DNA of 24,240 nt from a virus. Under the pieces are notes generated by a model. The model was given only the letters and a program-made list of their open reading frames with translations, did not search any database and was not told where the DNA came from. Shown in pieces: positions 1 through 24,240 of the stretch. The stretch lies in IMG/VR virus record IMGVR_UViG_3300044638_002339, positions 1 to 24,240 of that record; one strand, 5' to 3'. Each line of letters begins with the position of its first letter. Position 1 is the stretch's first letter. The position numbers and the translations under genes are program-made.

Positions 1-61
1 AGTATGTTAACCCCCATGGGAGAGCTAGTTATAGGAGTCTCCTAAGTTTTTCATAACATTC

Positions 62-598
62 TCAATCATTTAACTTGGCGTAAAGCTCTGCGATGGGCTT
101 AATTGCAATCCTTAATGATTCCCGCTCATCCGCACGCCATTGCTCAACCGGCTTGCGCGTGAACAAGTCGGCGAACGAGCGTTGCAACTTGCCCGCATAC
201 GTCAGCCAATGCGTGCTTGCGCCCGTGGTGCGTTCTGGGTCGTTCTCTTCGCGACCCGATGACCCTGGAGGCGGAAGAATGCCGAGCATCTGTGCGCCGA
301 GTTTGGCCATGTCTGCCGGCCATAACTCAAGCTCCAGCTGATCGCGGTTGCGTGCAAGATGTATTGCCTTAGCGGCCTTGTCCAGATCGATACCGAGCGA
401 TGCGAGCCACTCGTTGCGGTTGCCTCGGACGTGATCTTTGGCGACCATGAGCATCTGCCCACAATCTGCCATGCGCAGTACGGCTGCGCGTGCGTTGCCC
501 TTGGCCGTTACTGCTAGGGCATTGGCTTCCGCGTATGCGGAGCGTATCTCTGCCTCAATGGCTGGGAGTGTTATCGATGTTATTTCGTTTGTGTCCAT
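62..598 (-). CDS. DUF3102-like phage protein
   Basis: 178 residues, ATG start. Residues 12-85 form an alpha-helical, alanine-rich stretch with the pattern LxxEIRxAxxEAxxLAxxAKGNA followed by GQMLMVAKDHV and NEWLASLGIDLDKAAKAIHLAR. This resembles the DUF3102 layout, in which a helix precedes a 'gelLieAK..v..geW..wl' segment and a helix-turn-helix-like end. The C-terminal half (residues 105-178) is different and I do not recognise it. The leader before the ATG is A/C-rich with no good Shine-Dalgarno sequence. The gene overlaps the end of the HTH gene upstream by 44 bases, so the two are probably co-expressed. A DNA-binding or plasmid/phage maintenance role is possible; no enzyme motif is seen. 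The gene is the last one before the left edge, and the remaining 61 bases hold only a short palindrome (TAGGAG T CTCCTA at 35-47). Confidence 0.6.
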   Translation of the reverse strand: MDTNEITSITLPAIEAEIRSAYAEANALAVTAKGNARAAVLRMADCGQMLMVAKDHVRGNRNEWLASLGIDLDKAAKAIHLARNRDQLELELWPADMAKLGAQMLGILPPPGSSGREENDPERTTGASTHWLTYAGKLQRSFADLFTRKPVEQWRADERESLRIAIKPIAELYAKLND

Positions 599-995
599 AT
601 TTGTTGGTGTTTGTTTTTCGGTAGGTGTTGCGTGCTTCCTCGCTTTTCAAAGATGTGCTAGGCGGTAGTCCTGTCGTGTCCAAGAAATCCATTGCGATCT
701 TGCTGATCGCCTGCTTGGTGCAGCCTAGTTCTCGTCCTGCTTCTAGCATGGACATCCCTGCGGTTAGCGGATGACCTAAGGCAAAGGCCACGCCCCACAA
801 AGTCTTGCTCCGGCTGTAGCCGTGTTCTGCCAAGAACGATATCGTTTTGTTTAAGACAACCAGGAGTTTCTCCGATGCTTCGCGGTATGCTGTCATGCGG
901 AATGCGTGACCGGAAGTCGGATCGTCGAACGAATAAAAGTCTGGCGTGTAGCTTGCTTCGTCGTATTCGGCTGCGTCTCGCGTGAGGTCGTGCAT
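555..995 (-). CDS. Small helix-turn-helix protein
   Basis: 146 residues from the ATG at 995, preceded by AAAGAGA about six bases upstream. The open frame extends to 1142, but that extension is Cys/Arg-rich and unlikely to be coding. Near residues 83-105 the sequence LEAGRELGCTKQAISKIA is a clear helix-turn-helix of the sigma-region-4/Xre kind: a first helix, the turn at GCT, and a recognition helix KQAISKIA. Before it lies a helical segment ending in a hydrophobic 'WGVAFALGHPL' stretch; after it comes a basic, polar tail (TYRKTNTNKYGHKRNN). It is probably a phage transcription regulator acting on DNA. A 10-bp inverted repeat at 1104-1143 lies about 110 bases upstream and is a possible operator. 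The end overlaps the DUF3102-like gene. The family is not identified precisely. Confidence 0.65.
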   Translation of the reverse strand: MHDLTRDAAEYDEASYTPDFYSFDDPTSGHAFRMTAYREASEKLLVVLNKTISFLAEHGYSRSKTLWGVAFALGHPLTAGMSMLEAGRELGCTKQAISKIAMDFLDTTGLPPSTSLKSEEARNTYRKTNTNKYGHKRNNIDNTPSH

Positions 996-1103
996 CGAGT
1001 CTCTTTGTTCGCATATCTTTTTTGTATTGCAAATTAAATCTCGTTTTTTGGCTCTGAATAAAGGGCGCGATATGCCGCTCCCACCAAGAAAAACAGTGGC
1101 GTA

Positions 1104-1143
1104 TTTGCAGGCGTCCAAACATCCACGTATCTTCGCCTGCAAA
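1104..1143. repeat. 10-bp inverted repeat, candidate operator
   Basis: TTTGCAGGCG at 1104-1113 and its exact reverse complement CGCCTGCAAA at 1134-1143 are separated by 20 bases. Neither strand has a U-tract after it, so it is not a standard terminator. It lies in the 161-base gap between the Mom-like gene and the HTH gene, on the promoter side of the HTH gene. Half-sites 30 bp apart (about three helical turns) would suit a dimeric or tetrameric regulator; an RNA stem-loop is the alternative. Confidence 0.5.
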
Positions 1144-1156
1144 AGTTGTTAGTTGG

Positions 1157-1840
1157 TCAAAATAAAGTTGATTGTGTTTGAATTTCTCCGGATGCGTCAT
1201 ACCTGCGAGTCTCTCCCTTCGGATATGGTTGCTCGCAATACATCAAAGAAGAACGCATTTTTAAACGTTCTCTTAAGTTCCCGCATAGATAAATATACCT
1301 ATGTTTTCTTGATCTTTGTTCCAAATAAAAGTCATCACCATATTTTTCTCTCATCCATTTTGCACGATCTATTTGTCCACGGCTTTCATCTGCAATCGTT
1401 GCTCCGTGCAAGTGCTCTTTTCCTTTTATTTTCCAGTCCGTCCTTTTTGCACTTAATCCTGTATAGATAAAATTTGTAGCTTGATAGACATATCCAATAT
1501 GCCCTTGGGCTGTGTCGGCATAGCTAACAATTATGGAGGGTTTTGGTAAAAGCCTAAGTGCTCTTCCGACTAATATGCTTGCTGTATTTTTTCCACTTAA
1601 ACAGCAAAGCCGATTTAATTCTAAAACTGATTCCATCCATTCATTCCCAGCTATTCCTTTTCTGAGTGTCGAGCTTGCTGGAGTTCCGAATGTAACGATT
1701 CCAATGAGTTCATTATTTCTGAATGCGCCAAAAGCATAAGAAATAGGACACTTTCTTTTTGCGTAATGCCTAACAAGTATCCACGGTTCAGCTTCCTTGC
1801 TTGGTATTTGGCTAACAATTATGGACGGTTCCATGTTCAT
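1157..1840 (-). CDS. Mom-like DNA adenine hypermodification protein
   Basis: 227 residues. The protein matches the Mom family (GNAT fold; phage Mu Mom converts adenine to N6-carbamoylmethyl-adenine to evade restriction). Recognisable blocks are HYAKRKCPISYAFGAF (residues 25-40), the GIVTFGTPASSTLRKGIAG strand and loop (47-65), ELNRLCCLSGKN, and the core KPSIIVSYADTAQGHIGYVY (100-119) followed by QATNFIYTGLSAKRTDWKIK (120-139), with basic MREKYGDDFYLEQRSRKHRYIYLCG later and PYPKGETRRYDAS near the end. The protein would act in the host cytoplasm on phage DNA. The start overlaps the helicase stop as ATGA. Its DNA is visibly AT-richer than the helicase next to it, suggesting a recent acquisition. 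The exact chemical product cannot be read from sequence; family assignment is strong. Confidence 0.85.
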   Translation of the reverse strand: MNMEPSIIVSQIPSKEAEPWILVRHYAKRKCPISYAFGAFRNNELIGIVTFGTPASSTLRKGIAGNEWMESVLELNRLCCLSGKNTASILVGRALRLLPKPSIIVSYADTAQGHIGYVYQATNFIYTGLSAKRTDWKIKGKEHLHGATIADESRGQIDRAKWMREKYGDDFYLEQRSRKHRYIYLCGNLRERLKMRSSLMYCEQPYPKGETRRYDASGEIQTQSTLF

Positions 1841-3099
1841 TTCGTCACCCTATCGACAAAGCGACTTATGCCGCCTTGCATTAGCACCGGAGCGGAGACG
1901 TGACGTTCTCCGTTTCGGTTTTTCATAAGTTTGATCTCGATGTCTGGATGGTTCGCATGATCGATATGCAAGACATAATCGGCGTGATGACCGATGCCCC
2001 GCGACTCGCGAAGCTCGCCCTTGTCGTTTAGTTGGGAAGCGGTCAGGACGCAAACATTTAAATGCAACGCCATCAGCTTGAGACGGCGGACGACTTCGCT
2101 CACTTGTTGCTCGCGTGTCTCGCTTTTGCTATCGGCGGACGGCGAGCATAGCTGGATGTAATCGACCACCACCCAATCAAGCCCTGTGCGCTTGAGTTGC
2201 CTGCAAATACTCTCGATAGTATCAATGTCCGATACTTGGTCGTGAATTGTGATAGGCAAGGCCGAGATATCAGCGATGCCCAGTTTCATTCCGTTGACGT
2301 GCGGCTGGCTCGGTTTCTCGTAGGCCGACACGCAACGCCACCCGCTGTGCGCGGCGACTAGACGTCCGATAACCTGAGTTGCGCTCATCTCTAGGCTGAA
2401 TATAACGCCATTCTTGGCGTTTAAAGCCCCGTGCAGGGCAGTTTGAAGTAAAGCAATAGACTTGCCGCCCGAAGTCTCCGAAGCGAACACAGCAAGCGTT
2501 CCACGCTCAAAGCCTCCGTTCAGTAATTCATCTAATTTTTCTACCCCAGTCTTCATTCTAGGGGGGGGGGTGTTTTTTTCAAGCTCGTTGAGTAAGTCTG
2601 TGCATTGTTTCTTGAGCGAAACGGCGTCCGTTTGTTCCTCATCCGCGTCCGCCAGGTGTTGAGCGATACCGTTCAAGTCGGCCCGCATCTCTCGGATGTC
2701 GTCCCTGCTCTCTGCCAGCTTCGCCATCGCCTTTCGATACCGGCGGGCCTTGAGTAAGTCCTTTCGGAAGTCCAATGCGGCGACAGCGTCCCCCGTGGGG
2801 TAGGCCGTGAATGCTTCGGTGACGCCGTGGTATCCGCCCACGTCGAAGATCATCCCCTTTTCTTCGAGCACCGCCTGGAGTCGGAAGATGTCCGACTTGA
2901 ACCCTTCGTTGTGGCACTCCTTGGCCGCTGAGAGCAAAGCTCGGTTGGCGTGCTCGAAGAACAGATCCGCGTCCCACTTCGCAGCGTCGAGCACTTCGTA
3001 GTTTTGGAGCAGGATCGAGATCGCTGCTTTCTCCGCGCTCGGTGCTGTCGGAACTGCCGATCTTGTGCTTGTTGTTTCTTCTCTTTTTAAAATTGCCAT
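1837..3099 (-). CDS. DnaB-type replicative helicase
   Basis: 420 residues, close to the 420-470 usual for DnaB. Residues 20-115 form the helical DnaB N-terminal domain, 115-180 a charged linker, and 185-420 the RecA-like motor. Walker A is ASETSGGKS (206-214), a Ser/Gly-rich variant of the usual GxxxxGKT; motif H1a is FSLEMSATQ (234-242); Walker B is LDWVVVDYIQL (308-318); 'MALHLNVCVLTASQLN' and 'RESRGIGHHADYVLHI' match DnaB motifs H3-H4. It would unwind the fork ring-wise, loaded by the DnaD-like protein encoded just upstream. Start is fixed by AAGGAG eight bases before the ATG. The linker contains a slippery A_AAA_AAC and a C10 run. GC content is higher than in the flanking Mom-like and methyltransferase genes. 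Confidence 0.93.
   Translation of the reverse strand: MAILKREETTSTRSAVPTAPSAEKAAISILLQNYEVLDAAKWDADLFFEHANRALLSAAKECHNEGFKSDIFRLQAVLEEKGMIFDVGGYHGVTEAFTAYPTGDAVAALDFRKDLLKARRYRKAMAKLAESRDDIREMRADLNGIAQHLADADEEQTDAVSLKKQCTDLLNELEKNTPPPRMKTGVEKLDELLNGGFERGTLAVFASETSGGKSIALLQTALHGALNAKNGVIFSLEMSATQVIGRLVAAHSGWRCVSAYEKPSQPHVNGMKLGIADISALPITIHDQVSDIDTIESICRQLKRTGLDWVVVDYIQLCSPSADSKSETREQQVSEVVRRLKLMALHLNVCVLTASQLNDKGELRESRGIGHHADYVLHIDHANHPDIEIKLMKNRNGERHVSAPVLMQGGISRFVDRVTK
2561..2580 (-). other. A_AAA_AAC slippery site plus C10 run in helicase gene
   Basis: In the coding frame the helicase reads GAA AAA AAC ACC CCC CCC CCT. This contains the canonical -1 slippery heptamer A_AAA_AAC in the correct phase (2572-2578), followed one base later by ten consecutive C (2561-2570). 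A -1 slip would add His-Pro-Pro-Pro and then hit TAG, giving a 180-residue protein consisting of the N-terminal domain and linker only. The C10 run can also change length during replication. Whether either occurs is unknown. Confidence 0.45.
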
Positions 3100-3118
3100 T
3101 TTGTTTTTCTCCTTGGCT

Positions 3119-3145
3119 CGCCTCTCGCCTTAAGCGAGAGAGGCG
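3119..3145. repeat. GC-rich hairpin between initiator and helicase genes
   Basis: CGCCTCTCGC (3119-3128) pairs with GCGAGAGAGGCG (3134-3145) with a two-base bulge and a five-base loop. No U-tract follows on the minus strand, so it is not an evident terminator. It lies just upstream of the helicase ribosome-binding site and beside the GATA hairpins and iterons, and may be part of the origin or control helicase translation. Confidence 0.6.
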
Positions 3146-3150
3146 AAGCC

Positions 3151-3189
3151 TATCTATCTATGATAATAGATAGATATTCTATCTATCTA
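3151..3189. repeat. Three GATA-repeat arms, two alternative hairpins
   Basis: TATCTATCTAT (3151-3161) is a perfect inverted copy of ATAGATAGATA (3166-3176) with a GATA loop of four bases. A third arm TATCTATCTA (3180-3189) is also complementary to the middle arm with a three-base gap. The middle arm can pair with either neighbour but not both. The stretch is AT-rich and easily melted and lies next to iterons, which suits a DNA-unwinding element. Confidence 0.7.
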
Positions 3190-3201
3190 GACCACCATTG
3201 G

Positions 3202-3256
3202 TTATTGTTAGGTTACGGTTGGGTTTCATTTGGGTTTGCGTTGGGTTTCATTTGGG
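3202..3256 (-). other. 11-bp iterons, candidate replication origin
   Basis: Starting four bases after the stop of the DnaD-like gene, the minus strand has five consecutive 11-mers: CCCAAATGAAA, CCCAACGCAAA, CCCAAATGAAA, CCCAACCGTAA, CCTAACAATAA. Copies 1 and 3 are identical; the consensus is CCCAAnnnnAA. An 11-bp pitch puts every copy on the same DNA face, as is typical of initiator-binding iterons. The array lies between an initiator-like gene and the replicative helicase gene and is followed by AT-rich hairpins, the usual architecture of a phage or plasmid origin. Identification as origin is inference. Confidence 0.55.
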
Positions 3257-3260
3257 TTAT

Positions 3261-3626
3261 TTACAGACGCATACCGGCTGGCTTTTTTACAGGCTTTGGC
3301 GTGTCACTTTTCGGCCTTCCGCCTTTCTTCCCATTTTTGTAATTCGAGAATAAACGCTTGTTCTGGTCTTGCCATTGATGCAGGACAAGCGCGTCTCCTT
3401 CGCGCCTTGCGTAGCCGCTTTCTACCAACGCGTTTTCGAGTTGCATTGGGTCGCCTTCCCAGTCTGCTATCGCTGCGACGATAGCTGCTGGCTTTTCGAT
3501 CCGTTCGCATTTTCTGAATTGGCATTGCGACCACAACTTTAGAAGACTGAAGACGCCTGCGTGTCCGGCTAGGCGTAACAGGATTTTTGTCTTGTAATGG
3601 TCAGGGAAGTCAGGTGATAGGATCAT
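3261..3626 (-). CDS. DnaD-like replisome organizer / replication initiator
   Basis: 121 residues from the ATG at 3626, chosen because GGAAG lies seven bases upstream and because the frame above it duplicates coding sequence of the previous gene. Residues 1-90 resemble the winged-helix N-terminal domain found in many phage replication proteins: HYKTKILLRLAGHAGVFSLLKLWSQCQ, then IADWEGDPMQLENALVESGYARR and a terminal LHQWQDQN. The remainder (residues 94-121) is a very basic tail rich in Lys, Pro and Arg, suited to DNA contact. The presumed role is to bind the origin and help load the DnaB-type helicase encoded just downstream. The iterons begin immediately after its stop codon. It overlaps the preceding small gene by 17 bases. 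It is shorter than typical replisome organizers, and I see no separate helicase-loader ATPase. Confidence 0.65.
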   Translation of the reverse strand: MILSPDFPDHYKTKILLRLAGHAGVFSLLKLWSQCQFRKCERIEKPAAIVAAIADWEGDPMQLENALVESGYARREGDALVLHQWQDQNKRLFSNYKNGKKGGRPKSDTPKPVKKPAGMRL

Positions 3627-3816
3627 TTGATTTCTTCCGTAAATGCCTTTCCAGCACCTCCTCGGCCTCGTCCTCCATCCATCTCGTGGACTGAGTAACG
3701 ACCTCAAGCCAAGTGCCGTCGATTAGAATCTCCCAATCCCATCTGTAGCAATCGTCTTGGTGATTGGGCCAGCACCGGAGCGGATACCCTTTCCAATGTT
3801 GCATTTGGTCATTCAT
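3610..3816 (-). CDS. Small hypothetical protein, Trp-rich
   Basis: 68 residues. The start overlaps the methyltransferase stop as ATGA, and the end overlaps the DnaD-like gene by 17 bases, so it sits in a tightly translationally coupled string. The first half has a Trp/Cys/His pattern (HWKGYPLRCWPNHQDDCYRW), and the second a strand GTWLEVVTQS plus an acidic-to-basic helix. Two cysteines and two histidines could bind metal, but the spacing is not a named zinc finger. Function unknown. Confidence 0.55.
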   Translation of the reverse strand: MNDQMQHWKGYPLRCWPNHQDDCYRWDWEILIDGTWLEVVTQSTRWMEDEAEEVLERHLRKKSNDPIT

Positions 3817-4817
3817 ATAAGCAATCCTTGTTTTGATTTTACATTAAATCGTTTACTGGCTTCAGCTAAGTTAAGTTTTGCTTGTTTAAAATAGCTGTCC
3901 TTTAACTCAATTCCTATTGCCTTTCTTCCCATTGATACTGGGCTAAAAACCTCGCTTCCAACTCCCATAAATGGAGTAAGAATAACCTCATTAGGGTTTG
4001 AATATAATTCAACAAGCCGATCTATAACATCAAGTTGAAGCGGGTGAACGTGTTTTTCATCATCCTCCTCTTTTGAGTCTCTGAATGGCAGTATATTATC
4101 TCCGCGAACGTCATCCCATACACTCGAAGCATATCTCTGCCAAATATAATGATTCAATTTAGTTATTTCGTCCTCCTTGTTAACATTATTCAAGTGCTCC
4201 CAGAGCTGTTCTGCATTCAATTCTGCCTTGTTAGCATTATTCCATGCCCTTAGAATGTTTGGCAAAATAGGTATTTCACCGGCATAATGGTTTATTCCGT
4301 ATGGATGCGTAACTGGAACTTCATTTTCTCCTTTTTTTGTAAAAACAAGAACATAATCAGGCATAGCTGTAAAACATTTTGTGCTGTCCTCTACAATGAA
4401 CTTGTGCATCAATGACTGAACCATTGTCCGCATCCGAACCTTTAATGGCTCTTTCCATATTGTTATCCTGTTTCGATACTCAAATCCATGCTTAATATGA
4501 AGTTTAATTACTTCGTGCGGAAAATCCCAAAGCCTGCAAGTATTATCAAAAACATCCGTAACATGAACTGCATTTATTCTTCCTGGCTTTGTTACTCTTG
4601 ACATTTCAGCGATCAAAAAGTCATACTGATCTAAAAATTGCTCTTTGTTTTCGCAATTTGAAAAGTCTCTCTCTGAGCTTGAATAGTTGTAGAGTCCGGC
4701 AAAAGGCGGACTGTAAACCGATAGATCAACGCTTTCAGAATCTAATTGAGGTAATACATCCATGCAATCTCCGTTATAGATTGCGTAGTTTTCTTTTATT
4801 TCTTGGTCTTTAATCAT
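3813..4817 (-). CDS. DNA methyltransferase, beta-class (N4-C or N6-A)
   Basis: 334 residues. YNGDCMDVL (14-22) is followed by the catalytic motif SPPF (36-39) in the phage-typical context VYSPPFAGLYNYSSSERD. The AdoMet-binding motif I comes late, TPFMGVGSEV (281-290), with the acidic IGIEL (301-305). This catalytic-then-SAM order is the beta class. SPP(Y/F) is commonest in N4-cytosine enzymes, but N6-adenine is also possible; the target base is not decidable here. The central insert, residues 90-250, probably includes target recognition. No partner endonuclease is seen, so it is likely a solitary protective or epigenetic enzyme. It follows the SNF2-type helicase by seven bases with no clear Shine-Dalgarno. 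Both genes are markedly AT-rich relative to their neighbours. Confidence 0.92.
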   Translation of the reverse strand: MIKDQEIKENYAIYNGDCMDVLPQLDSESVDLSVYSPPFAGLYNYSSSERDFSNCENKEQFLDQYDFLIAEMSRVTKPGRINAVHVTDVFDNTCRLWDFPHEVIKLHIKHGFEYRNRITIWKEPLKVRMRTMVQSLMHKFIVEDSTKCFTAMPDYVLVFTKKGENEVPVTHPYGINHYAGEIPILPNILRAWNNANKAELNAEQLWEHLNNVNKEDEITKLNHYIWQRYASSVWDDVRGDNILPFRDSKEEDDEKHVHPLQLDVIDRLVELYSNPNEVILTPFMGVGSEVFSPVSMGRKAIGIELKDSYFKQAKLNLAEASKRFNVKSKQGLLI

Positions 4818-4824
4818 AATATAT

Positions 4825-6243
4825 TTAGAATTTAGGTTTAATTACTTTTTTATCAAACTCCCTTTGAGTTATTGTGAACTGACTGTTTACGTTTTCTGTT
4901 AGGTTTTTATAAAGCTCAATAGCTTTATCTGTTTTCTGTTGAAGAGCCTCTAAGACTCTTGTTTGTCCATCTGATACCACCACATCTATTGTTACGTCTT
5001 TTGTTTGACCGAATCTCCAAAACCGTCTTACGGCCTGATAGTATTGCTCATAGCTGTAGGTAGGGAAAAATACAGAATGATTGCAATGCTGCCAATTTAA
5101 TCCAAAGCTAGTCATCTTTGCTTTAGTTATTATCCGCTTTATTTCGCCGCGAGAAAAAGATAAAAGTATTTCCTCTTTCCGCTCCATTGACTGGCTTCCT
5201 ATTATCTCAACTGCGTCTCGATCCATAGACTTTAAAAGCGAGCTTTCATTGTTGGTATTACACCAGTAAACCGATGTATTTCCTTCCGCTAATTCAACTG
5301 CCTTCTTGCACCTGATCTCTTCAGTCTGTTTTTGTTCATATCTAACCTCGGCAAATGATTTTGCTATTGGCGTAAATATTTGAACTTGACCTGATGTGTC
5401 AATCATGGACTGATTTTTTATGACGTGTTTATTAACAATCAATTCGGGTAACTTATACCTATCATTCGAGAAACCAATATCACTAGGCATTTTTACCATA
5501 ATGCTCCACTGATTTACCCACGCAAAGAAATCCTTTTCAGCGTGAGGTTTTAGGTAGAATTTTTCCCCGATATTTCTATTTGTTGAATCGACTGAGTTTT
5601 GATTATTCTTAAAGAACTTTCCAAGCATATCCATATAACCCAAATACCCTAATGCCTCAGAACTAGTTCCTAGCTCTATAAAATCATTCGGACTCGGTGT
5701 TGCTGTTGATAAGAAACGATATGGAATCTTCTTAATAAAAGAAGTTACTTGACCTTTTATTTTTCCGTCAAAGTTTTTAAGGATACTGCTTTCGTCAAGA
5801 ATTACCGCGACGAAGTCATTTGAATCGAAATAATGCAATCTTTCATAATTGCATATCACTATTTTTTTAGTATATTTCCCATCCTTCGAGTATTCAATAT
5901 CATCAATTCCTAGCTTTTGCGCCTCGATTATAAATTGAAACGCAACAGCAAGTGGGGTTAAAATCAATACATTTTTATTTGTATTATTTATTATATTTTT
6001 TGCGATTGATAGCTGAATTAATGTCTTACCAAGTCCTGTGTCTGCAAAGATAGCTATACGGCCTTTTTTTACTGCCCTCTCAATTATATGTTTTTGAAAA
6101 TCAAATGCAATGTCTGGTATGTAATTTGCATCGAACCCAAATTCACCAATCGAGTGACGTTTGCCCTCTAAGAATCTTAAATAATTATTCATCTTGACCT
6201 GACAGGAATTGTCGGAGTCGTTGGTTATCTTTTCGGAGTTCAT
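4825..6243 (-). CDS. SNF2-type DEAD/DEAH helicase
   Basis: 472 residues. Q-motif-like DFQKHIIERAVKKG (48-61), Walker A ADTGLGKT (67-74), motif Ia LILTPLAVAFQF, Walker B variant LDESS (149-153) in place of DEAH/DExx, motif III STATPSPND (179-187), and in the second RecA domain TKAKMTSFGLNWQ (373-385) and the arginine-finger motif QAVRRFWRFGQ (403-413). This is the SNF2/Swi2 pattern, meaning a duplex-translocating ATPase rather than necessarily a strand-separating helicase. It is directly upstream of the methyltransferase, and such adjacent pairs are familiar in phage genomes; it may help the methyltransferase or strip host proteins. The sequence is strongly AT-rich, and a 59-residue coiled-coil gene overlaps its first 59 bases in another frame. 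Confidence 0.9.
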   Translation of the reverse strand: MNSEKITNDSDNSCQVKMNNYLRFLEGKRHSIGEFGFDANYIPDIAFDFQKHIIERAVKKGRIAIFADTGLGKTLIQLSIAKNIINNTNKNVLILTPLAVAFQFIIEAQKLGIDDIEYSKDGKYTKKIVICNYERLHYFDSNDFVAVILDESSILKNFDGKIKGQVTSFIKKIPYRFLSTATPSPNDFIELGTSSEALGYLGYMDMLGKFFKNNQNSVDSTNRNIGEKFYLKPHAEKDFFAWVNQWSIMVKMPSDIGFSNDRYKLPELIVNKHVIKNQSMIDTSGQVQIFTPIAKSFAEVRYEQKQTEEIRCKKAVELAEGNTSVYWCNTNNESSLLKSMDRDAVEIIGSQSMERKEEILLSFSRGEIKRIITKAKMTSFGLNWQHCNHSVFFPTYSYEQYYQAVRRFWRFGQTKDVTIDVVVSDGQTRVLEALQQKTDKAIELYKNLTENVNSQFTITQREFDKKVIKPKF

Positions 6244-6364
6244 CGTTTTCGTTATTTAAGTATTCAATGCGGTTGTTTAATTGGTTTGCTAGAGCTTCAA
6301 GATCAGCCATCTGTTCTTTAACTCGTCTTACTAGGCTTACTACTTTTGTTATGCCGTCGAACAT
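6185..6364 (-). CDS. 59-residue coiled-coil microprotein
   Basis: An ATG at 6364 opens a 59-codon frame ending in TAA at 6185. The translation begins MFDGITKVVSLVRRVKEQ and continues as a nearly continuous amphipathic helix with leucine/isoleucine and asparagine heptads (LEALANQLNNRIEYLNNE, then LRKDNQRLRQFL), as in a short leucine zipper. An internal ATG at 6310 gives a 41-residue form. It overlaps the preceding small gene's end and the helicase's start in a different frame. The regular heptads argue that it is real. A dimerising adaptor or scaffold role is possible; function unknown. Confidence 0.55.
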   Translation of the reverse strand: MFDGITKVVSLVRRVKEQMADLEALANQLNNRIEYLNNENDELRKDNQRLRQFLSGQDE

Positions 6365-6527
6365 AGTCTTCGATTCTTTCTAGGTGGGTTTCTGCCAATG
6401 CTCTCCCCTCCGGCGTGTCGTCGTATGTATGCTGGTATAATGGCAATGGATCGCCCCTTTCGAGACGTAAGCCAATCGGACATTCGTTCATACAGATAAC
6501 AAGCCGGAGTGAGAGAGATCCGTTCAT
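6318..6527 (-). CDS. Small hypothetical protein
   Basis: 69 residues from the ATG at 6527, three bases after the stop of the SSB-like gene, with AAGAA right before it. A second ATG at 6491 (57 residues) is possible but has no ribosome-binding site. The central part includes GLRLERGDPLPLYQHTYDDT, followed by a helix ALAETHLERIEDYVRRH and a Ser/Lys-rich tail. No family recognised. It belongs to the same co-directional string as the SSB-like and nuclease genes. Confidence 0.5.
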   Translation of the reverse strand: MNGSLSLRLVICMNECPIGLRLERGDPLPLYQHTYDDTPEGRALAETHLERIEDYVRRHNKSSKPSKTS

Positions 6528-6530
6528 TTC

Positions 6531-7034
6531 TTAAAACGGAATGTCGTCGGTTTCGTCGGGTTGTGCAACATAGCCGTTGCTTTTAGCAACGATATGTTTG
6601 TCCTGCTTGGCCGCTGGCTTGCGCCTGTTGCCAAGCCATTTTGCTTTCTCGTCTCCGAAGAGCCAGCGCTCGACGCAGTTGAATTGGTGCTCTGGGTTTG
6701 TCTGCCCTGCTTCAACTCCTATGACGCAGACACCCTTTTCGCCGATCAAGTCTTCCGCTTCGACGTTAACGTCTTCGCCTGGGATTACTGCACGTCCGAT
6801 GCTCGAAAGCACTTGATCGACTTTCCACGCTGCCTTTGCTGTAAAGGTGAGATGTTCCCACATTGTCGGCCCTGTTGTTCCGTTGTCGAGCAGGACGGCA
6901 ACGTCGAGCTTGATCGTTGGGTTTCCTGCCTGCGAAGTCTTCTCGACGGCCTTAATGATTTCGACTTCGTATGTTCCTGGTTCCACGAAATAAATCGCGG
7001 CCTGTTTTGGTTCTGATGCTTTGTATGTTGGCAT
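6531..7034 (-). CDS. DUF669/SSB-like single-strand DNA-binding protein
   Basis: 167 residues. The beta-rich core starts with PGTYEVEIIKAVEKTSQAGN and IKLDVAVLLDNG, the usual opening of DUF669-type phage proteins, in which ligand-binding strands are followed by WEHLTFTAKAAWKVDQVLSS and GRAVIPGEDVNVEAEDLIGE. The C-terminus is a disordered segment ending in DETDDIPF, an acidic tip closely resembling the partner-binding tail of bacterial SSB (DDDIPF). This supports a role in coating single-stranded DNA during phage replication and recombination. It lies between the Cas4-like nuclease gene and the coiled-coil and SNF2 genes. The leader ends in TAGAAAAACAAA, a motif shared with other early genes. 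The 96-base gap upstream has no other gene or convincing promoter. Confidence 0.75.
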   Translation of the reverse strand: MPTYKASEPKQAAIYFVEPGTYEVEIIKAVEKTSQAGNPTIKLDVAVLLDNGTTGPTMWEHLTFTAKAAWKVDQVLSSIGRAVIPGEDVNVEAEDLIGEKGVCVIGVEAGQTNPEHQFNCVERWLFGDEKAKWLGNRRKPAAKQDKHIVAKSNGYVAQPDETDDIPF

Positions 7035-7130
7035 TTTGTTTTTCTATTTGTTGTTTGTTGGTCAGCGTTTTTTAGGATGCGCTGCCCCCTTTTACCCCTG
7101 CTAGCCGGATACTCCAGCCGTCCGAGGAAA

Positions 7131-8135
7131 TTATTTTACCTTGGTCTGTCTTAATTGGAGCGAATGCGCTCCGGTTTTTACTGCTGTTGTGTCTGGCTCT
7201 ACGCCGTTATTGGCGCAGAGTTCCAGATAACTCTTTTCTGAGAGCTTACCGCCCATCGCTAGGATTAGTGTCTCTTTGGTGATACCTTCGGAGGCTTTAG
7301 CGATAGCTTCGCACTCCACGAACTTGCGTCCGCTCATGCTGGTGAGTTTCCATCCGGGGACTTCGTCCCCGTTTTCGAGTCTCGTCTTGAGATGACCCAT
7401 CACCGGCTCCGCGATCTCCTTTTCAGCTAACTTCCACTCCTTCGCGAATGCTCCCATGCTCTCCGCTGTTGCGAGTATTCGCTGGCGGATCGCCTCGATG
7501 CTGTTGCCGTTGATGTCTGGAATAAGCGAGATAGCACTCTCAGCCTGTCGCACGATGGCGTAGCAGTTGTTGTAGTGTTTGCACCAACTGCAATACTCGC
7601 AAGGTGTCGGCTTCGCCTCCGCGCTTGTTGCGCGGTCGATTGTGCGCTGCGTTCCTTGCTTGGCTTCCTCGTAGGTGAAGTCGTAGCTGCGAATTAACTT
7701 TTGATCGACGTAGATAACATGAGCAGTCCAAGACATTTCAAAGTTATCTTCCATGCACGCTAATGAGTATGCCTGAAGCTGATCTCTGTAATTGCGTAAC
7801 TGGCCTGTCTTGATATCTGCGACCCACTTCTCGGCCTTGCAGACTGCGTCTGCCGTTCCGAGCTTGCTTAGTCCAGGTACTGCCATCGCAAGATACTCTT
7901 CGCGAGTCTCGATGAACGATCCTTTCGCAAGGCGCGTTAGTTCATCAACGCCGTAAGCAATAGCTCCTGCGTCTTCGCTAACTATTGCTACGTCATATTC
8001 TGCCGATATTAAGTTGCGGATCGCAACGTCAACTGCCGTTCCGCGCTCCGCTGCCGAGCTTGTTCCGTTTGCGCCCTCGAAAAGAGCGCACTCGGCGAGT
8101 TTTGGCAGGGAGGATGGTGAGATTTCTTTGCTCAT
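7131..8135 (-). CDS. Cas4/RecB-like PD-(D/E)XK nuclease (DUF2800-like)
   Basis: 334 residues. The N-terminal SSLPKLAECALFEG resembles the opening of DUF2800 phage nucleases, with Cys16. The nuclease core has RGTAVD (31-36), the GTAD motif (93-96), DIKTGQ (107-112) giving the D-x-K pair, and QLQAYSLA (119-126), the conserved Q/Y motif of the RecB family. A cysteine cluster C179-x2-C182-x2-C185-x5-C191 could, with or without Cys16, hold an iron-sulphur cluster as in Cas4 and AddB. The likely role is exonuclease trimming of DNA ends to produce single strands for the Sak4-like ATPase and SSB-like protein encoded beside it. No cas genes accompany it. The start overlaps the upstream small gene's stop by four bases. 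Confidence 0.85.
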   Translation of the reverse strand: MSKEISPSSLPKLAECALFEGANGTSSAAERGTAVDVAIRNLISAEYDVAIVSEDAGAIAYGVDELTRLAKGSFIETREEYLAMAVPGLSKLGTADAVCKAEKWVADIKTGQLRNYRDQLQAYSLACMEDNFEMSWTAHVIYVDQKLIRSYDFTYEEAKQGTQRTIDRATSAEAKPTPCEYCSWCKHYNNCYAIVRQAESAISLIPDINGNSIEAIRQRILATAESMGAFAKEWKLAEKEIAEPVMGHLKTRLENGDEVPGWKLTSMSGRKFVECEAIAKASEGITKETLILAMGGKLSEKSYLELCANNGVEPDTTAVKTGAHSLQLRQTKVK

Positions 8136-8479
8136 ACTTTTGATTTTCTAAGTTTTGCCAATTTATTCCAATACCGGATTCGCTCGCGATGATATGCAAT
8201 TTGAACTTTGATTCGTTTTGGGTTTGCTTGTTTTACTGAATCTAGAGTAATGTGTTGAGTTCCTAACTTAAATTTGATTTTAAGTTGTTTAGCTAATTTT
8301 ATAGCTTTTAATATCCTGTTATGTGTCTCTAAATTAAATGACTTGTGAATAAGCCATTCATCTGCATATTGAATTTTGTGCTCCAAATACAATTCCCTAT
8401 CAATTAAGATAGCTTTTTTCTTTGGAAACATTTGAGCTAACAGCATGAACTCAAGTATTGTGTATCTTGGTGATTTCAT
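8132..8479 (-). CDS. Basic AT-rich hypothetical protein
   Basis: 115 residues from the ATG at 8479, which overlaps the stop of the ATPase gene as ATGA; a GTG six codons earlier is a less likely start. The protein is strongly basic (Lys/Arg/His-rich, e.g. ILKAIKLAKQLKIKFKLGTQ) and its DNA is much more AT-rich than either neighbour. A helical segment LAKQLKIKF and a C-terminal RERIRYWNKLAKLRKSK suggest nucleic-acid binding. It looks like a small homing or moron insertion within the recombination genes, though no endonuclease motif (HNH, GIY-YIG) is visible. Function unknown. Confidence 0.55.
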   Translation of the reverse strand: MKSPRYTILEFMLLAQMFPKKKAILIDRELYLEHKIQYADEWLIHKSFNLETHNRILKAIKLAKQLKIKFKLGTQHITLDSVKQANPKRIKVQIAYHRERIRYWNKLAKLRKSKV

Positions 8480-9399
8480 TGATTCGCCTTTCTCCACTCG
8501 ATCGCCGTGTTCACAAACTGATCGACGCGAAGTGCAACACGGTGCAGATACTCAGGAGCGCAGTCGCGCCACGTCTGTTCGCTTGTTAATACGCCGCGCC
8601 CGATTAGGAACTGGTTGACCGCTCCTTCATGCTCTGCGAGTCGTCCTGCCCAGCTTTCTGGTGGTGTTGCAGTTGGTGCGACTACGGCTTGCGCCTTTGT
8701 CTCGAACAAATGAGCAACCGATGCCCATTCCAGCGGCAACTCTTCTGCAAGGCCAGATCGCGTCTTCGCGTCGTAGGCTGCCGAGTGCGTGGTTAACAAG
8801 ATGCGCTCCTTGCCGCCGATGCCCTTCCCCTTGCCGGAGTCCGTTGTTGAGACCTTGGTCTTAAAACGCAGGAACCAAAGCTCATCCGCGAACTCTTTGA
8901 GTAGTGGTGAGCTTTGCTTGCTCAACTTCAGTTCATAGCGGTCATATGCCGCGAGTGCATCTGGCGCCTCAAAGCGCACGATCTTGGAGTGCGCGATCAT
9001 CACGACGTTCTTGCCGGCGTCAATTAACTGGTCGATGCTGGACAGCATCCGACTCATGCGCTCCGCTACCATAACCCAGCCCTTGCCGAATCCAAAGTCT
9101 TCGACGCTAGTCTTCTTGGTGCTGGCGAGTAGGTCTTCAACGCACAGGCGTTCTGCCCAATCCGCGCTGTCTACGACGATGGTTTTGTAATCAGTCGCTT
9201 TGGCCTCAGCCAATGCGTCCGTGAGTTGTTTCCAGCTGTTGATCTCGCAGCGGTCAACGTCAAGATGTGACGTTCCTTGCTCGATGTCCAAGAATAGCGG
9301 GTTCGGAAACTTGGCCGCGAATGTTGATTTGCCTACGGATTCGACACCGTAGATGACTACGCGCTGGGCGCGTTGTTGTTTTCCTTTTGTTATTTTCAT
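8476..9399 (-). CDS. Sak4-like RecA-fold ATPase (AAA_24)
   Basis: 307 residues. Walker A GVESVGKST (18-26) lies in the typical VVIYGVESVGKSTFAAKFP opening of AAA_24 phage nucleotide-binding proteins, followed by FLDIEQGTSHLD (36-47), Walker B TIVVDSADW (73-81), and VVMIAHSK, a sensor strand. After residue 215 the sequence is less conserved and ends in a helical tail. Such proteins (Sak4 type) act as small recombinases with a phage SSB in single-strand annealing or strand exchange, consistent with its position between the Cas4-like nuclease and the other recombination genes. The leader before the ATG is CAGAAAATCAAAGCAAT. The start overlaps the upstream gene stop by four bases. Confidence 0.85.
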   Translation of the reverse strand: MKITKGKQQRAQRVVIYGVESVGKSTFAAKFPNPLFLDIEQGTSHLDVDRCEINSWKQLTDALAEAKATDYKTIVVDSADWAERLCVEDLLASTKKTSVEDFGFGKGWVMVAERMSRMLSSIDQLIDAGKNVVMIAHSKIVRFEAPDALAAYDRYELKLSKQSSPLLKEFADELWFLRFKTKVSTTDSGKGKGIGGKERILLTTHSAAYDAKTRSGLAEELPLEWASVAHLFETKAQAVVAPTATPPESWAGRLAEHEGAVNQFLIGRGVLTSEQTWRDCAPEYLHRVALRVDQFVNTAIEWRKANQ

Positions 9400-9890
9400 A
9401 TTGCTTTGATTTTCTGAATTTCGTTGAACAACCCAGCGAACTCAAAGATTTCTGCGAGTTTTGAATATCGCACTTGAAATGCTGTCAGTTCGCTTTTTGC
9501 GTTTTCGATGACCTGTCTAGTCGCTTCCTTGTCATCCATAATATTTGAGACGAGCATAAAGCTCCCTCGCTTTGCTCCGTCGATTGTGCCGTCTTCCTCG
9601 ACGTGTTTGATAGGCCAGAAGGCGCGAACCGTTAGCGTCTTTTGATCCGATGTTGTGATCTCCACTTTGATCCTACGAATGAGATCGTAGGCTTGCGCCT
9701 CCCTCCATTTGATAGCGGCTTCGGTGTCGTCCCACTCAAAGTATTTGTGAAGGCTGCTGAGTGGGTTTGCTGCTTCCGTTAGTAGCGTTCGCGGGTTGAG
9801 TCCTGCCGGACGATTCGCGATTGCCTCCAACTGTTTTTTGATCTCATCGTTTTTGGATTCGATCTCGTTTTCTTGTTTTATCAGTTTCAT
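9396..9890 (-). CDS. Conserved phage protein of recombination cluster
   Basis: 164 residues. After a charged N-terminal helix, the sequence NPLSSLHKYFEWDDTEAAIKW and AYDLIRRIKVEI form a pattern I recall in many phage hypothetical proteins ('LH.yFEWdD..Aa..yR..qAr.lir'), followed by a beta strand region ending near MLVSNIMDD and a long C-terminal helix. No catalytic motif is seen. It is the first gene downstream of the pentamer array; the leader between array and ATG contains TATAAG at about 9922-9927 and an A/C-rich segment ending in AATAGAAA. The end overlaps the ATPase start by four bases. Exact role unknown. Confidence 0.6.
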   Translation of the reverse strand: MKLIKQENEIESKNDEIKKQLEAIANRPAGLNPRTLLTEAANPLSSLHKYFEWDDTEAAIKWREAQAYDLIRRIKVEITTSDQKTLTVRAFWPIKHVEEDGTIDGAKRGSFMLVSNIMDDKEATRQVIENAKSELTAFQVRYSKLAEIFEFAGLFNEIQKIKAI

Positions 9891-9953
9891 TTTCTATTTT
9901 TGTTTGTTGTTTGCGATCCACTTATACCCCGCTCTATCGCTGCGGTTTGTGCT

Positions 9954-10246
9954 TTGCCTGCCTTGCCACGCCTAGCCTCGCCTCGCCAGGCCCCGCCGCG
10001 CCCCGCCAAGCCCTGCCGGGCCTCGCCTGCCGCGCCAAGCCTTGCCTGGCCTGCCGTGCCCCGCCAGACCTTGCCGAACCAAGCCTTGCCTGGCCTGCCG
10101 TGCCTTGCCAAGCCTCGCCGAGCCACGCCATGCCATGCCTCGCCTGCCGTGCCGAGCCGAGCCGTGCCGCGCCATGCCGGGCCTAGCCACGCCTGCCGTG
10201 CCAGACCTCGCCGTGCCAAGCCGTACCCAGCCTAGCCACGCCTGCG
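9954..10246. repeat. GCCNN (GGCNN) variable pentamer array with 49-bp superperiod
   Basis: On the plus strand a GCC core recurs every five bases with two variable bases between cores: 53 five-base units and 7 four-base units (TGCC), 293 bases in all; the very last unit reads TGCG. Four units have ACC for GCC. The two variable bases take 15 of the 16 possible values (CG is missing). The four-base units start at 9959, 10028, 10052, 10096, 10145, 10194 and 10243; the last three intervals are exactly 49 bases (one TGCC plus nine pentamers), and four consecutive blocks start TGCC GTGCC. Blocks 10028 and 10052 both end AAGCC TTGCC TGGCC. The transcript of the gene strand would be a GGCNN repeat RNA. 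No protein-coding role is convincing. Confidence 0.9.
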
Positions 10247-10253
10247 TAGGGTT

Positions 10254-10303
10254 GCAGTCGGATTCCACGGAATCCGCTGCGGGTTGTGTTGTCGCCGTGG
10301 CGA
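10254..10303. repeat. Two hairpins between RAMP-like gene and pentamer array
   Basis: CGGATTCC (10259-10266) and GGAATCCG (10269-10276) are perfect inverted arms with two bases between, extended after a one-base bulge by GCAG (10254-10257) and CTGC (10277-10280). A second, smaller one is TCGCC GT GGCGA (10292-10303). On the gene strand both come after the stop at 10312 and before the array. No U-tract follows, so transcription may continue into the array. Confidence 0.6.
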
Positions 10304-10311
10304 AATGCATA

Positions 10312-10938
10312 TTATTCGTTGGCTAGTGTGAACGTGCCCCAGCCCATGCCTGCCGACATCTTGGAGTCTGGGCGACCTTCGCCGATGCCGACCTGCTGAC
10401 CGACTCGTTGGAGTAGGTTAGCAACGTCCGTAGACGTGAATTGGTCGGAATCGTAGCTGATGTTAATGTCAGCCGACCAAGGCCAGAACTTGGCACGAAC
10501 TCGGATGTCGCAAACGCCGGTTGCGTTTCGAGCGTGCATAATGTGCGGCTCGGCTGATCCGTTAATTTTGATCAACGGTACGGCGTCTACTTTGTCGAAT
10601 CCATCTCCCTCAACAAAGATCGAGAGCTTGGCCAGCGTCATTTTGAAGCCTACCAATCGGCAGGCCGAAATGAGACCGTTGCGAAATGCTCCTGCTGGTA
10701 TTCCGTCCCATCCTTCGTCGCTGACGTGCTTTGCCGCTAGAAAATCTGCGTCGAAGTCGCGTGCTTCCTTGGCTTTCTTTTTGTTCGCTTGGCTTCCGAG
10801 CTTGTGCTTTTCGATCATGGTGTTGATCGCCTTTTCCGAAAATCTCAGTTGCACATATGGTGCTGTGCCTTGGATTTTAAATCGTGCTTTTACGATGTTC
10901 GGTGCTTTGATTGTTACGTTTTCAGTTGTTGGTTTCAT
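10312..10938 (-). CDS. Phage protein with possible RAMP (Cas7-like) fold
   Basis: 208 residues. I have no firm family name. Features reminiscent of RAMP proteins of CRISPR complexes are GIPAGAFRNGLISACR (residues 79-94; compare the 'iPgsslkGalRsa' helix) and a C-terminal glycine-rich segment QVGIGEGRPDSKMSAGMGWG just before the final beta strand, in the place of the RAMP G-rich loop. An N-terminal beta strand FKIQGTAPYVQLRF precedes a lysine-rich helical insert (KLGSQANKKKAKEAR). A role in binding RNA or DNA is therefore plausible but not shown. It sits between the RuvC-like resolvase and the pentamer array in a recombination cluster. The leader ends AAGAAAACATAAAT. No other Cas-type gene is present apart from a Cas4-like nuclease. 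Confidence 0.6.
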   Translation of the reverse strand: MKPTTENVTIKAPNIVKARFKIQGTAPYVQLRFSEKAINTMIEKHKLGSQANKKKAKEARDFDADFLAAKHVSDEGWDGIPAGAFRNGLISACRLVGFKMTLAKLSIFVEGDGFDKVDAVPLIKINGSAEPHIMHARNATGVCDIRVRAKFWPWSADINISYDSDQFTSTDVANLLQRVGQQVGIGEGRPDSKMSAGMGWGTFTLANE

Positions 10939-10950
10939 ATTTATGTTTTC

Positions 10951-11388
10951 TTATTTTTTGTTGTTATTCGCTGCGTATACGGCCACAGCGAGTGCCGCCC
11001 ACGAGTGGGATTTTATGCCGTAGGTTGGCCCCGGCTTGGCCTTTGTTCCCTGCGGCCCGATCTTGTCGATCAAGGCTTGCCTGATATTGGCATCCTTGGC
11101 TCGCATCGTTCCGCATAGGAAAAGTTTGATATCTTTCCGAAAGATCAATTCTACGTCCACCCTAGAAACCTCGATGAATCGTCCGATCCAGACGCAGGTC
11201 TCGAATGTGCTTGCGCCCACGGCCATGCCGTAGCTGGCGATCATCTCGCAAGCAACTCGGTCGTATTCGCGACCGATGAGAATCTGGCGGATCTCGGCAT
11301 TCGGCAAGTGACCGTGGTCAACTATCTTTCCGTGGTCGAATTGTACGAATGCGCTGTGCGTCGTTCCTGGATCGAGTGAGAGTATCAT
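10951..11388 (-). CDS. RuvC-like Holliday junction resolvase
   Basis: 145 residues, RNase H fold. The first strand MILSLDPGTTHSAFV carries the catalytic Asp6 in the DPGxT motif; CEMIASYGMAVGAS (47-60) provides Glu48; KDANIRQALIDKIGP (98-112) and the final GIKSHSWAALAVAVYA (124-139) match phage RuvC-like enzymes, in which a His replaces the first Asp of the usual terminal DxxDA. It would resolve branched recombination or replication intermediates before packaging. The start ATG at 11388 is fixed by the conserved N-terminus, even though this produces a 71-base overlap with the gene upstream. It is followed by the possible RAMP-like gene after 12 bases. Confidence 0.85.
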   Translation of the reverse strand: MILSLDPGTTHSAFVQFDHGKIVDHGHLPNAEIRQILIGREYDRVACEMIASYGMAVGASTFETCVWIGRFIEVSRVDVELIFRKDIKLFLCGTMRAKDANIRQALIDKIGPQGTKAKPGPTYGIKSHSWAALAVAVYAANNNKK

Positions 11389-11665
11389 TTTTTAGTGCCC
11401 TTGTTTTGATTTTATCTGCTGGCAATGCGAGAACGTCGCATATTCCTTGGAATGCTTTTGACTTGATGAAATGAATTGCCGATTCGCGGTCAAGTTCCTG
11501 ATGCTCGTTTAGCTGTCTGCTCAAAAATACCTTCTCGCTTTGCAGGTCGGCAACGGCTTGCTGGATCATCCCGCACAGAAGTGCGCGGGTGAAGGTGCAT
11601 TCGGCATCATGTAATTCTTCAGCGGTCACTAGCGGCGCTCCCTGCGGGTTTGGCGGTTCATCCAC
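11318..11665 (-). CDS. Small hypothetical phage protein, GTG start
   Basis: 115 residues from a GTG at 11665 (a proline-rich start). The middle is helical with FTRALLCGMIQQAVADLQSE, then ESAIHFIKSKAFQGICDVLALPADKI, which resembles a pattern found in small phage proteins ('A..FL.s..F..lc..lgld...ir'). The tail is Arg/Lys-rich and is translated from DNA that also encodes the first 23 residues of the RuvC-like protein, so the overlap is 71 bases. It also overlaps the small membrane gene upstream. No function known; coding status is supported mainly by the conserved-looking middle portion. Confidence 0.55.
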   Translation of the reverse strand: MDEPPNPQGAPLVTAEELHDAECTFTRALLCGMIQQAVADLQSEKVFLSRQLNEHQELDRESAIHFIKSKAFQGICDVLALPADKIKTRALKNDTLTRSRNDAQRIRTIRPRKDS

Positions 11666-11781
11666 CAGCGGCGGGTCTGCTCAGACTCGCAGGTGGCTTT
11701 GATGTTTCCTATTAAGTATCCGGCAATAAATGCACAGCAAGTGCAGGTTCCGAATAGGGCGAGAAATGTTAGTGGTTCCAT
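11629..11781 (-). CDS. 50-residue single-pass membrane protein
   Basis: An ATG at 11781 opens a 50-codon frame ending in TAG at 11629. The first 26 residues are hydrophobic with three cysteines (MEPLTFLALFGTCTCCAFIA and GYLIGN), clearly a membrane segment; the remainder is strongly basic with RRWWMNRQTRRERR. This fits a type I or III small inner-membrane protein with a cytoplasmic basic tail. The leader has AATAGAAATTAAATAT, a version of the motif seen before other early genes. It could be an inhibitor of a host membrane process or an accessory lysis factor, but it lies outside the lysis cassette. Function unknown. Confidence 0.5.
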   Translation of the reverse strand: MEPLTFLALFGTCTCCAFIAGYLIGNIKATCESEQTRRWWMNRQTRRERR

Positions 11782-11795
11782 ATATTTAATTTCTA

Positions 11796-12020
11796 TTAGA
11801 TTGCTTTGAAGACTGGAGCCATGCTGTAACGCTCAGGCATGATGAACTCGCATCCATCTGAATCAATCAATACTTTTTTGCGCTTTTCATCGTTCATCCA
11901 TTTGATGACTGCAAATGCTCCCTTGCGGCTTAACACTTCTAATGTGTAAATGCAGTTGTAATCGCAAATGCTGCGGGTTGTGAGAGTCTGTCCGGCTTTG
12001 ATTGTTTTCGTTGTTTTCAT
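11796..12020 (-). CDS. Small conserved protein, likely beta-rich
   Basis: 74 residues from the ATG at 12020; the frame is open to 12083 but the extension is Asn/Arg-rich and unlike a protein. The sequence starts MKTTKTIKAGQTLTTRSICD, continues with strands YTLEVLSRKGAFAVIKWM and KKVLIDSDGCEFIMPERYSM, and ends APVFKAI. I recall similar small proteins ('GQTLtaRSicD.NCi...vl.RKG.fa......DsdG.E.i.P.rySmAPvF.A') in phages and plasmids, all without a known function. The leader ends CAGAAAACCAAAA, matching the early-gene leader motif. A candidate promoter lies at 12126-12154. Confidence 0.65.
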   Translation of the reverse strand: MKTTKTIKAGQTLTTRSICDYNCIYTLEVLSRKGAFAVIKWMNDEKRKKVLIDSDGCEFIMPERYSMAPVFKAI

Positions 12021-12125
12021 TTTTGGTTTTCTGTTTTTGTTTCTGTCGTTCGGGTTCGTCCCGTTCGATGTGCAAACCCTCATCTATCTCCGCAAAGATG
12101 AAAAGAAAATAATTCGCGAAGTGCG

Positions 12126-12154
12126 AAAATAAATCTTGGGAAAAGTCTTTACAA
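12126..12154 (-). promoter_or_regulatory. Weak sigma70-like promoter candidate
   Basis: On the minus strand TTGTAA (12149-12154) and TATTTT (12126-12131) are 17 bases apart, each matching four of six bases of the consensus. It lies in a 173-base gap between coding genes and points at the gene starting at 12020 and the early string below it. Confidence 0.3.
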
Positions 12155-12169
12155 ATGAGCGCAACCAAT

Positions 12170-12195
12170 GCCCATGCGCCTCTGCGGGCTTTTTT
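12170..12195 (+). terminator. Plus-strand terminator-like hairpin
   Basis: On the plus strand GCCC, a two-base bulge and GC pair with GC-GGGC around a six-base loop, followed by six T. There is no plus-strand gene before it, so it would stop antisense transcription; on the minus strand the same hairpin directly follows the stop of the gene at 12194 but lacks a U-tract. Confidence 0.35.
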
Positions 12196-12472
12196 ATTTT
12201 ACAATCGGTCGAAAGAAATTTACCTCGCGAAGTCCTTGTTTCGTCATTACTCTAGCCTTTTTTGATTGAATCTGAGTTCTGCTAATCGCAATTTCCAAGC
12301 GTGAATTTGTTGCGGCGACGGTTGATTTAGTCTCGCCTGCAATAGCGCGGGCGGTCTTCCACCCCTGTTTTTCAAGATCGGCCTCGCTCTCGTGTTTTGA
12401 GACTTTGTAAAAATCCTCCCACGCTTTGTTTACAGCGGCAAGAGCCACGGCTGATTTATTTTTCGTTCGCAT
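12194..12472 (-). CDS. Small winged-helix-like DNA-binding protein
   Basis: 92 residues from the ATG at 12472; sequence in this frame above it belongs to the phosphoesterase gene. Residues 30-90 look like a winged helix-turn-helix: QGWKTARAIAGETKSTVAATNSRLEIAI (turn near AGETKS, recognition helix TVAATNSRLEIA), then a wing with KKARVMTKQGLREVNFFRP. Such proteins are common phage regulators. It overlaps the phosphoesterase gene by 43 bases. No strong ribosome-binding site is seen. The hairpin at 12170 immediately follows its stop. Confidence 0.6.
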   Translation of the reverse strand: MRTKNKSAVALAAVNKAWEDFYKVSKHESEADLEKQGWKTARAIAGETKSTVAATNSRLEIAISRTQIQSKKARVMTKQGLREVNFFRPIVK

Positions 12473-13152
12473 AAATTTATATTTATAGAGTTGTCTTTGT
12501 AAAAGCCATAGGCGAAGCCCTGCGACCAGGCGAATGTTGCGCGGCGGGTGCTTGCGTATTCCATATCGAAACGAGCCAGCATTCCGGTGCAATATCCGCT
12601 TGCCCCTTCGAGTGTGCGTGCGCGCTCCCATCCGACTCGGTGTAGGTGAGCCAGAACGCATTGGCCGTATGTCTCCGCATGATCCCTTATACTTTGCACG
12701 TTATACATATAGCCGTGCAAAAACTTGGTTCCGCCTAGCTCGTAGAAGCTACGAATGTGATACGGATACAATTTGGCTTTTAGTTCCTTCGCGGTCTTCT
12801 CGATGGCTTGGATGGTAAGCGTAGCGGCGTGAGCCGCGAGCGCGTTCGGTGATGACGCGAGCTTGTAGAGCCTAGCCTCATGGTTGCCGTAGAGAATGTG
12901 TTGCGGTCTGAGTTCGTGCAGGAAGTCGATACCGGCGCTGAGATCGTCGCTGATGCTCGCGGCTCGGTCGCTTGAGTTCGGGTCTGAAATAGCGCCAGAG
13001 CGAAAGGCGGCGAGATCGAGGAAGTCGCCTAGGTGAATTGTCGTGTCGGGTTTCCAGCGGTCTCGGAACGTCAAGACGGCCTTGCGTGCCTCTGGGTCGA
13101 TTTGATCGCCATGAGAACATCCGACAGCCATCCATTTTTTCCATCCCTTCAT
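12430..13152 (-). CDS. Calcineurin-like metallophosphoesterase
   Basis: 240 residues. Motifs in order: GCSHGDQ (11-17; the usual DxH is replaced by SxH, with Asp16 nearby), HLGDFLD (40-46), YGNHEAR (88-94), FLHGY (144-148) and AHLHR (168-172) in place of the usual GHxH. Together these are the metal-binding residues of the calcineurin-like phosphoesterase fold. Phage members are usually annotated as phosphatases or nucleases acting on nucleotides or nucleic acids; the substrate is unknown here. It begins in an ATGA overlap with the small gene upstream and ends overlapping a winged-helix gene. The first-motif change could lower activity. Confidence 0.85.
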   Translation of the reverse strand: MKGWKKWMAVGCSHGDQIDPEARKAVLTFRDRWKPDTTIHLGDFLDLAAFRSGAISDPNSSDRAASISDDLSAGIDFLHELRPQHILYGNHEARLYKLASSPNALAAHAATLTIQAIEKTAKELKAKLYPYHIRSFYELGGTKFLHGYMYNVQSIRDHAETYGQCVLAHLHRVGWERARTLEGASGYCTGMLARFDMEYASTRRATFAWSQGFAYGFYKDNSININLCERKINQPWLLPL

Positions 13153-13373
13153 TTAAGTTCTGGGATATTGCGCTGGCTACGTTGTTCCCATATCCATGTG
13201 CGAACGGCCTCTATCGTGTCTTCGTCGAGTTTTGCAAACTCTCCGCATTCGTGCTTTAAGGCGCTCCGAAGCTCTTGATCTATGTCATCCACTAGGATCA
13301 AAATATCAAGTGCCTTGCAGGCCACCTCGTGCTCGTATCGCTCGGTCTCGTCAAACTCCAATGTCATTTTCAT
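13149..13373 (-). CDS. Small acidic phage protein
   Basis: 74 residues from the ATG at 13373, which overlaps the stop of the gene upstream as ATGA; the longer open frame is Arg-rich antisense-like sequence and was rejected. The protein begins MKMTLEFDETERYEHEVACK and continues with a helix DILILVDDIDQELRSALKHE and VRTWIWEQRSQRNIPEL. I recall short phage proteins with the same layout ('l..e..eh..a..g......l.dld.eLR..lKh....al..vR..l.e'). Function unknown. It ends with an ATGA overlap with the phosphoesterase gene. Confidence 0.65.
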   Translation of the reverse strand: MKMTLEFDETERYEHEVACKALDILILVDDIDQELRSALKHECGEFAKLDEDTIEAVRTWIWEQRSQRNIPELK

Positions 13374-13612
13374 GCTTCTTCGTCCTCCTCTTCTTCTTCT
13401 GCGTCTGGAAATAAAATACTGAACGAGTCGCCTGCGAGTCCTTCGACGGCGTATTTGTTGCCGAATACGAATTCTCCGTGCATGGTCTCCCCTCCTTGCT
13501 CCCAAGACACGATGGCGAGGCCACAGTCGTAATGCTCCGACAAAAGCCGCTTCGCTTCCGCGAGTGCTTCCGTTCGCTCCGATTCAACCGTCGGTTGTTT
13601 TCGTTTTTTCAA
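13370..13612 (-). CDS. Small hypothetical protein, TTG start, acidic tail
   Basis: 80 residues. No ATG is available near the start; a TTG at 13612 overlaps the endolysin stop as TTGA, matching the four-base overlap style of this region. Residues 1-30 are basic and helical, then HYDCGLAIVSWE and an aliphatic beta region, and the last residues are almost entirely Asp/Glu (FPDAEEEEEDEEA). An acidic tail like this can bind a basic partner or mimic DNA, but that is inference. It links the lysis cassette to the phosphoesterase string. Function unknown. Confidence 0.55.
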   Translation of the reverse strand: MKKRKQPTVESERTEALAEAKRLLSEHYDCGLAIVSWEQGGETMHGEFVFGNKYAVEGLAGDSFSILFPDAEEEEEDEEA

Positions 13613-14082
13613 GCAAGAACGTCGATTTTTTTAGATACTCGGTTGCGTAAATTGGCGAGCATATCGCGCTCAGTCATGCCCTTCGCCCAATGCGGACGCA
13701 GCTGATAGTGCGGTTCGTCAACGAACTTCCAATCTCCGCCCCATTCCATGCCGAGCGATTTGCCGAGCGTGCCGAGTTCGTGGTAGAGCGGATGCTCTCC
13801 GCAATATTCTTTGCCGCGAAAAATTCCGATATCGAAAGCGATGCCGAAGTTGTGGTTTGAATGTCCGGCGGCGGCCTTCGTGACCTTTTTTCCTGGTGTC
13901 GTCCGCCCCCGCGCATAGAGCGCATCCTGTTCCATATACGATCTCGTGCCGCTGATGATTTTAACGTCACATCCCACCTTTGCACAGATAGTCTTTGCAA
14001 CGCCTAGGAAGGCGCGTGCGGCCTTTTGCGTCGCTGGGTGGAGCGTGGCAAGCTGAATCTCGCTGCGGTCGTCAAACGTCAT
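13609..14082 (-). CDS. M15/VanY-like endolysin (L-alanyl-D-glutamate peptidase type)
   Basis: 157 residues from the ATG at 14082, chosen because it overlaps the lipoprotein stop as ATGA. Characteristic blocks are IISGTRSYMEQDALYARGRT (42-61), then GHSNHNFGIAFDIG (73-86), which supplies His77 and Asp84 of the SxHxxGxAxD zinc motif, and WKFVDEPHYQL (118-128), which gives catalytic Glu123 and zinc ligand His125. This is the D-Ala-D-Ala carboxypeptidase/L-Ala-D-Glu endopeptidase fold used by T5-type and CwlK-type lysins. It has no signal peptide, so it should depend on the holin-like proteins encoded just upstream to reach the cell wall. Ends in a short basic helix. Confidence 0.92.
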   Translation of the reverse strand: MTFDDRSEIQLATLHPATQKAARAFLGVAKTICAKVGCDVKIISGTRSYMEQDALYARGRTTPGKKVTKAAAGHSNHNFGIAFDIGIFRGKEYCGEHPLYHELGTLGKSLGMEWGGDWKFVDEPHYQLRPHWAKGMTERDMLANLRNRVSKKIDVLA

Positions 14083-14246
14083 TTTTTGAGGCTTTGGATA
14101 TCCGGCAATTCGTAGCAGAATGTTCCGTAGTCGGTTTTCAAACATACCGACGGATTTTTAAACCCAGCGCATGACGTCAAAAACGCCATGCCCAAGAACG
14201 CAAATGAAAGAACGATCATCCAAAGCGCGATGGTTTTCGCGCTCAT
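14079..14246 (-). CDS. Spanin-like lipoprotein (o-spanin candidate)
   Basis: 55 residues from the ATG at 14246, which overlaps the holin stop as ATGA; AAAGAAAA lies just before it. The N-terminus is a lipoprotein signal: a short basic start MSAK, a hydrophobic stretch IALWMIVLSFAFLGMAFL, and a lipobox LTSC at about residues 22-25, so the mature protein would start at Cys25. The mature part is short (about 30 residues) with two more cysteines (PSVCLKTDYGTFCYELPD). This resembles a small Rz1-type outer-membrane spanin and implies a Gram-negative host with an outer membrane. No separate i-spanin (Rz) is seen, so it may act differently or the partner is elsewhere. Confidence 0.7.
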   Translation of the reverse strand: MSAKTIALWMIVLSFAFLGMAFLTSCAGFKNPSVCLKTDYGTFCYELPDIQSLKK

Positions 14247-14407
14247 TTTTCTTTGCGGAAGATTTCGATGAGTCCGATGATCGCCGCAAGTGCCGAACCG
14301 ATGGCGTCCCATTTCGCTGGTTCTAGGCTCAAGCCAGCAACTGCGCCGATGATGGCGATACCGCGAATAGTGGACGGTTCTTTCAATTTTGAGAATAGTG
14401 CTTTCAT
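14243..14407 (-). CDS. Holin-like protein, two membrane segments
   Basis: 54 residues, ATG at 14407. The sequence starts MKALFSKLKEPSTIRG, then a hydrophobic segment IAIIGAVAGLSL, a short loop EPAKWDA, a second hydrophobic segment IGSALAAIIGLIEIF and a basic tail RKEK. This 'EPSTiRG...Gl....G.aL..iIGliEifRKEK' pattern is typical of small phage holins with two membrane segments and a charged end. It has four-base ATGA overlaps on both sides, linking it with the other small membrane gene and with the lipoprotein. It would form the membrane lesion that releases the endolysin. Confidence 0.8.
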   Translation of the reverse strand: MKALFSKLKEPSTIRGIAIIGAVAGLSLEPAKWDAIGSALAAIIGLIEIFRKEK

Positions 14408-14571
14408 GGTTTTTTAGCTTTCAACATTTTATACAACGAAACCGCACCGATGCAAATTCCAAGAATTAGAGACGTTAGGCGAAGCCACGCCTCGGCCTCG
14501 CTGAACGAGATCAACACAGCCGTTGCGGGCGCGGACGTTCCGACAAACGTATGAAAAGCGTGGCCGTTCAT
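14404..14571 (-). CDS. Small membrane protein, second holin candidate
   Basis: 55 residues; its ATG at 14571 overlaps the TAA of the structural gene upstream by one base (TAATG), and its stop overlaps the next holin gene as ATGA. The N-terminal half is polar with Ser/Thr/Ala (MNGHAFHTFVGTSAPATAVL), followed by one hydrophobic segment LRLTSLILGICIGAVSLY and a basic end KMLKAKKP. A single membrane pass with a periplasmic N-terminus would suit a class III holin, antiholin or pinholin partner. Role within the cassette cannot be decided from sequence. Confidence 0.65.
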   Translation of the reverse strand: MNGHAFHTFVGTSAPATAVLISFSEAEAWLRLTSLILGICIGAVSLYKMLKAKKP

Positions 14572-15875
14572 TAGCTCAATCCGCCTTGGCTGATGAGTTC
14601 TTCGGTGAGCGTGCAGGATTGGAGGATGATCGTGCTTCGTTCGCCTGCGGTCGTGAGTTCAACCTCAATCTCGGTCGTGACCGAGGTGGCGTTAAGGAGC
14701 AGATCGCGCACGCCGAAAGTGTTAAAATCAACAGCGGCTGTTTTGCCTGCTGCTGCGCTCAAGCCGCTCTGGACTTGCAATGTTGGCAAGTCGGTGAATC
14801 CCTTGTCGCCGCCGAAATTAATATCGTAGTAACTATTCTGGACTCCGACGACCGTCGCGTTGCCTGCACCGATGCTGTCGAGTGCTTGGAGTGCTGTTTG
14901 CAACTGCGCGGCGGTCGTGTTTGCGTCGAGCGGATCGGTCTGGCGCAGGACTGTTGTGGCAATGCTGCCTGTCGTTACCGTGCCTGTGCCGGTTGTGATC
15001 GCGACGGCTCCTGCCGTTACGCCTAGCAAAAATTCGGTCGTTTGTGGGATCGAGCGAACGAAATATTGAAGCCCTGCCGTGTATCCGGTCAACGCGGTGA
15101 AGCCTGTCAGCACCACAGGCTGAGAGAGTGTCAGTCCGTGATTGGTAGCTGAAATGAATACGCCGTCGGTTACGGTGCTTGCGATGTCGACGTTGTAGGT
15201 CGGAACCGTAAAGCGATAGCTGCCGAGATACGGAGCGCGAGAGAATGACACCCGCTGAATTTCGTTGTTCAGCGTCGATCCGGTGAGCGTGGTGGCCACG
15301 CTGACCGTCATGGCCGTTCCGAGATCCGTCCATGTCGGCTCGTAGACTGCGGGAGCGAGACGGAGCTGAAGCTCTTGAATTTCGGCGTTGGTGGCATCTC
15401 CTACAAGTCGTTCGTCAATAAGCGCGGTTGTGGTCGGAATGAGTCGAGCGAAGTTTCCTGTGATCGCGCCCTGCGTGCCTGCGCTGTTGAACGAGACGAC
15501 GAAGTTTGTTGCCATCGTGCCGTCCACGCTGACCGATCCTGCGGCGGTTATTGTTGAGAGCGAGTTGAGAGCGGACGAGATCGCGCCTGCTGTTGCGCTG
15601 AATCCTATCGCTCCGCTTGTCTGGCCGCCGAAGGACAATGTAAACGTGCCAGATGCTGGGACGCCTGTGCGGCTTCCTACGCCAAATTTTACGCTAGTGC
15701 CGGTGTAGTCGATCACATTAAACGGACTTGTGATATTGCCCGTTGCCTCCAGAAAATACAGGTTGATCGCGCCGTTGTCGCCCTTGACGAAGCGCGGCGT
15801 TGTAGCGGGTGCAAGGCTCGTCAAGCTCGTCGCCAGCCTGCGGTTCGTGGTGTCAATAAAAAGATCGCGTGCCAT
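14571..15875 (-). CDS. Beta-rich virion protein, tail fibre or baseplate candidate
   Basis: 434 residues, rich in Thr, Ser, Ala, Gly and Val, with few charged residues. The N-terminus (FIDTTNRRLATSL) precedes a module GTFTLSFGGQTSGAIGFSATA and AISSALNSLSTITAAGSVSV (about 75-120) that reappears at about 325-360 as NTTAAQLQTALQALDSIGAG and GNATVVGVQNSYYDINFGGD. This 'AaqvqsALnaLstIgaGnvtVsG' pattern is known from phage and surface proteins with beta-sandwich repeats. Between the copies is a region FISATNHGLTLSQPVVLTGF that resembles tail-fibre strands. It lies directly before the lysis cassette, where tail-fibre genes commonly sit. It is probably a structural tip or fibre protein; the receptor is unknown. 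Confidence 0.65.
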   Translation of the reverse strand: MARDLFIDTTNRRLATSLTSLAPATTPRFVKGDNGAINLYFLEATGNITSPFNVIDYTGTSVKFGVGSRTGVPASGTFTLSFGGQTSGAIGFSATAGAISSALNSLSTITAAGSVSVDGTMATNFVVSFNSAGTQGAITGNFARLIPTTTALIDERLVGDATNAEIQELQLRLAPAVYEPTWTDLGTAMTVSVATTLTGSTLNNEIQRVSFSRAPYLGSYRFTVPTYNVDIASTVTDGVFISATNHGLTLSQPVVLTGFTALTGYTAGLQYFVRSIPQTTEFLLGVTAGAVAITTGTGTVTTGSIATTVLRQTDPLDANTTAAQLQTALQALDSIGAGNATVVGVQNSYYDINFGGDKGFTDLPTLQVQSGLSAAAGKTAAVDFNTFGVRDLLLNATSVTTEIEVELTTAGERSTIILQSCTLTEELISQGGLS

Positions 15876-16736
15876 TTAGTTGGTGGCTTTGTCAACAGCT
15901 TCCCATTTGCCGAGCGGACACCTTTCGGTTGCCATGCGTAGTTTTGCCCACGTCGAGCATCCGCACTTGCGACAGCGGCCCGTGCTGTTCAAGGCGGCGG
16001 CGTCCCATTCGGGACACGCGCGGCACGTTGCTTCGCGGCTGGCGAGTGCTTCGGGTGGCGTGGTCGCAAAGCCTGCGCGAGCGAAGCGGTGCGCGGCTTG
16101 CCCAGCTCTAGCAATCATTTTGCTATCAAATGTTGCTCTCATTTGGAGCGAGTCACTACAAAAATGATTTAAATCCTTCTTTAATGTCGGGGAAGGAACG
16201 ATAAGTTTTTTAGGTGATGTAATTTGTTCCCAAAGATCAAAGTCCTGTTGGTAGATTTTACGAATTTCTGACTCCTGATCTAGCGATTCTTGCCGATCAT
16301 AAATAACAGGAGGCTCCCCAAGATTCATTTCCTCCCAAAAATCTTCAATATGATCTGGTGCGCGCCACCCATAAACTGGTTCCTTGTGGTTAAGTAGATA
16401 GCGAGATTGCGGGAAAAAGTGAAACGAAGGAAACGAATGGAAAGGAGAAAGTTTATTGCCCGATTTTATAATTTCTAATGCTGCATCTGGATCAATTTTA
16501 TCTTCACGACAAGCGGCATAGAATTTAGTTATAGGGTTTGCGACCAATAGGGCGACCTTTGTGTTTGGCTTTGTTTGATTGGGCAATGCGAATTGCTGGC
16601 GAGTTGTTACATTCTTCCCAGAAATTCGTTGAGCGATGATTGATGAAAAAACTTTGAAATTTTGGGCAATGTTCCATTCTCCTCTTTCTAGGTAAATAAT
16701 GAAACTCTGCGGTGGTTTATTAGGTAAGTTTTCCAC
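15876..16736 (-). CDS. Chimeric protein: sulfotransferase-like half plus zinc ribbon
   Basis: 286 residues, GTG start at 16736. Residues 1-180 are AT-rich in DNA and show features like the sulfotransferase fold: KVALLVANPITKFYAACRED (60-79; compare 'lvRnPyeRfySayre'), SFHFFPQSRYLL (104-115; compare 'HFrPQs'), an LG-containing helix before PPVIYDRQESL, and EIRKIYQQDFDLWEQI (157-172; compare 'vyeiYkeDfelf'). The usual 5'-PAPS loop is not obvious, so activity is doubtful. From about residue 199 the DNA is GC-rich and encodes a helical region plus a zinc ribbon: C238-x2-C241, C255-x2-C258-x-C260 and C273 (CRACPEW...GRCRKCGC...ERCPLGKW). That half resembles small zinc-ribbon proteins seen alone in phages. 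A fusion or recombination join lies near 16130. Confidence 0.6.
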   Translation of the reverse strand: MENLPNKPPQSFIIYLERGEWNIAQNFKVFSSIIAQRISGKNVTTRQQFALPNQTKPNTKVALLVANPITKFYAACREDKIDPDAALEIIKSGNKLSPFHSFPSFHFFPQSRYLLNHKEPVYGWRAPDHIEDFWEEMNLGEPPVIYDRQESLDQESEIRKIYQQDFDLWEQITSPKKLIVPSPTLKKDLNHFCSDSLQMRATFDSKMIARAGQAAHRFARAGFATTPPEALASREATCRACPEWDAAALNSTGRCRKCGCSTWAKLRMATERCPLGKWEAVDKATN

Positions 16737-16742
16737 AATAAT

Positions 16743-17441
16743 TTAGGTAAAGCTAATGCTCCATGTATTAGATGTATATGCACTATCATCATCGTAGAAG
16801 ATATCTGCACCAAGGAATGAAAAGGAATTAGTTGTTCCATTACTATATACCTTTCCAACATATCTATATTGCGAAAAGCAAAATGCTGTTCCATCCCCTA
16901 CTGGACATTGTATGTATCCAGAAATGTGCGTATAATATTTGACCACCCCCGCGTCTTCTTGCGGGAAGAATTGAATAACAAATTCCATTGAACTTTTAAC
17001 CTCTTCGAGTGGTAGTGGTGGAGGCCCATAATAAAGCGGATCGCTTACGCAAGTAGGCAATTCTGAAAAATCAGAGCCATCAAAAATAGTTGTTGCTCCA
17101 TTGGGTAAGCAAGCATCGCCGGGCGAAGCAATAATAGGGTCTGAGATTGCGGAGAATGAGCAATTTAGAATCGGCGAAAAATTAATAGATATAGAAGCGG
17201 AACCATTAAATGTTCCGCCTGCTTGAACAAGATCATATTGGCCTTTGCTAATTTCATAGGAATTGTTTTTATCGGCATATATCAATGCCCCGAACATATC
17301 GTAGTAATATCCTGGCCCGCACGGCAACGGCGGCTCACAACACGCGCAATTCACAGCGCGAAGGCCGAGAGTGCCGTCGGTTTTGATCTTGATCGCGTTG
17401 GCTGTTCGCCCGATCACTCGCACTCCTCCGTTTGCATCCAA
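16743..17441 (-). CDS. Cys-rich probable tail protein
   Basis: 232 residues. N-terminal segment GGVRVIGRTANAIKIKTDGT resembles a beta strand region of tail-associated proteins; it is followed by a Cys/Pro-rich segment VNCACCEPPLPCGPGYYYD, and the rest is rich in Ser, Thr, Phe and Tyr with further cysteines, typical of an exposed virion protein. No catalytic motif. The first 90 bases are GC-rich and match the neighbouring structural genes, while the remainder is AT-rich and continuous with the AT-rich half of the next gene. The start is overlapped by the end of the small gene upstream (28 bases). Family not recognised; receptor-binding tip is a possibility. Confidence 0.55.
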   Translation of the reverse strand: MDANGGVRVIGRTANAIKIKTDGTLGLRAVNCACCEPPLPCGPGYYYDMFGALIYADKNNSYEISKGQYDLVQAGGTFNGSASISINFSPILNCSFSAISDPIIASPGDACLPNGATTIFDGSDFSELPTCVSDPLYYGPPPLPLEEVKSSMEFVIQFFPQEDAGVVKYYTHISGYIQCPVGDGTAFCFSQYRYVGKVYSNGTTNSFSFLGADIFYDDDSAYTSNTWSISFT

Positions 17442-17617
17442 AATAAAAATCCGCCTCGCGAAGCTAACACATAAACACGGGACGGATCGGGCGGCGAGGG
17501 TGGAACTTCCATTCCTCCCGAACTTGCTTTGTCAAGATAATCGAAATTGTCGTTTAGACCCTTTGCCGAGATCGGCGTTGTCTTTGGCGACGACGAGATG
17601 GTGTAGGGCAATGACAT
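17414..17617 (-). CDS. Small tail-region hypothetical protein
   Basis: 67 residues. The segment TPISAKGLNDNFDYLDKASS resembles the start of tail-fibre/collar proteins that begin with an alpha-helical 'a..lN.nf..l...' repeat; the second half (PPSPPDPSRVYVLASRGG and FLFWMQTEECE) is Pro-rich and then a beta pair. It ends inside the next gene's start. Could be an adaptor between virion proteins. Function unknown; supported by position and composition only. Confidence 0.5.
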   Translation of the reverse strand: MSLPYTISSSPKTTPISAKGLNDNFDYLDKASSGGMEVPPSPPDPSRVYVLASRGGFLFWMQTEECE

Positions 17618-17619
17618 TT

Positions 17620-18066
17620 TTAATTCTGTGTGCCAGTTATGATTATCATTGGCGTTGAAACAATAAGCGAATACGTTACCGCAACTTCAATCAAATCTGC
17701 TGCGGCGGATGTCGAGATGCCTCCGATTGACTGCACTTTTGTTAAGTTTTTAGAATCATATTTTAAATCAGATGGGAACGTATAGCCGGGGTAAAAACTT
17801 TTAATTGCCGCAATCGGATCGCCTACCACGGGGCCGCCTCTGCCTCGCTGTAATATGATCGGCGTATAATTAAGGACGAGATTAGTTGTAGAGAGTGCGA
17901 CAGGCTTGTTAGTTGGCTGAGTGCTCTTTACTGTATAGGTGTCAGCTAATACTTTTTGATTAAAAACAAACATTGTTACAGTTTGGCCTCCGGTCGTTTG
18001 AGCTAATTGCACTGCAACTTCAACCTGCACATCCTGTATTTCTGCGCCGTAATATTGGGTAGTCAT
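17620..18066 (-). CDS. Probable structural protein of distal tail
   Basis: 148 residues. Predominantly beta: QDVQVEVAVQLAQTTGGQTV, MFVFNQKVLADTYTVKS, ALSTTNLVLNYTPIIL, and a final hydrophobic IEVAVTYSLIVSTPMIIIT. No known motif. No Shine-Dalgarno is apparent before the ATG at 18066. It is followed three bases later by the small 17617 gene. Placement directly downstream of the tape measure group suggests a distal-tail or tip component. Confidence 0.5.
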   Translation of the reverse strand: MTTQYYGAEIQDVQVEVAVQLAQTTGGQTVTMFVFNQKVLADTYTVKSTQPTNKPVALSTTNLVLNYTPIILQRGRGGPVVGDPIAAIKSFYPGYTFPSDLKYDSKNLTKVQSIGGISTSAAADLIEVAVTYSLIVSTPMIIITGTQN

Positions 18067-18077
18067 GTGTTAAGAAA

Positions 18078-18147
18078 GATTAAATTCGTTGATCAAGGTG
18101 TTTGCAGCTGATCATTTATATCGGTAGGATTAAATTCGTTGATCAAG
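18078..18147. repeat. 20-bp direct repeat at a gene end
   Basis: GATTAAATTCGTTGATCAAG occurs at 18078-18097 and again at 18128-18147, 50 bases apart. The right copy encodes LINEFN near the end of the gene 18093-18398; the left copy straddles that gene's stop. In another frame the left copy also reads LINEFNLS and stops, which suggests a local duplication of the gene's C-terminal codons with a frame change. Confidence 0.8.
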
Positions 18148-18398
18148 ACATTAACCGCATATCCGACTACGCTGAAAGTCGTGAATCCATTGTTGCCAAT
18201 ATCTACAACAATCTCGTCTCCGATTGTGAAAACATCCACCTCCGGCATTCTACTGCCGCGAACAAGATCGCCAATAAATTGTAAATTTTCGGTATTTCGA
18301 CAAACATATTGAGCATTACAGCGGAACGCTCCGCTTTGCAGACTGGTTATGCTTTTTTTTGTTAAAATTAATCCTGTTGCTCCGTGGTATGTGATCAT
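18093..18398 (-). CDS. Small probable tail protein
   Basis: 101 residues from the ATG at 18398, which follows the tape measure stop by four bases; the upstream open frame duplicates tape-measure DNA. The protein starts MITYHGATGLILTKKSITSL and is beta-rich with a PEVDVFTIGDEIVVDIGNN segment and a final VGYAVNVLINEFNP. It is short and shows no known motif. By position it corresponds to a distal-tail or hub-associated component. Its C-terminal codons are duplicated just beyond the stop. Confidence 0.5.
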   Translation of the reverse strand: MITYHGATGLILTKKSITSLQSGAFRCNAQYVCRNTENLQFIGDLVRGSRMPEVDVFTIGDEIVVDIGNNGFTTFSVVGYAVNVLINEFNPTDINDQLQTP

Positions 18399-18402
18399 TT
18401 TT

Positions 18403-21030
18403 TTATGCTCCAACAACTGCCATAGGCAATTTCGGTTCGATTTTTTCAACTGCGGTTTTAATCGCTTCGACAGCAGTCTTAATTGCGTCGAGCAATCCGG
18501 TTGCGCCCGACTTCGCGGCCACGTCAAGCTCGATGCCGTCCTTTACTGAGTCGCGAAGACCTTTCACGCTCTTGTCCGCGTCAAGCGTGGTGGGTATTGA
18601 GCCGAATGCCGATTTGGTGTCCGCCTGCGCTTTTTGGTACTTAACAACGAGATCGGCTGTTAGTGGGTTTCCGCCCAAGAATTTGATTATCTTTTTGATT
18701 TCTTCCTGGCCTTTTGCTGAGTCGATTGGATTTGCGGAAAGTTGGTCTCTTACTCCTTTAAAATATGTAACTATGGCCCTGATCTGGTCTTGTTGAGTCG
18801 GCCCAATATCTTTAATGTTTAGCAATTTTACAAGATCGTATTCAGATTTTTGTGCAAAAGTTGTTCCTAGCAATTCGTCCATTGCTTTGAGTTCATTCTT
18901 CATCGCCTTTGACGAGTTCGCCGCTTTATTTAAAGCTTCAATCTCTTTCATGTTTGCAAGCGTGTCGGCAAAGCCTGTTGCAGATTTTAGATTTTCGTTT
19001 AGTTTTGCGGACATTTCTGCGGCCTTGTAAAACAGCTGATTCCCGTCTTTGTCGTATTGCTTTATGTTTGCCGAGTTTGCTGCGGCGATAGCCATGTTGG
19101 TCGCGAATGTAGCGGCCTCTTCCTTATCGAATCCTGCCGCCAAGGCTTTTTGAACATCCTCCGCATACTTTTTGCTGGTCTGCAACGCGGTTACACGCTC
19201 CGTATCGCCAGCGGCTTGCGCCTCGGCTATCGCAAGTTGGAATTTTAGTTCGTCTTTTTTTGCTGCAATTTTATCTTGTTCGATTTTTAAATCTTCAGCC
19301 GCCTTTTCTGATGCTTTCTTTTTTAGATCTTCAGATTTTTTCCACTGGTCAAAATAGGCCTTGGCTTCTGCGACGGCCTCCTCGTCAGTCAATACAATTG
19401 TTTTTGTAGATGCCGCGATCTTTGCATTATTCGCGTCGATCTGATCTTGAGTTGATTTAATGTCGTTAAAAAGAGGGGGAATTTCTTTGTAATTTTCAGA
19501 AAATGATTTTGGCAATGCTGCGCCTGCTTCGGTCATCTGCTCTTGCACAAGCTCAACTTGTGCTCCAAGTCCAAAGGTCAACACCTCAACAGACTTGGCT
19601 GCTGTCTCCATTTGATATTTTGCAGTTTTGGCTCCATTTGCAAACAACGGCCCCATTCCTTCCATCGCGGCAGCGATACCAGCTAAAAGCTCTACTTTTA
19701 CTTTGCCGGCAAGAATGCTAAATCCCGTTTCGAGTAGGGCGAACCCTGCGCTAGATGGTCCGAGTGTAGTTACTAAAAAATCTGCTGCCGTTGTAAATGC
19801 TGCTCCTAAATACTTGTAAATCTCATTCCCTGTTTCCATGGCCCACACTTTCATGGAGAGAAAAAGGTTTTCGATCCCAGCGGCATATTCTCCACCGGAG
19901 ATGGCCGATATGCTGCTGCCGATATTGCCGACGGCTTTCTCCACGTTAAATACTTTATCAATTAAATCGGAAAAATAAGTGATCGTGTTTCCAACGGCCT
20001 GTCCTATCAGATCAAAGAGCGGAGCGATCTCGGCTATTCGCTCAGACCATTTCTGAATGATCGGAGTCAGGGCCTCAATAACTGGCTTACCAAAGCGTCG
20101 GTAGAGGTCATCTACGGCATCCTGCATGGTGGACATGACACCGTTGAATGTCAGTCCCTGCTTTTTAGTCATCTCGAAAAACTTTCCGCCCTCCGATGTA
20201 GCGGCTACAAACGCTTCGCGGATCATCGCAGAAGTGATTGACCCCTTTTCCATCTCCTTTCGGAGTTCTCCCATGCTCTTGCCTGTTTTTTCGGAAATAT
20301 GCTCTAACGGGTTGAACCCAGAGTCGATCATCTGATTGAGTTCTTCGCCTGTAAGTTTGCCCTGTGATTCCACTTTTCCAAATGCCAAGGCGAGGGATTT
20401 TAGTTTCTCCTCATTGCCTTGAGCTACGTCACCGAGCATGGATACGATTGGAATGACTTCTGAGGACATGACGCCAAATGCAAGCAATGTTTTGGATGCG
20501 TCCGCGAGACCTGGTATCGTGAACGGAGTTGATGCCGCGAATTTGCTTAGGTCTTCTAAAAATGTTCTTGCAAGCGTCGTATTTCCAATCAGCACATTAA
20601 AGCTCGTTTCGAGTTGCTGGAAGTCGGCGGCCTTATTGATCGACTCGCCAAACGCTTCAAACGCTCCGCTAACAGCCGCAAAAGCAGCGTCAACGGCCAT
20701 CATACCTAGTTTAACTGCTCCGCCTGCTAATGCCGCCGCGCTTACTATTTTACCAAATCCAATTTCCCCTTTTTTCCCTGTCTCTTCCATAGCTTTGCCC
20801 ATTTCATTAACGTCCTTTGACGTTCCGTCAGACTGATCACCGATGGCCTTAATGTTTTTCTCCATCGAAGTCACCTGACCGATGCGCTTCATCGTGCTTT
20901 CGAGTTCGGTCATCGAAAGCTCGCCGCTGGAGACCTTGCCTTTCAGCTGCGTCAGCTCGTCTTGAACGGCCTTGAGTGTTTTTTCAAGTCCTGTGTCGGT
21001 TGCTCCAAATTCTACTGTAACGTCGGCCAT
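18403..21030 (-). CDS. Tail tape measure protein
   Basis: 875 residues. N-terminal coiled coil (residues 12-80, LEKTLKAVQDELTQLKGKV and similar), then a hydrophobic helix around 95-125 (VSAAALAGGAVKLGMMAVDA). Residues 130-320 match the conserved tape-measure domain: FQQLETSFNVLIGNTTLART, SKFAASTPFTIPGLADASKT, LLAFGVMSSEVIPIVSMLGD, then LTGEELNQMIDSGFNPLEHI and SMGELRKEMEKGSITSAMI. The rest is long Ala/Lys-rich helical sequence. The tape measure sets tail length, roughly 0.15 nm per residue or about 130 nm here, and often assists DNA entry. It follows the chaperone genes as expected for a siphovirus. The leader ends TTTTAGAAACTTAATAAA. Confidence 0.93.
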   Translation of the reverse strand: MADVTVEFGATDTGLEKTLKAVQDELTQLKGKVSSGELSMTELESTMKRIGQVTSMEKNIKAIGDQSDGTSKDVNEMGKAMEETGKKGEIGFGKIVSAAALAGGAVKLGMMAVDAAFAAVSGAFEAFGESINKAADFQQLETSFNVLIGNTTLARTFLEDLSKFAASTPFTIPGLADASKTLLAFGVMSSEVIPIVSMLGDVAQGNEEKLKSLALAFGKVESQGKLTGEELNQMIDSGFNPLEHISEKTGKSMGELRKEMEKGSITSAMIREAFVAATSEGGKFFEMTKKQGLTFNGVMSTMQDAVDDLYRRFGKPVIEALTPIIQKWSERIAEIAPLFDLIGQAVGNTITYFSDLIDKVFNVEKAVGNIGSSISAISGGEYAAGIENLFLSMKVWAMETGNEIYKYLGAAFTTAADFLVTTLGPSSAGFALLETGFSILAGKVKVELLAGIAAAMEGMGPLFANGAKTAKYQMETAAKSVEVLTFGLGAQVELVQEQMTEAGAALPKSFSENYKEIPPLFNDIKSTQDQIDANNAKIAASTKTIVLTDEEAVAEAKAYFDQWKKSEDLKKKASEKAAEDLKIEQDKIAAKKDELKFQLAIAEAQAAGDTERVTALQTSKKYAEDVQKALAAGFDKEEAATFATNMAIAAANSANIKQYDKDGNQLFYKAAEMSAKLNENLKSATGFADTLANMKEIEALNKAANSSKAMKNELKAMDELLGTTFAQKSEYDLVKLLNIKDIGPTQQDQIRAIVTYFKGVRDQLSANPIDSAKGQEEIKKIIKFLGGNPLTADLVVKYQKAQADTKSAFGSIPTTLDADKSVKGLRDSVKDGIELDVAAKSGATGLLDAIKTAVEAIKTAVEKIEPKLPMAVVGA

Positions 21031-21034
21031 TTTA

Positions 21035-21838
21035 TTAAGTTTCTAAAAGGGTTTTTTGTCTCTTTTTTAGGATCATGTTCATCTGGTTTCGCATCTTTGT
21101 TGCGACGACTGAAAGCGCGTTGAGTTGTTCACTCACTGGAAGAATCTGAGATACCCAAGGCACGTTGTTTGTAATTAAAACCATAGGGTTTTTCTTATTT
21201 CCTGTTAGATCATATACATTCCCAGACCCGCTTCTTGTGGCCTTTTTAACCCATGGCGGAAACCCTGTGAGAAGCCCCCCCTTATTCACCTTCTTGAGTT
21301 GGCTTGCACAATCAGCCCATCCTCCTTTTGAAATACCGACGCGCTTTTGTATTTCTGTGATGTATGTATTAAGTTCGCTTCCGCTTGAAATAAATAACTT
21401 ACTACCCTTTGTTTTTGTTCTTCCGGTTGGATTAACGCGAGCGTCTTGGTGGTGCGTCTTTATCGCGCTCTTGCTGTCCAGAAACTCAAGACCCGTCCAC
21501 TTATTTAAAAAGCCAAGGTTTCGGAAGATAGTCTCAACGACATCATATCGCTGATTCATTATCAGCGACTTCAATCGTTTGCCGATCTTCTTATTTTCAA
21601 CCTTGTTTGCCATCGCCAATAACTGAACTGGCGGTTTGATAATTTTTCCGATGTCGTTTTTGACGCGAGTTGTTCCGGCAGTTTCGTCATTCCCAAACGG
21701 CTGCGTCCTTCTCGCCAACTCCACGCAAAGCAAACGAGCGTTGAGCATGACGGCGTCAGGAATCGTGACCTCGCGGATGGTCGCGTAGTCCTTCATGATC
21801 TGCTCAAACTTCAAGCTCTCGAATTTAAACTTTGCCAT
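21035..21838 (-). CDS. Tail-associated protein between chaperones and tape measure
   Basis: 267 residues. The start MAKFKFESLKFEQIMKDYAT and MLNARLLCVELARRTQPFGN resemble the N-terminal region of phage minor tail or tail-completion proteins ('l...l.eY.......lp.vlN.kA..lA.rA...TP'). The rest is basic (many Lys, Arg, Ser) with SGGWADCASQ-like and GFPPWVKKATRSGSGN segments that I do not recognise. It sits where many phages have nothing between chaperone and tape measure. Its first 14 bases overlap the end of the frameshifted chaperone extension. A structural role is likely; the family is uncertain. Confidence 0.55.
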   Translation of the reverse strand: MAKFKFESLKFEQIMKDYATIREVTIPDAVMLNARLLCVELARRTQPFGNDETAGTTRVKNDIGKIIKPPVQLLAMANKVENKKIGKRLKSLIMNQRYDVVETIFRNLGFLNKWTGLEFLDSKSAIKTHHQDARVNPTGRTKTKGSKLFISSGSELNTYITEIQKRVGISKGGWADCASQLKKVNKGGLLTGFPPWVKKATRSGSGNVYDLTGNKKNPMVLITNNVPWVSQILPVSEQLNALSVVATKMRNQMNMILKKRQKTLLET

Positions 21839-22447
21839 ATTTTGCGAGTGTCGCCTCTATGGTGGCGAAAGCGTCAACATCAACGCTGGCATTGTTACGC
21901 GACCAAGGGCGGTGGATTCCGTTTGCGTAGCCGTCAGCCTGGAGCAACTGCAAGCCCACGGCGAATGGAAGCTCTTCAAGGATGTGAGAGAAGCCCCAGC
22001 CGGTCAGCTTAACGAGTCTGAAGACGTAAGCCGCAAGCCAGTTGGGGCCGTTTAGTTTCCCGATCCTGATCCTGCCTTAGATTCGGTTGCCGATGCGTTG
22101 TAAAGCTCAAATGCAGCGTTCATCGCGTCCGTCATTGCCGAGATTTCAAGGTGGTGGATCATGTTGTTTTCGATCCACGAATCTACGGCGTTGATGAATG
22201 CGCTTCGGTCATTGACGACAGAGCGAATCGCGCTGTACGGCTCGCTGTGAAGGTAGGCGAATGCGGCTGATTTCCAGACCAAGTCCATGTTGCCGCTGAA
22301 GACCTCGTTGCGTTGCATCCAGCTAATCGTGAGAGCGGTGATCGGTCGCAGGATGCGTCCGTTCACGATCTTCGGGCCGTCTTCCATTGCTTGGATGCGA
22401 AGGATTTCGTCGTCTTTTTCTAGGTCGTTATCTTTGTTTTTTTTCAT
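21825..22447 (-). CDS. Frameshift fusion: long tail-assembly chaperone (GT-like)
   Basis: A -1 slip at G_GGA_AAC (22055-22061), immediately before the TAA of the short form, lets ribosomes enter a 76-codon frame ending in TAA at 21825; the product is 207 residues. The added part has no start codon of its own and reads LNGPNWLAAYVFRLVKLTGW, then GFSHILEELPFAVGLQLLQA and a tail ending near KYGKV. The 'eELPfavGlqll.aD.y..Gi.rpW' pattern is typical of such extensions. In lambda, the G and GT forms arise by the same mechanism (GGGAAAG) and recruit tail-tube subunits to the tape measure. The region 21839-22051 would otherwise be an unexplained 213-base gap. Confidence 0.88.
22052..22447 (-). CDS. 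Short tail-assembly chaperone (G-like)
   Basis: 131 residues, ATG at 22447. A charged start MKKNKDNDLEKDDEILRIQA is followed by GPKIVNGRILRPITALTISWMQRNEVF, then VWKSAAFAYLHSEPYSAIRS and AFINAVDSWIEN, a helical arrangement usual for tail-assembly chaperones, ending in a flexible SATESKAGSGSGN. The last two codons are the second half of the slippery heptamer G_GGA_AAC; the third is the stop TAA. It is not part of the finished virion but assists tail-tube polymerisation on the tape measure. A gene of similar size (22452-22775) precedes it. Confidence 0.82.
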   Translation of the reverse strand: MKKNKDNDLEKDDEILRIQAMEDGPKIVNGRILRPITALTISWMQRNEVFSGNMDLVWKSAAFAYLHSEPYSAIRSVVNDRSAFINAVDSWIENNMIHHLEISAMTDAMNAAFELYNASATESKAGSGSGN

Positions 22448-22451
22448 ATAA

Positions 22452-22775
22452 TTATTTCAAAAATCTGGTCATTTCCTGCTTGGTTTTGTCCGAAGCATTT
22501 TCCGAAATAGCAATGCGTTTGCCGTTGTGTTCGATCTCGATCAAGCGCGGAGTGTTGCGGATGATGTCCACCAAGACATCGCGGTTCGCCAATGCGGCGC
22601 GGATGTAACAGAGTGGGTTTTCTGGGTCTTTTGCTTCGAGTTCGTCGCCTTCCTTGGTCATCTGGCGGTAGACTTGCGAAGCGTCTTGGCCCTTGTCGTT
22701 CACTCCCTCAAACCAGAACTCGGTTGATTCTTTGCCGTCGGTGCGAACCAGTCGAGTGACCGGTGGTTTATTCAT
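22452..22775 (-). CDS. Tail-region small protein, possible chaperone component
   Basis: 107 residues from the ATG at 22775. The frame is open further upstream to 22892 but that part crosses a terminator hairpin and lacks protein-like composition. The sequence TRLVRTDGKESTEFWFEGVN, then VYRQMTKEGDELEAKDPENP, LCYIRAALANRDVLVDIIRN and EIEHNGKRIAISENASDKTK resembles small phage tail-assembly or capsid-associated proteins but is not firmly assignable. It lies between the tail tube and chaperone genes, the usual place for assembly factors. A 15-base palindrome lies eight bases before its start. Four bases separate it from the next gene. Confidence 0.6.
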   Translation of the reverse strand: MNKPPVTRLVRTDGKESTEFWFEGVNDKGQDASQVYRQMTKEGDELEAKDPENPLCYIRAALANRDVLVDIIRNTPRLIEIEHNGKRIAISENASDKTKQEMTRFLK

Positions 22776-22782
22776 CTTAAAA

Positions 22783-22797
22783 CCTAGCGTCGCTAGG
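22783..22797. repeat. 15-bp perfect palindrome
   Basis: CCTAGCGTCGCTAGG has seven-base arms around one central base. It lies in the 128-base gap between the tail tube terminator and the 22775 start codon. Its loop is too short for an ordinary RNA hairpin unless inner pairs open, so a protein-binding site is an alternative. Confidence 0.55.
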
Positions 22798-22854
22798 GCG
22801 ACTGCACATTTTAGGTTAATTGTGTGAAAAAATTTAATATTGCAGTCCATATAT

Positions 22855-22884
22855 AAAAAGGCGACTCCCTTTAGCCGGGGAGTC
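22855..22884 (-). terminator. Rho-independent terminator after tail tube gene
   Basis: On the minus strand GACTCCC (22878-22884) pairs with GGGAGTC (22863-22869) around an eight-base loop and is followed after three bases by five T and an AT-rich run. It begins 20 bases beyond the stop of the tail tube gene. A partial stop here would raise tail tube mRNA relative to the chaperone and tape measure genes. Confidence 0.75.
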
Positions 22885-22903
22885 AGCGGCATCAGCCAGG
22901 GTG

Positions 22904-23269
22904 TTAGACGATCTCTGGATACTGCGTTGCGGAGACGGTGATCGTTTTGAATGTTCCAGCACCTGTCTTTTCGGAAACGGAATCGACGATGACAGCACCG
23001 CCGGAAACGCCGTAGGACGTTGTATCGTTGGCGAGCGTAAGGATGTTAGCGAGTTCGTAAGCCACGCCGCCGTTGATGACGCCGTCAAGACTGATCGTTG
23101 CGCTTTTGTTAAAGTAAGCCACGGCAACGGTGTCGCCGAGCGCGTCCATTACGGTTGCTTTGTCGCTCTGAACCGAGCGTGAAAATGAATTGAGCAAAAG
23201 CCCAGTTTCTTGAAGAAGTCCGAACTCAACGCCGGACGCTACGGATGATGTGATGACGGTTGCTGGCAT
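22904..23269 (-). CDS. Major tail tube protein
   Basis: 121 residues. Composition and pattern are those of small siphovirus tail-tube proteins: Ala/Ser/Thr/Val-rich strands, e.g. SGVEFGLLQETGLLLNSFSR, a strand TVAVAYFNKSATISLDGVIN, VAYELANILTLANDTTSYGV and GTFKTITVSATQYPEI at the end. It is shorter than most (usually about 140-200). Position supports the call: connector/terminator candidates before it, terminator and chaperone genes after it. It would polymerise into the tube around the tape measure. The stretch before its ATG has TTGACA at 23286-23291 but no spaced -10 sequence. Confidence 0.7.
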   Translation of the reverse strand: MPATVITSSVASGVEFGLLQETGLLLNSFSRSVQSDKATVMDALGDTVAVAYFNKSATISLDGVINGGVAYELANILTLANDTTSYGVSGGAVIVDSVSEKTGAGTFKTITVSATQYPEIV

Positions 23270-23287
23270 AGTAATTTGGATAAATTG

Positions 23288-23734
23288 TCAACTTGCGAAA
23301 AGCGCGGCGTGAACCGTGATCGTGACCGAGCGTTCAAAGTGCCGCTCGTTTGACGAAAGCGAAACTGGGCCGTCGCGAAGGATGCCGAAAACGAAAGCGT
23401 ATTGCGGACGAACTGCGTTGAGCTTGGCCTTGAGGCCGGTGATATCGTGCGAGACGCACAGAACCTGCGACCACAGGTTTTCCATTGCCATTTGATCCAT
23501 GTCGTCGGCCTGCACGATCAAAGCGATATCAACCGAGAACTGGAAAATCGCGGAGTCGATAATGCTCTCGCGCTGGCGAGTGCATTTCACGAAGCACGCG
23601 GGCAGCGTCATCGTTCCGAAGTTCTCGGCAGCCGTCACCACAAGTGCGCTCTGCATCTCTTGCTGGAGCGCAAGAACGAAAGTGTCAGTAAGCGCCTTCT
23701 CCAGCGTCAGCGTGTAAGTCGAGTCCGTTATCAT
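23288..23734 (-). CDS. Tail completion/terminator-like candidate
   Basis: 148 residues from the ATG at 23734 (AAGGGA immediately before it); an upstream ATG at 23782 would add 16 residues but increase the overlap with the gene before to 98 bases, so the downstream one is preferred. The sequence LEKALTDTFVLALQQEMQSA and LPACFVKCTRQRESIIDSAI is followed by beta segments FQFSVDIALIVQADDMDQMA and VSLSSNERHFERSVTITVHA. This alternation, just upstream of the tail tube gene, is reminiscent of phage tail terminator or head-closure proteins of about 130-150 residues. No motif proves it. Confidence 0.5.
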   Translation of the reverse strand: MITDSTYTLTLEKALTDTFVLALQQEMQSALVVTAAENFGTMTLPACFVKCTRQRESIIDSAIFQFSVDIALIVQADDMDQMAMENLWSQVLCVSHDITGLKAKLNAVRPQYAFVFGILRDGPVSLSSNERHFERSVTITVHAALFAS

Positions 23735-23936
23735 TCCCTTGGGCGGAAACGTCAACAAGCCCAAGCCTAGCGATCTCTGCATCGCATTCGTCTTTTGTGC
23801 CTACGAACAGCACGCTTTGCGTCGAGATCGCCTTTTCTGTCTCATCAAAAAAGATGATCGTGCTCCCATCGTAAACGAGTTTCCATGCGGTTGACTCGTC
23901 GAATGCCCATCCCTGCTCGTTCGGTTGAATTATCAT
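23685..23936 (-). CDS. Small hypothetical virion-region protein
   Basis: 83 residues. The start overlaps the preceding gene's stop as ATGA. The sequence begins with MIIQPNEQGWAFDESTAWKL and beta segments YDGSTIIFFDETEKAI and SVLFVGTKDECDAEIARLGL, ending in an acidic tail (DLHADAGEGAY). It looks like a compact alpha/beta domain. It overlaps the next gene by 50 bases. No family recognised. Confidence 0.5.
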   Translation of the reverse strand: MIIQPNEQGWAFDESTAWKLVYDGSTIIFFDETEKAISTQSVLFVGTKDECDAEIARLGLVDVSAQGNDNGLDLHADAGEGAY

Positions 23937-24240
23937 GTTACTGTTAGGGTCGAATTTGTGGAGTTGTATGTTGCTGTTCGTCCTGGTGCATTTACTAATG
24001 TGACTGCTGTATACGTTCTGCTCGTAGAACCTTGGAAGAAGCGGAAAGTCTGAGTTCCAGCAGCAGGAGGAACATTAAACGAAACGCTTAAAGTTGCAAT
24101 TGTTCCAAACGATGCTGTGGCGGTTGAAGTACCAGTTGTTTTTGAAGCCTGTATTGATCCCGTTGTAATAATTGTTTGCCCTGTGTAGGTTAATGTTCCA
24201 GACAGAATGAGAATTCCATTTCCTGTTTTACTGACATTTC
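23933..24240 (-). CDS. Partial beta-rich surface protein with autotransporter-type strand
   Basis: The C-terminal 102 codons of a longer gene; the start lies beyond the right edge. The visible part begins NVSKTGNGILILSGTLTYTG and QTIITTGSIQ, a close match in pattern to the autotransporter-associated beta-strand repeat ('ltktGaGtLtLsGantYtGgtti.aGtl'), followed by TATASFGTIATLSVSFNVPP, FRFFQGSTSRTYTAVTLV and a Thr/Asn/Ser-rich end. Such repeats form a right-handed beta helix in secreted proteins and are frequent in Verrucomicrobiota. In a phage this suggests a fibre, spike or decoration protein. It overlaps the following gene as ATGA. Confidence 0.7.
   Translation of the reverse strand, partial: NVSKTGNGILILSGTLTYTGQTIITTGSIQASKTTGTSTATASFGTIATLSVSFNVPPAAGTQTFRFFQGSTSRTYTAVTLVNAPGRTATYNSTNSTLTVT

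What the first reader, a model, noticed from the sequence alone, without database searches (positions are those of the whole stretch)
9954..10246. GGCNN variable pentamer array with a 49-base superperiod
A GCC core recurs with strict five-base spacing for 293 bases while the two bases between take 15 of 16 possible values, so this is neither a microsatellite nor ordinary coding sequence. Seven four-base units punctuate it; the last three blocks are exactly 49 bases, and four consecutive blocks open TGCC GTGCC. Two blocks share the ending AAGCC TTGCC TGGCC, showing block duplication followed by divergence of the variable bases but not of the core. That implies selection on core and spacing. On the transcribed strand this is a GGCNN RNA with GG every five bases, able in principle to form stacked two-tier G-quadruplexes or to be bound by a repeating protein. 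Possible roles include a recombination or packaging signal, a regulatory RNA, a protein filament nucleation site, or a decoy.
Basis: seen in the sequence. Interest (0 to 1): 0.88.

Follow-up and report, generated by a model that had tools for sequence, protein, structure and literature searches.

The report
Phage VIPR guide-RNA array beside Vipr gene
This odd five-base repeat is a string of small RNA guides, sitting between two phage genes, that very probably steer a CRISPR-like phage protein to the DNA of rival viruses; the system type (VIPR) was first described in a 2026 preprint, so this is a new, compactly built member of it.

Summary
In detail: 59 units, GGY core on the RNA strand, 15 of 16 NN values, six internal 4-base units. 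It is neither coding sequence nor a microsatellite. The flanking gene 10312-10938(-) is a homologue of Vipr, the RAMP (Cas7-like) protein of VIPR systems. The evidence is a sequence match to PDB 36pp "SUSP1 Vipr" and a predicted fold whose best matches are Csm3/Cas7 proteins. VIPR guide RNAs (vrRNAs) are alternating GGY/NN repeats (preprint PMC13142463). Two tests support the gene-array link. Of 46 IMG/VR loci found by Vipr protein, 44 have the array 3' of vipr in the same sense; the other two end at the gene. Of 89 loci found only by DNA pattern, at least 56 encode Vipr, all in the GGC-RNA sense. Cores are 98-99.6% conserved over 926 units while NN turn over between phages with near-identical Vipr. 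The next gene, 9396-9890(-), is conserved beside vipr in distant systems: the accessory (vap) candidate. The array is a leader hairpin, six guide blocks ending in GGCA, and a tail. I could not identify targets. Verdict: new member of a known kind; function inferred from homology.

The parts
10312..10938 (-). vipr gene, 208 aa (phrog_4652): RAMP-family RNA-guided protein homologous to SUSP1 Vipr
   Evidence: PDB 36pp phmmer E=4e-4, profile 8e-5; 26% identity over 182 aa to SUSP2 Vipr, E=1e-8; AF2 model matches Csm3/Cas7 at Z about 10
10243..10311 (-). vrRNA leader with two hairpins, ending CCCTACGCA directly before block 1
   Evidence: 95% mean column identity over 10 relatives; three pairs of hairpin 2 changed on both sides, 96% of cells paired
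10194..10242 (-). guide block 1 (NN: GT TA TG AC TT AC GA CT AC; then GGCA)
10145..10193 (-). guide block 2 (GT TA CC AT GC AC TC TC AC; GGCA)
10096..10144 (-). guide block 3 (GA AT AT GT TC GA TT AA AC; GGCA)
10052..10095 (-). guide block 4 (CA AA TT TC AA CT GG AC; GGCA); the same block is found in L131 and L134
10028..10051 (-). short block 5 (CA AA TT GC; GGCA), probably a deletion remnant of a block-4 type copy
   Evidence: comparison with L131, which has two block-4 type copies here
9959..10027 (-). guide block 6 (13 NN: GA CC AG TT GG GC GG CT GA GA TA GT AA; GGCA), next to the tail
9913..9958 (-). conserved 3' tail (AAGCACAAACCGCAGCGATAGAGCGGGGTATAAGTGGATCGC...)
   Evidence: nearly identical after the arrays of near relatives whose guides differ
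9396..9890 (-). candidate vap (vipr-accessory protein), 164 aa, phrog_15946
   Evidence: homologues beside vipr in mycobacteriophages, a Rhodoplanes plasmid, prophages and MAGs at 25-52% identity

Best explanation
The array is the guide-RNA (vrRNA) locus of a phage VIPR system (Viral Interference Programmable Repeat), ordered vipr - vrRNA array - vap. It is transcribed from the minus strand, probably with vipr, as one precursor: leader hairpins, six guide blocks, tail. By homology to the studied VIPRs, Vipr subunits line up along the RNA, one per GGY, leaving the two variable bases of each unit free to pair with DNA. The target is read as NN-x-NN-x (one base skipped), and bound DNA is transcriptionally silenced, typically in a competing phage or prophage. 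The 4-base GGCA unit that ends each block most likely marks the boundary between successive guides. Shown here: Vipr homology, predicted RAMP fold, array-gene linkage, core conservation with NN turnover, leader hairpin, conserved neighbour (vap). Inferred: transcription, processing, RNP formation, the 1-base skip rule and silencing in this member, and the identity of its targets.
For: Vipr homology: PDB 36pp, SUSP2 Vipr E=1e-8, RAMP fold. Array grammar equals the vrRNA grammar of PMC13142463 (array). Linkage protein to array: 44 of 46 loci, the other two end at the gene. Linkage array to protein: a Vipr profile built without them hits 56 of 89 pattern-only loci, all 56 in the GGC-RNA sense, median gap 76 bases; 69 after iteration, 68 in sense; 0 of 77 sibling loci chosen by a tail gene have either. 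Mycobacteriophages with a 35% identical Vipr have the array beside it. Cores 98-99.6% over 926 units with variable NN; 63 of 72 array pairs with Vipr at least 98% identical share no block. NN composition fits codon positions 1-2 best, by 47 nats. Conserved vap neighbour.
Against: No target was identified: four decoded blocks scanned in IMG/VR gave no hit extending beyond chance, and 282 guides against held phage loci gave no excess over shuffled guides for any skip length. Blocks carry about 7-9 usable NN, at or below the 9-16 repeats of the preprint's vrRNAs. The per-guide codon-phase test was negative. The parent system rests on one preprint.
Confidence: 0.9

Rival explanations
1. A VIPR array, but read as one or a few long overlapping ('staggered') guides that span block boundaries, rather than six separate guides; the 4-base unit is then a register shift inside a guide.
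For: The preprint mentions staggered arrays with overlapping vrRNAs; blocks are short and only one leader and one tail are present.
Against: Blocks are the units of sharing and duplication between phages, and their ends are uniform.
Confidence: 0.3
2. A cis-acting DNA or RNA structure (G-quadruplex, recombination or packaging signal) that happens to lie beside vipr.
For: GG every five bases could form two-tier quadruplexes; the window region holds recombination genes (Sak4-like, exonuclease, RuvC-like).
Against: The array follows vipr, in one orientation, across phages, prophages and plasmids where the recombination genes of the window do not; quadruplexes would not require an invariant Y or rapid NN turnover.
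Confidence: 0.03
3. Protein-coding repeat: an ORF runs from a conserved ATG just after the vipr stop through much of the array.
For: The ATG is conserved in near relatives and the ORF stays open for about 88-193 aa.
Against: The array is stop-poor by construction (on this strand only TA in one register gives TAG), 4-base units shift the frame at every block, block lengths are 5n+4 whatever the frame, and cores are conserved in all frames; the ORF has no PHROG match.
Confidence: 0.03
4. A decoy RNA that titrates the Vipr of competing phages rather than a set of guides.
For: The GGY core alone could sequester Vipr (inference).
Against: A decoy needs no coding-like NN composition, conserved leader and tail, or block turnover, and the array sits beside its own vipr.
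Confidence: 0.03

Closest known systems
VIPR of Escherichia phages SUSP1/SUSP2 (PMC13142463; PDB 36pp)
   Same: Homologous Vipr (26% over 182 aa, E=1e-8), phage location, GGY/NN guide RNA in the sense of vipr, accessory gene next door
   Different: Here GGC dominates (GGT in SUSP2), many guide blocks are packed in one array with one leader and one tail and GGCA punctuation, instead of separate ~100-nt vrRNAs each with its own structured tail; the vap candidate is unrelated in sequence to SUSP2 Vap1
Unannotated VIPR-like loci of cluster F mycobacteriophages (Donkeykong, Brocalys, Mattes, Quico, Saal)
   Same: 35% identical Vipr, 26% identical vap candidate, GGCNN array with 4-base units, all co-directional
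   Different: The array lies 5' of vipr, within the lysogeny-control region between antirepressor and excisionase genes
Class 1 CRISPR RAMPs (Csm3/Cas7)
   Same: Predicted RAMP fold (Z about 10) and a protein filament on a guide RNA with periodically unread bases
   Different: No CRISPR repeats or cas adaptation genes found; five-base rather than six-base period; about 10% sequence identity

Membership tests
VIPR | Vipr protein: RAMP homologue with RRM core and G-loop | tested here: met
   36pp and SUSP2 Vipr sequence matches; Csm3-like predicted fold; conserved Gly-rich C-terminal stretch GIGEGRPDSKxSAG
VIPR | vrRNA of tandem GGY/NN repeats adjoining vipr | tested here: met
VIPR | 9-16 repeats per vrRNA | tested here: inconclusive
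   Window blocks hold 4-13 NN before the GGCA unit; in near relatives most hold 7-10; true RNA ends unknown
VIPR | Invariable structured 3' tail | tested here: inconclusive
   One conserved tail after the whole array, not after each block; its folding was not tested for covariation; the leader hairpin was
VIPR | vipr-accessory (vap) gene | tested here: met
   9396-9890 homologues adjoin vipr in distant systems; whether it is one of vap1-6 could not be checked
VIPR | Vipr-vrRNA complex forms | not testable with these tools
   needs pull-down
VIPR | Non-contiguous DNA targeting with a 1-base skip | tested here: inconclusive
   NN composition fits codon positions 1-2 but no targets were found
CRISPR-Cas class 1 | CRISPR repeat-spacer array with cas genes | tested here: not met
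   Repeat unit is 5 bases with a 2-base variable part; no cas adaptation gene among the window proteins scanned against PHROGs, Pfam or PADLOC (a partial weak Cmr6 hit on the helicase, E=0.002, is not evidence of one)

The most novel reading that the evidence does not exclude
A VIPR subtype not among the seven described types: a packed pre-vrRNA in which many short guides share one hairpin leader and one tail and are separated only by a 4-base GGCA unit that breaks the five-base register, so that guides turn over as cassettes between otherwise near-identical phages, a CRISPR-array-like organisation of memory in a phage.
Probability: 0.25. Interest if true: 0.75.

Novelty: new member of a known kind. 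Interest (0 to 1): 0.6.

Why it matters
VIPR is a very recent, preprint-only class of RNA-guided DNA recognition thought to predate CRISPR. This window and its relatives give dozens of arrays with near-identical Vipr but different guides, which makes guide acquisition, guide turnover and the 4-base punctuation directly testable. The two-way linkage measured here is an independent check of the preprint's claim that such repeats belong to Vipr, and it shows that a simple DNA pattern finds VIPR loci in viromes and in cultured mycobacteriophages where they are unannotated.

Tried and rejected
Rfam search of the window and of ten array loci for known RNAs, hammerheads included: none in the window, only tRNAs elsewhere. 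Literature search for GGCNN and pentanucleotide repeats: nothing relevant; the lead came from the PDB entry name. Target searches: held loci, sibling phages, four IMG/VR scans, 243 Bradyrhizobium-genus genomes for one guide of a relative: no convincing target. Codon-phase coherence within guides: negative. Vap fold: no PDB match with Foldseek E below 0.5; winged-helix resemblance at Z 4-5 is weak. L5, meant as a target genome for the mycobacteriophage guides, was not in the collection, and those targets were not pursued. The preprint's supplement (type definitions, fig. The window's own Vipr did not bring up 36pp by Foldseek; the fold library ends in April 2026, so this is no evidence either way.

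Full report
OBSERVATION. The array is real. On the + strand it is GCC-NN at five-base spacing from 9956 to about 10243: 59 units, 52 of five bases and six of four, CC invariant, 55 GCC and 4 ACC cores, 15 of 16 NN values. Dinucleotide shuffles of the array itself never give more than 6 consecutive units against 14, or more than 10 GCC pairs at distance five against 44. The identified genes around it are on the minus strand, so the transcript reads GGY-NN.

WHAT IS NEXT TO IT. The 5' neighbour in sense, 10312-10938(-), belongs to phrog_4652, function unknown. Against the PDB its one credible sequence match is 36pp, 'SUSP1 Vipr protein' (phmmer 4e-4; profile 8e-5 with the next hit at 0.05). Directly against SUSP2 Vipr it is 26% identical over 182 aa, E=1e-8. 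The AlphaFold2 model (pLDDT 74) has as best matches the Csm3/Cas7 family of CRISPR RAMPs, Z up to 10.1 (146 residues aligned, rmsd 3.7). The preprint PMC13142463 describes VIPR: a small RAMP, Vipr, and vrRNAs made of alternating GGY and hypervariable NN; the NN pair with DNA with one base skipped; the complex represses transcription; natural targets are competing phages, satellites and prophages.

LINKAGE TESTS. (a) From protein to array: 46 IMG/VR loci were fetched with the window Vipr (50-100% identity). In 44 a GGCNN array lies 3' of the gene in the same sense; the remaining two (L144, L157) end at or just after the gene. (b) From array to protein: 120 stretches were fetched by DNA pattern only. 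Of the 89 with a diverse array, a Vipr profile built without them hits 56, every one in the GGC-RNA sense, none overlapping the array, median gap 76 bases; after iteration 69, 68 in sense. Several of the 20 without a hit have the array at a contig end. 77 sibling-phage loci fetched by a window gene in the tail region have neither array nor Vipr. (c) In the phage database the array's only DNA matches are 24 actinophage records, 23 of Mycobacterium and one of Gordonia; the mycobacteriophages carry a 35%-identical Vipr adjoining the array. (d) Vipr homologues in a Rhodoplanes plasmid, Bradyrhizobium, Roseococcus, Azohydromonas and MAGs mostly have GGY arrays too; one, L217, shows none.

ANATOMY. 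In the near relatives: a 69-base leader with two hairpins; guide blocks of GGCNN; a conserved tail. The leader's second hairpin keeps three pairs through changes on both sides (only five sequences). Complete blocks are 34-59 bases, always 5n+4, mode 44, and end in GGCA (86 of 94) or CGCA (8), preceded by AA, AC or AT in 78 of 94. So the 49-base superperiod is one frequent block length, and GTGCC TGCC is punctuation. The last NN of a block is probably part of this punctuation, not guide (inference).

SELECTION. Over 109 distinct blocks (926 units) positions 1-3 are G 99.6%, G 99.5%, C or T 98.5%, while NN are variable. Guides turn over fast: 63 of 72 array pairs with Vipr proteins at least 98% identical share no block, though leader and tail are nearly constant. 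The window and L131 share blocks and differ by a block duplication and an NN change. NN frequencies fit codon positions 1-2 of coding strands 47 nats better than the next frame, as one-base skipping along codons would give; the per-guide phase test did not add to this.

ACCESSORY GENE. 9396-9890(-) (phrog_15946) has homologues beside vipr in mycobacteriophages, the Rhodoplanes plasmid and several prophages and MAGs, whereas window genes such as Sak4, the exonuclease, the helicases and DnaB were not found near vipr there. It is therefore the vap candidate. Its predicted structure (pLDDT 85) has a weakly winged-helix-like front part and a long helix; PDB matches are not significant, and BFVD gives only two unnamed or uncharacterised viral proteins. 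It shows no similarity to SUSP2 Vap1.

TARGETS. Not found. Decoded blocks 1, 2, 3 and 6 (NNx pattern, 16 bases) hit 4, 3, 59 and 25 IMG/VR stretches, without extension into the further NN of the block beyond chance. 282 guides against about 3.2 Mb of held loci, including 120 sibling loci, gave no excess over shuffled guides for skips 0-3. A candidate for block 3 (a small conserved phage protein in ten contigs, in codon phase) is only a lead.

VERDICT. A VIPR locus: membership rests on two tested features (Vipr, GGY/NN array) plus a conserved accessory gene. Function in this phage is inferred. The packed architecture with GGCA punctuation may correspond to the preprint's 'staggered arrays' or be a further variant; the supplement that would decide was not available. 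The parent discovery is a single group's preprint; the linkage measured here supports it independently.

Noticed in passing
L129:5918-6304 (Mycobacterium phage Donkeykong gene 48): The annotated hypothetical protein 48 lies almost wholly on the GGCNN array (5942-6285) and is very probably a spurious ORF; the cluster F locus sits between antirepressor and excisionase genes, and its array, Vipr and vap are annotated only as hypothetical proteins.
   Followed up: partly
10308-10310 (minus strand): An ATG one base after the vipr stop is invariant in ten relatives although the bases around it vary; it opens an ORF through the leader into the array. Start codon of a leader peptide, or part of the RNA? 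Unexplained.
   Followed up: partly
3751-6250: A DNA methylase and an SNF2-type helicase lie in a stretch of 33-39% GC against about 50% on either side, suggesting recent acquisition.
   Followed up: no
L350, L355, L377, L367, L342, L383, L360, L394, L368, L356: Block 3 decoded with a 1-base skip matches, in codon phase, one ~66-aa protein family (GLxVSPEMIVSEFNI...) in ten contigs with differing wobble bases; possible target family, not significant on present evidence.
   Followed up: partly
L170, L171, L174, L175, L176: The guide TG GT TG AT AA ... is kept in all five phages while most of the other blocks differ, including an unusual GGA core at the third unit; a long-lived target is likely.
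   Followed up: no
L218:1703-1982: A Bacteroidota MAG with a 51%-identical Vipr has a GGT-dominated array like the SUSP phages, so the third core base varies between systems within this Vipr family.
   Followed up: no
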